Positions 1 through 64,000 of a DNA stretch of 64,000 nucleotides are shown piece by piece. The translations under genes were made by a program, and so were the position numbers. The DNA is taken from positions 1 through 64,000 of the forward strand of contig JANQEQ010000012.1 in NCBI GenBank assembly GCA_028278245.1, written 5' to 3'. Numbering within the stretch: the stretch's first letter is position 1; every line of letters starts with the position of its first letter. This DNA comes from Phycisphaerales bacterium. Lineage in GTDB: Bacteria > Planctomycetota > Phycisphaerae > Phycisphaerales > SM1A02. The notes beneath the pieces were generated by a model. That model worked only from the letters and a program-made list of their open reading frames with translations. It had not been told where the DNA came from and did no database searches.

Positions 1-202
1 GTTGCCCACCCGACATTCCGGGCATACGCATGTCTGAAACAATGACATCAAATCGTTTCTCACCGAGGTATTTCAGAGCTTCTTCACCACCTAAAGCAAA
101 AGTCATATCCCAAATCCCACTCCTGGATCTCAATATACGGCGTAATCCGTCCAGAACATTTTTTTCGTCATCAACGAAGAGAATTCGTTTATTTTCAGTC
201 AT
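1..202 (-). CDS. Response regulator receiver protein, N-terminal part (cut by window edge)
   Basis: The first 67 residues of a response regulator are visible; the rest lies beyond position 1. The sequence opens with the receiver signature ILFVDDEKNVLDGLRR, giving the acidic pair and the first beta strand. The probable phospho-acceptor Asp is in the 'FDVIVSDMRMPGMSG' stretch near residue 55. The ATG overlaps the TAA of the upstream GGDEF gene (TAATG), so it belongs to the same minus-strand operon and is probably translationally coupled. The output domain cannot be seen. Its first 30 residues resemble the other two REC proteins of this operon, which suggests duplication within the cluster. Confidence 0.9.
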   Translation of the reverse strand, partial: MTENKRILFVDDEKNVLDGLRRILRSRSGIWDMTFALGGEEALKYLGEKRFDVIVSDMRMPGMSGGQ

Positions 203-1227
203 TATGCCGCCCCTTTATGTTGGTGCGATTCTTCATGAACAACTTGTTCAACCCGTTTTAAATCTTCTCTGAATTTCGTAACTGTGTTCCGTCCGTTCTT
301 TTTGGATGCGTAGAGCGCTATGTCAGCATCCTTAACCACGCTTTGCCAACCGTTCGCAGGTCCCTCGGCTACTCCCATGCTTACCGTGATCCTGAGGTAT
401 CTATTGTTAGTGGGGTGCGGTATCTTCAGATCCCAGACCGCATTGCGAATTCGCTCCGCCATCGAATGTGCCTCAAGAAGTGTGGTCTCAGGAAGGAGTA
501 CTACAAATTCCTCTCCGCCGTACCGACCGGGCACATCGCATGTGCGAGTCACTTTCTGGATTCGATTGGCAATCGCACGTAGTACATCATCTCCTTCGGG
601 GTGTCCCCGGTTGTCGTTGAATAACTTGAAGTGATCGACATCAATCATAATAACGCTGTATGGATGTCTATTTCGTTCGGACCGCGTATGTTCAGTGTCG
701 ATACATTCTTCCCACACCCTTCGGTTGAACAGTTGCGTCAATGGGTCAAACCTGCTCAGTTGGGTGAGTTTGATGTTCTGTTCTGCAAGTTTTTCAGACA
801 GCCGGGCAGCGTATGCAGCCATTTTTTCCAGTGCTTTTTTCTGTTCGACGCTGTCAATCACCTTCTGAATGGTGCATTTCATAAGTTCCGGCGTTGCTGA
901 TCCCTTGGGGAGATAGTCGTCGGCACCTGCCTTCATGACTTCCACTGCAATCGATTCACTTCCCTGACCTGTCAGCACCACAACAGCGCAGGAATGCCCT
1001 TCCTCCCGTATGATCCGCAGCATTTGAAGCCCGTCCAGCCCCGGCATGGTGATGTCAGTAATGACAGCGTCCAATGTGCTCTCATGTATCAATTCCAACG
1101 CGTCTTCTGCACTACTCACGAAGAGCATATTCCATTTCATCCGCTGATTGCGTAGCGCCCGTCGTAAACCATCCAGCATATGAGGCTCGTCATCGACAAA
1201 GAGAATATTCTTCTTGTCATTCATCAT
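202..1227 (-). CDS. Response regulator with GGDEF domain (diguanylate cyclase)
   Basis: 341 residues. A receiver domain occupies about residues 7-125, with VDDE near the start, phospho-acceptor Asp in 'DAVITDITMPG' and the conserved Lys in 'DDYLPKG'. A short helical linker (about 126-165) leads to a GGDEF domain. The active-site motif is GGEEF at about residue 236, inside 'GRYGGEEFVVLLPE', so the enzyme should make cyclic di-GMP from GTP. I see no clear RxxD inhibitory site directly before the motif. The ATG follows an AGGAGG motif and overlaps the stop of the PAS kinase gene (1224-1227). Phosphorylation by that kinase is the likely control, which is inference from gene order. Confidence 0.93.
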   Translation of the reverse strand: MMNDKKNILFVDDEPHMLDGLRRALRNQRMKWNMLFVSSAEDALELIHESTLDAVITDITMPGLDGLQMLRIIREEGHSCAVVVLTGQGSESIAVEVMKAGADDYLPKGSATPELMKCTIQKVIDSVEQKKALEKMAAYAARLSEKLAEQNIKLTQLSRFDPLTQLFNRRVWEECIDTEHTRSERNRHPYSVIMIDVDHFKLFNDNRGHPEGDDVLRAIANRIQKVTRTCDVPGRYGGEEFVVLLPETTLLEAHSMAERIRNAVWDLKIPHPTNNRYLRITVSMGVAEGPANGWQSVVKDADIALYASKKNGRNTVTKFREDLKRVEQVVHEESHQHKGAA

Positions 1228-3893
1228 GCAGCCTCCTGTTGTGGTTGGGTGGATTCTGTAGCAATCGGCAGACGTATGATGAAAGTCGTTCCAATCCCTG
1301 GTTCTGTTTCAAGGCGGAGCGTTCCACCGTGTTTATTGACGATCACATCGTGGCTGATGGCCAATCCCTGACCGGTACCCTTTCCAACATCCTTTGTTGT
1401 GAAAAATGGATCAAAAACCTTTTGCTGAATCTCTTCAGGTATCCCACCCCCCGTATCGCAGACCCGGATCTCGACGGATTCTCCGTCCCGCCGCGTGCTC
1501 ACCTTGATCTGACCCTTTCTGTCATCTCCCTCACTGACGTTCTCCCCAATTGCATCTGCTGCGTTGACCACAATGTTTAGAACCACCTGGTTAAATTCTC
1601 CCACCAGGCATGGCACCATGGGTAGATCGGCCTGAAAGTCGGTCTCCAGATCCGCGACGTACTTCCAGCGGTTGCGACAGACGGTGATGGTGCTGTTGAT
1701 GGCTTTATTCAAATCGATGGGTGTTTTCTCCTCCCCGCCCGGATGGGAAAAATCCTTCATGGCCAGAACGATCTCTGCAACACGGTCCACCCCATCGAGG
1801 GTCTGCTCGATGGCCGTAGGGATCTCCTCTTTGATGAATTCCAGATCGATTTCCTCGATCATCCTTCGGAATTCGTCGGCACGTTCCTGCCATCTTTCTT
1901 TGGGGGCATTCAGATCCACCAACTCGCCGCACCGGGAGATGATCGCCATCAGTTCTTCGACACTCTCGCGAACGAACCTGGTGTTATCGCCCACGTACTG
2001 GATCGGTGTATTAATTTCGTGCGCGATACCAGCAGCAAGCTGTCCGATCGATTCCAGCTTCTGAGCCTGCTGGAGTTGACCCTCCAATTCTTTTTGCCGC
2101 GTCACATCACGTTTGACAGCGACGTAGTTGATGATCTCTCCGCTCTCGTTCATGATCGGGGAGATCGTCGCATCCTCGTAGAAAAGTGTGCCGTCCTTCG
2201 CCTTGTTTGTAAATCGACCGTTCCAGGTCTCGCCCGCCAGGATCGTCTCCCACAGATCTTTGTAAAACGATTCGTCATGTTCTCCACTGTTGAGAAGGCG
2301 GGGATTGGCTCCGATTGCTTCCTCGCAGGTGTAACCGGTAGTACGCTCGAACTGAGGATTGACATACTGAATCACGCCATCAGTGTCGATGATGACGATC
2401 GTCTCTGATGCCGCCTCGATCGCCGACTTCAGGCGTGCTTGTGACTGTTCATTTTCCACACGCTCGCTGATATCGCGAGCCATCCCGATAGAACACCATT
2501 TACCATCCAACTGGAAGGCTGAAAGGGAGAGATCAATCGGGATCTCCGTGCCATCCTTGCGCAGTGCTGGTAACTGAATGGTCTTTCCAACCGCAGCACC
2601 CTCTCCGGTCATCTGGAAGGCTGGAAAAGCCTTGTAGTGGGCATCACGGAGCCGCTCGGGAGTGAGAACTTCGTGTACCTTCCTGTTCGTAATCTCTTCC
2701 CATGACCAGCCGAAGATGCGCTCTGCCGCTTTGTTCCAGAAGGCAACCTTCCCCTCATGGTCCATCATTACGATGGCGTCCTGTGCCGCCGATGTGATCG
2801 CACGCATCTTTTGTTCACTGTCTCTAAGGTTATTTTCGGCCTTGATACGATCTGAGAGGTCAACAAAGCTCTCCAGCAGGTGAGGTTTCCCATCGAGCAT
2901 AATTGTTGTAACAGTTTTCATAACATGACGCTGGTCTTTACTGTTGGTCAGAAGGATACAGTCCCGGCAGTCGACTGTTATGCCCTTGTCAGTCACTGGG
3001 CAGGCGCCGCGCGCGTTAGGACACACGAAGTCATGGCACACTTTTCCTGTGATTTCTTCAATCGGTGCTCCGATCAGGGTTGCGGCAGCGGGATTGACTT
3101 CGACAATCACATGGGTTTCGGGATCGATAATCATGATGCCAGCCTGGAGATTCTGTAGGATCGACTCTTGTCGAGATAAGCTCTCACGCAACTTTTCATC
3201 CGATCGTCTGCGATCTGTCACGTCTTCGAAGACTGCGAATACATATCCTGAAGTAAGACGATAAACGTAATTTTCACGCCAACCGCTATTCCGTTCATCT
3301 TCATAAAGATTGGCTGGGACAAACTCGGGCTTGCTTGTCTGCCAGACCCGTCTAAGTACATTGAGAAGGCCAAAATCCTCGACACCCGGGAAAGCTTCGG
3401 TCACGCGCTTGCCGATTACGTCTTCTTTGTCAACCTTCTCAATACGCTCAGCAGCAGGATTGAAATCCACGATAATAAAATCTTCACCATCATGAACCGC
3501 GTCATATACCGCAACGCCACACTTCATGTTTTCGAATATGCCCTCGAACCACTCCTCACTCTTGCGCAGTGCCTCCTGAATACGGTCGCGTTCACGGATA
3601 CCCCTCCACAGATATGAGACACCGAGGGCGAGTCCACCCAAACCTAGTGTCCATAGGACAAAATATACCATTGCCTCTACAACCACCTGGTTTCGCGTGG
3701 GTAACTGCTGCGTCTTCTCGTACACCTCGAATAAGTGCCGGCCAAACATCATAAAGATGATAACCGTCCATAACACGGCAAGGATGAAGGCATAACGCTT
3801 CACGAATAATAACAGTGAAGGGTAGTTCTGATGTGATATGGGATGTGTCATCATCTCGTGCTCTCCGGACGTTTGATCATGCGCTGTCTTCAT
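1224..3893 (-). CDS. Membrane-bound multi-PAS sensor histidine kinase
   Basis: 889 residues. Two hydrophobic segments (about 28-48 and 70-92) place the N-terminus in the membrane. At least four PAS modules follow, roughly at 110-230, 240-350, 355-475 and 480-605. The phospho-acceptor His lies in 'GQLAAGIAHEINTPIQY' near residue 620. The ATPase domain near the C-terminus has the N box 'VLNIVVNAADAI' and the G boxes 'DTGGGIP' and 'GKGTGQGLAIS'. The second PAS carries a cysteine group (CHDFVC, GACPVTD, CRDC) that could sense redox state or metal. The gene overlaps the GGDEF regulator by ATGA and probably phosphorylates the receivers encoded beside it. The ligand is unknown. Confidence 0.93.
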   Translation of the reverse strand: MKTAHDQTSGEHEMMTHPISHQNYPSLLLFVKRYAFILAVLWTVIIFMMFGRHLFEVYEKTQQLPTRNQVVVEAMVYFVLWTLGLGGLALGVSYLWRGIRERDRIQEALRKSEEWFEGIFENMKCGVAVYDAVHDGEDFIIVDFNPAAERIEKVDKEDVIGKRVTEAFPGVEDFGLLNVLRRVWQTSKPEFVPANLYEDERNSGWRENYVYRLTSGYVFAVFEDVTDRRRSDEKLRESLSRQESILQNLQAGIMIIDPETHVIVEVNPAAATLIGAPIEEITGKVCHDFVCPNARGACPVTDKGITVDCRDCILLTNSKDQRHVMKTVTTIMLDGKPHLLESFVDLSDRIKAENNLRDSEQKMRAITSAAQDAIVMMDHEGKVAFWNKAAERIFGWSWEEITNRKVHEVLTPERLRDAHYKAFPAFQMTGEGAAVGKTIQLPALRKDGTEIPIDLSLSAFQLDGKWCSIGMARDISERVENEQSQARLKSAIEAASETIVIIDTDGVIQYVNPQFERTTGYTCEEAIGANPRLLNSGEHDESFYKDLWETILAGETWNGRFTNKAKDGTLFYEDATISPIMNESGEIINYVAVKRDVTRQKELEGQLQQAQKLESIGQLAAGIAHEINTPIQYVGDNTRFVRESVEELMAIISRCGELVDLNAPKERWQERADEFRRMIEEIDLEFIKEEIPTAIEQTLDGVDRVAEIVLAMKDFSHPGGEEKTPIDLNKAINSTITVCRNRWKYVADLETDFQADLPMVPCLVGEFNQVVLNIVVNAADAIGENVSEGDDRKGQIKVSTRRDGESVEIRVCDTGGGIPEEIQQKVFDPFFTTKDVGKGTGQGLAISHDVIVNKHGGTLRLETEPGIGTTFIIRLPIATESTQPQQEAA

Positions 3894-3913
3894 CCTCTCA
3901 ACCTCTTCTGCGC

Positions 3914-5071
3914 TCAGGCTACTGAATCCATCACTGCGCGTTCATCCGATTGATGAGACTGATCAGCCAGCTCGTGTTTGATCGTTTGAAACTCGCTCTT
4001 GATCTTCAGGAATGCCGCATAGATCGCAGGATCAAAATGCTGTGGTGCTACTTCATCCATGATGCTCAAAACTTGTTGTTCCGGGAATGCCGGTTTATAG
4101 GGTCTTGCGTGTGACAGCGCGTCGTACACGTCAGCCACAGCAACGATCCGAGCCGGGAGCGGGATCTCATTGCCACGGAGGTTTCTTGGATACCCGCTCC
4201 CATCCCACTTCTCGTGGTGAGACCGCGCGATAATCGCAGCCTGTTGGAGAAGTGGATTATTAAAGGTACTCGGAGTCGTTGTATGGTCATCCCCTGGTAA
4301 GCGCAGGAATATCGCCAAACCCATTGGATCATGCTTGAGTATTTTGTATCCGATCTGGCAATGCTGCTGCATGAACTTCCATTCCAGCGAGTTAAGGTGG
4401 CCACGCTTGAGCAGTATGGTGTCCGAGATTCCAATCTTACCCAGATCGTGCAGTAGACTGGTATGTGAGATCATTTCAGTAAAGTCACATGGCATCCCAA
4501 GGTTTTCTGCGATTGCGCGGCAGTAACTACCCACTCGCGCGACGTGGTTTCCAGTCTGTTCATCACGGTATTCGCCCGACTTAGCCAAACGCCAAATGAT
4601 CTCCAGGCGTGATTGCTCCAACTCAAGCGTGCGCTTACGGACTTTGCATTCAAGTAGTTCGTTGTGATCTCTTAGCTCATCCTGATAGGACTTCAAACGA
4701 AGCACGCTATGAAGACGTGCAATCAGGTCTTCTGTGACGATCGGCTTATTGAGCAGATCAACCGCCCCAAGTTCCAGCGCACGTCGTTTGAGATCTACGT
4801 CAGCCAACCCAGTAAGAATGACGACCGGGATATCTTGCGTCGCATCTGAATTCTGTAGCGTGGCCAGCAGGTCGAGTCCGTCTCGTTCAGGCATCGTGAC
4901 ATCTGTGACGATGGTGTCGAAAGAAACCGCCTGAACTTTCTCCAGCGCATCATCCACACTCTGCGCAAAATGCATATTCCAACAATCGTGCTGACCACGA
5001 AGTGCGCGACGTAATGCGTCAAGAACGAATTTTTCGTCGTCTACAAACAAGATTGTTCTCGTACAGGGCAT
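3914..5071 (-). CDS. Response regulator with HD-GYP domain (cyclic di-GMP phosphodiesterase)
   Basis: 385 residues. The receiver domain (about 6-125) has the Asp in 'DTIVTDVTMPERDG' and the Lys in 'LLNKPI'. A coiled linker joins it to an HD-GYP domain (about 165-350). Metal ligands and signature are visible: 'LLHDLGKIG' near residue 206, 'HHEKWDGSGYPRNLRG' near 290 and 'ADVYDALSHARPY' after it. HD-GYP enzymes hydrolyse cyclic di-GMP, so this gene opposes the GGDEF gene of the same operon. It is the first gene of the visible cluster. A GGAGG motif sits six bases before the ATG. The roughly 450 bp upstream should hold the operon promoter. Confidence 0.93.
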   Translation of the reverse strand: MPCTRTILFVDDEKFVLDALRRALRGQHDCWNMHFAQSVDDALEKVQAVSFDTIVTDVTMPERDGLDLLATLQNSDATQDIPVVILTGLADVDLKRRALELGAVDLLNKPIVTEDLIARLHSVLRLKSYQDELRDHNELLECKVRKRTLELEQSRLEIIWRLAKSGEYRDEQTGNHVARVGSYCRAIAENLGMPCDFTEMISHTSLLHDLGKIGISDTILLKRGHLNSLEWKFMQQHCQIGYKILKHDPMGLAIFLRLPGDDHTTTPSTFNNPLLQQAAIIARSHHEKWDGSGYPRNLRGNEIPLPARIVAVADVYDALSHARPYKPAFPEQQVLSIMDEVAPQHFDPAIYAAFLKIKSEFQTIKHELADQSHQSDERAVMDSVA

Positions 5072-5527
5072 TCATTGCCTCCGTACAATCATGACCGGTT
5101 GAGCCGGCGTAACAATCTGTACGATGTGACCGCAGCATTCTGAGGTACGTCCACATCACCACGGAAATCCAACATTCAAGACCTCTACCGCACATTACGT
5201 CCCGATCATTCGGGTTTACTGATCTGGCTTTCAGCGATCAGTGTGGTAATGCTCGAGAAATCATGAAGTAGGAGCTAAGTTTCTGTATCGCCCGGTTTAA
5301 GGCACTCATTGAATTGGATAAAAAAAGTTTCAGATGGATTTGTGAATCAAGGGTGTCAATACTGTTATAGCGACCGAAAGCTTGACATTATTGGTCACAT
5401 TGCAGTTAACCCGTGTCGCTGGGAGATACCGCAAGCAAACATATTCCATGGATCTAATAGGCTTTCTTGTTGTATCAACAAGAGGAGTTCATATAACAAG
5501 ATGGACCATTCGTGAATAAACCATATG
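5072..5527. other. Gene-poor stretch upstream of the sensory operon
   Basis: No open frame here has convincing coding character. The longest, on the plus strand at 5309-5515, has a Cys- and Asn-rich product with no recognisable motif. The stretch should hold the minus-strand promoter of the REC/HD-GYP/PAS-kinase operon. It contains one clear inverted repeat (5465-5483), listed separately, and ends at the integrase-like remnant. Confidence 0.5.
5465..5483. repeat. 19-bp perfect inverted repeat
   Basis: TCTTGTTG, a three-base TAT centre, then CAACAAGA: eight base pairs without mismatch. It lies alone between the integrase-like remnant and the sensory operon. It could be a regulator site or a hairpin in the operon leader. 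No T run follows on either strand, so it is not a standard terminator. Confidence 0.5.
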
Positions 5528-5764
<237 letters not shown>

Positions 5765-5907
5765 GTCAGTGTGGGATATTCTAGCTCCACCACACATTGT
5801 GATGCAAGAAACCGGATCCCCACCACCGAGTCAATTAAAAACTTTCCAGAGTCAACCAATCCACCTCCTGCTGGGATTCATTCAACATCAATCATGAGCA
5901 GCCAATA

Positions 5908-6501
5908 TTATTTGGTGTTGATTGTACTTGGGTGCCACTCCTCCGCGAGGATGGCCCAGCGTTGGTGATCTCGCCAACGGCCGCCGAGCTTGATGAGCCG
6001 CGTGGCGGTTCCCTCATAACGGAAGCCAAGTCTTTTGACCAGAGCGATAGAACGTGAGTTGTTCGGCTGGATCCCCGCCTCAACACGGTGCAGTTTCAAT
6101 TGGTGAAAAGCCCGACTAATCACCAACGTTATCCCTTCGGCCATGTAACCTTGTCTCGTATGTGGTTCAAAGCCGTAGTAACCGATGTATGCACTCTGAG
6201 TGAAGCCACGCACAATCTCATTGAGGTTCACCTGGCCCACAATGACATCATCATCGTTGCGGCAAACGAAATGTCTTTCACAATTCTGCTGTCTCCCCCG
6301 CCGCAAGAGTTGAGCGTAATAATCAGGAGTGATCCGCTGAAACACGAAATTGCTATGGAGACTTCGGCTGGCGCGCATTGCGGACAAGAATTCTTCGCAA
6401 TCACCTGGGGCAGGTCGGCGCAGATAAACCCGCTTGCCCGTATAGAGCGCACGTTTTCGTTTGGGGGATTTCGTATTTCGGCTTCGGCTCATCGTTTCCA
6501 T
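5908..6501 (-). CDS. GNAT-family N-acetyltransferase (RimJ/RimL-like)
   Basis: 197 residues with the layout of the RimJ/RimL-type GNAT family: 'KRVYLRRPAPGDCEEF' at the start, the core strand 'IVGQVNLNEI', the acetyl-CoA loop region 'EPHTRQGYMAEGI' and the C-terminal 'NNSRSIALVKRLGFRYEG', which is characteristic. The family transfers acetyl from acetyl-CoA to protein N-termini or small amines; the substrate cannot be told. The Lys/Arg-rich N-terminus may be a few codons too long. A second ATG at 6492 has better spacing to the upstream GGAGA. It stands alone, with no operon partner. Confidence 0.88.
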   Translation of the reverse strand: METMSRSRNTKSPKRKRALYTGKRVYLRRPAPGDCEEFLSAMRASRSLHSNFVFQRITPDYYAQLLRRGRQQNCERHFVCRNDDDVIVGQVNLNEIVRGFTQSAYIGYYGFEPHTRQGYMAEGITLVISRAFHQLKLHRVEAGIQPNNSRSIALVKRLGFRYEGTATRLIKLGGRWRDHQRWAILAEEWHPSTINTK

Positions 6502-6562
6502 GTCTCCTCATAGAAAAAAGCACCATCATATTCGGATCATAAATGAAACAGAGGCATACAAA

Positions 6563-6585
6563 AACCTCCGGTGTTACCGGAGGTT
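6563..6585 (-). terminator. Rho-independent terminator of the repeat-protein gene
   Basis: AACCTCCGGT - GTT - ACCGGAGGTT is a perfect ten-base-pair hairpin. On the minus strand it is followed directly by TTTTGTATG. It lies 34 bases after the stop codon of the large secreted protein gene. Confidence 0.8.
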
Positions 6586-6618
6586 ATGTAATTTGTTTGT
6601 GTGTGATGTGGAAGGGGA

Positions 6619-9183
6619 TTATTCGCACGGTCCCCACTCTCCTAAGACGGCGAAGATATCATCTATATTCACCGAGCAATCTTCGGTAAGATCGCCAGTA
6701 CAGTAAGGTGGGCACGGGTCGGGGCACACTCCCCATAGACCAAGAATCGCGAAGATGTCATCGATGTTAACCTGATCATCGCCGGTCAGGTCAGCAGGGC
6801 ATGCGGAGTCTGGAGTGCTGGCGAGCCAGATGTCATAACCCTGGCCGGGAATGTGATTCCCTTCCCACGCAATAAAGAGACGATCATCGCCATACGCTGT
6901 TCGAGACCACATCTGAATTGATGGATCAAGATCAGTTCCGATCGGTTCGTTTGCGCCGATCGGCATACCACTTGCGTCATACTGTTGACTGAACAGTGTC
7001 GGATATCCCTGTCGATAATCAGTCCAGACGATTGTGATATTACCCATGCTGTCGGCGGCGATGCTGGGATCTTCGTGGTTGAAGGAATTACCGTCATCAT
7101 TCACCTGGAAATCGGCGCTGAGCGGAGAACCTGCTGCATCGAAACGGCGAGCATAGATTGCTGGCTCGTCATGACGGTAGTCAGTCCATGTCACGGTAAA
7201 TGATCCGTCCGGTGCCATTGCGACTGTTGACTCGCGCCTGGTGACAAGTCCGCCGGATCCATCATTGAGAATGTAGTTCGTTCCGATTCTGTTACCGGCG
7301 ACGTCGAACAACTGACCATAGATATTATAGCCAAAACCAACGCCGTCGTTTTGCGACCAGATAACGACAAAGTTCCCCGCAGCGTCCATACCAAGATCAC
7401 CGCTGGTCTGTGTCCGATACGGTGGATCTGTATTCACTCTTACATTGTTCCCCAGAGGCATACCGTTATCGTCATAGCGCTGAATGAAGACATCATAGGA
7501 ATCGATGATTGAATCCATCCAGAGAACGATGAAGCTATCGTCGGGCGCCACCGCCAATTCCACGCCATACTGCGAACCTTCTGCTGATTCGTTGACGTGC
7601 GTGTTTGTTCCAAGCGGCGTTCCGGATGCATTATATCGTTGGATGAATATATCGGAAAAAGTAACGCGTCCATCGACCCAGCCAACCACGGCAGTTCCCG
7701 CATCATTCATTGCCACCTGAGCGTTTCTGTTATGGACATCGGTTCCATCGTCGTTGACGAGTAGCTCTGGACCAATTGGATTGCACTGCGCGTCAAAGCG
7801 ACGCATGAAGATATCTTCGTTACCGTTTCTCATATCTTCCCAAACCACGATGCTTGCTCCGGAGCCGTCCACAGCAACCCCCGGATAAGTCTGATTACAC
7901 GCATCCACATCATCGTTGAGCACCTCTTCGTCACTCACCGGCTGATGGTTGATGTCATAACGTCGCATTAGTATGTCGTGAACTTCCGGCGCCGAATAAT
8001 GATCAGATTGCCAGGCAAAGACTGTACGACCAAGATGATCATGCGCGACGGCTGCTGCGGTATACGCGGTTGATGATGAAGTGGGCTGAGCGATAATCTC
8101 GTTAGTGCCTATCGGATTTCCAGCTGCATCAAGCCACTGACCCAATATCGTGCGGAGGCTGTTGATGTAATCATGCCACGAGATAATAAAATCCCCGGCA
8201 GGTGACATCGCGATGACAGGATTCATGTTGTAGGTGCCAGCCTGATTTTCATCAATTCGGAAATTTACACCGACGGGCAAACCACCAGCACCGATGAGCT
8301 GCGCGAATATGCCATTGGAAAACTCATCCCGCCCGTCTGCCCAGGTAATGACTGCATGATCATCGCTGCTCATTGCAACATCAGGTTGGCCGTGATCCGA
8401 ATCCGTGCCGTCATCACTGATCCAGATCGGATCTGTCAGAGGAGTAGTGTCCGGGGCATATGCACGAGAAAAAATCTCCGTGAAGTAAACATCAGCATCA
8501 ACCCACGCCACGGTGAACGCACCGGAAGGACTCATCGCAACGGCCGGCAATGTAGCCAGGGAAAACTCACCCGGCACGTTGATCTGAAAACTATCCCCGG
8601 TTGGAGTACCAAGGTTGTCAAAATGACGACCGAAAACGAAATATCCGGTGCTGAACACCTGCCAGACGACGAGGAAGTTACCTGCAGCATCGCAAGCCAC
8701 ATCAGGTTCGGATTGATCAGTGCCGATTCCCCCTTCATTCACTGTGAAGCTTGCGCCTAGTGGATTACCCATTGCATCGTAACGGCGCGCATAAATTTCC
8801 ATGTCACCTGTACGGTTATCCTGCCAGACCACGACGAAATTGCCCGATCCATCTACTGCAACGGATGGCGCTTCTTCGTCGATACCGCGCACATCATCCT
8901 GATTCACTTGGAAACTGGGGCTGAGCGATAAGCCGTTTGAATCATACAAGCCGACTCGAATATCGGCCGTGCCGTTCCGTTCATCAATCCACGCAGCAAT
9001 GATGTTACCGGTAGGTGTTGCGACAATGACTGGTTCTGATTGATCCAGTCCGAGGCCGGATATGTTGTTCACCTGCTGGCTTTCGAGCACATCTGCAAAT
9101 GCTGCTTGTGTTGCGGCAAATACGAAGCTAGAAATTATAACCTTCAGCCCCCTGCCCCTAAATTTTGTACATGTCCATTTCAT
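6619..9183 (-). CDS. Exported repeat (beta-propeller-like) protein with dockerin-like C-terminus
   Basis: 854 residues from the ATG at 9183, which has GGAGG eight bases upstream and begins a signal peptide (MKWTCTKF..., hydrophobic to 'AAFADV'). The open frame extends 24 codons further upstream, but that part is not signal-like. The body is about a dozen repeats of roughly 55 residues of the form 'VAVDGSGNFVVVWQDNR ... YARRYDAMGNPLG', typical of beta-propeller or sheet-forming surface proteins. The last 60 residues hold two EF-hand-like loops, 'DLTGDDQVNIDDIFAILG' and 'DLTEDCSVNIDDIFAVLG', with CPxDL/C spacing. This resembles type I dockerins and is frequent at the ends of exported Phycisphaerae proteins. 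Function unknown; surface attachment or substrate binding is a guess. Confidence 0.85.
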   Translation of the reverse strand: MKWTCTKFRGRGLKVIISSFVFAATQAAFADVLESQQVNNISGLGLDQSEPVIVATPTGNIIAAWIDERNGTADIRVGLYDSNGLSLSPSFQVNQDDVRGIDEEAPSVAVDGSGNFVVVWQDNRTGDMEIYARRYDAMGNPLGASFTVNEGGIGTDQSEPDVACDAAGNFLVVWQVFSTGYFVFGRHFDNLGTPTGDSFQINVPGEFSLATLPAVAMSPSGAFTVAWVDADVYFTEIFSRAYAPDTTPLTDPIWISDDGTDSDHGQPDVAMSSDDHAVITWADGRDEFSNGIFAQLIGAGGLPVGVNFRIDENQAGTYNMNPVIAMSPAGDFIISWHDYINSLRTILGQWLDAAGNPIGTNEIIAQPTSSSTAYTAAAVAHDHLGRTVFAWQSDHYSAPEVHDILMRRYDINHQPVSDEEVLNDDVDACNQTYPGVAVDGSGASIVVWEDMRNGNEDIFMRRFDAQCNPIGPELLVNDDGTDVHNRNAQVAMNDAGTAVVGWVDGRVTFSDIFIQRYNASGTPLGTNTHVNESAEGSQYGVELAVAPDDSFIVLWMDSIIDSYDVFIQRYDDNGMPLGNNVRVNTDPPYRTQTSGDLGMDAAGNFVVIWSQNDGVGFGYNIYGQLFDVAGNRIGTNYILNDGSGGLVTRRESTVAMAPDGSFTVTWTDYRHDEPAIYARRFDAAGSPLSADFQVNDDGNSFNHEDPSIAADSMGNITIVWTDYRQGYPTLFSQQYDASGMPIGANEPIGTDLDPSIQMWSRTAYGDDRLFIAWEGNHIPGQGYDIWLASTPDSACPADLTGDDQVNIDDIFAILGLWGVCPDPCPPYCTGDLTEDCSVNIDDIFAVLGEWGPCE

Positions 9184-9893
9184 AGAATATTCCTCCATCA
9201 ATATTTCCGGGCTTGTGGTTACATAACGGTCAAACGCGGGTCGTGGAGAATACAATCATCCATACCCCCTCAGGGTTTACCGCTAACAAGATGCGTTATT
9301 ACTACTATCAATATACACAAAACGACGTAATGCAAAAACAAAAAAAGAAGTACGTCCAGAAGAAATGAGAGGTATTAATCAGAACTTAAATAATCGATAT
9401 ATGTGTACCCTGAAGTTGACATATAAAACTCTCACATGATGTGTATGGAGAGGAGATACAGAAACATCTTTATAGATCAATAAGGCTTGTTCAAAGCAGA
9501 ACCTACGTAATTCAAGTCAAGAAAACAAAATACGACCTAGAGATATGTTCATCATCATATATGACGACGGATGCTACTTCCTTCTTTTTCCATCCATACC
9601 CATTCGGTGATTGTATTGGAAAAGCGCGCACTGATAACTGCAGGATCAGAATGTTGAGCTTGTTGTTCCTGGAAAATTTCGTAGGACTTTTCTGTTGGTT
9701 TGTTGTGACAGAGTTTGTGAAGACACTTGAAGTGTATACCCCCAGATTGATTACACTACCACTTCAGAAAACAGGAGTTGCCGGGATAAAAGACGGGTTC
9801 ATCTTTATCCCGACTTCTCCAAGTTTTTCCACGGTGTATCGAATCTTCATTGCCGCTCACAGCGCAAGCGAACTCTGATTTACTCATGTGTTG
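9184..9893. other. Intergenic stretch with inverted repeats, no convincing gene
   Basis: The 9441-9878 plus-strand frame (145 codons) has no recognisable motif, an odd composition and no good ribosome site, and it runs through a strong inverted repeat. I treat it as non-coding. The stretch should hold the minus-strand promoter of the repeat-protein gene near 9200-9300. It also has a 13-bp palindrome, ACACTT-G-AAGTGT, at 9723-9735. Confidence 0.5.
9782..9812. repeat. Long inverted repeat downstream of the small secreted protein gene
   Basis: CGGGATAAAAGA, an eight-base loop, then TCTTTATCCCG. The arms pair over eleven bases with a single bulged A. The repeat is about 80 bases past the stop codon of the minus-strand gene ending at 9894, so it may act as a terminator or RNA-stabilising hairpin. 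There is no T tract. Confidence 0.5.
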
Positions 9894-10373
9894 CTACAGG
9901 CCTGCCAGGGAACGATAATCATCCATAAGAGTTTCGAGTGTTTGTATGCGTGACCCGATGTAGTCCTGATCCATATTTTCGTTTAGCGATTCAAAGTATG
10001 CTTCATCAGCAAGATCGCAGCATATTTCCGCACATTCTTCCAATGTGGTGGGAAGTATGTAGGGTAGAACATCACCAGCATCATGTGGATCAAGACTCGG
10101 GTAAGTATTCGGGTCGAGGATGTCGCTTACATGGTTCTCCAAATCCGTGATAAGCCCATCGAGGATTGTAGGATTGGAGCCACCTCCTGCATTCACTTCA
10201 TCTTCCGCATCATCTGATTTCTCTTTTGCACCACCCAATTTCTCACGCAAATCCTCTAGCCAACCATCCTGGGGTAATTGGCTATTCCCATCAGCGGGTG
10301 TAACAATCCCAATAATGAGCACAATGATGAGCAGCGCCCCAATAACAGACCGATAGCTTGGAAAGCTCGACAT
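9894..10373 (-). CDS. Small secreted protein of unknown function
   Basis: 159 residues, not recognised. A clear signal peptide covers residues 1-30 (a run of Ile, Leu and Val, then 'TPADGNSQ'). The mature part is acidic. It has a charged stretch, 'REKLGGAKEKSDDAEDEV', then a Gly/Asn linker. A helical C-terminal half has two cysteines, 'ECAEICCDLADEAYF', and a leucine-rich end. AAGGAGG lies eight bases before the ATG, so expression is likely. It is divergent from the ECF sigma gene, and the shared upstream region contains an inverted repeat. Confidence 0.65.
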   Translation of the reverse strand: MSSFPSYRSVIGALLIIVLIIGIVTPADGNSQLPQDGWLEDLREKLGGAKEKSDDAEDEVNAGGGSNPTILDGLITDLENHVSDILDPNTYPSLDPHDAGDVLPYILPTTLEECAEICCDLADEAYFESLNENMDQDYIGSRIQTLETLMDDYRSLAGL

Positions 10374-10484
10374 GTGTTTGCCTCCTTACTGTGTAAATGC
10401 TGAATGTAGTGGCTCTTATCTCAAGCCTTTTCCCCGCACACATTTAGTAAGGCGAAGCCAACACGGTCAGAGTGATCAAAAAAT

Positions 10485-10500
10485 GAGAATTTTTTCTCAA
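10485..10500. promoter_or_regulatory. Inverted repeat in the divergent promoter region
   Basis: TGAGAA - TTTT - TTCTCA, a perfect six-base-pair inverted repeat. It lies between the minus-strand secreted-protein gene and the plus-strand ECF sigma gene. Its position, about 25-40 bases before the sigma ORF, suits an operator. Confidence 0.35.
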
Positions 10501-10523
10501 ATTGAGCAGTATGATGATCTACA

Positions 10524-11162
10524 ATGTTTCTTATCAGGAGGATTTTGAAGGGGAATGGGCGATTGACGGACAACCACAATGAATTCGACTCTATAGATGT
10601 GCATGATCTGGTTTCTCGGATCAACCGAGGAGACAGAGAGGCTGCCGCTCTATTTTTTGAAACTTATCGTGATCAGATCAGACGCCGGATTCGAAGAAGT
10701 TTGTCTGAATGGATGCGGCCTCTGTTTGATTCGATGGAAATTGCATCTACATTGGGCCGACGTTTTGATGATTTTGTGCGCATGAACAAAGTTCGGGCAA
10801 GGACAGAAGGCGAATTGTGGAGCCTTATCAATACAATGACCCGAAATGCCATCGTCGACAAATCTCGAATTCTGAGAAACCTGCGCAGGGTGGAAGGTGC
10901 TGACGCTCAGATTGCACGTGATCTGCTTCATCAACTTACTGAGCGTGAATCATCCAACAACCAACAATCGGCTGAGGATGAGATACAACAAGCGCTCAGC
11001 AGACTCCCTGATGAAATCGATCGGCAGATTCTACTGTTCTGGTTGAACGGCAAGAACCATCTTGAAACCTCTCAATGGTTATGCATGTCCCATGAATCCG
11101 TTCGACAAAGGTGGATTGCAATCCGGAAACGTCTCCAGAGTATGACATGGGAGGGATCATAA
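10524..11162 (+). CDS. ECF-type RNA polymerase sigma factor
   Basis: 212 residues at the longest start. Region 2 lies at about residues 25-105 ('DLVSRINRGDREAAALFFE', 'NTMTRNAIVDKSR'), and region 4 at 150-210 has the helix-turn-helix 'LETSQWLCMSHESVRQRWI'. This layout resembles the planctomycete ECF group whose genes sit next to Ser/Thr kinases. The start is uncertain: an AGGAGG lies inside the frame just after the ATG, so the TTG at 10563 may be the real start. It is followed after three bases by the kinase gene. The pair probably forms a signalling unit in which the kinase controls the sigma factor; that is inference. Confidence 0.88.
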   Translation: MFLIRRILKGNGRLTDNHNEFDSIDVHDLVSRINRGDREAAALFFETYRDQIRRRIRRSLSEWMRPLFDSMEIASTLGRRFDDFVRMNKVRARTEGELWSLINTMTRNAIVDKSRILRNLRRVEGADAQIARDLLHQLTERESSNNQQSAEDEIQQALSRLPDEIDRQILLFWLNGKNHLETSQWLCMSHESVRQRWIAIRKRLQSMTWEGS

Positions 11163-11165
11163 TCC

Positions 11166-13226
11166 ATGAATCGTACACTACTCGAAATTGATGCCATCGT
11201 GGAAACGATCTATGAGAGTGCTGGAAGTGATCCGGACTTCTCGGTGATTCTGGCAGAATTCAGAAATCTCGGCGATACCGATATGGCTGATGTCATTGAA
11301 ACTGATGGGAGAAGAAGAATTCAGCACAAGATGACGGTGACACTGGATCGTTACCTTTTAGCTATATCAGATCTGAATCATCTTCCCGTCTCTCTTGATG
11401 CGGCTATTGATATGACAATTCGATCACTTGAAAGTCGTGGAATGCCACGACAATCATTGATTGACAAACACCCGGAATACAGGAAGAAGATCGAAGAATC
11501 TATGATGCTTAGCGATCTTCTCTGGTCAACAATCACATACGGAGAACATCTGAACAATCGGGAAGTCGAAGTTCTCCCCAAGCGTATTGGGAATGCAATC
11601 GACGATGGTGAAGGGCGTTATGAACTCCGTATGTTGCTTGGCGAGGGAGCAGCAGGTCATGTCTATCTTGCTGTTGATCGATTGATGTCAACCGATGAGC
11701 ATAATGTAGCGGTAGCAGTTAAAATTCTCTCTGATGTTCTTGAATCATCTGCTGATATTAACCAGGCAGAGGATGAAGCAACGAAGGCCAGACGTATCAG
11801 GCATCTGAATGTCGTCTCAGTATTGGATCGCGGTATAACTGATAATAAACAACGTTACATCGTGTATGAATTTATCGAAGGGGGTACTCTCAACCAGTGG
11901 TTAAGGCGTGTTGATCCTCCACCGAATATAGAACAACTCGTTTCTCTGGCGAGCCAGGTTGCCAGGGGAGTCCATGCCGCACATGCAGCCGGTGTTATTC
12001 ACTATGATATTAAACCAAACAATGTTCTGATGACTGAAGACCTTGTACCGAAAGTATCTGATTTCGGCACAGAAATCATTAAAAGAGACGCAAAAAACAC
12101 TGCGGATGAAAAACAAAGTGATGAGTACATCTCAGGAAACCTGCCCCTCATCGCTCCTGAACAATACCGAGGTGACCGATCGTTATTCAGCATTTCAGTA
12201 GACATCTATGCGCTCAGCGGATTGACATTCTGGTTGCTGACAGGAAAAGCACCTAACGGTGATTCACCAGTATCTGTTTCCAAAACCATGAGAATGATAC
12301 AACAAGGGAGTTCACACCCTCGGTTGCATCTACTCGATGGTATGGATCGTGATTTGCGGGCCATCATAGAACGTTCACTTGATCCTGATCCAGAAAAGCG
12401 GCACGAATCGGCAGCAGCCTTTGCCTCTGATCTTGAAACATGGGTGAACAAAAAGCCAATCACCTGGACAAAACCATCGATATTTCGGATCATGCGTTTG
12501 TGGATCAAAAGAAAACCGCTTGTTGCATCTTTACTCACTATCCTCATTATTACATTGGTAGGCGGAGGAATATACCTTACTCAACTCAGTTTAGATCAAG
12601 CAGCTAAGGAACGGTTTCGGAAAGAACTTAATGAATCTTATGAAGCCATTCTATTTGAATTTAATACGAGTTCACAAATCGGTATCGAATTACTTCCGCA
12701 AATGTGGGTCATGGAATGGTTCTATGGTCCAACGGTGCTGGGTGATGGAGTGGATACTCTAAGAATGTGGTTTTCGCGGGTTGATACCATTCGTAATCTT
12801 GTTGAAATCGCCAAGGACAACCACAGGGGAAATGATCTGGAGATATTACTTTGGGAATCGTGCTTGGCGTTCTGGCTTGTCCGTACCGGGGAATATGATG
12901 AAGCTCTGTGCTGTATCGAGGATTGCCAGGATATTGCAAAGTATCATCTTGGCCCTACGGATACGCTCAACCGGGATCTTGCCGCCTTAAAGAACTGCAT
13001 TTATGTTCAATTGGAATGGCAGAGTCAAAACCCGGACCTTGACTATCTTGAATCACTCAAACAAAAACTTGTCGAGGCAGAGGAGTCTATGATGCGGACA
13101 CATCCCGCTGCCCCAATACAGAGAATCGTTGTAGTACATATACTCACCATCGTCGAAAATGAACAGATGTATAATCCGCTACTATCTGATTTTTACCGTG
13201 CCCGCCTGGCGTACATTGATGAATAG
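11166..13226 (+). CDS. Membrane Ser/Thr protein kinase, non-RD type
   Basis: 686 residues. The kinase domain (about 150-430) has the Gly loop 'LLGEGAAGHVYLAVD', the catalytic loop 'HYDIKPNN' near 279, DFG near 298 and 'APEQYRG'. The usual HRD is HYD, so this is a non-RD kinase, which often means less dependence on activation-loop phosphorylation. A single membrane span lies near 453-476 ('VASLLTILIITLVGGGIYL'), followed by a 200-residue outer domain of TPR-like helices. The N-terminal 140 residues are helical and unassigned. The gene starts three bases after the ECF sigma stop, with GGGAGGG upstream. The likely role is signal-dependent phosphorylation in the sigma pathway. Confidence 0.9.
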   Translation: MNRTLLEIDAIVETIYESAGSDPDFSVILAEFRNLGDTDMADVIETDGRRRIQHKMTVTLDRYLLAISDLNHLPVSLDAAIDMTIRSLESRGMPRQSLIDKHPEYRKKIEESMMLSDLLWSTITYGEHLNNREVEVLPKRIGNAIDDGEGRYELRMLLGEGAAGHVYLAVDRLMSTDEHNVAVAVKILSDVLESSADINQAEDEATKARRIRHLNVVSVLDRGITDNKQRYIVYEFIEGGTLNQWLRRVDPPPNIEQLVSLASQVARGVHAAHAAGVIHYDIKPNNVLMTEDLVPKVSDFGTEIIKRDAKNTADEKQSDEYISGNLPLIAPEQYRGDRSLFSISVDIYALSGLTFWLLTGKAPNGDSPVSVSKTMRMIQQGSSHPRLHLLDGMDRDLRAIIERSLDPDPEKRHESAAAFASDLETWVNKKPITWTKPSIFRIMRLWIKRKPLVASLLTILIITLVGGGIYLTQLSLDQAAKERFRKELNESYEAILFEFNTSSQIGIELLPQMWVMEWFYGPTVLGDGVDTLRMWFSRVDTIRNLVEIAKDNHRGNDLEILLWESCLAFWLVRTGEYDEALCCIEDCQDIAKYHLGPTDTLNRDLAALKNCIYVQLEWQSQNPDLDYLESLKQKLVEAEESMMRTHPAAPIQRIVVVHILTIVENEQMYNPLLSDFYRARLAYIDE

Positions 13227-13250
13227 CAGAATATCTTATTTGTAATCTGT

Positions 13251-13799
13251 TCACCTATTCGGCGTTGAATGGCTTGCCTCAGCCATCAGTTGAATAACAC
13301 GATGTAGTTCCTTTGAGTAGAATTCCTCAGATATCGATTGACAAAAGATACGGTTATCCGCAGAGAGATTATCCATGATCGAGTCTATCGCTTCACGAGC
13401 CATTTCCACGTAAGGATCGAACTCGTTTAAGATAGGATGGCGTGTCAGAGCCGCAAGTACAGCCAGCGAAACTATATCATTTCCGAGGTTCAATACTTCT
13501 CTTGATTTCTTACCGATGTGATAGCCGGATAGTTGTTTATTCCGGGAGCAGGTCTTATTTTCAATTGCAATTCCAGCCGATCTCAGCAACTTGATATCTC
13601 GATACAAAGTTCTCCGGCTGATACGAAGCTGTTCCGCCAATTCCTCTGATGTAATACCGGGTTTTAAACATAAAAGGTGGATGAGACGGAGTATTCGAAC
13701 AAGCCTCCCCAGTTGCGCAGAATCCCTTCGGCGTCCACTACCCCGTACCGTTTGCGCCAATCGCTCAATCTGAGCGTTATCGACGGTGCTCTGAGCCAC
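13251..13799 (-). CDS. HTH transcriptional regulator (DeoR/YafY-type N-terminus, no WYL domain)
   Basis: 182 residues. A winged helix-turn-helix of the HTH_11 kind lies at about 30-95: 'LVRILRLIHLLCLKPGITSEELAEQLRISRRTLYRDIKLLRS' gives the recognition helix. The C-terminal part is short and helical, without the WYL domain that normally follows this HTH. The start is a GTG with no strong ribosome site, so the real start may lie up to 30 codons downstream. It is last in the minus-strand direction after ygfK and convergent with the kinase gene. It is a candidate regulator of the purine island, based only on position and nearby palindromes. Confidence 0.78.
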   Translation of the reverse strand: MAQSTVDNAQIERLAQTVRGSGRRRDSAQLGRLVRILRLIHLLCLKPGITSEELAEQLRISRRTLYRDIKLLRSAGIAIENKTCSRNKQLSGYHIGKKSREVLNLGNDIVSLAVLAALTRHPILNEFDPYVEMAREAIDSIMDNLSADNRIFCQSISEEFYSKELHRVIQLMAEASHSTPNR

Positions 13800-13807
13800 A
13801 CGATATA

Positions 13808-13835
13808 AGGCGTACGCCTATGGCTCACTGTGAGT
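13808..13835. promoter_or_regulatory. Paired palindromes upstream of the HTH regulator
   Basis: AGGCGTACGCCT (13808-13819) is a perfect 12-bp palindrome. A few bases further on lies CTCAC-T-GTGAG. Both are within 40 bases of the regulator's start, on its upstream side, which suits an autoregulatory operator. No experiment supports this. Confidence 0.4.
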
Positions 13836-13937
13836 GAATTCTCATTTTTTCGTCAATGATTTTGTATGGATGTGAAATCTACACCCGTAACATGCAGTAT
13901 TTCAATGGTTTAAGGCACTGCTGGGGTAATGGGCAAA

Positions 13938-15944
13938 TTACCCATTTCTCCCATGAAATTGTACCTGGATCGGGGTAATCCCATGCTGATTCGGTAGCGA
14001 TTGCAGGAGAACACGCATTGTGTGATAGGCCTCCAAATCAACACGTTGCTCACCACCCCCACTGTTGTGATCTGCAATCCGATGTGGTTCACCATCTCGA
14101 AAATGAATTGAAATCTGCTCGCTGGTGAATATCTCATCAACACCTGAAATAGTGAGCTGATAGGTTTGATTACTCAGTCGACCGTGTAATGTATATGTGC
14201 CGGTATTCTCTTTTTCAAAGTAATACCCATCAATATCACGCTTGACTGAAAATGACTCCCTGGTTCCAAAGAAATTCGGCTTTTGCAGATGTGGACCACC
14301 GAGTTCCGGGCAGAATGTATCGCAATTCCCGCACTGGTTGCAGAAGTCCGCATAAATCGCTATCTGCATGTTCTCTTCAACAACAAACTGTCTTTGCTCA
14401 TCCCCTTTTATCATCTTTCCATCAGCATTGACCGCCAAATCTACGTAGTTGATTTTTTCTTTCGGTGTTTCATAAATGAAGATCGCATTGTTGGGGCAAA
14501 CAGGAATACACTTCCCGCAATTCAAGCAATCGAATGTTCTCAGTTCCGATGCAACTTTCTTTGGCACTTTGCAATTGTGCTGCTGATAATAACGCTGGTT
14601 ATCCCTTGTCTCCTCCGCAATAATCAGTGTATTGGCATATCCAGCTTTCACTTCATTACTTCCTGCCTGATCTCTTTGTCCTTTGGCATCGAGAATATAA
14701 TCCTCAATCGTATTCGCCCCGATATCTCTCATCGATGAAGCAAGATTCTCAAGATATTTATAGAGTCTTCCGTATCCGCCCTCCTTGAGTAAATCCGTGG
14801 CTACTGTGATGGGAGCAAACCCACAAGCGACGATGTCTGCGAAATTATGTCGATCTACGCCAGCTGAGAATGATATGGAAAACTCTGCCCCAATTGCTCT
14901 GCGAAATTCCCCTACCAGTGTGAGAGCAATAACGTGTAATGGTGCACCCGAAAGGTACATAACGACATTTTCTTCGGGGAATACTGATCGATGATTCAAT
15001 ACCTCAAGCGTATTTGTGAATTTAGCACCGATTGATCTTCCTCTTTCCCAGGCAAAAGAAGCGAGCCTCTTGCACATTTCGACACACTCGGACAACGCCT
15101 GCACACCCGTATACGCACTATCCGGCACCTGAATATCGTGATACCCCATGTGATCATGGAGGAGGTACTCAAGATGTTCTTTGCCCAACATGGGAGGATT
15201 CATCTTGATCGTAACATCGAGATCCATCTCGCCTATCAGATGTTCAGCGATCCGTTCGATTTCCCCTGGTGGGCATCCATGAAATGTTGAGAGTGTTGCG
15301 CTTGACACGATCCTGTTTGGATATTCAATATCTCGAAGTAATCCATATCTATTCGGGATCGAATTCCGTAACTCCTCAATAACATGTTCTGCATCCATCA
15401 GCGACCGCATAAATTTGAGCATCGGTTCTGCTTGAATGCCCTTCAGATCGTATCCAATCGACATATCAAAAAGAGTTTCGCCCCGACTTCCTGACCAGTC
15501 GATATCCCCAAATGGATGATGGAAAAATTCTGGCGCGACACGAAGCATGTGAATCAACATCGCTCCCTGAACATATTGATTCAAAGATTCTTCCCGAGTC
15601 AATTCCTGCGACCATTCCACGTTGTAGCAGACATTGGCAGCATCAATACATGGCCGGTCGACGTGGATTTGATCGTTAATCTGTACCGTTTTCAGTTCGA
15701 AATATCTCGCTCCCCCCAGCCATCCCAACACAAGATTCTGCGCCATTTGTGTATGGGGACCGGCGGCAGGCCCAAGGATATTACCTACCGGAAGACCATG
15801 AATCGTACTGCTAATATTTGGTGACGACGTCGAGGGCTGGTACCATTGTTTTTTTGGCAGACTAAAAATACTTTGCTGTGTCGCGTATTCCCGCTCCATA
15901 CGGTCGATATGAACATGAAATGGTGCGCCGATGAGATCAGACAT
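13938..15944 (-). CDS. ygfK: YgfK-like flavin/Fe-S oxidoreductase, short form lacking the GltD-like module
   Basis: 668 residues. The N-terminal 430 residues match the dihydropyrimidine-dehydrogenase-like barrel of YgfK: 'GPAAGPHTQMAQNLVLGWL', 'FELKTVQI', 'TLSTFHGCPPGEIE' and 'PITVATDLLKEGGYGRL'. The C-terminus has two Fe-S clusters, 'CLNCGKCIPVCP' near 475 and 'CNQCGNCDTFCP' near 540, then the usual YgfK tail. E. coli YgfK is about 1030 residues because a glutamate-synthase-small-subunit-like FAD/NAD(P)H module lies between these parts. Here that module is absent, so electrons must come from a ferredoxin or another subunit. The family was called a selenate reductase subunit, but gene context points to reduction of a purine-derived ring. 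It diverges from the PLP gene at 16063. Confidence 0.85.
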   Translation of the reverse strand: MSDLIGAPFHVHIDRMEREYATQQSIFSLPKKQWYQPSTSSPNISSTIHGLPVGNILGPAAGPHTQMAQNLVLGWLGGARYFELKTVQINDQIHVDRPCIDAANVCYNVEWSQELTREESLNQYVQGAMLIHMLRVAPEFFHHPFGDIDWSGSRGETLFDMSIGYDLKGIQAEPMLKFMRSLMDAEHVIEELRNSIPNRYGLLRDIEYPNRIVSSATLSTFHGCPPGEIERIAEHLIGEMDLDVTIKMNPPMLGKEHLEYLLHDHMGYHDIQVPDSAYTGVQALSECVEMCKRLASFAWERGRSIGAKFTNTLEVLNHRSVFPEENVVMYLSGAPLHVIALTLVGEFRRAIGAEFSISFSAGVDRHNFADIVACGFAPITVATDLLKEGGYGRLYKYLENLASSMRDIGANTIEDYILDAKGQRDQAGSNEVKAGYANTLIIAEETRDNQRYYQQHNCKVPKKVASELRTFDCLNCGKCIPVCPNNAIFIYETPKEKINYVDLAVNADGKMIKGDEQRQFVVEENMQIAIYADFCNQCGNCDTFCPELGGPHLQKPNFFGTRESFSVKRDIDGYYFEKENTGTYTLHGRLSNQTYQLTISGVDEIFTSEQISIHFRDGEPHRIADHNSGGGEQRVDLEAYHTMRVLLQSLPNQHGITPIQVQFHGRNG

Positions 15945-16062
15945 GATTCTTCGCTCTGTTCAACTCGATTCCATGATACTATTGCGTTCCACATGCGTCA
16001 CTTCATTTTCAATTCCCTTTCTCTGAGTCAGCGTACTGAAACTTTGAGCATCTATTGAACCC

Positions 16063-17322
16063 ATGACACCATTCATCACTCATGTTCAGTGCGTTTCCTG
16101 TGGAAAAACATATTCTCCCACGCCATTCATGATGACCTGCCCATCCTGTGGCAATCCAGATGGGATACTCGATTTCCAATTTGACATTGACGCTGTAAAA
16201 CAATCGTGGAAGGACGATCCTCTCTGCAATCGGCCGCTGAATATTTGGCGATATCGCGAACTCCTTCCCCTGGCTTCCGATCACATTCCAGACAATTGGC
16301 CGGTCGGGTGGACTCCGATACTGAACTCGCCGCGCCTTGCTCAATCGCTTGGCATCTCGCAATTAATCTGGAAAGATGAGAGCCGTGGATTAACTGCATC
16401 GTTCAAGGATCGTGCTAGCGCTGTTGCTGTCGCTCATGCTCAAATGCAGGGGGCAAAGATCATTGCCTGCTCCTCCACAGGTAATGCGGCAACAAGCTTG
16501 GCTGGATACGCCTCCCTGGCTGGACTCCAATCGGTTATCTTCGTACCACAATCCGCTCCCAAACCGAAACTCACGCAGATTCTGATTTACAACGCAACGC
16601 TCTTTTCCGTCCAGGGGTCATACCACGACGCCTATCAATTATGCTCTTCTGCCTGCGAGCGTTTCGGGTGGTATAACCGAAACTGTGCGATCAATCCGGT
16701 CATGGTCGAGGGGAAGAAAACCGCTGGATTGGAAATCGCTGAGCAGTGTGGTGTATTGGGAGGCATACCGGATTGGATTTCCGTCAGCGTCGGGGATGGT
16801 TGTTCGATAGCCGGAGTCTGGAAAGGCATATCCCACGCACACAAACTGGGAATCATCGACAAACTCCCCCAACTTCTGGCTGTACAGGCATCTGATGTAT
16901 CTCCCGTCTCCCATGCTTTTCATCACGGCTCTCTTCCATCTGTAGTTTCAGGTTCGACCCTGGCGGACAGCATCAATGTATCTCATCCGCGCAACTGGAG
17001 AAAAGCGGTCAATGCCGTTAGGGAATCCGATGGCACATTTGTATCGGTGACTGATCGTGAAATCTCTCGCGCACAAAAGGAAGCAGGTAAACACGGCATT
17101 TTCGCTGAACCTGCTGCCGCGGCATCAGTTGCCGGTGTAGCGAACGCTATTCAACAGGGTATTATCCAATCACATCATCGTGTGCTATGTCTTATCACTG
17201 GAGGTGGTCTCAAGGATACAAACGCTGCCCTCGATTCCTGTGATTCGCCTATTGAAATCGAACCGAACATCCAATCTCTGGTATCTTCTCTTCCCCCCAC
17301 CTTTACTGATAAGAATGCATAG
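16063..17322 (+). CDS. Threonine-synthase-like PLP enzyme (fold type II) with N-terminal zinc ribbon
   Basis: 419 residues. The N-terminus has a zinc ribbon, 'CVSCG' and 'CPSCG', as in archaeal-type threonine synthases. The PLP lysine lies in 'KDESRGLTASFKDRAS', and the phosphate loop is 'SSTGNAATS'. The C-terminal 'CLITGGGLKDTNAA' is also typical. It is the first plus-strand gene of the purine island and ends six bases before the second PLP gene. Known YgeX, the 2,3-diaminopropionate ammonia-lyase of the E. coli cluster, is also fold type II and is not seen here. This enzyme may therefore eliminate amino groups from a ureido- or amino-propionate intermediate rather than make threonine. Ordinary threonine synthase remains possible. 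Confidence 0.8.
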   Translation: MTPFITHVQCVSCGKTYSPTPFMMTCPSCGNPDGILDFQFDIDAVKQSWKDDPLCNRPLNIWRYRELLPLASDHIPDNWPVGWTPILNSPRLAQSLGISQLIWKDESRGLTASFKDRASAVAVAHAQMQGAKIIACSSTGNAATSLAGYASLAGLQSVIFVPQSAPKPKLTQILIYNATLFSVQGSYHDAYQLCSSACERFGWYNRNCAINPVMVEGKKTAGLEIAEQCGVLGGIPDWISVSVGDGCSIAGVWKGISHAHKLGIIDKLPQLLAVQASDVSPVSHAFHHGSLPSVVSGSTLADSINVSHPRNWRKAVNAVRESDGTFVSVTDREISRAQKEAGKHGIFAEPAAAASVAGVANAIQQGIIQSHHRVLCLITGGGLKDTNAALDSCDSPIEIEPNIQSLVSSLPPTFTDKNA

Positions 17323-17327
17323 TACAT

Positions 17328-18773
17328 ATGAACGATGCAGTATTAACGAACACGATTCAACGGTGTCGGGAGAAACACATTCTTATCCCCACCGTCTCGC
17401 AGATGATGAATCCCTCTCTGATACCAGGAAAGGTCACAGAGCATTTATCATCCATTGGTTTGTGGGATGTCAATCCTCTTAACCTGTTTCGTATTACCTG
17501 GAAGAATGAGCCGATTGTACATGGTGGGAAGTTTAATCACGGTAACTGGGTAGAATTTCCATCTGAACTTACCGGAGTGCGCGCTCGGATTGTTGGTCTC
17601 ACGGGTAAATATTTCCCCACCGGATCTCATAAAGTCGGTGCAGCATTCGGCTGTCTTGTCCCCCGACTTGTTTCAGGTGAATTTGACCCTACGGTCAACA
17701 CTGCAGTGTGGCCGAGCACGGGTAATTTTTGTCGAGGCGGCGCGTTTGATTCTGCCTTACTGGGGTGTTCATCAATTGCAATTCTTCCAGAAGGAATGAG
17801 CCGCGAACGGTTTGACTGGTTGAGAAAGATTGGATCTGAAGTTATTGCAACCCCGGGTTGTGAGTCCAATGTTAAGGAAATCTACGATAAGTGTTGGGAG
17901 ATCCGTCGTACTCGTCCTGAATGCGTGATTTTCAACCAGTTTGCTGAATTTGGTAATTCAATTTGGCATTACCACGTAACCGGTTCAGCAATCAAGGAAA
18001 TTTATGAAAGCCACTTCCCCCAGCACAGGCTAGCTGCTTTTGTCTCCGCAACAGGGAGTGCCGGCACAGTTGCCGCCGCCGACCATCTAAGTCAATATAA
18101 TCCTGAAATGAAAACCGTTGTCGCCGAGGCTCTTCAGTGCCCCACCCTCTACCAGTTTGGATTCGGTGATCATCGTATCGAAGGCATAGGCGATAAACAC
18201 GTTCCCTGGATTCATAATATCCAGAATACTGATCTTGTCTGTGCTATTGATGATGAAATGTGTGTTTCCCTATTTCGTTTATTCAATGAACAATCGGGCC
18301 ATGAATGTCTTGCCCGTCTTCTCGATGACAGTCTGATTTCACAATTGCCCCTGCTTGGTATATCCAGTATTTGCAATCTTATTGCATCAATTAAAGTTGC
18401 GCGTCATTACAAACTGGATGAGAAAGATATCATCTTCACATGTCTGACTGATTCTTCGGAATTATATACAAGCCGTCTCGATGAATATAATGAACAACGC
18501 GGCCGATATACATCCAATCAGGCTCAATCCGATTATGAGCAATATCTATCCAACATCGATACCAAATATATGCGGGAATTATCTCTATTTGATCGCAAGG
18601 CTCTTCATAACTTCAAATACTTCACGTGGGTTGAACAGCAGGGGAAAACAGTGGATGAACTGAGTGCTTTATGGAGTAGTGATTTCTGGGAGAATATGTA
18701 TTCATCTGTTGACAAATGGGATGAAATGATCACACATTTCAATTCACAGACTCGGGTTCTTGAGACTCTCTAA
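17328..18773 (+). CDS. PLP-dependent lyase/thiolase-like enzyme (cysteine synthase superfamily)
   Basis: 481 residues, fold type II. The likely PLP lysine is in 'LTGKYFPTGSHKVGAAF'. The phosphate-binding loops are visible as 'AVWPSTGNFCRGGAFDS' and, later, 'VSATGSAGTVAAADH'. The protein is much longer than cysteine synthase. It has a C-terminal extension of about 80 residues rich in Tyr, Asp and Glu that I cannot assign. It starts six bases after the threonine-synthase-like gene and is followed by ssnA, so all three are probably one transcript. The substrate is unknown. It is a second candidate for the ammonia-lyase step normally done by YgeX. Confidence 0.75.
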   Translation: MNDAVLTNTIQRCREKHILIPTVSQMMNPSLIPGKVTEHLSSIGLWDVNPLNLFRITWKNEPIVHGGKFNHGNWVEFPSELTGVRARIVGLTGKYFPTGSHKVGAAFGCLVPRLVSGEFDPTVNTAVWPSTGNFCRGGAFDSALLGCSSIAILPEGMSRERFDWLRKIGSEVIATPGCESNVKEIYDKCWEIRRTRPECVIFNQFAEFGNSIWHYHVTGSAIKEIYESHFPQHRLAAFVSATGSAGTVAAADHLSQYNPEMKTVVAEALQCPTLYQFGFGDHRIEGIGDKHVPWIHNIQNTDLVCAIDDEMCVSLFRLFNEQSGHECLARLLDDSLISQLPLLGISSICNLIASIKVARHYKLDEKDIIFTCLTDSSELYTSRLDEYNEQRGRYTSNQAQSDYEQYLSNIDTKYMRELSLFDRKALHNFKYFTWVEQQGKTVDELSALWSSDFWENMYSSVDKWDEMITHFNSQTRVLETL

Positions 18774-18793
18774 TTGATGGTTGACCACATCAT

Positions 18794-20119
18794 ATGGCAG
18801 CGATATTCCGCAATGCATTAATCGTTCACTTCGATCCGCCGAAGGTGGCGGCTGGCGATCTTCGTACCGAGCTGGGGTATATCACCGACGTTGGAGTGAA
18901 CATCTCAGCATCAGCCAGTGATGACATTATTGATTGCAATCATTCTTTACTTCTGCCGGGTCTGGTGAATGGACATACTCATTTATATTCATCCCTGGCT
19001 CTGGGTATGCCTCCCCCGCCTCGACAACCTCAAAATTTCCATGAGATTCTCCAATTGATATGGTGGCGTCTGGATCGCGCTCATACTCTCGAATCAGTTT
19101 GGGGTAGCAGTCTCATCGGAGGCATGGATGCTCTTCGCAGCGGAGTAACAACCCTTATCGATCATCACTCCTCTCCCACTTCAATTGATGGCTCGCTTGA
19201 TGAGATTGAAAAAGGCTTAGCGAAAGTTGGATGCAGAGGAATCCTCTGTTATGAAACATCAGATCGAAATGGAATTGAATCTGCTAACGTTGCACTACAG
19301 GAAAACAAGCGTTACGCCCTCAAGTGCAATGAAACTCCTGATAATCGCTTTGCCGGCATGATTGGTGCTCACGCCAGCTTTACACTCTCAAATGAAACAT
19401 TAGCAGAATGCATCAACCTTGCAGAGTCAGTGGGTTCAGGAATTCATATCCATGCTGCGGAAGATACGGTTGATGATGAATTATCCCAGTCTCAGTATGG
19501 TAGTCGCATCGTGGAGAGATTTCGCAATCTCGGTCTCTTTGACTTGTGGTCATCGATCATTGCACACGGTATTCACTTCTCTCCCGATGAAATTGGAACC
19601 ATCAAACTATTCAGTGATCGCATTTACCTCGCGCATAATCCCCGGTCAAACAGCAACAACTCCGTAGGTAATTGCCCAATAGAAAAATATAATACACCAA
19701 TACTATTGGGAACAGACGGAATCGACCAGAATATATTAGCCGAGGCAAAATTTGTCTGGTACAACAATCGCAACCGATATCCGAATATAATTCCAAGCAC
19801 GGTGTTGAGAATGCTGGCTGACTCTGCAAGGATAGCTTCGCATTATCTGAACACAACAATCGGGAAGATCGAAGTCGGAGCGGCAGCGGATATCGTTCTT
19901 ACAAATTATCAGCCGATTGCTGCAATGAACGATGATAATCTTGCGCAGCATATCATCTACGGCTTATGCTCTCGTCATGTCACCGATGTCATGATTGCGG
20001 GTCAATGGTGTATGAGAAAGCAAGAATTCATCAACATCAACGAGACTGAGATCAGAGAAAGTGTCCGTGACATTGCTGCGTCACTGCACGAAAGATACCA
20101 CGCTATTCCCTGTGATTAA
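18794..20119 (+). CDS. ssnA: SsnA-family metal-dependent aminohydrolase
   Basis: 441 residues, nearly the length of E. coli SsnA. Amidohydrolase features are present: 'NGHTHLYSSLALGMP' (first HxH), 'HIHAAEDTVDDE', 'IIAHGIHFSPDEIG' and 'LLGTDGIDQN' with the metal Asp. The composite-sheet C-terminus ends in 'IAGQWCMRKQEF'. SsnA enzymes are related to guanine deaminase and chlorohydrolases and occur in the ygeW-ygeY-ygfK gene set, where a hydrolytic deamination or ring-opening step is expected. The cell location is the cytoplasm. It follows the two PLP genes on the plus strand. Its stop codon overlaps the stop of convergent ygeW by four bases, an unusually tight end. Confidence 0.87.
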   Translation: MAAIFRNALIVHFDPPKVAAGDLRTELGYITDVGVNISASASDDIIDCNHSLLLPGLVNGHTHLYSSLALGMPPPPRQPQNFHEILQLIWWRLDRAHTLESVWGSSLIGGMDALRSGVTTLIDHHSSPTSIDGSLDEIEKGLAKVGCRGILCYETSDRNGIESANVALQENKRYALKCNETPDNRFAGMIGAHASFTLSNETLAECINLAESVGSGIHIHAAEDTVDDELSQSQYGSRIVERFRNLGLFDLWSSIIAHGIHFSPDEIGTIKLFSDRIYLAHNPRSNSNNSVGNCPIEKYNTPILLGTDGIDQNILAEAKFVWYNNRNRYPNIIPSTVLRMLADSARIASHYLNTTIGKIEVGAAADIVLTNYQPIAAMNDDNLAQHIIYGLCSRHVTDVMIAGQWCMRKQEFININETEIRESVRDIAASLHERYHAIPCD

Positions 20120-21150
20120 CTGAATGGTCTTTCTCTCATTGTGCATGCCATGATCGCTTTGGCGGTATGCAGGCGGTTCTCTGCTTGCTGAAAAACAATC
20201 GACTGCTCGCCATCAATGACCTCATCGGTCACCTCACTGCCACGATCTGCCGGCAAACAGTGCATATAAACTGCGTGATCGCGAGCGAGCTTCATTCTTC
20301 TGCCATCGCAAATCCAATCCTTATATTTGGCATTGCTGGTAAGACATTCATTCTCAATCGCATGAAGTTCTGTTTCATCCTTGGCAGCAATTTTCGCTTC
20401 CATAAGATGCCGAACGCCCCAGCTCTTGGGATAAACAACATCCGCATCCTCAAAAGCTGCATCCATGCTGTCAACGATCTCAAACGAACCGCCTGACTTA
20501 ACAGTATTATCTTTGGCATGATCGACGGTGTGTTCCAGCAGGTCGTATCCGGGAGGATGGGCGAGTGTAACTTTCATACCGAACCTTGTCAGCAAAGTAA
20601 TCAAACCCTGAGGTACACTCAGGGGTTTGGCATAGGCGGGGGAGTACGCCCACGATACCGCAACTTTGAGACCGCTGAGGTTATCTCCATGTAATTCACG
20701 GAGCGTGAGAAGATCCGCAAGCGTTTGAGTCGGGTGATCGACATCACATTGCATGTTAATAATCGGCACATCCGATGCTTCCGCCATCTCTCGGAGATAT
20801 TGATTCCCCTGGCCGAGTATGAGATCGTGACGTACACAAATTCCATGCCCCATTGCAGCAAGTATCCTTCCCGTATCGGCTGCAGTTTCTCCGTGGCTGA
20901 TCTGTGATAGAGCAACATCAAGAAAATGAGCATGGCCTCCCAATTGCGTCATGCCGGCTTCAAATGCATTGCGTGTCCGAGTCGACTTGTCGAAAAAGAG
21001 TAGAAAGGCAGTTTGATTTGGAAGAAGTGGTGTCGGTTCTCCCCGGTGAAATTTCTCCTTGAGTTCAGCTGACGTATCAAGCAGATGTTGAATCTCCTCA
21101 ATGGATAAATCCTGGGTTTCAATGTAGTCCCTTCCTTTCATCATACTCAT
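20116..21150 (-). CDS. ygeW: YgeW-type carbamoyltransferase
   Basis: 344 residues from the ATG at 21150, which has GGAG nine bases upstream; the longer frame begins with TTG. Transcarbamoylase motifs are intact: the carbamoyl-phosphate loop 'FDKSTRTRNAFE', 'MQCDVDHPTQTLADLLTL' and 'HCLPADRGSEV'. The segment 'SWAYSPAYAKPLSVPQGL' identifies the knotted YgeW group rather than ornithine or aspartate carbamoyltransferase. It is about 50 residues shorter than E. coli YgeW. In a degradative pathway it would run backwards, releasing carbamoyl phosphate from a ureido compound for ATP formation; this is inference. It is transcribed toward ssnA, with ygeY directly upstream. Confidence 0.87.
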   Translation of the reverse strand: MSMMKGRDYIETQDLSIEEIQHLLDTSAELKEKFHRGEPTPLLPNQTAFLLFFDKSTRTRNAFEAGMTQLGGHAHFLDVALSQISHGETAADTGRILAAMGHGICVRHDLILGQGNQYLREMAEASDVPIINMQCDVDHPTQTLADLLTLRELHGDNLSGLKVAVSWAYSPAYAKPLSVPQGLITLLTRFGMKVTLAHPPGYDLLEHTVDHAKDNTVKSGGSFEIVDSMDAAFEDADVVYPKSWGVRHLMEAKIAAKDETELHAIENECLTSNAKYKDWICDGRRMKLARDHAVYMHCLPADRGSEVTDEVIDGEQSIVFQQAENRLHTAKAIMACTMRERPFS

Positions 21151-21200
21151 CCGATATATCTCCAAATGTGCATCACTGGTATCGATTCATCAATTGATCA

Positions 21201-22418
21201 TCACTGCATATCGCAATAATCATTCCCATACATTGAATAAAATGTCGCTGATTGAACAAGGTGATTGATCGGTACATTATCCCTGACAGTGTGAGCCACG
21301 TCCTCACAAGCGGGACCGAATCCAACGCAGGGGATATCGTGCATTCCTGCTATTGCCACTGCATTCGTACTGAAGGTCCAGCTGCCGATCTTCGGGGACC
21401 GACGGAAAATCTTTCGATATGTACAAGCCGCTGCCTGTACCTGTTTTGAATCAGCCGAGGCGCACCATGTCGGAAAATACTTTTCGGTTTCGTAGACCAG
21501 TCCCGTATAACTCGGTCTTGCGTATTGGTCGACAAACACCCTGGCCTTCACTCCGGTTTTGTTAATCGTCCGTTTCACTTCCTCAAGAGCTGAAATTTTA
21601 GTCTCACCTGTTGTTAGGCGACGGTCAAGATGGATCGATGCAAAACCGGGAACGGCACACAAACTTGGCGCAGTACTTGTTATATGAGTGACCGTAATCG
21701 TACCTTGACCAAGGAATGGATCGGTTCGGAGACGATTGTTGAGCCTTTCTATTTCCCTGACGATCTTCGTTATTTTATAAACAGCATTGTCGCCCTTATG
21801 AGGCATCGATCCGTGACACGATCGGCCTTTGCAGGTTACTTTGATCTCCATTCTCCCGCGGTGGCCTCGCAATATTTTGCAATTCGTTGAGTCCGTGATG
21901 ACGACCGCATCCGGACGTATACCATCTTCATTAATAATGTACTGCCAACACAGTCCATCACAATCCTCTTCCATCACCGTGAACGTCAGCAGCAGACAAT
22001 ACCTGGACGTATCAACTTTGAGGTCGCGCATAATCCTGGCTGCATACACCATGGCAGGAACAGCCCCCTCCTGATCGCCCGCTCCCCGACCCCAAACCTT
22101 TCCGTTCTCGATAACTCCTCCGTAGGGATGGCGCGACCATTCATCAATATTGCCAATACCAACCGTATCCACATGAGCATCGATTGCGATGAGTTTCTTC
22201 CCGCGCGATCGGCGCCCCACCTGACCGAACAGGTTTCCCATTTTGTCGGTCCAGATACGATCAAATGCATCTACTTTTACCATCTCCTGACGGATCCGCT
22301 CGACGACCTGCTTTTCCTCACACGATTCAGATGGGATCGCGATAAGATCCTGCAGGAAGCGCACCATTTCCTTTTCGTACTTCTTCGCCCGCGTCAGATG
22401 CGGATGTATGCGTGTCAT
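21201..22418 (-). CDS. ygeY: YgeY-type M20 metallohydrolase
   Basis: 405 residues, the same size as E. coli YgeY (about 403). M20 family metal-site motifs are present: 'AIDAHVDTVG', 'GRGAGDQEGAV', the catalytic 'VMEEDCDG' and 'VITDSTNC'. The dimerisation domain contains 'RGRMEIKVTCKGRSCHGS' and the C-terminus 'GMHDIPCVGFGPA'. The family removes acyl or carbamoyl groups from amino-acid-like substrates. In this gene set it is thought to act on a ureido intermediate of purine breakdown, an assignment taken from context rather than from the sequence. It lies 50 bases upstream of ygeW in the same direction and diverges from the molybdenum hydroxylase gene at 22528. Confidence 0.88.
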   Translation of the reverse strand: MTRIHPHLTRAKKYEKEMVRFLQDLIAIPSESCEEKQVVERIRQEMVKVDAFDRIWTDKMGNLFGQVGRRSRGKKLIAIDAHVDTVGIGNIDEWSRHPYGGVIENGKVWGRGAGDQEGAVPAMVYAARIMRDLKVDTSRYCLLLTFTVMEEDCDGLCWQYIINEDGIRPDAVVITDSTNCKILRGHRGRMEIKVTCKGRSCHGSMPHKGDNAVYKITKIVREIERLNNRLRTDPFLGQGTITVTHITSTAPSLCAVPGFASIHLDRRLTTGETKISALEEVKRTINKTGVKARVFVDQYARPSYTGLVYETEKYFPTWCASADSKQVQAAACTYRKIFRRSPKIGSWTFSTNAVAIAGMHDIPCVGFGPACEDVAHTVRDNVPINHLVQSATFYSMYGNDYCDMQ

Positions 22419-22527
22419 ATTGATCTTTTAACCATAGGTGTGCTGTGGAGCAACCTGTATCCCGCATATAGATCCCTTGATGTTGCAGTTGATGCTGGTC
22501 AGTGCGACACTATCGGGGGAGACCAGC

Positions 22528-25182
22528 ATGGCCGATGCCTCAGCCACATCATCACACATGATCCGATTCATGGTCAATGGAAATGAAGTTCAGATCGATG
22601 CATCTGAACCGGATGTGATGCTTCTGGATATTTTGCGTGACCGATTGGGGATCACCTCGCCGAAGAATGGTTGTCAACCGCAGGCACAATGCGGTTGCTG
22701 CACGGTGCTGATTGATGATCGCCCAATGCTTGCCTGCACCATGAAGCCCACTCGTCTTCAGGGGAAACATGTTCTGACGCTGGAAGGTCTTGACGAAAAT
22801 GAGCGCGATCTCCTCGCAGCATGTTTCGTCAGTGAGGGCGGCCTGCAGTGTGGATTCTGCACGCCGGGGATTGCACTTCGCGCGTACGGATTATGCAGCA
22901 AGAATCCCAATCCCAGTCACCGGGATATCCTCAAAGCACTCGAACCACATTTGTGTCGATGTACCGGTTACAAGCAGATTGTGCAATCAATTGAGCGGTA
23001 TGCGCCGCTGCGTCGGGAACAACTCACTGTTAAATTCCCGCCAGTTGATGTAACCGGGCAGATCGGATCAAGCCTGCCGAGGTATCAGGGAACCTCAGTG
23101 GTACTGGGAGAGAAACCATTCGTTGATGATCTTCGCATCACTGGAATGAAATTTGGGGCGTTGCGATTTTCTGATCATCCACGCGCAACTGTTAAGCAGA
23201 TCAACGTGGATCGCGCGGTCAGGTCAGAGGGTGTTCATGGAGTATTCACTGCCGCTGATGTTCCCGGTGATCGCATAGTCGGCCTCATCAGCAGCGATTG
23301 GCCGATCTTTATCAAAGAAGGAGAAGAAACGCGATATATCGGCGATGTGATTGCTGCCGTCGTTGCCGATTCACAAATTCTGGCGCGGAAGGCAGCTGCA
23401 CTCATCAACATCGAATACGAAGTACATCTGCCCGTCACTTCCACCACAGATGCAATGCAATCCGATGCTCCGCTGATCCACCCGGCTCATGGCAGCAATG
23501 TGCTGAGCAAATCTACCCTCAAACGAGGTAGTATCCAGGACGGATTCGATCAATGTGCCCATGTACTGGAGGATGTTTATCAAACTCAACATGTGGAACA
23601 TCTGTATCTCGAACCCGAATCATGTGTTGCAGTTCCAATCGAAGCGGATTCGCAGACCGCTCTTCACATTTACAGCCAGGGACAGGGTGTGTTTGATGAT
23701 CGACGTCAGATCGCATCGGTGTTGGCTATTGATGAAGAACAGATTACTGTGGAACTGGTCAGCAACGGTGGAGCTTTCGGTGGTAAGGAAGACCTGTCAA
23801 TTCAAGCACACACAGCGTTACTGGCGTGGTTAACCAAATATCCCGTGAAGTTAACATTAACTCGGCAGGAGAGTATTCGTTTACATCCGAAGCGCCACCC
23901 AATTCAAATGGCTTACAAAATCGGATGTGATGCAGAAGGTCATCTGCTGGCTATTCAAGCACGCTTTGTCGGAGATACAGGTGCATACGCTTCAGTCGGA
24001 GCTAAAGTTCTGGAGCGTGCGGGAGGACACTGTGCCGGCCCCTATCGTGTACCAAATATCGATATGGAAGCGCTGGCGGTTTATACGAACAATCCACCCT
24101 GTGGTGCAATGCGCGGCTTCGGAGTGAATCAAGCTGCGTTTGCCCTGGAAAGTCTGCTTGATCGATTGGCGGAAAAAGTCGGAATCGACGGCTACGACAT
24201 CCGTGAACGCAACATTCTCGAACCCGGTGACACATTTGCCTCGGGTCAGGTGATGGATAAACCATTCGGCCTCCGTCAAACGCTGGAAGCAGTAAAGGAT
24301 CAATATAAATCCAATCCCAATGCCGGTATTGCCTGTGGAATCAAGAATGTTGGCATCGGAAATGGAATGCCGGACATTGGACGGTGCGCGCTCACAGTAA
24401 ACAGTGCAGATTCCATCACGATACGTGTTGGATTTACCGAAATGGGCCAGGGGCTCTTCACGATATGCATCCAGTTCGCCGTTGAAGCGACCGGTCTTTC
24501 ACCTGATCTATTTTCCGTCACGACAGATACCACACTGGCTTTGGATTGTGGTCAAACGACCGCCAGTCGCGCTACTGTATTAGCAGGAAATGCCGTCCTG
24601 AGCGCAGCACAATCGTTGAAAAACAAACTCGATCAAGGCACTCTGTTGGATCAGTTAGCTGGTCAAACCTTCCCCGGTGAGTGGCAATACACCGAAACCA
24701 GCCCACTCGGAAAGCATATGGACAAACCAGGCGGTCCTAAAACACACCTCACCTACGGTTTTGCCACACAGGTTGCACTGCTGGATGATCAGGGACGGTT
24801 GACGAAATTGATCGCAGCGCACGATGTGGGCAAGGTGATAAATCCTACCCAACTCAAGGGGCAGATTTATGGAGCTTTGCACATGGGAATCGGTTATGCC
24901 TTGACCGAAGAACTCGTCATCAGGGATGGTTTTATTCAGGCTGAGCGCATCAATGACTGTGGTGTATTGCGGGCACATCAAATGCCGGAAATGGAAGCCA
25001 TTTTCATCGAGGTTGAAGATCCGGACTGTCCACGTGGTGCGCGCGGTGTGGGCGAAATCGGCCTCGTTCCAACTGCTCCGGCAATTGCCAATGCACTATT
25101 TGCCTACGATGGAAAAGTGCGGCGAACTCTTCCACTCAAGGATTCCCCTGCTGCTCTCGCAATCACAAATATGAAACCCTGA
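22528..25182 (+). CDS. xdhD: Fused molybdenum hydroxylase, XdhD/selenium-dependent xanthine dehydrogenase type
   Basis: 884 residues from the ATG at 22528. The N-terminal 160 residues bind two 2Fe-2S clusters: 'CGCCTVLIDD' and 'QCGFCTPG...HLCRCTGYKQI'. They are joined directly to the molybdopterin part: 'GEKPFVDDLRI', 'SNGGAFGGKEDLSIQ' and 'CGAMRGFGVNQAAFALE', with the catalytic Glu in 'GARGVGEIGL' near the C-terminus. No FAD domain is present, as in E. coli XdhD and the family named selenium-dependent xanthine dehydrogenase. The selenium would be a labile cofactor ligand; no in-frame UGA is involved. The likely substrate is hypoxanthine, xanthine or urate. It diverges from ygeY; the roughly 110 bp between them is the promoter region. 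Confidence 0.9.
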   Translation: MADASATSSHMIRFMVNGNEVQIDASEPDVMLLDILRDRLGITSPKNGCQPQAQCGCCTVLIDDRPMLACTMKPTRLQGKHVLTLEGLDENERDLLAACFVSEGGLQCGFCTPGIALRAYGLCSKNPNPSHRDILKALEPHLCRCTGYKQIVQSIERYAPLRREQLTVKFPPVDVTGQIGSSLPRYQGTSVVLGEKPFVDDLRITGMKFGALRFSDHPRATVKQINVDRAVRSEGVHGVFTAADVPGDRIVGLISSDWPIFIKEGEETRYIGDVIAAVVADSQILARKAAALINIEYEVHLPVTSTTDAMQSDAPLIHPAHGSNVLSKSTLKRGSIQDGFDQCAHVLEDVYQTQHVEHLYLEPESCVAVPIEADSQTALHIYSQGQGVFDDRRQIASVLAIDEEQITVELVSNGGAFGGKEDLSIQAHTALLAWLTKYPVKLTLTRQESIRLHPKRHPIQMAYKIGCDAEGHLLAIQARFVGDTGAYASVGAKVLERAGGHCAGPYRVPNIDMEALAVYTNNPPCGAMRGFGVNQAAFALESLLDRLAEKVGIDGYDIRERNILEPGDTFASGQVMDKPFGLRQTLEAVKDQYKSNPNAGIACGIKNVGIGNGMPDIGRCALTVNSADSITIRVGFTEMGQGLFTICIQFAVEATGLSPDLFSVTTDTTLALDCGQTTASRATVLAGNAVLSAAQSLKNKLDQGTLLDQLAGQTFPGEWQYTETSPLGKHMDKPGGPKTHLTYGFATQVALLDDQGRLTKLIAAHDVGKVINPTQLKGQIYGALHMGIGYALTEELVIRDGFIQAERINDCGVLRAHQMPEMEAIFIEVEDPDCPRGARGVGEIGLVPTAPAIANALFAYDGKVRRTLPLKDSPAALAITNMKP

Positions 25183-25330
25183 TCTGCTGTACCGAAAAAC
25201 AGTACGGTTTGCCGACAGACTCCACATACCAACTACAGCCGCACCAGGAGTCTTGCCGATGCAAAATGATCGCGGAGATTCAATCGTTTTTGATTCGTGA
25301 GTAAAATATCAATCTGAGCAGGCTGCCTAC

Positions 25331-27517
25331 ATGTTACGAGTGGAAGCACGATCCAAGCTGACCGGTCGCGAGGTATTCATCGATGATCTCCCCGCAGAAG
25401 ATATTTGGTGGGCGGGTACAGTGCGCAGCTCTCTCCCACGAGGAAGAATCCGCGACATACACTTTGGCTCGGGAATAGATTGGTCATCACTGATCGTGGT
25501 TGATCATCGCGATATCCCCGGTCCAAACGAAGTTCAGATGATAGAACGTGACATGCCTGTACTAGCAGCTGATGTTGTTCGGCATGTTCATGAACCAATC
25601 GTACTTCTCGCTCATCCATCGCGCAGAATAGTGAGACAGGCGGTGCAGGCAATATCGGTCACCATTGATCCCGATGAGCCAATGCTTGATTTTCGTCATC
25701 CTCCAACACCTCAACAAATTCAATACGGCTCTGACAACGTTTTTAAGAAATTGAAAATTGAAAAGGGTACAGTGGATGAAGCCTTGGCTGCTGCTCCAAT
25801 TGTTGTCGAAGGTGAATATGAAACCGGTGCGCAGGAGCACGTCTATATTGAGCCGCAGGGCATGCAGGCCCAGGTTGAGAACGATGTACTCGTCGTGAAG
25901 GGATCAATGCAATGCCCGTATTACATTCAGCATGCACTCATGCATGCCTTGAATCGTAATGAAAAACAGGTGCGCGTGATCCAAACTGCTACCGGTGGCG
26001 GCTTCGGGGGAAAAGAAGATTATCCTTCCATCATCGCATTACACGCAGCCCTGCTGGCAATCAAGGGAAATCGCCCTGTCCGCCTGATCTACGATCGGCA
26101 GGAAGATATGGCGGCGACGACGAAACGTCATCCGGCTCTCATCCGTCATCGCACAGGCGTGGATCATCATGGCCGCCTCCTGGTGCAGGATATTGACGTT
26201 CTGCTGGATGGTGGCGCGTATGTCACGCTTTCCCCGGTTGTGTTGAGTCGCTCAATTATTCATGCAGCGGGTCCATATCACTGTGAGAATGTGCGCATAC
26301 AGGGGCGAGTTGTGTTAACCAACTCAGTACCTTTCGGGGCGTTCCGTGGTTTCGGCGCACCCCAATCGCAATTTGCCAACGAACGCCAGATTGATCGTAT
26401 CGCACATGAGTTAAACATCGATCCTGTTCAAATCAGGAAGATCAATCTCATCAAGGATGGGCAGACCACCGCAACCAACCAGGTGATCAACGATGGTGCT
26501 GATCGAATCCAGGTACTTGATCGAGCAATTGATCTTGCAGAGTATCACGATCGGAAAAAGGCGCACGAAGTATTCAATGTTCAGCATCCTACGCTGCGCA
26601 GGGGTATTGGCGTTGCCTCGTTCTTTCACGGGGCGGGTTTTACCGGAAGCGGTGAAGTGCAGCTGGCATCACAGATACATATCCATGGTCGACCTGATGG
26701 AATTCTAGAAGTGCGCAGTTCCAACGTGGAAATGGGGCAGGGTGCATTAACAGTATTCACTCAGATCGTCGCAGAACGCATGGCTTATGATCAGGACTAC
26801 ATTGTGATCGTCGCTGCGGATACATCAGTTGTGCCAAACAGTGGCCCCACCGTGGCTTCTCGCACATCCATGATTGTCGGCAAGCTGCTGGAACAGGCAT
26901 GTGATGATCTGAGCCGCCAACTGAACGGTGAATCAAACACCGATGGAACTGCGCTCAAAGACGCAATCATCCGCTGGCATCATATTCGCCCGGATCAGGA
27001 ACTCATCGGCAAGGCACAATACAACATGCCGCCTGATATCCATTGGAATGATTTAACCTACGAAGGTGATGCTTATAGCGCTTTTGCCTGGTCGACTCAC
27101 ATTGCGGAAGTTGAAATCGACCTACGCACATTTGTGATCCGTGTTATTAACTTCACTGCAGTTCAGGAAATTGGCAAAGTGCTCAATGAAACCTTGGCAC
27201 GGGGGCAGATCCAGGGGGGTATCACCCAAGCAATCGGATGGGCCCTCCTTGAACAATGTCATTGGAATAACGGCTCAATGCAAAATAACAATCTCAGTGA
27301 TTACGTTATCCCAACCTGTCCTGACGTACCTCCGATTGCGGTTGAATTTCTTGAATCTCCCACTCCACACGGTGCTCAGGGAGCCAAGGGGATCGGCGAA
27401 CTACCGATGAATGGACCTGCACCGGCAATTCTCAATGCCATTGCGCAAGCAACCGGGGCTGATCCTCGCAGCATTCCTCTCACGCCTGAACAACTGATGG
27501 AAACTCTGCTCACATGA
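25331..27517 (+). CDS. Molybdenum hydroxylase large (molybdopterin) subunit, XdhA-like
   Basis: 728 residues. Molybdopterin-binding motifs are clear: 'GREVFIDDLPAEDIWW', 'TATGGGFGGKEDYPSI', 'PFGAFRGFGAPQSQFANE' and the catalytic Glu in 'GAKGIGELPM'. It overlaps the next gene by ATGA (27514), and a 2Fe-2S and an FAD subunit follow, so it is the large subunit of a three-part xanthine dehydrogenase-like enzyme. The 149-base gap after xdhD may carry a separate promoter. The substrate may be a purine, but carbon monoxide dehydrogenase-like, nicotinate and other hydroxylases share these motifs. It is only distantly like the neighbouring fused enzyme. Confidence 0.9.
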   Translation: MLRVEARSKLTGREVFIDDLPAEDIWWAGTVRSSLPRGRIRDIHFGSGIDWSSLIVVDHRDIPGPNEVQMIERDMPVLAADVVRHVHEPIVLLAHPSRRIVRQAVQAISVTIDPDEPMLDFRHPPTPQQIQYGSDNVFKKLKIEKGTVDEALAAAPIVVEGEYETGAQEHVYIEPQGMQAQVENDVLVVKGSMQCPYYIQHALMHALNRNEKQVRVIQTATGGGFGGKEDYPSIIALHAALLAIKGNRPVRLIYDRQEDMAATTKRHPALIRHRTGVDHHGRLLVQDIDVLLDGGAYVTLSPVVLSRSIIHAAGPYHCENVRIQGRVVLTNSVPFGAFRGFGAPQSQFANERQIDRIAHELNIDPVQIRKINLIKDGQTTATNQVINDGADRIQVLDRAIDLAEYHDRKKAHEVFNVQHPTLRRGIGVASFFHGAGFTGSGEVQLASQIHIHGRPDGILEVRSSNVEMGQGALTVFTQIVAERMAYDQDYIVIVAADTSVVPNSGPTVASRTSMIVGKLLEQACDDLSRQLNGESNTDGTALKDAIIRWHHIRPDQELIGKAQYNMPPDIHWNDLTYEGDAYSAFAWSTHIAEVEIDLRTFVIRVINFTAVQEIGKVLNETLARGQIQGGITQAIGWALLEQCHWNNGSMQNNNLSDYVIPTCPDVPPIAVEFLESPTPHGAQGAKGIGELPMNGPAPAILNAIAQATGADPRSIPLTPEQLMETLLT

Positions 27518-27993
27518 CCATTGCACCAGAAAACAACATGGTGGATGTTTCATTTACGCTCAATGGCAAGTTGGTTGACGTCTCTGTCTCAGCAACCGAT
27601 CGCCTGCTTGATACACTGCGTTACGATCTGCGACTCGCGGGCACGAAGGAAGGTTGCGGCGAGGGGGAATGCGGGGCATGTACTGTGTTGCTCGATGGTC
27701 TACCGGTCAACGCTTGTTTGATTTTCACCTTCCAGGTGCGCAACCGAGAGGTGCAGACAATTGAATCGATTGATGCACACGAATTAGAAGAATTTCACAG
27801 TGAAGGCGCAACACAATGTGGTGCATGCAGTCCCGGGGTCGTGATGACCGCGTTGTGGATTCGTAACCACCCGTCACTACTCCAGACGCATCAATTGTCC
27901 CGCCTCATGGCGGGGAATCTCTGCCGCTGTACAGGTTATGACGCCATTGTGAAAAGTCTGGAAGCTTCCCTGTCGATTCAGGAGCGGAATTAA
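27514..27993 (+). CDS. Molybdenum hydroxylase small (2Fe-2S) subunit, XdhC-like
   Basis: 159 residues with both clusters of the xanthine dehydrogenase small subunit: 'GCGEGECGACTVLLDG' near residues 45-60 and 'QCGACSPG' plus 'NLCRCTGYDAI' in the second half. It passes electrons from the molybdenum site to FAD. The start overlaps the end of the large-subunit gene by ATGA and the stop overlaps the FAD-subunit ATG (TAATG), a fully coupled three-gene unit. Its length is normal for the family. It is not to be confused with the XdhC accessory protein that sulfurates the cofactor, which is absent from the window. Confidence 0.9.
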   Translation: MTIAPENNMVDVSFTLNGKLVDVSVSATDRLLDTLRYDLRLAGTKEGCGEGECGACTVLLDGLPVNACLIFTFQVRNREVQTIESIDAHELEEFHSEGATQCGACSPGVVMTALWIRNHPSLLQTHQLSRLMAGNLCRCTGYDAIVKSLEASLSIQERN

Positions 27994-28826
27994 TGCAGGT
28001 GCTTCTTCCTCAAACGCTTGATGAAGCATGCACAATGCTTGCCGAATCACAGGGCAGGGCTGTTCCGATAGCAGGCGGTACGGATCTTATAGTCCATTGG
28101 CCATGCAACATCGAGGCACATCAGAAAGCATATCTGGATATCAGTACACTGGATGAACTGAAGTTTATCACTCTTTCCGGGGATTCACTCATCGTTGGCG
28201 CAATGACGACATTCTGGGAAACAATCACAAGCAAGCAGGTTGAGAGTGAATTCCCCCTGCTGGTGCAGTCGGCTAAGGAAATCGGATCCGTACAGATACA
28301 GACACGAGGCACGTGGGCGGGAAATATCGCCAATGCTTCACCCGCAGCAGACGGTGTCCTGGCACTCATGGCTTATGATGCATCCGTCACACTGATATCA
28401 ACACATGGAACCAGAGAGATCCCATTGCATGAATATTTTCTGGATTATAAATGCTCACAACGTCAACCCGATGAGTTAATACACTCATTCTGCATCCCAC
28501 GTCGATCATTTACATTTGATTACTTTGAAAAAGTCGGTTCACGGCAGGCACAGACTATTACCAAAGTAGGTGTCGCTATAACGAATTCCTCATCCGGTTG
28601 GCGCGTTGTAGCGAACAGTGTCGCTCCCATGGTACGTCGATGTTACCAGGTAGAACAATTGCTGGAGAAAAAGGCTCGAATCCAGCAGCCTGATGATCTC
28701 CTTGCAGCGCTTGATCAGGATGTGAGCCCGATTGATGATATCCGCTCGACGGCTGCCTATCGTCGCTGTGTCTTGAGTCGGTTGATTTATTATGCCCTGC
28801 GTGAACACTGCCCGTGGTATTCCTAG
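27993..28826 (+). CDS. Molybdenum hydroxylase medium (FAD) subunit, XdhB-like
   Basis: 277 residues. The FAD-binding motif 'PIAGGTDLIVHWP' is near residue 27 and the second flavin loop 'TRGTWAGNIANASPAADG' is near 110. The C-terminal domain closes with the usual 'GVAITN' strand. It takes electrons from the 2Fe-2S subunit and hands them to NAD+ or another acceptor. It is the last gene of the island, convergent with carB 41 bases away. A hairpin overlaps its stop codon. The fused XdhD-type enzyme upstream has no FAD part, so this subunit could in principle serve both enzymes; that is speculation. Confidence 0.9.
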   Translation: MQVLLPQTLDEACTMLAESQGRAVPIAGGTDLIVHWPCNIEAHQKAYLDISTLDELKFITLSGDSLIVGAMTTFWETITSKQVESEFPLLVQSAKEIGSVQIQTRGTWAGNIANASPAADGVLALMAYDASVTLISTHGTREIPLHEYFLDYKCSQRQPDELIHSFCIPRRSFTFDYFEKVGSRQAQTITKVGVAITNSSSGWRVVANSVAPMVRRCYQVEQLLEKKARIQQPDDLLAALDQDVSPIDDIRSTAAYRRCVLSRLIYYALREHCPWYS

Positions 28827-28840
28827 TTACCAACACTAGG
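28822..28840. terminator. Possible bidirectional terminator between convergent operons
   Basis: CCTAGT - seven-base loop - ACTAGG, a six-base-pair hairpin that includes the TAG stop codon of the FAD subunit. It is followed on the plus strand by CTTCTCTT. It lies between two convergent transcripts. The stem is short, so the call is weak. Confidence 0.4.
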
Positions 28841-28867
28841 CTTCTCTTGCCAAGTTGCATTGACTCT

Positions 28868-31800
28868 TTATTTCGTCTGGATAGGCGCTACCGCGAATTC
28901 ATCCTTTTGTATTGCTGCTAATCCTTGTATCGCTGCCTGTGCACCGGGAATTGTAGTGATCGTTGTTATTCCATGTCGCAACGCTGCTTGGCGCAAAGCT
29001 ATCTCGTCAAAACGAGATTCCCTTCCCAATGGAGTGTTCACAACCAATTGGATCTCACCATTGCGAATATGATCAACGATATTTGGCCTTCCTTCATTCA
29101 CTTTGAAGACTGTATCGACGCGCAAACCTGTTCGACGTAAAAGCGCTGCGGTACCGCTGGTTGCCATAATGTTGAATCCGAGACGTTTGAGTTCCCATGC
29201 GATTGAAGGCAGTTCCGGCTTGTCGCGGTTATTAACACTCAGAAACGCCGTACCACTCTCCGGTAATCGTCTTCCCGCGCCCATTTGAGCTTTGGCAAAT
29301 GCCTCGCCGAGTTCTTCTGCGGTCCCCATAACCTCGCCGGTGGATTTCATTTCCGGCCCACGGATAATATCCTCACCTGGGAAACGATTGAATGGTAAAA
29401 CGACTTCTTTCACATATACCCGATTGGGAGTTATCTCATCCGTCACTTGTTGCTGTTCCAGATCCACTCCCATCATGACCATGGTAGCAACTTTGACCCA
29501 CGCAATTCCGGTCGCCTTTGAGATAAACGGAATGGTCCGCGATGCTCGTGGATTTGCTTCAAGAATATATATCTTCGATCCACTGATTGCATATTGAACA
29601 TTGATCAATCCCCGAACACCGATTGCGAGTGCAAGTTCACGTGTATATTTCCTAAGTTGCTTGATCCGCACAATCGATAAGCCATGCGGCGGCAGCACTG
29701 CGGAAGAGTCACCGGAATGCACACCGGCGTGTTCGATGTGCTGAAGTATCCCGGCAATAACCACCCGCTTACCATCGCATACCGCATCAACATCAACCTC
29801 AATCGCGTTCTCGAGGAAACGGTCAATCAACAGGGGACTTTGCTCAGCCGCTTCCACAGCATGGTGAACATAATGAAGTAACTGTGCTTCGTCATGAACA
29901 ATTGCCATTGAACGTCCGCCAAGTACGTACGATGGACGCAAAAGAACTGGGTAACCGATACTTTGTGCGATACTGATTGCCTCATCCGTAGACCGGGCAA
30001 TCCCATTATCCGGCTGCATCAACTTGAGGTCAGATAAAAGATCACTGAATCTCTGACGATCCTCCGCAAGGTCAATCGCATCCGGCGAGGTTCCCAGTAC
30101 CTTCGTCCCCAGTGATTCGATATCGCGCGCTAGTTTGAGAGGTGTTTGGCCGCCATACTGCACAATGACGCCGTATGGTTTCTCAATCTGGATGACATTT
30201 CTTACATCTTCAGATGTTAGAGGCTCGAAATACAAACGGTCGGCAGTATCGTAATCAGTCGAAACTGTTTCCGGATTGCAGTTCATCAAGATTGATTCAA
30301 TCCCAAGCTCTTCAAGCGCAAATGCTGCCTGGCAGCAACAATCATCAAACTCGATACCCTGTCCGATGCGAATCGGACCACCCCCAAGAATCAGCACTTT
30401 CTTATTTTGTGTTGGATTCGCTTCACATTGCGTAGCATACGTTGAATACAGATAAGGAGTTCTTGCAGGAAACTCTGCAGCACATGTGTCCACCCGATTG
30501 AATACGGGGATGATCCCCCACTCCTCTCGCCGTTTGCGAATATCATTTGGTCCTGCATAAATAAGACGGCCGATCTGTTCATCAGAAAACCCCCACTCCT
30601 TCGCCCGACGTAATAATTTCACAGTAGTTTTTTCAAGATCGGTATTTGCAAGTTGCAGTTCGCATTCCACAATCTGTCTCAATTGTTCGATGAACCAGGA
30701 ATCAATACCGGTCATGCGGTAGAGTTCTTCAACCGACAATCCCTGCAGCAGCGCTTCGCGGATATAGAAAACTCGATCCCACATTGGAATGCGCAACTGG
30801 GCGATAATCCTTTCACGATCGAGCTTGATTTTATCCAGGCCCGTTTCAAGGCCGGCAATTCCAAGATCAAGTGAGCGCAGCGCTTTCTGGAATGCCTGTT
30901 TGAAAGTTGAACCGATTGCCATCACTTCCCCGACTGATTTCATGGAAGTCGTGAGCAATGATTCAGACCGCGGGAACTTCGCAAAGTCCCAGCGTGGAAT
31001 CTTGACCACGACGTAGTCGATCGTCGGCTCGAACGAGGCGAGGGTTTCGCCAGTGATATCATTGGGAATTTCATCAAGCGTCAATCCCACAGCAAGCAAA
31101 GCGGCAATCTTCGCGATAGGAAATCCGGTTGCTTTGCTGGCCAAGGCTGAGCTCCGACTGACGCGTGGATTCATTTCGATAACCAGCATCTCACCCGTTT
31201 CAGGATGCACTGCAAACTGAACATTGCTGCCTCCGGTTTCCACCCCCACCGCTCGGATCACCTCAAATGCGCGATCACGCATGAGTTGATATTCTCGATC
31301 CGTCAGCGTCATTGCCGGTGCTACCGTGATCGAATCTCCTGTATGTACTCCCATTGCATCAAGATTTTCGATTGAGCAGATGATCACTGCGTTGTCCGCT
31401 CTATCACGCATCACTTCAAGTTCAAATTCCTTCCATCCGATGATGCTGCGTTCGATAAGAACCTGATTTGTGGGAGAAAGATCCAATGCTTGCGCAAGCA
31501 GATTGTGGAATTCGTCGATGTTATATGCGATGCCGCCACCTTCCCCGCCGAGCGTATAGCTGGGACGAAGGATTGCAGGAAAGCCGATTCCATCCAGTAT
31601 ACGTTTCCCTTCTTCGAGATTGTGCGCGATTCCCCCCTCACAGACAGGAAGCCCGGCCTGGAGCATTGTCTGAGCAAACATCTGACGATCTTCTGCAATC
31701 TGCATCGCCTGCACACTCGCGCCGATGAGTTCCACGCCGTATTGCGCCAGCACACCGCGTTGATCAAGCTCAACTGAAAGATTAATTGCCGTTTGTCCGC

Positions 31801-32071
31801 CCACTGTGGGAAGAAGCGCATCTGGCCTTTCGCGTTCAATCACCTTTGCGATAATTTCCGGCTCAAGGGGTTCGATATACGTTGCATCAGCAAGTGCAGG
31901 ATCAGTCATGATCGTCGCGGGATTCGAGTTGACCAGCACCACTCGATATCCCTCTGACTTGAGTGCCTTGATTGCCTGAGTACCGGAATAATCAAACTCA
32001 CACGCCTGACCGATGACAATCGGCCCAGAGCCGAGAACGAGAATCGTCTCCAGGTCACAGCGTCGCGGCAT
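28868..32071 (-). CDS. carB: Carbamoyl-phosphate synthase large subunit
   Basis: 1067 residues from the ATG at 32071, where the protein begins [20 protein letters not shown] as the family does. Two ATP-grasp halves are visible: '[19 protein letters not shown]' in the first and '[19 protein letters not shown]' in the second. Both carry the metal-site '[18 protein letters not shown]' or '[18 protein letters not shown]' type motif. The C-terminal MGS-like allosteric domain is present. It makes carbamoyl phosphate from bicarbonate, ammonia (from CarA) and two ATP for pyrimidine and arginine synthesis. It overlaps the carA 3' end by 17 bases. Its place beside an island containing a carbamoyltransferase may be coincidence. 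Confidence 0.96.
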
Positions 32072-33224
32072 GTACTTCTTCCCTGGATTGCTGCTTCGAT
32101 TGTGACATGTGTGCATCCACCATCCTGCGAAATTTCATGAAGTGATACGATGCTTCTCGTGGTCCGGGGCCGGCTTCGGGATGATATTGCACCCCAAACG
32201 CATTGAGTTCCTCGTGCTCAATTGCTTCGATCGTATTGTCGTTGAGATTGATCTCTGTGATTTTCACGCCAGCCGGCAGTACATCGGCCACCGCAAAGCC
32301 GTGATTCTGGGCAGTGATATACACGCGTCCTCCATCAGGATGTCTCACTGGATGATTGCCACCACGGTGTCCAAACTTGAGCTTGTAGGTGCTGCCTCCA
32401 AGAGCCAGCGCCAGAATCTGATGACCGAGACAGATCCCGAAGATCGGGGATACTCCCAGCAATTCCCGTACAGTACCAATCGCTCCGGTCACAGCAGATG
32501 GATCGCCGGGACCGTTGGAGAGAAAAATGCCGTCAGGTTTGAGTGCAAGGATTCGCTTAGCTTCTGTCTGGGCCGGGACGACGGTCACGCGAAATCCCGC
32601 ATGAACAAGATGACGCAGAATGCTGCGCTTGATACCAAAATCCAAGACCACAACATGATGCAGAGTACTCATTCCGGCTGTTGATGATCCAGACGGGTTG
32701 TAATCCAGCGGATTTCCTTCGTCCCACTGATATTTCTCGGTACATGTCACCACTGATGCAAGATCCAGACCGGTCATTACAGGTGCCTGGGCTAACTGTG
32801 TTTCAAGTTCATCGCGCGGGTAGTCAGCCGGTGCGATGACCCCCTTCATGGCACCCTGATTTCTTATGTATCTGGTGAGCGCGCGAGTATCAACACCGGT
32901 GAGACCGGGAATATTTGATTCTGCCAGAAAATCTGCGAGATTGCCTTGTGCTCTCCATGAACTTACTCTCGGTGAAAGTTCCCTAACCACAAGACCGGCA
33001 ATCTGCGGCATACACGATTCGTTATCACGGTCATTAACACCGGTGTTACCGATTTGCGATGCGGTAAGAACCACAATCTGCCCCCGATAAGATGGATCGG
33101 TGATGATCTCCTGATAACCGGTTAAGCTTGTATTGAATACGACTTCAGCAATGACAGGTCCACCCCCTGCGAAGGCTATCCCTTCAAAGCAAGTCCCATC
33201 CTCAAGCAGAAGAATCGCGTCCAT
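32055..33224 (-). CDS. carA: Carbamoyl-phosphate synthase small subunit (glutaminase)
   Basis: 389 residues from the ATG at 33224 ([15 protein letters not shown]), the family start; the open frame continues 21 codons upstream without family similarity. The class I glutamine amidotransferase triad is intact: the nucleophile Cys in '[18 protein letters not shown]' and His/Glu in '[12 protein letters not shown]'. It supplies ammonia to CarB. The size matches E. coli CarA (382). It is first in the carAB operon. No attenuator or PyrR site was recognised in the upstream gap. Confidence 0.96.
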
Positions 33225-33681
33225 CGCTACCCCAGGTAAAAGGGATGTTCCTGTATCCTGGGCTCGCATCCTAAGCGCATTCTTCACTGCCGTCCAATTG
33301 TCTTCATTTGCGGGTATGCCGAAGCCGGATCATTTGATCCTGATCGCCTTATGTATCTTTCCTACCAGACCCTTGTATTATCTGCTTCAAACTGATATAA
33401 AGCGTTTGATCAACATGCCGTGGGGTATGTTTTCGTGTGTTACACAGTCAATCCGTCACTGTTTGGGGAATGCTGTGGGACGAATGGACATACCAAAACG
33501 ATTGAAGGAATGGGATGGGTGACATCATTTGCGCGCCGTCTGGGAGCCCGCAACAGAAGGTCACTCCTATCGCCTTGTCGTCATCCTGCGTCATCTCATG
33601 CTCACCACAGGCAGTTTCGATATCGAGTGTCTCTACATACGCGATGAAGTTTGTGATCTATACATATGAGGGAATAATGTG
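33225..33681. other. Divergent promoter stretch between carA and the hydrolase fusion
   Basis: The open frames here are short and overlap each other, and none shows a recognisable motif or a good ribosome site. The stretch must hold the minus-strand promoter of carAB and the plus-strand promoter of the fusion gene. GAGGGA lies just before the latter's ATG. I see no riboswitch-like structure. Confidence 0.5.
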
Positions 33682-35628
33682 ATGCCGAATAATTACTATC
33701 AAATTAATCTTGAGGTCAACAAGGATCCTCTCGATCTGCGGGACTATATGTACGAAGGTAGCTTGGTTGAATTACCAAGGTGGCTTGACAATCGGGGCGG
33801 TGTACCGTTCATTCTCGATCAAGGCACGGAAGGCGCCTGCACCGGTTTTGGCCTTGCTGCTTTTGTCAACTTCCTCCTGCATAATCGTAGCGGAACTGAA
33901 CAACTCAAAAAGCCCAACGGAGCCAGCGCTCGAATGCTCTACCAACTCGCCAAACGTTACGATGAATGGCCCGGCGATGATTACGAAGGCTCAAGCATAC
34001 GTGGAGCAATGAAAGGTTGGCATAATCATGGTGTATGTCGTGAGTCGCTCTGGCCATACCGTTCAGAGGACAACAACACAAGGGGTCGGTTGACCGCTAA
34101 TCGACAACTCGATGCGCTCGAACGCCCGCTGGGGAATTACTTCCGTGTACGCCACCTTCATCTTGACCACATGCATAGCGCGCTGGTTGAGGCAGGCATC
34201 CTTTACGCCAGTGCATCCGTGCATAAGGGGTGGTTTGATCCGGATCAAACCACCGGTGAAATTCAATTCCATCCAGTAGTCGAAGGAGGACATGCATTTG
34301 CAATTGTGGGATATGACGAAACCGGATTCTGGATTCAAAATTCATGGGATCGCGATTGGGGACTCAACGGCTTCGGGCATCTCACTTACGATGATTGGCT
34401 GCAAAACGGCTACGACTGCTGGGTGGCGCGCATGGGGGTGACAACACGCAGTGTTGCATTGGAGAAAGGTGTGGGAGGGCAGATGGGGAGGGCGTTGACA
34501 TTTAACTACCTGCCTCACGAAGCTGCCGTACTCGCGCAGATCAAACCACACTATGTGAATCTTGAGAATGACGGCGAACTCTCCGATTCAGGAAACTATC
34601 AAACCGATGAACAGGATGTTCGCGAACTGTTTTCAAAGCACATCCCCCAAACAGCAGAATCCTGGAATAGCACGCCGCGTATCGTGCTTTATGCCCACGG
34701 TGGATTGAACGATGAAAAAGCGTCGGCAGCCCGCATCAGCAGCCTGCTGCCATATTTCCTGGGTAACGAGATCTACCCGATTCATTTCATGTGGGAGACA
34801 GGGATCTGGGAAACTTTGAAAGCTATTGTCACCGACGTATTCCGCCACAAGCGCTTCGGCGGTATTTGGGATTCCGTTAAAGATCGCTTCAAGGATTTGG
34901 CTGATGATGCAATTGAATTGGCTGTTCGAGGACCCGGTCGACCCATCTGGGCTCAGATGAAGGACAATGCAGAACGCGCCAGTCTAAAAGATCATGGCGC
35001 TGATTACCTCGCCGGCCAACTTGCCACATATAAAGAAAACGGCGGGAAATTCGAACTCCACCTCGTCGGCTATAGTGCCGGGAGCATCCTGTTGGCGCAT
35101 TTCCTTCCCATTCTCGATCAGTGGGGATTGAGGGCGAAATCACTTACGCTCTTCGCTCCCGCCTGTACTACGAAATTGTGCCGCGATAATATCCTCCCCA
35201 GCCTGGGGCGCAATGGGTGCGTTGATCGGTTGACAATCTTCAACCTCAAAGACGAAGCAGAGCAGGATGACTCAGTCGCATCGGTTTACAACAAGAGTCT
35301 GCTCTACCTCGTATCCAGAGCTTTTGAGCGAAAAGTCAAAGACAAGAATGATGATGGAAGATCCAAACGCCATCATCCACTGCTCGGCATGGAAAAACAT
35401 ATTGAGGAGGATATTGAAATCACGAACGTGCTGGAGAAACCTGTAAAGAAGAGCAAATCGACCGTCATCTACTCCAAAGGCGGACCAAAGGTACGACTCG
35501 CTTCCCGCAGCACAACGCACGGAGGATTTGACAACGATCCCGATACACTCAATTCGACACTGCGCATCATCCGAGGCAACAACAGGCTCTTAAAGTCAAT
35601 TAATCACTCCAAGAATGAGGTGCATTAA
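33682..35628 (+). CDS. Papain-like cysteine peptidase fused to an alpha/beta hydrolase
   Basis: 648 residues. The N-terminal 260 residues look like a C1-type peptidase without propeptide. The nucleophile is Cys53 in 'DQGTEGACTGFGLAA', with His204 in 'VEGGHAFAIVGYDE' and Asn220 in 'IQNSWDRDWGLNGFG'. After a linker, the C-terminal half is an alpha/beta hydrolase: 'RIVLYAHGGLNDEKAS' (oxyanion side) and the nucleophile elbow GYSAG with Ser465, plus 'LTLFAPACT'. There is no signal peptide, so it probably acts in the cytoplasm or is exported by another route. A GTG three bases before the ATG is an alternative start. Joining two hydrolases of different mechanism in one chain is uncommon. The substrate is unknown, and no partner gene is obvious. 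Confidence 0.82.
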   Translation: MPNNYYQINLEVNKDPLDLRDYMYEGSLVELPRWLDNRGGVPFILDQGTEGACTGFGLAAFVNFLLHNRSGTEQLKKPNGASARMLYQLAKRYDEWPGDDYEGSSIRGAMKGWHNHGVCRESLWPYRSEDNNTRGRLTANRQLDALERPLGNYFRVRHLHLDHMHSALVEAGILYASASVHKGWFDPDQTTGEIQFHPVVEGGHAFAIVGYDETGFWIQNSWDRDWGLNGFGHLTYDDWLQNGYDCWVARMGVTTRSVALEKGVGGQMGRALTFNYLPHEAAVLAQIKPHYVNLENDGELSDSGNYQTDEQDVRELFSKHIPQTAESWNSTPRIVLYAHGGLNDEKASAARISSLLPYFLGNEIYPIHFMWETGIWETLKAIVTDVFRHKRFGGIWDSVKDRFKDLADDAIELAVRGPGRPIWAQMKDNAERASLKDHGADYLAGQLATYKENGGKFELHLVGYSAGSILLAHFLPILDQWGLRAKSLTLFAPACTTKLCRDNILPSLGRNGCVDRLTIFNLKDEAEQDDSVASVYNKSLLYLVSRAFERKVKDKNDDGRSKRHHPLLGMEKHIEEDIEITNVLEKPVKKSKSTVIYSKGGPKVRLASRSTTHGGFDNDPDTLNSTLRIIRGNNRLLKSINHSKNEVH

Positions 35629-35969
35629 TACCCAACTCACGAGCAAAAAAACCAGATCTATGAAATCGTGATTGTCATTGGATATATGCGTCCGATAACA
35701 CGCTATAAGTGATGAATGTCCCTGTTGTATGCCGATGCTCTCTATCGCGGCGGAGCCGCCCAACCAAACAACCCAATCCCCTCTAGTTGTAGGAATATGG
35801 ACTTGGGGTGTGGCGGCCATCAAGGTTCCGCGTTGTGATTCATCACCACTACGTGCCTGAGGCTATCAAGAATTGTCGGATGTGTACGGCAATATGATAA
35901 CACCAAAGGTCTGAGAACTGGTCGCCGCACTCCTTCTAAATATTCTATTTTTTAATTCTCATGGGTTGA
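35629..35969. other. Gap between the hydrolase fusion and the sigma-like gene
   Basis: A minus-strand frame at 35596-35823 is open but runs into the preceding gene and has no recognised motif or ribosome site. A short GC-rich hairpin, GGCGG-AG-CCGCC, lies near 35748. Nothing else stands out. Confidence 0.45.
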
Positions 35970-36521
35970 TTAAGCACTCATTGCTCGTCGGAGACTATCC
36001 TCGGCATGGCGGAGCTTTCTGTAGTATGTGGAACGCGACACTCCCTCCTCACGCTGCGTATCTATTCTATCTTTTCCACTGTGGTGCTTTGTGAATATTC
36101 GACGTTCCTGATCATCGTGAATCTTGTTCAGGACAGGTTGAATGTCCCTGCGTAGCACTAATAATGGCACTCCATCCAAACCAGATGCCTCAGCCTCTTT
36201 ATCATCAAAATCTGAATCAGTTGCTTTTTTTCGATGCCGAGTTGCTCTTCGCCCGAGATCGATAATGCGTCGTACGATGATTTTTCTAAGGCGATACCAC
36301 TTTGTGTGCAAAGGAACTTCACCCTCTGCTTCTGGATTCGGGTGGATATAATGTTGCCAGTATGCCGTGAGGCTATCTTGAATAACAATTTCCCTATCCG
36401 TTATATTGAGGTCATATCGCACCCCAATATGTTCAAACGAGAGTTTTAATGCCTCGTATAGCTCTGGATCTTCATAAAAGTCGCGGATGCGACATTCCCA
36501 AAAGACCTCTTGACTATTCAT
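35970..36521 (-). CDS. Divergent sigma-factor-like DNA-binding protein
   Basis: 183 residues from the ATG at 36521, which has GGGAG nine bases upstream; the frame is open 17 codons further. The N-terminal part looks like a weak sigma region 2: 'TKWYRLRKIIVRRIIDLGRR' is reminiscent of the helix that contacts core polymerase and the -10 element. The C-terminus carries a clear helix-turn-helix, 'EEGVSRSTYYRKLRHAEDSL', like region 4 of ECF factors. The middle is charged. It could be a remote ECF sigma factor or a simple regulator. It lies downstream of the small genes at 36647-37178 in the same direction, with a strong hairpin between. Confidence 0.5.
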   Translation of the reverse strand: MNSQEVFWECRIRDFYEDPELYEALKLSFEHIGVRYDLNITDREIVIQDSLTAYWQHYIHPNPEAEGEVPLHTKWYRLRKIIVRRIIDLGRRATRHRKKATDSDFDDKEAEASGLDGVPLLVLRRDIQPVLNKIHDDQERRIFTKHHSGKDRIDTQREEGVSRSTYYRKLRHAEDSLRRAMSA

Positions 36522-36609
36522 AACTAGGGCTCCCGTATGTGTCCAGGCCCTTTGTAAATCACATGCCAACAACGATCATCAATCAAATGGCATGAAACTA
36601 ATGGAATTC

Positions 36610-36637
36610 CCCCCAAGCAGTCACCACTGCTTGGGGG
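36610..36637 (-). terminator. Strong hairpin between small gene and sigma-like gene
   Basis: CCCCCAAGCAG - six-base loop - CTGCTTGGGGG, an eleven-base-pair perfect stem starting ten bases after the stop codon at 36647. Only short T-containing sequence follows, so it may stop transcription only partly or protect the RNA end. Confidence 0.55.
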
Positions 36638-36646
36638 AGTTAAAGA

Positions 36647-37009
36647 TCATAGGTCAAATGTACTGGATGTTTGCATTTCTGCAAAGGATTGTTCTAAATA
36701 TAGTTGGTTGAAAAGAGTTCGCATCCGTGAATCCATTCTTTCTTTATTAACCATTTCATCAAGGTGCTTCCAAAAGATCTCCAGTTTTTGTTCGTCGGGG
36801 ATTTGATCATCCCCGCCAGATTCTTGCAAGGATTGTCGAAATCGATGCACGAGTTCTTCTACGTGTTTAAGTTCTTCTTCTGTCGCGTCATTGATGGCCC
36901 ATGGCAACTGCAGCACCGTTGAGGTGATTACAGTCTCCGTGGTCTGGTTGTTGATCGTTTCCTCCGCTATTCCCTGCTCCAGCCTTTGTTGTGTGGTGCT
37001 TTGTGTCAT
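36647..37009 (-). CDS. Small helical protein of unknown function
   Basis: 120 residues, not recognised. The N-terminal 40 residues are rich in Thr, Gln and Glu; the rest is predicted helical and acidic ('ATEEELKHVEELVHRFRQSL'). There is no signal peptide or membrane segment. The ATG lacks a visible Shine-Dalgarno motif. The first 122 bases lie inside another minus-strand frame that has a good one (36888-37178). Either the two frames encode separate overlapping proteins or a frameshift joins them into one of about 175 residues. The helical part looks genuinely coding. Confidence 0.5.
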   Translation of the reverse strand: MTQSTTQQRLEQGIAEETINNQTTETVITSTVLQLPWAINDATEEELKHVEELVHRFRQSLQESGGDDQIPDEQKLEIFWKHLDEMVNKERMDSRMRTLFNQLYLEQSFAEMQTSSTFDL

Positions 37010-37178
37010 TTTGCGAAGGCTCAGTACTGGTGCGAGGTGAGTGATAAGCTACGGTTGCGTCATGCATTCCGTGGTCTTGGTGTTCCAACTGGGGGCTTTT
37101 CCTGACTGCCCCATCGTTATCATAAAGTACTCTCGGGTCATTGCCGTTGCAACCGGCTTCTCTGTTTTGCTTACTCAT
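36888..37178 (-). CDS. Small polar protein or 5' part of a frameshifted gene
   Basis: 96 residues starting MSKQNREAGCNGNDPRVLYD, with AAAGG seven bases before the ATG. The product is very rich in Asp, Asn, His and Gly, without a hydrophobic core, and would be disordered. From about 37009 on it overlaps the frame of the next small gene. The second half ('NDTKHHTTKAGAGNSGGND') has the look of an out-of-frame shadow. A real start here with a shift into the other frame near 37010-37040 is the simplest explanation. Low certainty. Confidence 0.35.
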   Translation of the reverse strand: MSKQNREAGCNGNDPRVLYDNDGAVRKSPQLEHQDHGMHDATVAYHSPRTSTEPSQNDTKHHTTKAGAGNSGGNDQQPDHGDCNHLNGAAVAMGHQ

Positions 37179-37312
37179 CTTTCTACCTTTCAATATGTTG
37201 TCTGTATCTATATAAACTTGGATCAGCATGTTGATTCTCAAGAAAATGCGGTTTTTGGGAAAATAGTGTCAAAAGTAAAACCCCACACACAATCTAACAA
37301 ATCCCTAACGAA

Positions 37313-38506
37313 TCACGCGGCCAAATGCACTGATGCTTGCAGGGGTGGCGGACCTTCAGATGGAATCAATGAAGCAGCTACCGAAGGCATCTGGAAGTCG
37401 TTTATCGAACGTAGCGACGTGTAGCAGAAGTGTTCATTCTTGAGTTGGTTCAGCGCGTGACGGAGGTAACTCAAGGATTGTTCGTGTGGTACATCGATGA
37501 ATGCCTCGAGACGGAGGGTTGCATCTGATATATCTGAGTGTTTCAAATGACGTGACCACAGGTGTGTGAGGTTCACTTTGCCGTCGGAACATGTGTGCAG
37601 GAACGGTTCGAGTGCTGTTGGTTTGCCGACGATGAGAGCTGCATGGGTACCAATTTGGTACGATGGATCGTGTGCATCAGTGATTATTGGTTTTGTGGGC
37701 GATGGGAATTTCTCAATCCAGTTCTCAGCCAAGCGCTCGTGAGCTTCTGCAGATGCCACTACAACAAAGGAAATTGTTGCATGTCCAGCGCCATTTCCAA
37801 CAGCGGTGCATGCTACAGGTTGGGCTTTATGCTCCGTGAAGTAATTATGTATCTGCCATGCTTCTCCTGTTTTGTCCTCAACGATCGCGTCATAAACGTG
37901 TGCTGCATGTTGGTGATTCATCCAGCTGATTGGATGCATTCCACAAAGATGCAGAGGAACATTCGAGTGTAATTGATCTGCGGAGCGCATTCTGATGTAA
38001 GCGTGCGTCTCGCTGTACAAATTATCAAGTTCCTGATGGAGACGTGAACGCTGTTCGGAATGTGGAATGTCAGCTAAAATTTCGATCTTCGCAACGTCAC
38101 CAAGTGGATGTTGAAGAATACCAGCGAAACAGCTGGTGATATTGATATTCAATTCTTCAAAAAGCCGACCAAAGATGCGAATGGGGAGTTTGTGTAGTGG
38201 ATCAGGCCCAACAAATTCCAGGTAATCTGTCCCTGCCCGTCCACGATCAAAGCGCTCACCCTGGAGTGGGGCAATATGCCGATCACGGGAGGGGCGATGC
38301 CAATCTAGTTGATCTGCACCAATTTCAGCTTCTGGACCAACCAGAACAAGTGTCGCATGAGCATATCCATCATCGCCAACAGATGCTTGAAACTGCGGTC
38401 TGAGGTGAGTACCAGACTTCTTTTCGATCTGATGAAATGTATTTGCCCCAAAGCCAAGGTGATCAGGTGTTGACTGAAAGAGTTCTGCAATTTGTGTTCT
38501 GGACAT
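37313..38506 (-). CDS. Duplicated ACT-like domain protein
   Basis: 397 residues, not in a family I can name. It appears to consist of two related halves of about 190 residues. Each has a strand segment ('AHATLVLVGPEAEIGA' and 'HATISFVVVASAEAHE') and then an ACT-like unit. The first unit reads 'GPDPLHKLPIRIFGRLFEEL', then 'NINITSCFAGIL' and 'VAKIEILADIPH'. The second has 'KVNLTHLWSRHLKHSDI' and 'ATLRLEAFIDVPHEQSL'. ACT domains bind amino acids and regulate metabolism, as in GcvR. No catalytic motif or membrane segment is seen. GGAGA lies seven bases before the ATG. The final residues are Pro/Leu-rich. It is transcribed away from the qmo operon; a regulatory link is possible but unproven. Confidence 0.6.
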   Translation of the reverse strand: MSRTQIAELFQSTPDHLGFGANTFHQIEKKSGTHLRPQFQASVGDDGYAHATLVLVGPEAEIGADQLDWHRPSRDRHIAPLQGERFDRGRAGTDYLEFVGPDPLHKLPIRIFGRLFEELNINITSCFAGILQHPLGDVAKIEILADIPHSEQRSRLHQELDNLYSETHAYIRMRSADQLHSNVPLHLCGMHPISWMNHQHAAHVYDAIVEDKTGEAWQIHNYFTEHKAQPVACTAVGNGAGHATISFVVVASAEAHERLAENWIEKFPSPTKPIITDAHDPSYQIGTHAALIVGKPTALEPFLHTCSDGKVNLTHLWSRHLKHSDISDATLRLEAFIDVPHEQSLSYLRHALNQLKNEHFCYTSLRSINDFQMPSVAASLIPSEGPPPLQASVHLAA

Positions 38507-39152
38507 CGTATTTCTCCATTCTGATGTTGGGGATATTGAAGTGTGTCTTCGTTATCCAATACACGCAGAAATAGAGGAATAATCTCACCCAAATTGAAAT
38601 TTTCTCGGAATATCAACAACACCTTATGAATGTGACTGAATAGATGTTGTTCCGTAGAGGTGCCCGTTTGAGTAAAACTATGGGAATCCCCACATCGAGA
38701 AGTTGCTGCACAATAAATCACAAATTTCATTTCTTTGACCAAACAACTCTGGCCGTTTGCAGATGATCTGATCCCACCTCCCCAGATTGTGGGAGTCAAC
38801 TTTTTTCCTCCGCTTGGACGTTAGCAACTTGCCATCATTCAATTTCTTACAGATCAAACAACTCTCTAAAAACTCAGGAATATTCCATTTCAAACACCTT
38901 ATTGCAACTCGTTTTCAACAACCGGTACATCCATCCGTAATATCGCGATAAAAATCACGATTGAGATAAATTCGCAATCATGAATCTATCACATTGCTTT
39001 CTATTTCTATCACAAAGTTCAGAGCGAGATGTTTTTCGAAACATACTTGTGGATCGAAAAATCTTGACAGAATATCTGTAACTGATAGCCTGAGTTGAAA
39101 TTCAAGATCTTTACACGATCAACAACAAGAAGCTATTGCGGGACAAAGCCTC
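38507..39152. other. AT-rich promoter stretch before the qmo operon
   Basis: No convincing gene. Minus-strand frames at 38305-38799 and 38678-38893 lack motifs and ribosome sites. The part from 38900 on is AT-rich and should hold the qmoA promoter. TTGACA occurs at 39064-39069 with a poor -10 (TAGCCT) after 16 bases. A TTCG-loop hairpin lies at 39029-39044. Confidence 0.5.
39029..39044. promoter_or_regulatory. Hairpin/palindrome upstream of qmoA
   Basis: ATGTTT - TTCG - AAACAT, a perfect six-base-pair inverted repeat about 20 bases before the TTGACA-like hexamer. It could be an activator or redox-regulator site for the qmo-dsrJOP operon. TTCG loops are also stable in RNA. Confidence 0.35.
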
Positions 39153-40412
39153 ATGAACGAAAGCGCAAAACCCGTTCTGGTCATTGGTGGGGGCATCGCG
39201 GGGATGACAGCCGCAGTTGAAGTTGCTGAAGTCGGGTACCCCGTCATCATTGTTGAAAAGGAAGCGTATCTTGGTGGGCGGGTGATGCGCACACATCAGT
39301 ATTTCCCCAAGATGTGTCCGCCAACCTGCGGATTTGAAATCAACATTCGCAGGATCAGGCAAAACCCTAGAATTTCAGTTCACACGCTTGCCACAGTTGA
39401 GGAAATATCAGGCAACGTGGGAAAATTCAGAGCCAGGGTCAAACTGAATCCGCGGTATGTCACCGGTGAGCACTCAATTGACGATTCCATCACGGAAAAA
39501 CTCACTTCAGAACGAGACAACGATTTCAATCTGGGACTGGACAAAACCAAAGCGCTCTACCTGCCGCACAAAATGGCATATCCACATGAATATGTGCTTG
39601 ATCGCGAAGCGCTGAGCGCAGCAGAAACGGACACACTCACAGAAATCTGTCCCGACGGTGCGATTGATCTTGATATGAAAGAGGAAGAGCTTGAAATCGA
39701 TGTCGGCGCGGTCATCGTGGCTACCGGCTGGCGTCCCTATGATGCCACTAGGCTCGACAATCTCGGCTACGGGCAGTTTTCCAACGTGGTTACCAACGTC
39801 ATGATGGAACGTATCGCCTCGTCGGATGGTCCTACCGGGGGAGAAATTGTACGCCCATCAGACGGCAATACGGCAGAAAACGTCGCTTTCGTCCAGTGCG
39901 CTGGATCGAGGGATGAGAATCACCTCCCCTACTGTTCCGCGGTCTGCTGCATGGGTTCACTCAAGCAGGTTCGCTATCTCAGAGAACAGAACGAAAATGC
40001 CAAAGCCACGGTTTTCTACATCGACATTCGCACAATAGGCAGACTGGAAAAATTCTATTATGACATGCTGGATGATTCAAATGTTTCGTTTGTCAAGGGC
40101 AAGGTGGCAAAGATCAATGAGGACTCTGCAAGCGGTAATCTGACCCTGGATGTTGAAGACACGTTGGCGCGCGAAACACATCACGATCATTTTGACATGG
40201 TGGTTCTGGCAACAGGTGTGGTTCCCAACTCCGCCGATACCCCGATTCCCCTTGACCTGAAATATGATGAGTACGGCTTCATTGATGGTGCAACCGATAT
40301 CGACGGCGTATTTGCCGCCGGCTGCACAAGACATCCATGTGATGTCGCTCGTTCCACAAAAGATGCAACCGCAGCAGCACTCAAGGCAATTCAGTGCCTG
40401 AACAGAGGATGA
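39153..40412 (+). CDS. qmoA: QmoA, FAD-binding HdrA-like subunit
   Basis: 419 residues. The dinucleotide fold 'VLVIGGGIAGMTAAVEVAE' opens the protein and is followed by 'LGGRVMRTHQYFPKMCPPTC', the cysteine motif typical of QmoA. HdrA signatures 'VIVATGWRPYD', 'VQCAGSRDENHLPYCSAVCC' and the end 'GCTRHPCDVARSTKDATAAA' are present. Qmo is the quinone-interacting membrane-bound oxidoreductase of sulfate reducers, which passes electrons between menaquinone and APS reductase. QmoA holds FAD in the cytoplasm. It is first in the operon, with qmoB starting eight bases later. No aprAB genes are nearby, so its partner is uncertain. Confidence 0.92.
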   Translation: MNESAKPVLVIGGGIAGMTAAVEVAEVGYPVIIVEKEAYLGGRVMRTHQYFPKMCPPTCGFEINIRRIRQNPRISVHTLATVEEISGNVGKFRARVKLNPRYVTGEHSIDDSITEKLTSERDNDFNLGLDKTKALYLPHKMAYPHEYVLDREALSAAETDTLTEICPDGAIDLDMKEEELEIDVGAVIVATGWRPYDATRLDNLGYGQFSNVVTNVMMERIASSDGPTGGEIVRPSDGNTAENVAFVQCAGSRDENHLPYCSAVCCMGSLKQVRYLREQNENAKATVFYIDIRTIGRLEKFYYDMLDDSNVSFVKGKVAKINEDSASGNLTLDVEDTLARETHHDHFDMVVLATGVVPNSADTPIPLDLKYDEYGFIDGATDIDGVFAAGCTRHPCDVARSTKDATAAALKAIQCLNRG

Positions 40413-40419
40413 TGATCTC

Positions 40420-42693
40420 ATGGAAGACAAGACCGGCGTCTTCATTTGCACTGGCTATGGAATCGCAGAAGCGCTCGATATCGAGGCTTTATGCAAAGTA
40501 GTCACTGACGATTGCAGTGTTCCATTCTGCAAAACCGTGGAGTCCTGCGAAGGGGCTTCACTGCAATCGATCATCGAGGAAATCAAAAACGAAAGTCTGA
40601 ATCGGGTGATCATTGCAGGAATTTCACGGCGACAATATGCCGATCACCTGTTCCCCGATGATGTCATTGTGGAGATGATTGCGCTGCGTGAGCATGTCGT
40701 CTGGTGTCAACCACCCGGAGAAGAAGATACACAAATGATGGCGGAGGATTATCTCCGCATGTACATCACCAAAGTCCAGAAAATGCAGGTTCTGGAACCA
40801 TTCCAGTCCGAAGAGGAAATCAATAAAAGCATTCTCGTCGTCGGCGGCGGTATCACCGGCATAACTGCTGCTCTGGAAGCCGCTAACGCAGGCTACGAAG
40901 TCCAACTCATCGAAAAGACCGAACAACTGGGGGGCTGGCTCGCAAAACAACACAAATCGATCCCGACAAAAGCCCCCTTCCGAGACTTGGAAGAGACCGG
41001 TATCGACGAACTCATCACACAGATAAATGATAACCCGCGCATCACAGTACACACTTCCGCCAACAACAGCAGCATCTCCGGTGCACCCGGTCTCTTCGAT
41101 GTCACTTTGACCTCAACAGGAAATGGTCAACCCGAAGGTGAAAAGATCGACTCATTCCGAGTTGGCAGTATTATTCAGGCAACCGGCTGGAAACCAACCG
41201 ATCCACGAGATCATCTGGAGTATGGCAAGGTTGAAGATGTCATTCGCAACGTTGATCTGGAAGAGATCATCAAAGAACACGGCCGGATTATTCGCCCATC
41301 CGACGGCAAGGAAGTCAAAAGCATTGCGTTTATTCAATGCGGTGGTTCGCGAGCAAAGGAACATCACTCCTACTGCTCATCGATATGCTGCCTTACGTCA
41401 CTCAAACAGGCCATGTACCTGCGTGAGAGTGATGACGACGCCAAGGCATATATCTTTTATGAATTCATGCGCACTCCCGGCCTGTATGAAGATTTTTATC
41501 GCCGAGCCCAGGACGATCCCGGAGTGTTCCTGACCAGGGGAGAAGTCGCAGAAGTCACTCGCAACGGCGAAGGCCAACTTGTCCTCACAGCGCAGGACAC
41601 CATGCTTGCCGAGGAGATACAGGTCAAGGTTGACATGGTGGTACTCGCCGCCGGTATGATCCCCAACGCTGCCGACGGTGAAGCAATTCGGGCACTGGCC
41701 GATGCCAAGATCACCATCGCCAAAGGGGAATCCGAAGCGCAACAGCAGGCTGCGGAAGAAAAGGTCGAGCAGCTCAAACACCATGAAGGAACGGAAATCC
41801 TGAATCTGAACTATCGACAGGGACCTGACCTGCCGAGCCTTGAATATGGATTCCCGGATTCACACTTCATTTGCTTCCCCTACGAAAGTCGACGCACCGG
41901 AATCTACCCAGCCGGTAGTGTTCGCCAGCCGATGGATGGATCAGGAAGCAGAGAAGATGCAACCGGGGCGGCGTTGAAAGCGATCCAATGTGTCGAGATG
42001 ACTTCCCGTGGTGAAGCCGTGCATCCCCGTGCGGGCGATAAATCCTATCCGGACTTCAATCTGCAACGATGTACTCAGTGCAAACGCTGCACTGAGGAGT
42101 GTCCTTTCGGTGTGCTCAATGAGGATGAAAAAGGCACACCACTGCTCCAGGCTACGCGGTGTCGTCGCTGCGGTGTATGCATGGGTGCCTGCCCTGAACG
42201 CATCGTTTCCTTCAGGGATTACTCCGTGGATATCGTGGGATCGATGATCAAGGCAATCGAAGTACCGGATGAGTACGAAGAAAAACCGAGGATCCTGGCG
42301 CTGCTCTGTGAAAACGATGCAATACCGGCAATGGATCTGGCGGGACAACACCGCCTTCAATCCAATCCGTTCGTCCGCGTTGTCCCGGTTCGATGTCTCG
42401 GATCAGTCAATTTTGTGTGGATCACGGAAGCCATATCGGCCGGCTATGACGGCGTCATTCTAATCGGTTGCAAGTACGGAGATGATTACCAATGTCACTT
42501 CATCAAGGGAAGCGAGATCGCCTCGGCCCGTAGTGACAATATCAGAGAAAAACTGGAACAAATGGCGATGGAGAACGAACGCGTCGAACTCCATCAGCTT
42601 CAAATATCAGAGTATGAAAGAATTCCGGAGATCTTTAATAAGTTCATGGAGGTGATTGAGGAGTACGGCATGAATCCCTTCAAGGGCATGTAA
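40420..42693 (+). CDS. qmoB: QmoB, HdrA-MvhD fusion subunit
   Basis: 757 residues. After 130 residues typical of QmoB comes an FAD fold, 'ILVVGGGITGITAALEAANA', and 'VAFIQCGGSRAKEHHSYCSS'-type HdrA motifs ('IAFIQCGGSRAKEHHSYC'). Two 4Fe-4S clusters lie near residues 550-590 ('CTQCKRCTEECP', 'CRRCGVCMGACP'). The last 150 residues are the MvhD-like domain with 'VRCLGSVNFVWI' and 'GCKYGDDYQCHF', ending 'NPFKGM' as in known QmoB. It links flavin chemistry to Fe-S transfer and might support electron bifurcation or confurcation. A GAGGA motif overlaps the qmoA end. Confidence 0.92.
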   Translation: MEDKTGVFICTGYGIAEALDIEALCKVVTDDCSVPFCKTVESCEGASLQSIIEEIKNESLNRVIIAGISRRQYADHLFPDDVIVEMIALREHVVWCQPPGEEDTQMMAEDYLRMYITKVQKMQVLEPFQSEEEINKSILVVGGGITGITAALEAANAGYEVQLIEKTEQLGGWLAKQHKSIPTKAPFRDLEETGIDELITQINDNPRITVHTSANNSSISGAPGLFDVTLTSTGNGQPEGEKIDSFRVGSIIQATGWKPTDPRDHLEYGKVEDVIRNVDLEEIIKEHGRIIRPSDGKEVKSIAFIQCGGSRAKEHHSYCSSICCLTSLKQAMYLRESDDDAKAYIFYEFMRTPGLYEDFYRRAQDDPGVFLTRGEVAEVTRNGEGQLVLTAQDTMLAEEIQVKVDMVVLAAGMIPNAADGEAIRALADAKITIAKGESEAQQQAAEEKVEQLKHHEGTEILNLNYRQGPDLPSLEYGFPDSHFICFPYESRRTGIYPAGSVRQPMDGSGSREDATGAALKAIQCVEMTSRGEAVHPRAGDKSYPDFNLQRCTQCKRCTEECPFGVLNEDEKGTPLLQATRCRRCGVCMGACPERIVSFRDYSVDIVGSMIKAIEVPDEYEEKPRILALLCENDAIPAMDLAGQHRLQSNPFVRVVPVRCLGSVNFVWITEAISAGYDGVILIGCKYGDDYQCHFIKGSEIASARSDNIREKLEQMAMENERVELHQLQISEYERIPEIFNKFMEVIEEYGMNPFKGM

Positions 42694-42719
42694 CATAAAG
42701 GAGCATCCGGAGGTACATC

Positions 42720-42773
42720 ATGACGAAACCCGCTGTGCATCACTGCAACGTGTGCAGGAGATTCATACAATGA
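42720..42773 (+). CDS. Mini-ORF with CxxC motif, coupled to qmoC
   Basis: Seventeen codons plus stop: MTKPAVHHCNVCRRFIQ. A strong GGAGG lies six bases before its ATG, and its TGA overlaps the ATG of qmoC exactly (ATGA at 42770-42773). It fills the only sizeable gap in the qmo operon. The HHCxxC group could bind a metal or a heme, or the ORF may only deliver ribosomes to qmoC. It is too short to recognise by family. Confidence 0.5.
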   Translation: MTKPAVHHCNVCRRFIQ

Positions 42774-44035
42774 CTACTCCTTTGGCCGATAGCGGAAAAC
42801 CGATCCTGGTTGAGCCGGATCTGGACTTCATCCGGGCAATCCGGGATCACGGCGGAGATTCACTCAAGAAATGTATCCAGTGTGGTACGTGCTCTGCAAC
42901 CTGCACCATCACTCCTGATCACGATCCCTTCCCCCGGAAGGAAATTGCCTGGGCTAACTGGGGGATGAAAGAACGACTCTTTGCCTCCCCTGATATTTGG
43001 CGCTGTTATCAATGTAATGATTGCTCAGTCAGGTGTCCGCGTGATGCAAGACCGGGTGATATTCTCAACATTGTCCGACGTGAGTGCATACAGCATTATG
43101 CATTTCCCAGGTTTCTCGGTCGATGGTTGAATCAACCTCACCACATTCCCTTATTGCTCGGCATTCCCGCAGCCCTTCTTGCCCTTACTATGGTGGTAAG
43201 AGATCCGATAGAAAGTGTTTTGGGAATCGAAAAATACGACAGTCAGCATATTATCTATTCCTATTCCAGCCTGTTCCCCCATTGGGTACTCAACACGTTT
43301 TTCCTTTCGCTGACTGCGCTGGTGATCATCACGTTTGTTATTAGTGTCGCGCGTTTCTGGAGTGCGATGAAGGATGCTGCCTCTCACGAACGAATTGCCA
43401 AGCCCCAGAAAAATCTCTTCCCCAGCATCATGTCAGTGCTCAAAGCCGTCGTAAAACATGATAAGTTTAATTTGTGTGACGATGCGAAATCGAGATTCCT
43501 ACCCCATTTTCTCCTGGTTTTTGGCTTCGTTTCCCTTGTTATTACTGTAACGTGGATGGTTACCGCAAGGTATAATCCCGTGATATTAATCGACTTCAAA
43601 TACCCCCTTGCATTCCTGAATCCGTGGAAAATGCTGGCGAATGTGGGCGGTATTGCAATTACAGTCGGTTGCCTGCTGATGATTCGAGACCGCCTGAGAA
43701 ACAGCGGAAGAGCCGGCTTTGGTAATTATTTTGACTGGTCGTTTTTATTAAATGTCTTAATCGTGGCGCTTACCGGTTTTGCAGCAGAACTCATGCACTA
43801 TCTGCGGCTGGAACCGCATCGACACGTAGTTTACTTTGTCCACCTTGTCTTTGTGTTCACTCTCATTATCTATATGCCCTATACCAAATTTGCCCACATG
43901 GTGTATCGAACCGCCGCACTTGTATTCATCGAGCATTTCGGCATGAACTCAGACGAGCCAGATTCCCCGGCTGGTAATCGCAGCTGTGGCAAACCAGAGG
44001 TAATGGACGATGTTCAAGAAACTGCAACAGTATGA
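42770..44035 (+). CDS. qmoC: QmoC, HdrC/HdrE-like Fe-S and heme b membrane subunit
   Basis: 421 residues from the ATG at 42770, which has AGGAG eight bases upstream. The cytoplasmic N-terminus has two cluster motifs, 'CIQCGTCSATCTI' near 36 and 'CYQCNDCSVRCP' near 79, then 'DARPGDILNIVRRE', a hallmark of QmoC and HdrC. Six hydrophobic segments follow (roughly 125-400), the HdrE/NarI-like part with histidines for heme b, such as 'ELMHYLRLEPHRHVVYFVHL'. It carries electrons between menaquinone in the membrane and the QmoAB subunits. Its end overlaps the start of the dsrJ-like gene by 26 bases, which ties the two modules into one transcript. Confidence 0.9.
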   Translation: MTTPLADSGKPILVEPDLDFIRAIRDHGGDSLKKCIQCGTCSATCTITPDHDPFPRKEIAWANWGMKERLFASPDIWRCYQCNDCSVRCPRDARPGDILNIVRRECIQHYAFPRFLGRWLNQPHHIPLLLGIPAALLALTMVVRDPIESVLGIEKYDSQHIIYSYSSLFPHWVLNTFFLSLTALVIITFVISVARFWSAMKDAASHERIAKPQKNLFPSIMSVLKAVVKHDKFNLCDDAKSRFLPHFLLVFGFVSLVITVTWMVTARYNPVILIDFKYPLAFLNPWKMLANVGGIAITVGCLLMIRDRLRNSGRAGFGNYFDWSFLLNVLIVALTGFAAELMHYLRLEPHRHVVYFVHLVFVFTLIIYMPYTKFAHMVYRTAALVFIEHFGMNSDEPDSPAGNRSCGKPEVMDDVQETATV

Positions 44036-44408
44036 TAAAGGCACGCGTTACGTTGCGCTTGTTGTGCTCGTCATATTGATCCCCCTTGCTTACAGCATTG
44101 TGAAGCCTATCTTTGCGCATAATGATCCGATCACAGAGGTATTTCTGGAAAAGCCTGATCCCTCACACACCAGTTGTGTAAGAGACACAACCTACATGCG
44201 ACTCCATCACTGGGAACTCCTGACGAAAATCCGGGAGGAGGTCGTACGTTACGGGAACAGAACAATTGAAATTCGCGACGGGAAGAAGGAAGCAATTGGT
44301 CTCAATGATTGTCGCAATTGCCATACCAGCCGAGAACGATTCTGTGATCGCTGTCACAACGCTGTTAATCTCTATCCTGAATGTTGGGGGTGCCATTACT
44401 ATCCGTAA
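44010..44408 (+). CDS. dsrJ: DsrJ-like triheme cytochrome c
   Basis: 132 residues. One N-terminal membrane anchor (about 15-32) puts the rest outside the cytoplasm. Three heme-binding motifs crowd the C-terminus: CRNCH (101-105), CDRCH (112-116) and CWGCH (125-129). 'SCVRDTTYMRLHHWELL' near residue 55 matches the DsrJ segment whose Cys is proposed to ligate one heme in the unusual His/Cys way. GAGG precedes the ATG, which lies inside the qmoC 3' end. In sulfur bacteria DsrJ is part of DsrMKJOP. Here it follows QmoC instead of DsrK. Confidence 0.88.
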   Translation: MFKKLQQYDKGTRYVALVVLVILIPLAYSIVKPIFAHNDPITEVFLEKPDPSHTSCVRDTTYMRLHHWELLTKIREEVVRYGNRTIEIRDGKKEAIGLNDCRNCHTSRERFCDRCHNAVNLYPECWGCHYYP

Positions 44409-44466
44409 GAAATCCACCGTTCTGGTGGTGCCTATATAAAAACACCCTCTCAGAAGGAGAGGCAAG

Positions 44467-45207
44467 ATGAACAGAAGAGAATTCCTGGAAGCCGGCGGAG
44501 GCATACTTTTCGCAGGAGTATCCTGCGCCTATGCCGGACACCTGCTGACATCCTATGCGACAAAAACTACAGGCGAGGATAGCCCGGCATTCGGTAAAAA
44601 AATGGGGATGGTCATTGATGTCAACAAATGCCGAAAAGGATGCACGGAATGTCTTAAAGCATGCAAGGCTGAAAACAACATCGCGCAACCTGGAGATTCG
44701 AGGTGGGATGTCCATTGGATCAGGAAAGTCACGCTCAAGGATAAGAACAACACAAATGTTCCCGAGAAACCTGTTGTTCTATTGTGCAATCACTGCGACA
44801 AACCTCCCTGCGCGCAGGTCTGCCCGGTCCAGGCAACTTTCAAACGACCCGACGGAATCGTTATCGTCGATTATCACAGGTGCATTGGATGCAGGTATTG
44901 TGTGATTGCATGTCCCTACAACGCCCGGTACTTCAACTTCAAGGAGGCTGAAGTCTGGTCCAACAAGGGATATCCCAGAAGAACCCACGGCGTTGCCGAA
45001 GCATGTAATCTCTGCGCCCACCGTTTGGAAATAGGTGATGTTCCTGCATGTGTCGTAGCATGTCAGAACATCGGGGCGGGTGCAATAACTGTGGGTGACA
45101 TGAACGATCCTGAGAGTGATATCTCAAAATTGATCGCAAACAATTCGACTAAGCGCATCAGAATGGATCTGGGTACGGAGCCAAAGGTGCATTATATCGG
45201 TCTGTAG
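44467..45207 (+). CDS. dsrO: DsrO-like periplasmic ferredoxin subunit
   Basis: 246 residues. The N-terminus MNRREFLEAGGGILFAG has the twin arginine and hydrophobic core of a Tat signal, so the folded protein is exported. Four ferredoxin-type cysteine groups follow: one around residues 55-66, 'CNHCDKPPCAQVCP' near 107-120, 'CIGCRYCVIACP' near 139-150 and 'CNLCAHRLEIGDVPACVVAC' later. The closing 'AGAITVGDMNDPESDISKLI' is typical of DsrO. It would pass electrons between the triheme cytochrome and the NrfD-like membrane subunit. AGAAGGAGAGG lies before the ATG. Confidence 0.9.
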   Translation: MNRREFLEAGGGILFAGVSCAYAGHLLTSYATKTTGEDSPAFGKKMGMVIDVNKCRKGCTECLKACKAENNIAQPGDSRWDVHWIRKVTLKDKNNTNVPEKPVVLLCNHCDKPPCAQVCPVQATFKRPDGIVIVDYHRCIGCRYCVIACPYNARYFNFKEAEVWSNKGYPRRTHGVAEACNLCAHRLEIGDVPACVVACQNIGAGAITVGDMNDPESDISKLIANNSTKRIRMDLGTEPKVHYIGL

Positions 45208-45229
45208 ATGTTTCTCTGTGAGGTGCCGC

Positions 45230-46435
45230 ATGGAGGTTAAATTTGAAAGTGTTGAGGGGAGATCATTACAGTATTACCTGTTGCTGTTGGTACTTGCATT
45301 GATGGCCGCAGCAGGTGCTGCGGTTACATGGTGGGCCAGCATATCGGGACTGTGGATAACCGGAATGACCAACCGCATTCCGTGGGGCTTCCAGATCGTG
45401 ATGGCGGTGTATTACATCGGTTTCTCTGAAGGATGTCTCGTCGTCGCCGGTTTGTATGGTGTTTTCGGGAAGCGTGAATACAAGCCATTTGTAAGAATCG
45501 CAGTTTACCTTGCCATGCTCTTTCTGATCGCAGGACTTCTATCGATCTTCACCGACCAGGGCAGGATGGACAGGGTATTTGTCGAACCATTCATCCATTT
45601 CAATCTCCAGTCGATGTTCTCGATCAATCCGATCTTGTATCTCGGTCACATCGTGATCTGTCTGATTTTTCTCGGGGCGTTATTCAAGGAAAAAGAAGGA
45701 TTCACAAGAGTCATCGCTACACTTGCTTTTGCCTGGGCTTTTTGTGTCCACAGCGGTACGGGAGCGATTTTCGGTTACGGTGCGCGTGAGCTTTACGAAT
45801 CGCCGATGCTTCCGGCAACCTTCGTGGCTGCAGCCATGGCATCCGGCATTGCCCTGATGATCGTCGTTATCGTCTCACTTTTTAAGATTACCAAACGACA
45901 GGTAGATGACGGCCTGATTCTGTGGCTGGGGAAACTCATGGCCGTCACGATTACCGTTGTCGTTTATTTCGTGTTCGTGGAAAATGCATACCGGGCTTAC
46001 ATCGTCGAGCTGCGCGAAGCGGCTCATTATTATTTGTTCGGCGGTTTCCACAGCATCTTGTTCTGGTTCGGGCTTGTACTCTGTGGAATGATCCTACCCA
46101 TGCTGATTATCTTCAATCGGAAAACCGGACATTCCGTGCGCTGGGTTATCATTGCTTCGGTATTGGTACTCTTCGGAGTTCTGTGCGAAAGATATGTGAT
46201 TGTCCTGCCCGGCCTGACACATCCTCCCGACCTCTTCCCCGGCATGGAAATCACGACCGTTCCCGGAATTAAAGTCGACGACGGCGTCGTCAGCTATTCG
46301 ATCAGTTTTGTTGAAGTGGTTCAGGCACTGGGTGTCGTCGGTGTGATCGGCTTCCTGTTTGTGTTCGGATTAAAAGTACTCAAGCTGCTTCCAAACGAAG
46401 CACGAGTTCTCGATCACCACACACCAGCATCCTGA
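45230..46435 (+). CDS. dsrP: DsrP-like NrfD-family membrane subunit
   Basis: 401 residues from the ATG at 45230 (GAGG eight bases upstream). About ten membrane segments fill the protein. 'GMTNRIPWGFQIVMAVYYIGFSEG' style sequence ('NRIPWGFQIVMAVYYIGF') in the first third marks the NrfD/DsrP group, which oxidises or reduces quinones without carrying its own cofactor. It follows dsrO after 22 bases and is the last redox gene. Together DsrJOP would form a membrane unit facing the periplasm. Whether it binds QmoABC is unknown. Confidence 0.9.
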   Translation: MEVKFESVEGRSLQYYLLLLVLALMAAAGAAVTWWASISGLWITGMTNRIPWGFQIVMAVYYIGFSEGCLVVAGLYGVFGKREYKPFVRIAVYLAMLFLIAGLLSIFTDQGRMDRVFVEPFIHFNLQSMFSINPILYLGHIVICLIFLGALFKEKEGFTRVIATLAFAWAFCVHSGTGAIFGYGARELYESPMLPATFVAAAMASGIALMIVVIVSLFKITKRQVDDGLILWLGKLMAVTITVVVYFVFVENAYRAYIVELREAAHYYLFGGFHSILFWFGLVLCGMILPMLIIFNRKTGHSVRWVIIASVLVLFGVLCERYVIVLPGLTHPPDLFPGMEITTVPGIKVDDGVVSYSISFVEVVQALGVVGVIGFLFVFGLKVLKLLPNEARVLDHHTPAS

Positions 46436-46447
46436 TGAATCAATCCC

Positions 46448-46465
46448 GGTTCGTGCAAACGAACC
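46448..46465 (+). repeat. Hairpin after the dsrP stop codon
   Basis: GGTTCGT - GCAA - ACGAACC, a seven-base-pair stem with a stable GNRA loop, 13 bases after the dsrP stop codon. There is no T run, so it may protect or separate the operon RNA rather than end it. Confidence 0.5.
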
Positions 46466-46513
46466 CAAGTGGAATCTTTCCGGGAACACATAACGCTTTC
46501 CTGGAGGATAAAC

Positions 46514-47089
46514 ATGGGCAAGATCGTTCAACTGAAGGATGGATCAGAAGTTACGATCCGATCACTAACGAGAGATGATATTGATCGGTCACTCGCTTTT
46601 TTCCAGGATTTGCCTCGGGAAGAGCTGAACTATCTTCGCGGCGATCCTTCAAAACCTGGAATAGCAGAGCTGCGAATTCGTGAGATGGAGAATGGAGAGT
46701 GCAATCGTTTGATTGCTGTCATTGATGATCGAATCGTAGCTGAGGGTACACTGGAGATGACCGGACGAGACTGGACTTCTCATGTCGGTGATTTCAGGCT
46801 CATCGTTGCACCAGATTATCAACGCAAGGGCTTGGGCATGTTAATGGCTCATGAGCTCTATGCACTTGCCGCCCGATGCAAGCTGGAAAAACTGACCGTG
46901 ACGATGATGAGTTCCCAATCCGCAGCACGCAACATCTTCCGCAAACTCGGCTTCCGCGAGGAATTCGTTATCCCCGACCATGTCAAAGATCAAGATGGCA
47001 AATATCAGGATCTGATCCTGTTGCGGTGTGATCTCAAGGCACTCCGGGCGGAATTGGGTACAGATTTCGGCGAATACAGCCGTATATGA
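46514..47089 (+). CDS. GNAT-family N-acetyltransferase
   Basis: 191 residues from the ATG at 46514, directly after GGAGG; the open frame extends 15 codons upstream. The core GNAT motif is 'LIVAPDYQRKGLGMLMAHELY' with the acetyl-CoA loop, and 'SAARNIFRKLGFREEF' follows. The N-terminal 70 residues are helical. It trails the dsrP gene by 78 bases in the same direction, so it may belong to the qmo-dsrJOP transcript. The substrate is unknown. It does not closely resemble the other GNAT enzyme in this window. Confidence 0.85.
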   Translation: MGKIVQLKDGSEVTIRSLTRDDIDRSLAFFQDLPREELNYLRGDPSKPGIAELRIREMENGECNRLIAVIDDRIVAEGTLEMTGRDWTSHVGDFRLIVAPDYQRKGLGMLMAHELYALAARCKLEKLTVTMMSSQSAARNIFRKLGFREEFVIPDHVKDQDGKYQDLILLRCDLKALRAELGTDFGEYSRI

Positions 47090-47209
47090 TCCTGTCAGAC
47101 ATTATCTATACAACACCATTACCTCAATTTGGGAGAGATGTTGTATGCGTGTGGAGCGTGTGTAGTTGTGTTGGAGAGATTGGGTAGGGGGATTAGTGTG
47201 GGGGGGGGG

Positions 47210-47659
47210 TTAGTCGCCGATGAGTTCTTTGATTTTCACGATGATATCTTCAGGATCGATCGGTTTATCAACGAACATGTTCGGCTTGACCACACCCTCT
47301 TCGCGCATCTTTTGAATCGTCTTTCTCAACGATTCTCTTAGTTCATCGTAAGGGGCGTCGAACGTTCCATCCTTCTTTTCATCCTGTTCGCTCAGAGAGC
47401 CGGCCACTCCGGTAACCATGATGACGGGCGTATCCTTGAAGTCTTCATCCTTCCGCAACTGTTTGAAAAGAACAAAGCCCGTGCGTTTCGGCATCATCAC
47501 ATCCAGAATCATGAGATCTGGTTTTTCAAGTTTGGCCTTCTCGTAACCCGCTTTACCGTCAGGAGCAGAAAACGCTTCGTAGCCGTTTTCCTCCAGCGCC
47601 AGCGTGAGGAACTTGACTACACTCGTATCATCATCAATGACCAGCACCTTCTTGGCCAT
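47210..47659 (-). CDS. Single-domain response regulator
   Basis: 149 residues from the ATG at 47659, eight bases after AGGAGG. It is a receiver only: 'KVLVIDDDTSVVKFLTLALE', phospho-acceptor Asp in 'DLMILDVMMPKRTG', Thr in 'IMVTGV' and Lys in 'FVDKPIDPED'. An insert of about 25 charged residues before that Lys is unusual. There is no output domain, so it probably acts by protein contact. It overlaps the end of the histidine kinase gene by 26 bases, so the two are a cognate pair. Confidence 0.9.
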   Translation of the reverse strand: MAKKVLVIDDDTSVVKFLTLALEENGYEAFSAPDGKAGYEKAKLEKPDLMILDVMMPKRTGFVLFKQLRKDEDFKDTPVIMVTGVAGSLSEQDEKKDGTFDAPYDELRESLRKTIQKMREEGVVKPNMFVDKPIDPEDIIVKIKELIGD

Positions 47660-49103
47660 CACGATCCTCCTTGTTCTGCCCCGAACCGGCTATCGGCAGC
47701 AGCATGCGAAACTCAGTCCAACAGCCGGGTTCAGAATCAACATTGATAGTCGCACCATGTAGGTTAACGATTCTCAGGGTGAGTGCCAGTCCCAGCCCTG
47801 TCCCCTTCTTCTTTTTCGTGCTGAAGAATGGTGTAAAAATGCTGGATTTGATTGCCTCGGTCATGCCCGGACCATTATCACGAATATCGATCGCAAGACT
47901 GCCCGTCTCCCGTTGATGGGTCACCTTCAGATCAATCTGCGGCGTCTCCTCCTCTTCATATTCCTTGGTCAGACACGCTTCCAGTGCGTTGGAAACTATA
48001 TCCATAATAGCAGATTGAATAAGACTGGGATCACATTGAATTTCCGGCAAATCATCCGGAACATGTGTCTTGAACACGACACCGTTATCTGAAGCGTTCT
48101 GGGTGAAGACGTGTTCAACCCTGGAAACGATATCTCCCAGTAACACCGACTTCAGTTCCGGCTCCCATTCCTTCACGTACATCAGCAGGTTCTTGGAAAA
48201 CTCTCGGATGCTCGCAATACCCTCAGCCACGATATCCCAGCCATCAGAGAGAATCTCCCAATCCTGTTTCTCGATCCCCTTGCGAACCATATACGACCCA
48301 CCCGGCAACGCGTTCAGCATATTTTTCATCGTGTGTTGAATCGCAGTGAACGACTGGCCGATTGCCACATACTTTTCAGATTGAATCAATTTCTTTTGCA
48401 GATTCTTTTCATTCGTCACATCTTTGCTGATGCCGAATGTTCCAATGGGAAATCCGTGTGGCCCGCGGAGCCTGGAGAGCGTGAGGATGACTTCGCGTAC
48501 TTGACCATCTTTTGCCAGGAAACGTGTTTCGTAGTTGATGACATTATCCGAATCCTGCAATTGGGCAATGGCTACATCCCGTTCCTGCGGATCAGCAAAC
48601 AGCTTTTCAATCGGCTGGTCGATCACTTCCGCGCGTTCATATCCCAAAGCAGTTTCAGCCCCGGTGTTGAAGGTCTGGATCATGCCGGCTGGATTCACCG
48701 TGATAATGATATCTGCGGAACTTTCGACAATGCCTTCCAGGTAATTTCTGGCTTCGCGCAGATCGGTCAGCAGCAACTCCAGTTTGGAGGTCATTTCGTT
48801 GAACGAATCCGCCACGATCGAAAATTCATCCTTCCGTGACACGCTCATGCGATAACTCAGATCCCCCCGGGCAATCTTCATCATGCCGGCAATCAGGATT
48901 CTGATCGGTCTTTCCAGGAAATACCAGACGGTAAACCAGATTGCCAACGCTCCCACAGCTACAGCAATTGCCGCTACCACAATATTCGTTACCAGCCGAT
49001 CACCCGCCAGTGTGTGTAGAACCATTGTCATCACCACCACCAGTATGGTGATCATGACAAATACAGCGCTCAGCTTCCAGACGATGATACTTCTACGAAA
49101 CAC
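47634..49103 (-). CDS. Membrane histidine kinase with HAMP and PAS domains
   Basis: 489 residues. The start is a GTG, because an in-frame TAG lies just before it. Two close membrane segments (about 10-30 and 35-62) flank almost no outer loop. HAMP follows ('RPIRILIAGMMKIARGDLSY'), then a PAS domain (about 110-230) and a dimerisation region with the probable phospho-His in 'AIQHTMKNMLNALPGG', an atypical context. The ATPase boxes are 'DIVSNALEACL', 'DNGPGMT' and 'KGTGLGLALT'. It is paired with the receiver gene. It may respond to membrane redox state, given the qmo operon next door; this is only proximity. Confidence 0.9.
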   Translation of the reverse strand: MFRRSIIVWKLSAVFVMITILVVVMTMVLHTLAGDRLVTNIVVAAIAVAVGALAIWFTVWYFLERPIRILIAGMMKIARGDLSYRMSVSRKDEFSIVADSFNEMTSKLELLLTDLREARNYLEGIVESSADIIITVNPAGMIQTFNTGAETALGYERAEVIDQPIEKLFADPQERDVAIAQLQDSDNVINYETRFLAKDGQVREVILTLSRLRGPHGFPIGTFGISKDVTNEKNLQKKLIQSEKYVAIGQSFTAIQHTMKNMLNALPGGSYMVRKGIEKQDWEILSDGWDIVAEGIASIREFSKNLLMYVKEWEPELKSVLLGDIVSRVEHVFTQNASDNGVVFKTHVPDDLPEIQCDPSLIQSAIMDIVSNALEACLTKEYEEEETPQIDLKVTHQRETGSLAIDIRDNGPGMTEAIKSSIFTPFFSTKKKKGTGLGLALTLRIVNLHGATINVDSEPGCWTEFRMLLPIAGSGQNKEDRDGQEGAGH

Positions 49104-49445
49104 GATCTACTCGATTCTGTCAGAGAAGAGCGACCAATTGACCTCCAGATCCTAAATTGAAATCCCCCCCCCGGCAACAACCACCATGATTCACATCGAT
49201 CCGATATCCCAGCGAGCCGGGCTGTCCTCGGTGTCGAAATTATTGTGAGTATCAATCATCTTCTTCGTTTGAACGCCTGCAAGCGCTACATAACAACACT
49301 TAGGATGGTTCATATAGTCGTTCTAGGGAAGCCGGGGCCGTGGAAGGCCCGGCTCGCAACATTTCGTCATGCTATCCGTGATTGATTCCCGTGGAGTCCC
49401 TTTCGCTTGGCTTACTTTATGCTTTGTGAGTAAGATGGAATTGAG
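49104..49445. other. Gap between kinase promoter side and tRNA
   Basis: It holds a run of nine C (49164-49172) just upstream of the kinase, and an imperfect inverted repeat at 49330-49354: AGCCGGGGCC - loop - GGCCCGGCT with one bulged G. No gene is evident. The tRNA promoter must lie near its end. Confidence 0.5.
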
Positions 49446-49519
49446 GGGCCGGTAGCTCAGCGGCCTAGAGCGAACGACTCATAATCGTTTAGACGTCGGT
49501 TCGAATCCGACCCGGCCCA
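49446..49519 (+). tRNA. tRNA with anticodon CAU (Met elongator or Ile2)
   Basis: Full cloverleaf: acceptor GGGCCGG/CCGGCCC, D arm GCTC/GAGC, anticodon arm AACGA - CTCATAA - TCGTT with anticodon CAT, and T arm GTCGG - TTCGAAT - CCGAC. The discriminator base is A, and CCA is not encoded. The CAU anticodon fits elongator tRNA-Met or the tRNA-Ile whose C34 is changed to lysidine. The paired G1-C72 argues against initiator tRNA. I cannot choose between the two. Confidence 0.95.
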
Positions 49520-49570
49520 TTGACCTCAACGGCAACTGCATCCACACAGCGCGTGTTTTCCCCTACCCTG

Positions 49571-50620
49571 TCACGCTCCACGTATGACCGTAAACACCAG
49601 GTAAACAACATAGCAGAGCACCAGGAACACCCCCTCAACGCGGGTGATGCGCTGCTGACTGGTCAGTGCAATCGGCAGCAGGATCAGTGTCAGCCCGAGC
49701 ATGATCCCAAGATCCCAGTAGGCCCAGGGTAGTGGCGCTGGTATCGGCTTGACCAGCGAGGTTAATCCCAACACCAGCAGGATATTGAAGAGGTTGGAAC
49801 CGACAATATTCCCCACTGCCAGGTCGCTGTGACCTTTGCGGCAAGCGATGATCGATGTGGCCACCTCCGGCATGCTCGTGGCCAGCGCGACTATGGTCAA
49901 CCCGATGACCGCTTTGGAAATCCCCAACCACTCCGCCACCCCCACTGCTCCTGCCTCCGCCAAACTTCCCCCAAAAACCAGCGCACCCAAACCCACCATG
50001 AACATGATGATCGCAGGGAACAGTCGATGCGGAGATTCATCCTCGGCAAGTTCTTTGGCCTCGGTTGTCATTGGGTCCGTCTGGTCTTTTTTCCCCATGC
50101 GGTACCACAACCACGTGAAGATGATAAACAGAAACAGCATTGCCAGGCCGTCGAGAAGTCCGAAGCCCGGATTCCCTTCTTCCACTGCCGTGGCGGGCAA
50201 CCAGCACAAGAAAACCATAACGATGCTGATCAGGATCAGTAGAGGCAATTCAACCCTCAACACGCGACTGTGGACGATCAGCGGTGCGATCAGCGATGCC
50301 AGGCCGAGCACCAGCGCGATGTTGGCGATGTTTGAACCGACGACGTTGCCAAAGCTCAACTCACTGTTACCACGAGTGGCCGCGATGACATTGAAAAATA
50401 ATTCCGGTGCGCTGGTCCCAAAGGCGACGATGGTCAGTCCGATCAGCAGCGTCGACCACTTCAGCCAGCGGGCAATACGAACCGATCCCTCCACCAGCAT
50501 GTGTCCCCCCCACAACAGGACGATCATCCCCAGAACGAACGTTACCGGCGCGGTCAGCGTATCAAGCAAAATCTGCTGGAGTTGAGACATGAGCAGGCGA
50601 TTGTAATCACCGAAATCCAT
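49571..50620 (-). CDS. CaCA-family Na+/Ca2+ (cation) exchanger
   Basis: 349 residues with about ten membrane segments in two inverted halves. The two alpha repeats are intact: 'AFGTSAPELFFNVIAATRGN' with 'GNVVGSNIANI', and 'ALATSMPEVATSIIACRKG' with 'GNIVGSNLFNIL'. A hydrophilic loop in the middle ('KKDQTDPMTTEAKELAEDES') lies between the halves. The family exchanges calcium for sodium or protons, as YrbG does in E. coli. It is divergent from an ECF sigma gene. The true start could be the ATG at 50590. It has no operon partner. Confidence 0.92.
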   Translation of the reverse strand: MDFGDYNRLLMSQLQQILLDTLTAPVTFVLGMIVLLWGGHMLVEGSVRIARWLKWSTLLIGLTIVAFGTSAPELFFNVIAATRGNSELSFGNVVGSNIANIALVLGLASLIAPLIVHSRVLRVELPLLILISIVMVFLCWLPATAVEEGNPGFGLLDGLAMLFLFIIFTWLWYRMGKKDQTDPMTTEAKELAEDESPHRLFPAIIMFMVGLGALVFGGSLAEAGAVGVAEWLGISKAVIGLTIVALATSMPEVATSIIACRKGHSDLAVGNIVGSNLFNILLVLGLTSLVKPIPAPLPWAYWDLGIMLGLTLILLPIALTSQQRITRVEGVFLVLCYVVYLVFTVIRGA

Positions 50621-50706
50621 ATGTGTTGGGATGTGGTGGTGATTTGACTGTCTGCTTATCCTTCAGTTACTACAGTGAAGTACCTTTCCGGTCCGAGATT
50701 GCAGAT

Positions 50707-51288
50707 ATGCCCGGCCAGTCCGACAAATCCACTACCCTGCAAACTCTACTGCAACAGGCAGCTCAGGGTGATGAACTTGCCTGGCGCGATATCGTCCAGC
50801 AGTTCACGCCCCGGGTGTACGGCCTGATCAGGGCACATTGCGGCGATGGAGAGCTGGCTGAGGAAATTACGCAATCGACATTCTGCACGATTGCAGCCAA
50901 GATCGGGCAGTACACCGAAGCGGGTCGATTCGAACCCTGGCTCTTCCGGATAGCCATGAATCGCCTCCGGGACGAGATGCGAAGAAGGAAACGTCAGGCC
51001 AGACCGGTTGAAAGTCAGGCGCTGATCGGTCTGGCAGGGGCTGAGGAAATGCCTCAAGCGGAGGATTCGATTGATGAAACGACACGCCGGAGCCTCCAGG
51101 ATGCCCTGACGCGATTATCGGAGGAGGATCAACGGATTATTCACCTACGCCATTTTGGGGGATTGAGCTTCCGTCAGATCGCTGAGCTTCTGGATCAGCC
51201 TCTGGGGACGGTTCTGGCCCGTCAGCATCGAGCATTGAAGAAACTCAAGGACTTTATCGGTACGCCGCCTGGAGATGAATACATCTGA
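50707..51288 (+). CDS. ECF-family RNA polymerase sigma factor
   Basis: 193 residues from the ATG at 50707; the open frame extends 28 codons upstream with a GTG and no family similarity. Region 2 at about 20-90 has 'LAEEITQSTFCTIAAKI' and 'EPWLFRIAMNRLRDEMRRRK'. Region 4 at 125-190 has 'LSEEDQRIIHLRHFGGLSFRQIAELL'-type sequence ('HFGGLSFRQIAELLDQPLGT'). The gene starts an operon with a single-span protein and an exported coiled-coil protein, the usual layout of sigma, anti-sigma and sensor. The stimulus is unknown. Confidence 0.92.
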   Translation: MPGQSDKSTTLQTLLQQAAQGDELAWRDIVQQFTPRVYGLIRAHCGDGELAEEITQSTFCTIAAKIGQYTEAGRFEPWLFRIAMNRLRDEMRRRKRQARPVESQALIGLAGAEEMPQAEDSIDETTRRSLQDALTRLSEEDQRIIHLRHFGGLSFRQIAELLDQPLGTVLARQHRALKKLKDFIGTPPGDEYI

Positions 51289-51310
51289 TGTTTGACAGGA
51301 GTTGTGAGCA

Positions 51311-51361
51311 ATGAACCCAGATTTCGTGCGTTGTACCCCGTGCCAAGGGCTGCCAGTATGA
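51311..51361 (+). CDS. Mini-ORF with CxxC motif, coupled to the anti-sigma-like gene
   Basis: Sixteen codons plus stop: MNPDFVRCTPCQGLPV. AGGAG lies nine bases before its ATG, and its TGA overlaps the ATG at 51358 (ATGA). It is the second coupled CxxC mini-ORF in this window. It may be only a ribosome-loading leader for the downstream gene. Confidence 0.4.
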   Translation: MNPDFVRCTPCQGLPV

Positions 51362-51876
51362 AAATGCCACCTTTACATCACTCCCCCCACCCGAAACCAC
51401 CTGCGGTTTCGGACCCTCTACCGAGTGACTATCCCGAAGATCTGATCTCTCTGGATGCTCAGATATCGCAGATGGCTGCGGAGCAGAATCTGCCAGAAGG
51501 ATTGACAGATCGTGTTTTCGCAGCATCTCGCGTCCATCTGGCTGCCTCTGACGATCGTACTGCAACAATCCCGGATCGGCTCCACAGGCCGCACTTTGGG
51601 GTACGGGTTCTGCGAACCATGTGGAGTGGTCGACTGGCCATGGCTGCCTCTCTGGCGGTTGCATTTCTCACGACCATCATGCTCATGCGTTTGCCCCTGA
51701 CGAAAATGGAAACCGCAATCCCTGCGACAGTGCTGGTAAGCGACCTGGATTGGCCGGATGGTGAACCGGTTTTCATTGAAGATGAGGTGGCGTATTTATT
51801 TGAGACTGAAGATCTCACCTCTCACGACAATTTAGCGGATGATATCCAATCCATCCTGGCTGAGTTAGAGATGTAA
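51358..51876 (+). CDS. Putative anti-sigma factor (single membrane span)
   Basis: 172 residues from the ATG at 51358; the frame is open back to 51292, but only with TTG/GTG starts that have poor spacing. One membrane segment lies at about 92-112 ('LAMAASLAVAFLTTIMLM'). The cytoplasmic N-terminus has a helix-forming stretch, 'LDAQISQMAAEQNLPEGL', and the C-terminus is strongly acidic. No zinc-binding H-x3-C-x2-C motif is present. Assignment as the anti-sigma factor rests on gene order after the ECF gene and on topology. Confidence 0.6.
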   Translation: MKMPPLHHSPHPKPPAVSDPLPSDYPEDLISLDAQISQMAAEQNLPEGLTDRVFAASRVHLAASDDRTATIPDRLHRPHFGVRVLRTMWSGRLAMAASLAVAFLTTIMLMRLPLTKMETAIPATVLVSDLDWPDGEPVFIEDEVAYLFETEDLTSHDNLADDIQSILAELEM

Positions 51877-51899
51877 ATACCACATACTGGGTGTTCGCC

Positions 51900-52697
51900 A
51901 TGACCAAACGATGTGCTCAGATTTCATTGTTCCTGGCGTGGGGGGTGATACTCGCTGCTCTCATCCTTGCTAGTGGTGAATCTGCCACCGTGCCGTTACA
52001 CGATCACGCTGACCTGTCTATCACAGCGAGCGCGGGAGCAGATGAAGTGGAAGCGACTCCAACTCCTCAGCAAAACCGCCGGGAAACGTTGTTCAGCCAA
52101 TGGCGTCGAGGTGAATCTTCGTTTCGCTCCCTGCGTATGCCCCATTCAGCAGAACATCGTTCCTATCGTGAGCTTACACCGGAACTGCTGGATGAGTGCC
52201 TGGAAGTCGCCGCTGAGATTTTCCCTTCAATGGCCAAGTCGCTCCAAGCGCAGCGTGAAAAGGACTCTACGGGGCTGGAGCGACAGATACGCCGCCGAGC
52301 CGCCTGGCTCCTGCCACTGGTGGAATTGAAGCATCGTGATCCGGATCTATATGAACTGAAGCTGTTTGAGTTGAAGGCCGATGCGCAAATCAATGCAATC
52401 GCACAGAATTTGCGTGAAGCACTGGAAAATGGAAACACTGCAGAGGCTGAACAACTGGAAGAACAACTCCGGACACTGTTGCGCTTCCAGGGAGCACTGC
52501 TTCTGCAATCGCGGGAAGATTATATTTGCCGTCTCCAGGAACACATTGAACAGCTCCAGGAGCAATTGCAGATCGACCGTGACAACTTCGATGAGCAAAT
52601 CGAGCAGCGCATCCAGGACTTGATTCAGGATGATAGTCCTCGGCGAGGGTTGATGAACTCGATGCGATCGCATCCTTCACGATCGTTCGTACCCTGA
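51900..52697 (+). CDS. Membrane-anchored coiled-coil protein of the ECF operon
   Basis: 265 residues from the ATG at 51900. The N-terminus has a signal peptide or anchor ('ISLFLAWGVILAALILAS'). The rest is strongly helical with long coiled-coil runs: 'LREALENGNTAEAEQLEEQL' and 'RLQEHIEQLQEQLQIDRDNF'. There are no catalytic motifs. Third in the sigma operon, it resembles in layout the periplasmic sensors that bind an anti-sigma factor, such as heavy-metal or envelope-stress sensors, though there is no sequence proof. A hairpin repeat follows its stop codon. Confidence 0.6.
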   Translation: MTKRCAQISLFLAWGVILAALILASGESATVPLHDHADLSITASAGADEVEATPTPQQNRRETLFSQWRRGESSFRSLRMPHSAEHRSYRELTPELLDECLEVAAEIFPSMAKSLQAQREKDSTGLERQIRRRAAWLLPLVELKHRDPDLYELKLFELKADAQINAIAQNLREALENGNTAEAEQLEEQLRTLLRFQGALLLQSREDYICRLQEHIEQLQEQLQIDRDNFDEQIEQRIQDLIQDDSPRRGLMNSMRSHPSRSFVP

Positions 52698-52732
52698 AAA
52701 GGCAACATACAACATTACCTTGAAAATGGTGG

Positions 52733-52751
52733 CACAGCCGTCTCGGCTGTG
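52733..52751. repeat. Palindromic intergenic repeat (REP-like)
   Basis: CACAGCCG - TCT - CGGCTGTG, an eight-base-pair perfect hairpin 36 bases after the ECF operon. Sequences of the type 'GGCACAGCCGTCTCGGCTGTG' are, from memory, common between planctomycete genes. There is no T run, so it is a repeat unit first and a terminator only possibly. Confidence 0.55.
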
Positions 52752-52868
52752 TACGCATGGGGTGACAGGCAAGATACTGGTTTTACCCGAAGCTCCATTC
52801 TGAACGAAGTATCAAATATCTCCTCTCCGATACATCGTTGTTGCAAAGCTTGCGGTACCATACCGGCC

Positions 52869-53918
52869 GTGACACGTGCACCACAAGAACCATTACCACG
52901 AGGTAAATCGCAGCGGTTTACACGATCGATCACCGGCTGGTTTGGCGGGGGATTGGTCTTCATCATGATATTAGCGTGCATGCTCTCCCTGCCGTTTACG
53001 TTTGGGCGGAGTATTCCCACAGGTGGAGCATCCGACGATACAGGTCGCCTCACCTGGCCGCGCCGTTTTGAACGCACTGATCTTGAGGCTGCCCTGCTTC
53101 CACCTTCGTGGGCTCCCAAAGCGGATGATGAACGTCAACAACTGGAGATACTGACAGAATCACGCGGGAGCAAATCCATCTATCTCTTCGGTACGGATAC
53201 GCTGGGTCGGGATATGCTGACGCGCTGTCTAGCGGGAGGGGGTATAAGCCTGGGCGTCGGAATAGCAGCCGCAATCATCTCCGTATTCATCGGCACGCTC
53301 TACGGCACAATCTCCGGTTACCTCGGGGGTCGTATCGACTCATTGATGATGCGCATCGTCGATGTTCTCTATGGACTTCCCTACATCCTGCTGGTTGTCT
53401 TGTTAACCGTCGCCGTTGAAGGATTTGTGGACAACCTCGGTTACGAACTTTCACCGGTTGCGAATCAGTTTGTCAATCTGTTGACATTGCTCGTTGCCAT
53501 CGGTGGTGTGAGTTGGCTGACACTGGCACGCGTGATTCGTGGACAGGTGCTCAGCCTCAAACAGCAACCATTCATGGAAGCATGCCGGGCAATTGGCGTT
53601 TCCCGCCGACGACAATTTCTGCGGCACCTGCTCCCCAATCTCATGGGACCGATCATCGTCTACGCTACTCTCACTGTCCCGTCAGCCATCCTTTCCGAAT
53701 CGTTTCTCAGCTTTCTGGGGATCGGTGTCAGGGAACCACTCCCCAGTTGGGGCAACCTCGCCGCATCTGGCCTGAATGAATTGAACATTGTGCGCAGTCG
53801 ATGGTGGCTGCTTTTCTGGCCGTGCTTCCTGGTTGGATTGACGTTGCTGTCCATGAATTTTATGGGAGAGGCGTTGCGTGAGGCATTTGATCCAAAACGC
53901 CGCTCCGCTGAATTCTGA
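52869..53918 (+). CDS. DppC/OppC-type ABC transporter permease
   Basis: About 349 residues from the GTG at 52869; the frame is open from 52749, and no start has a good ribosome site. The N-terminal membrane segment is 'VFIMILACMLSLPFTFG'. A periplasmic part then leads to 'YLFGTDTLGRDMLTRCL', the DppC signature. The transport domain contains the EAA loop 'FMEACRAIGVSRRRQFLRHL' and ends with 'GIGVREPLPSWGNL' and 'LTLLSMNFMGEALREAFDP'. It should import peptides or similar solutes. No DppB, ATPase or binding protein is next to it, so it is an orphan here. Confidence 0.85.
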   Translation: MTRAPQEPLPRGKSQRFTRSITGWFGGGLVFIMILACMLSLPFTFGRSIPTGGASDDTGRLTWPRRFERTDLEAALLPPSWAPKADDERQQLEILTESRGSKSIYLFGTDTLGRDMLTRCLAGGGISLGVGIAAAIISVFIGTLYGTISGYLGGRIDSLMMRIVDVLYGLPYILLVVLLTVAVEGFVDNLGYELSPVANQFVNLLTLLVAIGGVSWLTLARVIRGQVLSLKQQPFMEACRAIGVSRRRQFLRHLLPNLMGPIIVYATLTVPSAILSESFLSFLGIGVREPLPSWGNLAASGLNELNIVRSRWWLLFWPCFLVGLTLLSMNFMGEALREAFDPKRRSAEF

Positions 53919-54026
53919 CATGTCTTTTCGACATTTCAGCAAGAATCTTCCATGTCAACCCATAGCGCAGCTACAATAAGTCTGCCCAAGAGCCCGGCAC
54001 GCCCCCATTTACACCAGGAATCCACC

Positions 54027-56291
54027 ATGTGGAAAATGACATTGCGGTTCATTGTAATTTTTGCGTTGTTGGGGCCTGGCTGCTTCGCACTGGCTGGCAA
54101 TCAGAATCCACCTCGGACTCGGTATGACAATCACTATGTCATTCAGGTGAATCCTCAATCGCAGCATGAGATTAATTACCTCAATGATCTTGGTGCCATC
54201 CTGCTGAGTTGTCACGAAGGTTGTGGACCGACTGATTATGTCGTACATCGTGACCTGCTGGCAGATATCACAGCGGCGGGAATTAATTTCCTTATTCATA
54301 ATGTGGATCTGCAAGCAGAAATTGATGCTGAGCAAGCCCGGCTCTCTGCGCGTGGATCAACTGATCCCCGAGATGAACAATGGTTTGAAGATTTCAAAAC
54401 TTTCGATGAAATCGTGGACCGCCTCAATGCCTGGGTAATCGATTACCCCCAACTTGTCTCTCTGATCGACATCGGCGATTCAATTGAAGGACGCGATATC
54501 TGGGCTTTGCGTATCTCAGGCTCACCGGATCCCAAACCCGGTGTGCTCTACAACGGAACGCAACATGCCCGTGAGTGGATCAGCCCCATGATGAATATGT
54601 TTCTTGCGGAGCATCTCATCGAGAGGTATGAGACTGATCCACAAATCCGTCATCTGGTTGATCATCTGGAAATTTACATCGTTCCCGTAGTCAATCCCGA
54701 TGGCTATGTGTACTCCTGGACACACAATCGTCTCTGGCGCAAGAATCGACGCGATAATCCCGGTACATCATGTGACGGCGTTGATCCGAACCGCAACTGG
54801 GGAGTTGCCTGGGGTGAGATCGGCAGCAGCGGCAGCCCATGCAGCCAGGTCTATCACGGAACAGCGCCATTTTCAGAACCGGAAACTCAGGCAATGCGCG
54901 ATTTTTATTTCGCACACCCCCTGATCATCTCCAATATCGATTTTCATTCTTATTCCCAACTCATCCTTTGGCCGTATGGACATACCACCGATCTCGCTCC
55001 CGATCACCCGCTCTTTAACCTGCTCGGAGTACAGATGCATGAAGCAATTGAGCTTGTCCATGGCGAAGCGTATGACTACGGGCCGGCATACACGACGATT
55101 TACCCTGTCGGTGGCGCAAGTATTGACTGGTGTTACGACGATCAGGGCATCATCTCATACACGTTCGAATTGAGGCCGGAATCATCTTCCGGTGGTGGAT
55201 TTATCCTGCCCCCAGAAGAGATCATTCCTGCTTGCGAGGAAGTTCTTCCCGCTGCTCTGATACTGGCGGAATGGTCAACAACCCCAGTGAAATTCAATTT
55301 CCACAACGGACCACCCCAGATTCTCCCCGCCGGGCTGGCAACACCTATCGAGTTTCGCATTGAGTCGTATCTCGGAGTTGAACTTGATCCCGTATCGGTC
55401 AAGCTCTATTCCCGTTTGAATGCTCAGGTTCCATTTACTGAAACACTAATCAGCGATCTTGGTAATCAGCAGTTTGAGGTCACAATGCCCGCCGTTCCGC
55501 TCGGTGGATCGCTGGAATATTACTTTGTCGCTGAATCACTCCAGGGTCTGCAATATACATCACCACTTTCAGCGCCGGATGAGTTCCACCTCGCCCACGC
55601 CACTCAGGCGCACCATCGCTTCAATCTGAATACCGATCCCGGATGGGAATCAGAAGGCCAGTGGGAGTTCGGCATACCGTTGGGTCAGGGGGGACAGTAC
55701 GGTTGGGAAGATCCCACCAGTGGTTACACCGGTGTCAATGTGTACGGCTACAACCTTGCCGGCGATTACCCCAGCGCATTATCTGAAACACATCTGACAA
55801 CAACGGCCCTGGATTGCACCGATCTGACCCGAGTTACCCTGCGTTTCCAGCGCTGGCTGGGTGTGGAAAGTTCACTTGGCGTCAGTGGTGATCATGCATA
55901 CATTCGCGTCAGCACGGACGGCCAGAACTGGATCACCATCTGGGAAAATGGCCAAGTCATCATGGACGGTGAATGGTCACTTTGGGAATTTGATATCTCC
56001 GATATCGCTGACTTCCAGAGTGAAGTTTATCTCCGCTGGACCATGGGACGCACCAACACATGGAAGTGGTTCTGCGGTTGGAATATCGATGACATCGAAC
56101 TTTGGGCGATCTCCACTTCATCATGCCCGCACGATCTCAATCGCGATGGCATAGTCAACATCAATGATGTGTTCTATCTTCTGGGGCAGTGGGATCAGCT
56201 CGCAGTCCCCGCTGATGTCACCGGCGACGGGTATGTTGACCTCGATGATATCATGGCCCTGCTTGATGCATGGGGTGAGTGTGATGAATGA
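54027..56291 (+). CDS. Secreted M14 zinc carboxypeptidase with dockerin-like C-terminus
   Basis: 754 residues from the ATG at 54027, which starts a signal peptide ('WKMTLRFIVIFALLGPGCFALA'); an ATG at 53952 is not signal-like. The M14 catalytic domain follows a propeptide-like segment. Zinc ligands are His180 and Glu183 in 'GTQHAREWISPM' and His307 in 'NIDFHSYSQLILWPYG', with catalytic Glu381 in 'YTFELRPESSS'. Then come a sheet domain and a MAM- or immune-inhibitor-like domain ('VTLRFQRWLGVESS', 'LRWTMGRT', 'CGWNIDDIELW'). Two EF-hand-like loops, 'DLNRDGIVNINDVFYLLG' and 'DVTGDGYVDLDDIMALL', end the protein. It removes C-terminal residues from peptides outside the cell. Confidence 0.92.
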   Translation: MWKMTLRFIVIFALLGPGCFALAGNQNPPRTRYDNHYVIQVNPQSQHEINYLNDLGAILLSCHEGCGPTDYVVHRDLLADITAAGINFLIHNVDLQAEIDAEQARLSARGSTDPRDEQWFEDFKTFDEIVDRLNAWVIDYPQLVSLIDIGDSIEGRDIWALRISGSPDPKPGVLYNGTQHAREWISPMMNMFLAEHLIERYETDPQIRHLVDHLEIYIVPVVNPDGYVYSWTHNRLWRKNRRDNPGTSCDGVDPNRNWGVAWGEIGSSGSPCSQVYHGTAPFSEPETQAMRDFYFAHPLIISNIDFHSYSQLILWPYGHTTDLAPDHPLFNLLGVQMHEAIELVHGEAYDYGPAYTTIYPVGGASIDWCYDDQGIISYTFELRPESSSGGGFILPPEEIIPACEEVLPAALILAEWSTTPVKFNFHNGPPQILPAGLATPIEFRIESYLGVELDPVSVKLYSRLNAQVPFTETLISDLGNQQFEVTMPAVPLGGSLEYYFVAESLQGLQYTSPLSAPDEFHLAHATQAHHRFNLNTDPGWESEGQWEFGIPLGQGGQYGWEDPTSGYTGVNVYGYNLAGDYPSALSETHLTTTALDCTDLTRVTLRFQRWLGVESSLGVSGDHAYIRVSTDGQNWITIWENGQVIMDGEWSLWEFDISDIADFQSEVYLRWTMGRTNTWKWFCGWNIDDIELWAISTSSCPHDLNRDGIVNINDVFYLLGQWDQLAVPADVTGDGYVDLDDIMALLDAWGECDE

Positions 56292-56316
56292 TAAGGTCGT
56301 CATACTCACTTTATTT

Positions 56317-58221
56317 TTATTGTGTGGGGGGATTGGGCGCTTCCTGTTGTAGGCTTTGAGTGATCGCCAGTTCATGCAACTTGACTGAAGCGTGATCCAG
56401 TGATTCCTTTGCCTGGAAAAAGGCATCTGCATCGACATCCGCGACCTTATCACCCGCTGCGTCGATGAATTTCTGGAGTTGCTGGATCTTATCATCAAGC
56501 TCGGATCGATATTCCTGCGGCAGGTTTTGATCCACGCGCTCCATTGCATCACGAATCCATTTGATATCCAGCTTCGCGTTGACGACAAGATCAATCACAC
56601 GGTGGGCGTGCATGTCATCGACCGCATACGTGTAAGACTCCTCCTCCATCGTTTCGATTTCATCCTGGGTCAATCCATAACGTGGAATGATCTGGATGGA
56701 TGCGATTTTTCCTGATCGTTTTTCCACAGCCGACACATTGAGGATGCCGTTAGCGTCGACGAGAAATTCCACCTCGATTTGTGGAATTCCGGCCGGCATC
56801 GGAGGAATGCCGCGCAATTCAAACTCACCCAGACTCCGGCAATCCTGCACCAGTTCACGTTCACCCTGCAGGATGTGGATTTTCACATTGGTCTGACCAT
56901 CCACTGATGTTGAAAACTTCTCCGTGACGTGAGTGGGAACGGTCGTGTTGCGCACAATCAACTTTGCCATCGCTCCCCCCATCGTTTCAATTCCCAGGCT
57001 GAGCGGAATGACATCCAGCAGCAGCATGTCCTGATTTGTGCCGGCCAGTATTGACGCCTGCACCGCAGCACCCAGCGCCACGACTCGATCGGGATTGAGC
57101 GCGGTGTACGGTTCACTGCCAAATCTATCCGCCACCGTCTTCCTCACCAATGGAATCCGCGTCGATCCACCCACCATGACGATGCGATCAATCTGATCAG
57201 CCGTTAGTTTGGCGTCGTACAGGGCACGATCACAGGCAACCATCGTACGCTTCACCCAAGGGCTGATCATTTCTTCCAGTTCGCTGCGTGCCAGCAGGCG
57301 ATTATAAATGCGTCCCTCTCCCAGATCGATTTGCATTTGCGCCGTTTCCTCTGTTGACAGACGAACCTTCGTCGCTTCAGCAAAGGTGCGCAGCGCCTGC
57401 TGAGTTGAAGGGGGAAAAGTCAATTGTGTACCGAACTGCTCGCGCACCTCCTGCAAAACCAGATTGATGATCATCCGATCAACATCATCCCCGCCAAGGT
57501 GCGTGTCGCCCGCTGTGGACAAAACCTGGAAAAAGGAATCTGTATGATCGGTCTCATCTGCCGGAGTGACCTGGAGAATCGACACATCAAACGTTCCACC
57601 CCCCAGATCAAACACCGCAATTGTTTCTGCCTGTGCCTCCTTGCCCTGACCGATGCCATAGGCGAGTGCGGCGGCGGTAGGCTCATTGACAATGCGACAC
57701 ACTTCCAAGCCCGCCAAACGCCCCGCATCACGAGTTGCCTGACGTTGCGCATCGTCAAAATAAGCGGGCACCGTCACGACCGCCTTGCTCACCGGCGTTC
57801 CCAATGCCGCTTCAGCCTGCACCTTCAATTGACGAAGGATCATCGCGCTGACTTCCTGCGGTGTGTACACATTCTCACCCACCCGCACACAAGCCATATC
57901 CCGTTCTCCCGATTCCACAATATAAGGCAGATGAGGAATATCATCGCCCATATCATCCATCCCCCGACCCATGAGGCGCTTCACACTGAAGATCGTTTCC
58001 TGGGGAAACTCTACCGCATGGTTGCGTGCTTCTTCACCAACCACGGGGAATCCCTGCCCAGCAAAGCGAACAACCGAAGGCATCAGTGCACGATCCTGCT
58101 CATCCGGCAAAATGTGCGGTCCACGCTCATCGCATATGGCAACAAGTGAATTTGTCGTACCCAGGTCTATGCCAATGATGACCGGTGACTCTTCTAGTGA
58201 TGTCGTTTTGTCTTTTTCCAT
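56317..58221 (-). CDS. Hsp70-family chaperone (DnaK/HscA-like)
   Basis: 634 residues from the ATG at 58221. Hsp70 signatures are intact: 'IGIDLGTTNSLVAI', 'VFDLGGGTFDVSILQ' and 'IVMVGGSTRIPLVR'. The substrate domain contains 'LLDVIPLSLGIETMGG' and 'GILNVSAVEKRSGK'. The C-terminal lid is helical and ends in a short tail lacking the EEVD-like or Gly-rich DnaK end. There is no grpE, dnaJ or iscU gene next to it. It differs from the main DnaK by several indels, so it is probably a second Hsp70 with a special client. Confidence 0.93.
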   Translation of the reverse strand: MEKDKTTSLEESPVIIGIDLGTTNSLVAICDERGPHILPDEQDRALMPSVVRFAGQGFPVVGEEARNHAVEFPQETIFSVKRLMGRGMDDMGDDIPHLPYIVESGERDMACVRVGENVYTPQEVSAMILRQLKVQAEAALGTPVSKAVVTVPAYFDDAQRQATRDAGRLAGLEVCRIVNEPTAAALAYGIGQGKEAQAETIAVFDLGGGTFDVSILQVTPADETDHTDSFFQVLSTAGDTHLGGDDVDRMIINLVLQEVREQFGTQLTFPPSTQQALRTFAEATKVRLSTEETAQMQIDLGEGRIYNRLLARSELEEMISPWVKRTMVACDRALYDAKLTADQIDRIVMVGGSTRIPLVRKTVADRFGSEPYTALNPDRVVALGAAVQASILAGTNQDMLLLDVIPLSLGIETMGGAMAKLIVRNTTVPTHVTEKFSTSVDGQTNVKIHILQGERELVQDCRSLGEFELRGIPPMPAGIPQIEVEFLVDANGILNVSAVEKRSGKIASIQIIPRYGLTQDEIETMEEESYTYAVDDMHAHRVIDLVVNAKLDIKWIRDAMERVDQNLPQEYRSELDDKIQQLQKFIDAAGDKVADVDADAFFQAKESLDHASVKLHELAITQSLQQEAPNPPTQ

Positions 58222-58272
58222 CAGGCGACAGTCTAGGCGTAGATCCACAAATCTGTCACGTCGCACACAGGA

Positions 58273-59064
58273 TCAATCGTACTGCAACTCCGGCCCCGAT
58301 TCCTGCATCTTTCTGGTAAATGCCAGCAGTGAATCAACGCCGCCGATGCCGTCATCAGCGGCAAAGATATTGTCCGGCTTCATCCCGCCGCTCGCCTCGA
58401 AAAACGCTTTTGACGGGGTGAAGCTGGTCGTGAACTCGATACGCCCGTCGCCGTACACGATTGTCCCCCCCCACTGTCCATTCTGACCGTAGGTGTAAGA
58501 AGTTGGATCATCAATACCGTCCTTTGGACCCCTGCTGCCAAACAACACCACATGAGGATCCGCTTCCGAATGCCAGTGTCGATCATAGCGCTCGCCGTAC
58601 ATTGGCATGTGTGCAAATGAAACATTTGAAATGTTATCGAGATCAGCCTGGAAATTGGGATCCCAATGAATCCCGCGGCCCGGCTGATACACAGAGAAAT
58701 CGTAATCTTCATCCACTTCCACAAACGGGCTGTATTCATTACCCGATATCAGCTGCTCCGGATTGATGTAATTCTGAGCAACCAAGGCCGAATAGAAGCT
58801 CGCCGTGGTGTCGTGACTCCACTGACCGTCTCCTACCAGTTCGCTTGGCGTGAGGAATACTCCGTCATGATCCATCGCCTGCACTGTCAGTGATTGGTAC
58901 AGCGAAAAAAGAATCACCTGATCCTGCGTCGATCGCACTGTCCCGGAAACGGCGGATCCTTCCCCGGTGATAGCGCGATTAGCCGTGGTCATAAGTATCG
59001 TCATTAAAATCACTATGCACACCAAGGTGACTAAAAGACCCAAAAGACTGAATCCATAGCGCAT
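58273..59064 (-). CDS. Type IV prepilin-like secreted protein
   Basis: 263 residues from the ATG at 59064, which has AAGGGG at good spacing; an ATG two codons earlier is too close. The N-terminus MRYGFSLLGLLVTLVCIVIL has the prepilin pattern G-F plus a hydrophobic helix, but the usual Glu at mature position 5 is Gly. The body is polar, with 'GRGIHWDPNF' and, near the end, 'GGTIVYGDGRIEF', a pattern seen in planctomycete prepilin-like secreted proteins. It probably becomes part of a pseudopilus or is released. No pilus genes are nearby. Confidence 0.72.
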   Translation of the reverse strand: MRYGFSLLGLLVTLVCIVILMTILMTTANRAITGEGSAVSGTVRSTQDQVILFSLYQSLTVQAMDHDGVFLTPSELVGDGQWSHDTTASFYSALVAQNYINPEQLISGNEYSPFVEVDEDYDFSVYQPGRGIHWDPNFQADLDNISNVSFAHMPMYGERYDRHWHSEADPHVVLFGSRGPKDGIDDPTSYTYGQNGQWGGTIVYGDGRIEFTTSFTPSKAFFEASGGMKPDNIFAADDGIGGVDSLLAFTRKMQESGPELQYD

Positions 59065-59089
59065 AGCCATTCCCCTTATTAGTTCAAAT

Positions 59090-59608
59090 TCAATCAGGTT
59101 GCTTACCCGGCCTGGGCATCAGATCGAGATATTCATCGAACCGTCGGCGGGAAACATGATCCAGCCAATCGTAGACCGGCCGAATGTCAGGACTCTCGCC
59201 GTTCACTTCCCACCGTTTCCTCCCGGACGGCCAGGAAATAAATCCCCGGTATTCATGATCCTCCGGTAGTCCGGATGATTGGGGATTACGATCATACCAC
59301 CCGGCGGTTTGTAAAATCTGAAGCAACTCATCACATTCAGCAGGTGAGAGTTGTCCGTGCCAGGAATAAGCACCGCTTGTCGCTTTCATACCCCCTCCGA
59401 AACTGATTCTGCCATCCGGTTTGACGCGGTACAACGCAGCCGCGTTCGATCCAAGTCGCGCGAAGAGTTCCAGATTCACACCACCCATTGGATCAGCCAG
59501 ACTTGCGACAGGGACACTGTTTGTCGTTGTGCATCCCCATACCAGGCAGGCACAGATCAACAGGGATCCACTGGCCAAATATCGCGAGATGTTCGAACAA
59601 CAGTTCAT
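59090..59608 (-). CDS. Predicted lipoprotein of unknown function
   Basis: 172 residues with a lipoprotein signal ending in 'LVWGC' near residue 25. The mature part has 'LFARLGSNAAALYRVKPDGR', then 'LSPAECDELLQILQTAGWYD' and a C-terminal helix. It looks related to the preceding gene product in layout ('DP.GGV', 'F/L A.LGSD', 'V.PDG'), so the two may be old duplicates. It starts inside the stop of that gene (ATGA). Unknown role in the envelope. Confidence 0.7.
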   Translation of the reverse strand: MNCCSNISRYLASGSLLICACLVWGCTTTNSVPVASLADPMGGVNLELFARLGSNAAALYRVKPDGRISFGGGMKATSGAYSWHGQLSPAECDELLQILQTAGWYDRNPQSSGLPEDHEYRGFISWPSGRKRWEVNGESPDIRPVYDWLDHVSRRRFDEYLDLMPRPGKQPD

Positions 59609-60234
59609 GGATTGCGGTAACGGGCGTAGGGATCAGGACCAAAGTCATATCGCTTTGGTTTCATCAAAACTTCGTCAGGCAGATACTCACTTGCCCACGC
59701 CAGGTCTGCAAGATCACGTACGAGATTGATGAATCCCGGATCGGGTGGTTCATCAAAGTGATAACTGCGGGTAAAGACCCAGCGCTTGTCATTGCCGGTA
59801 AGTGCCAGAAGATACACGCGGCGCTCATCCGGCGGTGATACACGGTTGAAGTTGATCATGTCATCAGCAACAGCCGGATCCGTAAAACCCCATTGCTGCA
59901 TATTTGACCACAGCTGCGCCATATGCTGGCGACTCAATGTGCGGGTAAAGCCAGGCAGATTTCTGGTTTCAACTCGATATGACGGCGGTTGTCCCAGTTT
60001 GACCACGGTTTCCGTTCCATAGTGATATGCTCCATCCGGGAAAAGAACATATCGACTGGGACGAAGATGTGCTTCGGGCACATCGGGAACATCAGAACCG
60101 GCCAATATCGCCAGATCAAGAGAAAAATCTTCAGGAACGCCGCCATAAGGATCATCAGCGGGTGAAACTGAAGATGCACAGCCCAGACCGACTGTCAACC
60201 AGAGAAATACAATGACCAAGCATGCCTTCTTCAT
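59605..60234 (-). CDS. Predicted lipoprotein of unknown function
   Basis: 209 residues from the ATG at 60234 (MKKACLVIVFLWLTVGLGC, a classic lipoprotein signal with Cys19); the open frame extends further upstream without purpose. After 'DPYGGVPEDFSLDLAILAG' come 'LRPSRYVLFPDGAYHYG' and 'LSRQHMAQLWSNMQQWGFTD'. The order of these blocks matches the next gene, hence the suggestion of duplication. No catalytic motif. It is divergent from ilvE and precedes the second lipoprotein gene with ATGA overlap. Confidence 0.7.
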   Translation of the reverse strand: MKKACLVIVFLWLTVGLGCASSVSPADDPYGGVPEDFSLDLAILAGSDVPDVPEAHLRPSRYVLFPDGAYHYGTETVVKLGQPPSYRVETRNLPGFTRTLSRQHMAQLWSNMQQWGFTDPAVADDMINFNRVSPPDERRVYLLALTGNDKRWVFTRSYHFDEPPDPGFINLVRDLADLAWASEYLPDEVLMKPKRYDFGPDPYARYRNP

Positions 60235-60357
60235 GCAGGAAGTGTAAGGTCCGCAGCCCACAGCGCATAGCCGTCTTGCCGATATTCTGCCGGTGAGATT
60301 GAGGAAAAGAACAGTCTCACAGAGGCTTTCTATCTTCATCAGATGGATCCACCTGCC

Positions 60358-60363
60358 TATAAT
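60358..60363 (+). promoter_or_regulatory. Candidate -10 element of the aminotransferase gene
   Basis: A perfect TATAAT lies 27 bases before the ATG at 60391. The -35 region 17 bases upstream (TTCATC) is weak. Confidence 0.35.
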
Positions 60364-60390
60364 TGTGGACCACGGACTCAGGAGGTAATC

Positions 60391-61326
60391 ATGGCACATT
60401 CCACTGTATCTGAGACATCTTCAACTATCACTGAACCAAAACGGACCAAACCCATGCTGAAAATCTGGTTAGACGGCCAACTTGTTGATGAAGACCAGGC
60501 TAAGGTTTCTGTTTTCGACCACGGCCTACTGTACGGCGACGGCGTGTTTGAGGGAATCCGAATCTACAATCACCGCATCCTCAAGCTACACTCTCACCTG
60601 GAACGCTGGTACCGCTCGGCTGAAAAAATCCGTCTCACGCCTGCATACAACATCGACGAGATGGATAAAGCGATGCGGGAAACGGTGAAAGCCAACAATC
60701 TCCGAGATGGGTATATCCGCTCACTCTTCACCCGTGGCTACGGCGACCTTGGCCTCAATCCCTTTATTTGCCCCACGGCGGGAACCATCATCATCGCTGA
60801 CTCCATCCAGCTTTATCCCCCCGAGCTGTACGAAACCGGAATCCCTGTTGTTGTCGCTGATCGTCCACGTCTCCCCGTCCAATGCCTCGATCCGTCCGTC
60901 AAGAGCCTCAACTATCTCAACAATATCATGGCAAAAATCGAAGCCATCGAGGCCGGCGTGCTGGAAGCCATCATGCTGAATATCGAAGGAAACGTCACTG
61001 AATGTACCGGCGATAATCTCTTCATGATCACGGATGGCAAGATCTATACACCTCCAGTCAGTGACGGTCTGCTCGGGGGCATCACCCGGCAATGGGTGAT
61101 CGATGAGATCGGTCCAGACTGCGGCCATCCCGTTGAGGAACGGCACATCAAGATCGATGAAGTCCTCAACGCCGATGAGGTATTCCTCACCGGTACCGGA
61201 GCGGAAATCATCGGCGTCAACAAGATCGATGATCGCGTTTTAAGCGATGGTAAAGTTGGACCCATCAGCAGCAAACTCATTGCTCGTTTCAAGGAACGGG
61301 TCGCAGAAAACGCTCCGGAGGATTAA
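60391..61326 (+). CDS. ilvE: Class IV branched-chain amino acid aminotransferase
   Basis: 311 residues from the ATG at 60391, six bases after GGAGG. Family features: 'VFDHGLLYGDGVFEGIRIYN' near the start, the PLP lysine in 'DPSVKSLNYLNNIMAKIEA', 'ECTGDNLFMI' and 'VFLTGTGAEIIGV'. The size equals E. coli IlvE (309). It exchanges amino groups between glutamate and leucine, isoleucine or valine. D-amino-acid aminotransferase and ADC lyase share the fold, but the 'LNYLNNI' and 'EVFLTGT' combination favours IlvE. It is a single gene with its own promoter. Confidence 0.9.
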   Translation: MAHSTVSETSSTITEPKRTKPMLKIWLDGQLVDEDQAKVSVFDHGLLYGDGVFEGIRIYNHRILKLHSHLERWYRSAEKIRLTPAYNIDEMDKAMRETVKANNLRDGYIRSLFTRGYGDLGLNPFICPTAGTIIIADSIQLYPPELYETGIPVVVADRPRLPVQCLDPSVKSLNYLNNIMAKIEAIEAGVLEAIMLNIEGNVTECTGDNLFMITDGKIYTPPVSDGLLGGITRQWVIDEIGPDCGHPVEERHIKIDEVLNADEVFLTGTGAEIIGVNKIDDRVLSDGKVGPISSKLIARFKERVAENAPED

Positions 61327-61466
61327 CTTTCAGGAAAATATGATTGTAAAACCAGTCAGCGCTGCGAGATCCACTGGATCAGACAGCGCTGATTTTCATT
61401 CATACGGTATGATGTCATTCACCCCGATGGATCTCTGTCCACTTATACTGTTCCGCGTCATTCATC

Positions 61467-62951
61467 ATGCGTTGTCCTAACTGCGATTATCCACTGTGGA
61501 ATCTCAAAGCCCGGGAGTGCCCGGAATGCGGTACTCCATTTCTCCCCAGTGATTTTGATTTGGTTATTAACAGCACGCAGTTCTGCTGTCCCCTTTGCGA
61601 TCAGGCGTATTACGGAACCGGAGCCAGGGGTCACCTCGTTCCAATTGAATTCGACTGTCTCGGTTGCGAGCAGCACATTCACATGAATGAGATGGTGTTG
61701 CGACCGGCCGAGGGTGTGGCAGAATCGCAAACCAAAGTCGATCGCATGCCCTGGCTGGAAAGGAAGCAGCGCGGCCGCATCAAAGCCTGGTTTGCCATGA
61801 TGGGACAGGCAATGGGAGCGCCAACTCGACTCATGCGCTCAACGCCTGAAGGCAGTTCCGTCGCCACAGCCTGGGGTTATGCTCTGTTGACTCTTACACT
61901 TATACTCCTTACCGGCATCGGTCTGCCGGCGCTAATCTTCTCAGGTATCGCACTCCTCGATGGCAGTTCTTTTGCCTGGGAACCTATCCTGACAGGGTTT
62001 GCTTTATTCGCTGGAGGAATACTTTTTTGGGTCATTCTCCTGGCAGTGTGGGGATTGGTTGTCCACGGCATTTTGCGCATCACCGGTGGTTGTGCTCATT
62101 CAATCGGCCGCACATATCAGGCATTGTGCTACAGCGCCGGCACCCTGGCCCCGCTGGGGATTCCCTGTGTCGGGCCCTATTGTGGAACTTACATCGTATG
62201 GATCTGGTGGGTGGTCAGCGCCATCCTGATGATTACCGAAGGACAGCGCGTCAACGGCTGCCGGGCAACCCTGGCCGTGCTCACCATGCCGATCATCATG
62301 GCGGTTCTCCTCTTCGGAGGCTACTTCGGCTGGATTGGATACATCATGTATTCCATGAATTCAGGAACCGGACCGTTCGCCCAGATGGGGCCAATGACTG
62401 CCGACTACGAAACTCAGATGCTGAACACGTCACTGATCACATACTACAACGATAACAACCAGTGGCCGCCTCATGCCTTGCACCTCGTTGCCGATCATTT
62501 CGGAGCAGCGAATTTTGTATCCACGGATACCAACACCTACGAATCCGATGTCCCTGTTGGTGATCAAACATTAGAAGACTGGCAATATCTCCCCTCTAAC
62601 CGGCGTCAACAGGCTGCTCAGGAAATCGCAGAGCAGCTACCTGAAAACACTATTGCATATCGACTCGGTGATTTTGTATTCACATATCCAGGAATTGATC
62701 AGCCCCATGCTTCATCAAACCTCTGGACGGTGATCTATATCCCAGATCCGGATGTCAATCCATCACTGATGTCTAACGATATTCTGTATGCGGGGAATAA
62801 TAATCTCGGGCTTATCACCATCTACTATGGTGATCTTGAGTTAGTGCTTGAAGAGCAAAATCAATTACGTGCTGATTTAGGATTGCCACCACTTCCCGAC
62901 CCCACCACAATCACGCATGATGCGCCAGCAATTACGGAATTCGAAAACTAA
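61467..62951 (+). CDS. Zinc-ribbon multi-span membrane protein (Yip1-like)
   Basis: 494 residues. A double zinc ribbon is at the N-terminus: 'CPNCDYPLWNLKARECPECG' and then 'CPLC...CLGC'. Five or six membrane segments (about 130-300) follow, including 'YALLTLTLILLTGIGLPALI', which resemble Yip1-domain proteins. The C-terminal 170 residues are soluble, with 'LITYYNDNNQWPPHALHLVA', a segment like the globular end of type II secretion-like proteins. No enzyme motif. It may help membrane or envelope organisation. It stands alone. Confidence 0.7.
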   Translation: MRCPNCDYPLWNLKARECPECGTPFLPSDFDLVINSTQFCCPLCDQAYYGTGARGHLVPIEFDCLGCEQHIHMNEMVLRPAEGVAESQTKVDRMPWLERKQRGRIKAWFAMMGQAMGAPTRLMRSTPEGSSVATAWGYALLTLTLILLTGIGLPALIFSGIALLDGSSFAWEPILTGFALFAGGILFWVILLAVWGLVVHGILRITGGCAHSIGRTYQALCYSAGTLAPLGIPCVGPYCGTYIVWIWWVVSAILMITEGQRVNGCRATLAVLTMPIIMAVLLFGGYFGWIGYIMYSMNSGTGPFAQMGPMTADYETQMLNTSLITYYNDNNQWPPHALHLVADHFGAANFVSTDTNTYESDVPVGDQTLEDWQYLPSNRRQQAAQEIAEQLPENTIAYRLGDFVFTYPGIDQPHASSNLWTVIYIPDPDVNPSLMSNDILYAGNNNLGLITIYYGDLELVLEEQNQLRADLGLPPLPDPTTITHDAPAITEFEN

Positions 62952-62972
62952 TCAACCTACCTGCAAGATTAA

Positions 62973-63476
62973 TTACGAAGAAACAGGTTCCTCAAGAAGT
63001 GTGGAGGTCATGTTGCATTCGCGAGCCAGCGCGTGCTGCACCCAACAGCGATCTGAAAGTTCATGCAGACGTTGACGTTGCTCCGTTGTCAGCTCATCAC
63101 CTTCAATGATGGTTTCGCTTTCAATCACATCCACCACCCCCTTGGCGCCTTCCTGCAGTTTACGTGCCGCCACCCGTTGATGCTTTGTCGTAACCACGGC
63201 GCCGGTCATCGGAAAGCCGAGATTATCCGCCTGACCCCGTAGGGTGACTGCTTTGCAGGAAGCCAGCGCCGCCACCAGAAGATCAATGGGATTCCGCGCC
63301 GATCCACTCATAAGTTTTTTGTCGTTCACCGTGAACTGATGTCCACCCGGTAAAGTGATCTCTGTCGGATATCGTGTAGCCCCGACCCGAGCCGTGGCAA
63401 TTCCTTCTTCCAGAGTCGCTACCTGCGCGCTGAGAGGTTCTTTCTGATTCATGACCGCTTCAACCTTTGTTTGCAT
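62973..63476 (-). CDS. OsmC/Ohr-family protein
   Basis: 167 residues. OsmC fold motifs: 'GSARNPIDLLVAALASCKAV' with the first conserved Cys, and 'LSDRCWVQHAL', where the second Cys of the peroxidase pair is expected. Such proteins reduce organic hydroperoxides, but the group without a clean Ohr motif has unknown substrates. The start could be the ATG at 63452. It is followed (minus strand) by xdh-unrelated genes; directly upstream lies the CoA-binding protein gene, 24 bases away and in the same direction. Confidence 0.82.
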   Translation of the reverse strand: MQTKVEAVMNQKEPLSAQVATLEEGIATARVGATRYPTEITLPGGHQFTVNDKKLMSGSARNPIDLLVAALASCKAVTLRGQADNLGFPMTGAVVTTKHQRVAARKLQEGAKGVVDVIESETIIEGDELTTEQRQRLHELSDRCWVQHALARECNMTSTLLEEPVSS

Positions 63477-63499
63477 CCATGTCTACTGCATAATATTCC

Positions 63500-63910
63500 T
63501 TACGTTTCCTGATAGCCTAGTACCACAAGAAGACAGGCATCACCAGCAATGATATTGATACCCAGTTCATCGCCCCGCGCTTCTGCTTCAGGAAACTCCG
63601 CCCCGGGTTGCATCCAGATGTGTTTGATGCCCAATCCTGCCGCCTCCTCCACGATACTCCGAGTGATCTTAGGTGGCGTAATAACGGAAATACCATGTGG
63701 CGTCTCGGGGAGTGAACCCAAATCCGGATAAGCCGGCAATCCCCCAATTTCACTTGCTCGGGGATTCACTGGATGTACCGGCCGATTGTTCTGCTGATAG
63801 ACCCGTAAAATCTTGTTGCCGTACTTCTCCCGATTCGTTGATGCTCCAACCACAGCGTGCGGCTTTCCATCAAGAAATGCGCTGATCTTATCTTCAAGTG
63901 TCATACTCAT
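63500..63910 (-). CDS. CoA-binding domain protein (YccU-like)
   Basis: 136 residues, a single CoA-binding Rossmann domain: 'HAVVGASTNREKYGNKILRV' at the start, 'VHPVNPRASEIGGLPAYPDL' in the middle and 'GIKHIWMQPGAEFPEA' later. Its length is typical of YccU. The biochemical role of the family is not settled. The ATG overlaps the TGA of the upstream partial gene, and the OsmC gene follows, so three genes form one minus-strand operon. Confidence 0.88.
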   Translation of the reverse strand: MSMTLEDKISAFLDGKPHAVVGASTNREKYGNKILRVYQQNNRPVHPVNPRASEIGGLPAYPDLGSLPETPHGISVITPPKITRSIVEEAAGLGIKHIWMQPGAEFPEAEARGDELGINIIAGDACLLVVLGYQET

Positions 63911-64000
63911 TTTTCAACAGCCAATTCAATTGTTTGTGGTGTTCTCTCATCAATCCCTTGTACTCGAAGTTTCTTTGCGCGCACCGTCGACCAGTCATCT
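63907..64000 (-). CDS. C-terminal end of an unidentified protein (cut by window edge)
   Basis: The last 30 residues, 'DDWSTVRAKKLRVQG' and 'IDERTPQTIELAVEK', are visible before a TGA that overlaps the ATG of the CoA-binding gene. The overlap supports real coding. Too little remains to name it. Confidence 0.6.
   Translation of the reverse strand, partial: DDWSTVRAKKLRVQGIDERTPQTIELAVEK

Follow-up and report, generated by a model that had tools for sequence, protein, structure and literature searches.

Qmo and DsrJOP are normally parts of two different membrane machines of sulfur respiration. Sulfate respiration has long posed the question of how menaquinol, periplasmic cytochromes and the sulfur enzymes of the cytoplasm are coupled to one another, and what DsrJOP does is one of the least understood aspects of this question. 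Two branches of DsrP have been described, and a quinone cycle has been proposed between DsrMK and DsrJOP (PMC8076601). We analyzed a stretch of 64,000 nucleotides from a Phycisphaerales bacterium, called the window here, in which the two systems meet in one hybrid operon, as listed in Table 1. An earlier note on this DNA had described an unbroken run from qmoABC into dsrJOP with an overlap of qmoC and dsrJ. This description held, since all six ORFs have intact reading frames on one strand in the order first stated, and the overlap is 26 nt. Scans for promoters and terminators gave nothing specific.

Table 1. Features of the hybrid operon and its surroundings in the window
Feature	Position	Strand	Description
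ORF	35970..36572	-	upstream of the operon; weak NCBIfam match alone
ORF	37313..38506	-	upstream of the operon; no family match
qmoA	39153..40412	+	HdrA-like FAD protein; lacks the ferredoxin-type Cys clusters seen in ordinary QmoA
qmoB	40420..42693	+	HdrA-like FAD protein, two [4Fe-4S] motifs, C-terminal MvhD/FlpD domain; own clade (100/100)
qmoC	about 42770..44035	+	fusion of an HdrC-like Fe-S domain and a di-haem cytochrome b; haem His and 8 Cys present
dsrJ	44010..44408	+	triheme cytochrome c with a membrane anchor; CxxCH motifs at aa 101, 112 and 125; Cys56 present
dsrO	44467..45207	+	periplasmic-type protein, 16 conserved Cys (four [4Fe-4S])
dsrP	45230..46435 (ORF opens 45218)	+	NrfD-family quinone-site membrane subunit, distinct type
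receiver-only response regulator	47210..47662	-	adjoins operon; conserved, 60-67% identical in relatives
sensor histidine kinase	47634..49103	-	2 TM, HAMP, PAS, HATPase; adjoins operon, conserved

The family models were matched above their cut-offs by QmoC (NF038018, 398 bits, cut-off 300) and DsrO (NF045797, 277 bits, cut-off 200), and DsrJ fell narrowly under its own (NF038038, 92 bits, cut-off 100). DsrJ has a single N-terminal membrane helix and, with three CxxCH motifs and Cys56, has the features of the triheme cytochrome c. QmoA and QmoB are neighboring HdrA-like FAD proteins with the MvhD domain on QmoB, as expected of QmoABC. Sequence searches of the PDB led from QmoB and QmoC to HdrABC/MvhD relatives; no Qmo, DsrP or DsrJ structures were found there. 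DsrP reached 78.6 bits against a cut-off of 350 (NF045798). This cut-off was dropped as a measure of membership because a control, the DsrP of an ordinary planctomycete dsrC-dsrM-dsrK-dsrJ-dsrO-dsrP cluster, scored just 128 bits and was below it too. The DsrP of hybrid operons is about 24-27% identical to ordinary DsrP, and a structural model of it (mean pLDDT 67) matched the fold of ActC/ActF, subunits of alternative complex III.

The earlier note had proposed a search for the same gene order in other genomes. The order was found at 12 loci in two phyla, the window included (11 further genomes), and its owners are the window's genome, two further Planctomycetota genomes and Zixibacteriota. 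One of the 12, in genome G179, has its qmoA cut at a contig end. The remaining copies are incomplete at contig ends or at a scaffold gap; a truncated operon in genome G544 was ruled out since a gap of 100 N accounts for it. A profile of hybrid-type DsrP (A1) detected the protein in 12 of 132 Zixibacteriota genomes, with 480-777 bits in the owners compared to at most 83 in the remaining genomes. Among Planctomycetota, hybrid-type DsrP occurs in 4 of 392 genomes, one of which (G070) has its dsrJOP genes (JOP) in a different setting. The QmoC family scan gave five genomes above the cut-off in a phylum sample of 392, the window's among them, and the window's own genome alone among 60 close relatives. 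A strict scan of named genomes with QmoC returned one relative, a Zixibacteriota MAG with the full six-gene order (JAGVQM010000017.1); its patterns were strict, and the phylum scans with families and alignments found more. The class-level scan comprised 9 genomes. All of these counts refer to sampled genomes of Planctomycetota and Zixibacteriota, to MAG data and to E-values per genome. Recurrence on this scale is far beyond chance, and the hybrid operon is a conserved unit and not a local accident. The literature searched, which covered articles without their supplements, did not contain the joined cross-phylum gene order with its signaling pair.

One could suppose that remnants of an ordinary QmoABC and an ordinary DsrMKJOP were juxtaposed by rearrangement after horizontal transfer and have no joint function. 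This would fit the patchy spread, as no qmoC over the cut-off was found in 36 family relatives and hybrid DsrP is confined to so few planctomycetes. Such an origin is contradicted by the order and the linked signaling genes seen across two phyla, and with intact frames, conserved ligands and a composition that matches the host it is hardly credible. Contamination or a fresh transfer was also rejected: the tetranucleotide fit of the operon is 0.916, within the range of 0.811-0.948 of other slices of this genome.

A histidine kinase adjoins the operon in all 15 copies from the two phyla, and a receiver-only response regulator does so in 14, the remaining copy lying at a contig end. No other neighbor is widely recurrent among these 15 copies. 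In Zixibacteriota the pair follows the operon on its own strand; in the window and in G179 it also lies downstream but is convergent, and in G274 it stands upstream. That the linkage is kept despite the varying arrangement suggests that it has a function. Conservation of the regulators exceeds that of QmoC or DsrJ. The closest family for the regulator, at 98 bits (cut-off 160), is that of DVU0259, which adjoins tmcABCD. Another respiratory complex adjoining signaling genes was seen on contig C99 of the window's genome (L183:4045-11777), where genes for two receiver proteins, a histidine kinase and NrfD-like, DsrO-like and DsrK-like proteins stand in a row.

In trees, which cover the fetched sequences only, QmoB of the hybrid type stood apart from ordinary QmoB even of the same genomes, and its identity to the ordinary QmoB of these phyla is about 50-56%. 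JOP-linked QmoC formed a 100/100 clade that includes one QmoC of G070 as sister to the QmoC of hybrid operons. DsrO of the hybrid operons formed a 100/100 group together with that of contig C15 of G070. Two loci of G070 are concerned. At the first (L039:2640-12316), aprA, a YkgJ-like gene, qmoABC and dsrJ-dsrO-dsrP stand in a row, with O and P of the ordinary type; no dsrA match was found in this genome. At the second, on C15, JOP of the hybrid type sits inside a dsrM-dsrK-dsrC cluster, between dsrM and dsrK. Since the QmoC of G070 groups with hybrid QmoC but its O and P are ordinary, the juxtaposition of qmoABC and dsrJOP has two forms, which have the QmoC lineage in common and not the DsrO lineage. 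The gene order of the hybrid operons is co-inherited.

The Cys and haem His of QmoC, the three haem motifs of DsrJ and the Cys of DsrO are all conserved, and Cys56 of DsrJ is present in 12 of 13 hybrid copies compared to 14 of 14 ordinary ones. All JOP-linked QmoC, that of G070 among them, have three extra His, which the other QmoC of the set lack. The ferredoxin-type Cys of QmoA (C107, C110, C113 and C117) are present in none of 10 hybrid copies compared to all 7 ordinary ones, and the second Cys motif is mostly lost in the hybrid copies. QmoB of the hybrid type has lost C13 and C68 and has gained C37 and mostly C96. To judge by these ligands, the membrane end is intact and the cytoplasmic end is altered. 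The loss from QmoA in all copies suggests that APS reductase is not the cytoplasmic partner and argues for a different, simpler cytoplasmic electron path. Electron bifurcation, which the earlier note had raised, found no support and is not favored; HdrA-type FAD domains are present in the sequence, and the ferredoxin clusters of QmoA are lost. The connection of periplasmic, membrane and cytoplasmic parts that was claimed alongside it agrees with the predicted parts, which span all three.

No aprA or dsrA match was found on any contig of the window's genome (assembly 88.8% complete); the earlier note had stated the absence of aprAB and dsrAB for the window. The lost QmoA clusters and the missing aprA match in this genome make APS reductase, by its usual route, an improbable cytoplasmic partner. 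Of the 14 other owners, 13 carry aprA and 12 a dsrA over the cut-off, and those inspected also have separate ordinary qmo and dsrMKJOP genes; the window's genome is the sole owner with neither. Therefore, the hybrid operon is an extra complex and no replacement; the new layout once proposed stands in its order and its conservation across phyla, but not in a substitute role. In Zixibacteriota, ordinary qmoA and qmoB were seen with the dsr cluster and qmoC beside aprA (L167-L181).

Another possible explanation is that the complex feeds or drains AprAB instead of ordinary QmoABC, via periplasmic cytochromes and DsrJOP, and that the window's genome lost sat-aprAB and dsrAB or its assembly misses them. 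The prevalence of aprA among the owners and the row from aprA to dsrJOP in G070 speak for this. Also, in several Zixibacteriota a single contig carries apr and dsr within some tens of kb of each other; at this completeness, one gap could hide both in the window's genome. However, the hybrid unit was never seen adjoining aprA even where both co-occur (13 of 14 relatives), the Zixibacteriota examined have the separate ordinary QmoA/QmoB and QmoC just described, and the hybrid QmoA lacks clusters present in all ordinary QmoA of the set. A second qmoC or dsrO above the cut-off was not found in genome G000, which also counts against a role as APS reductase donor, and we consider this role quite improbable.

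DsrM and DsrK are absent from the operon in the window and in all relatives of the hybrid operon type. The earlier claim has QmoC stand in for DsrMK, but the window's genome carries a divergent pair on contig C107 (L185:7855-11919), in the order HTH regulator, dsrC, dsrM, dsrK and tandem dsrC, without JOP. Its DsrK scores 354 bits against a cut-off of 400 and is 69% identical to the DsrK of the closely related C15 cluster of G070. This cluster weakens the claim, which is now one of two readings. In the C107 cluster, the inner Cys of DsrC has moved (FPCGTVKGAYRLAGLPRPPGCA), DsrM is short and the tandem DsrC is a two-domain protein; a near relative of the cluster occurs in G070 (L132) and a partial one in L133. 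Second copies, named beforehand as grounds for doubting the hybrid layout, are thus present in the relatives and in part, on C107, in the window's genome. The other such ground, relatives with the two halves far apart, was unseen among those with hybrid QmoB, although G070 has hybrid JOP within its dsrM-dsrK cluster.

The second reading is that the operon encodes two complexes, with QmoABC alone as a quinone oxidoreductase and DsrJOP working with DsrM/DsrK-like proteins encoded elsewhere, such as those of C107, and acting on DsrC-like proteins. Its main support is that C107 has no JOP while the like cluster of G070 holds JOP of the hybrid type. In addition, of the 4 planctomycete genomes with hybrid DsrP, 3 carry tandem DsrC, compared to 2 of the 388 without hybrid DsrP, counts that carry no correction for kinship, and the copy in G179 is unlinked to dsrMK; the tandem-DsrC loci of G179, G078 and G245 have no adjoining dsrM or dsrK. 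On the other hand, Zixibacteriota and G274 keep JOP with qmoABC despite an ordinary dsrMKJOP elsewhere, and the separate clade and three extra His of JOP-linked QmoC would be expected if QmoC contacts JOP. Two complexes are unlikely in our judgment, though this is the most serious of the alternatives.

The best explanation, which we hold to be fairly probable, is a dedicated quinone-linked transmembrane electron-transfer complex predicted to consist of paralogues of QmoABC and DsrJOP. A periplasmic cytochrome partner would exchange electrons with DsrJ and then with the four Fe-S clusters of DsrO. At DsrP, which is of the NrfD type, electrons would be exchanged with the menaquinone pool. QmoC, through its haem b and its Fe-S groups, would provide the link to the flavins of QmoA/QmoB, and these may exchange electrons with a soluble acceptor or donor in the cytoplasm. 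The linked two-component system would switch or tune the complex. We infer the physical assembly, direction of flow, partners and regulation from the gene order, co-inheritance, ligands and signaling linkage that were observed. Against this explanation, the genes could be linked through shared regulation alone, hybrid-type JOP inside the dsrM-dsrK-dsrC cluster of G070 means that JOP is not Qmo-bound everywhere, and the dsrM-dsrK pair of the window's genome has no JOP of its own. A bolder proposal is that QmoABC and DsrJOP form one physical complex. It would be a third membrane redox machine of the sulfur type, distinct from Qmo and DsrMKJOP, have a new partner in the cytoplasm and be controlled directly by a receiver-only regulator. 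We offer it tentatively and regard it as somewhat doubtful.

These results suggest an undescribed route for electrons across the membrane. In this natural swap of modules, retained across phyla next to a signaling pair, JOP is tied to QmoABC and not to DsrMK, which offers a direct test of the role of JOP. Metagenome pipelines that equate qmoABC or dsrJOP with sulfate reduction can be misled by such operons.

The Tmc and Hmc complexes of Desulfovibrio are alike in being transmembrane cytochrome/Fe-S complexes, and Tmc also through the DVU0259-like regulator. Their subunits are otherwise different, and they are not known to have HdrA-like flavoproteins. Alternative complex III shares the fold of its NrfD-type membrane subunit (ActC/ActF) with the modeled DsrP, but it has no Qmo or DsrJ parts. 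The QmoABC of sulfate reducers has the same three-gene order, HdrA-like QmoA and QmoB, and a QmoC that combines HdrC with cytochrome b. In contrast, the hybrid copies form their own clade, have lost the QmoA clusters and have rearranged N-terminal Cys in QmoB, and the hybrid unit is joined to DsrJOP and does not lie beside aprAB. Type II Qmo likewise occurs without Apr/Dsr (PMC10504309); this likeness is one of description, and the sequence comparison of hybrid QmoB was with ordinary QmoB. DsrMKJOP has homologous J, O and P in identical order with the cofactor ligands of J and O conserved, whereas the hybrid operon has QmoABC for DsrM and DsrK and a DsrP of a distinct type.
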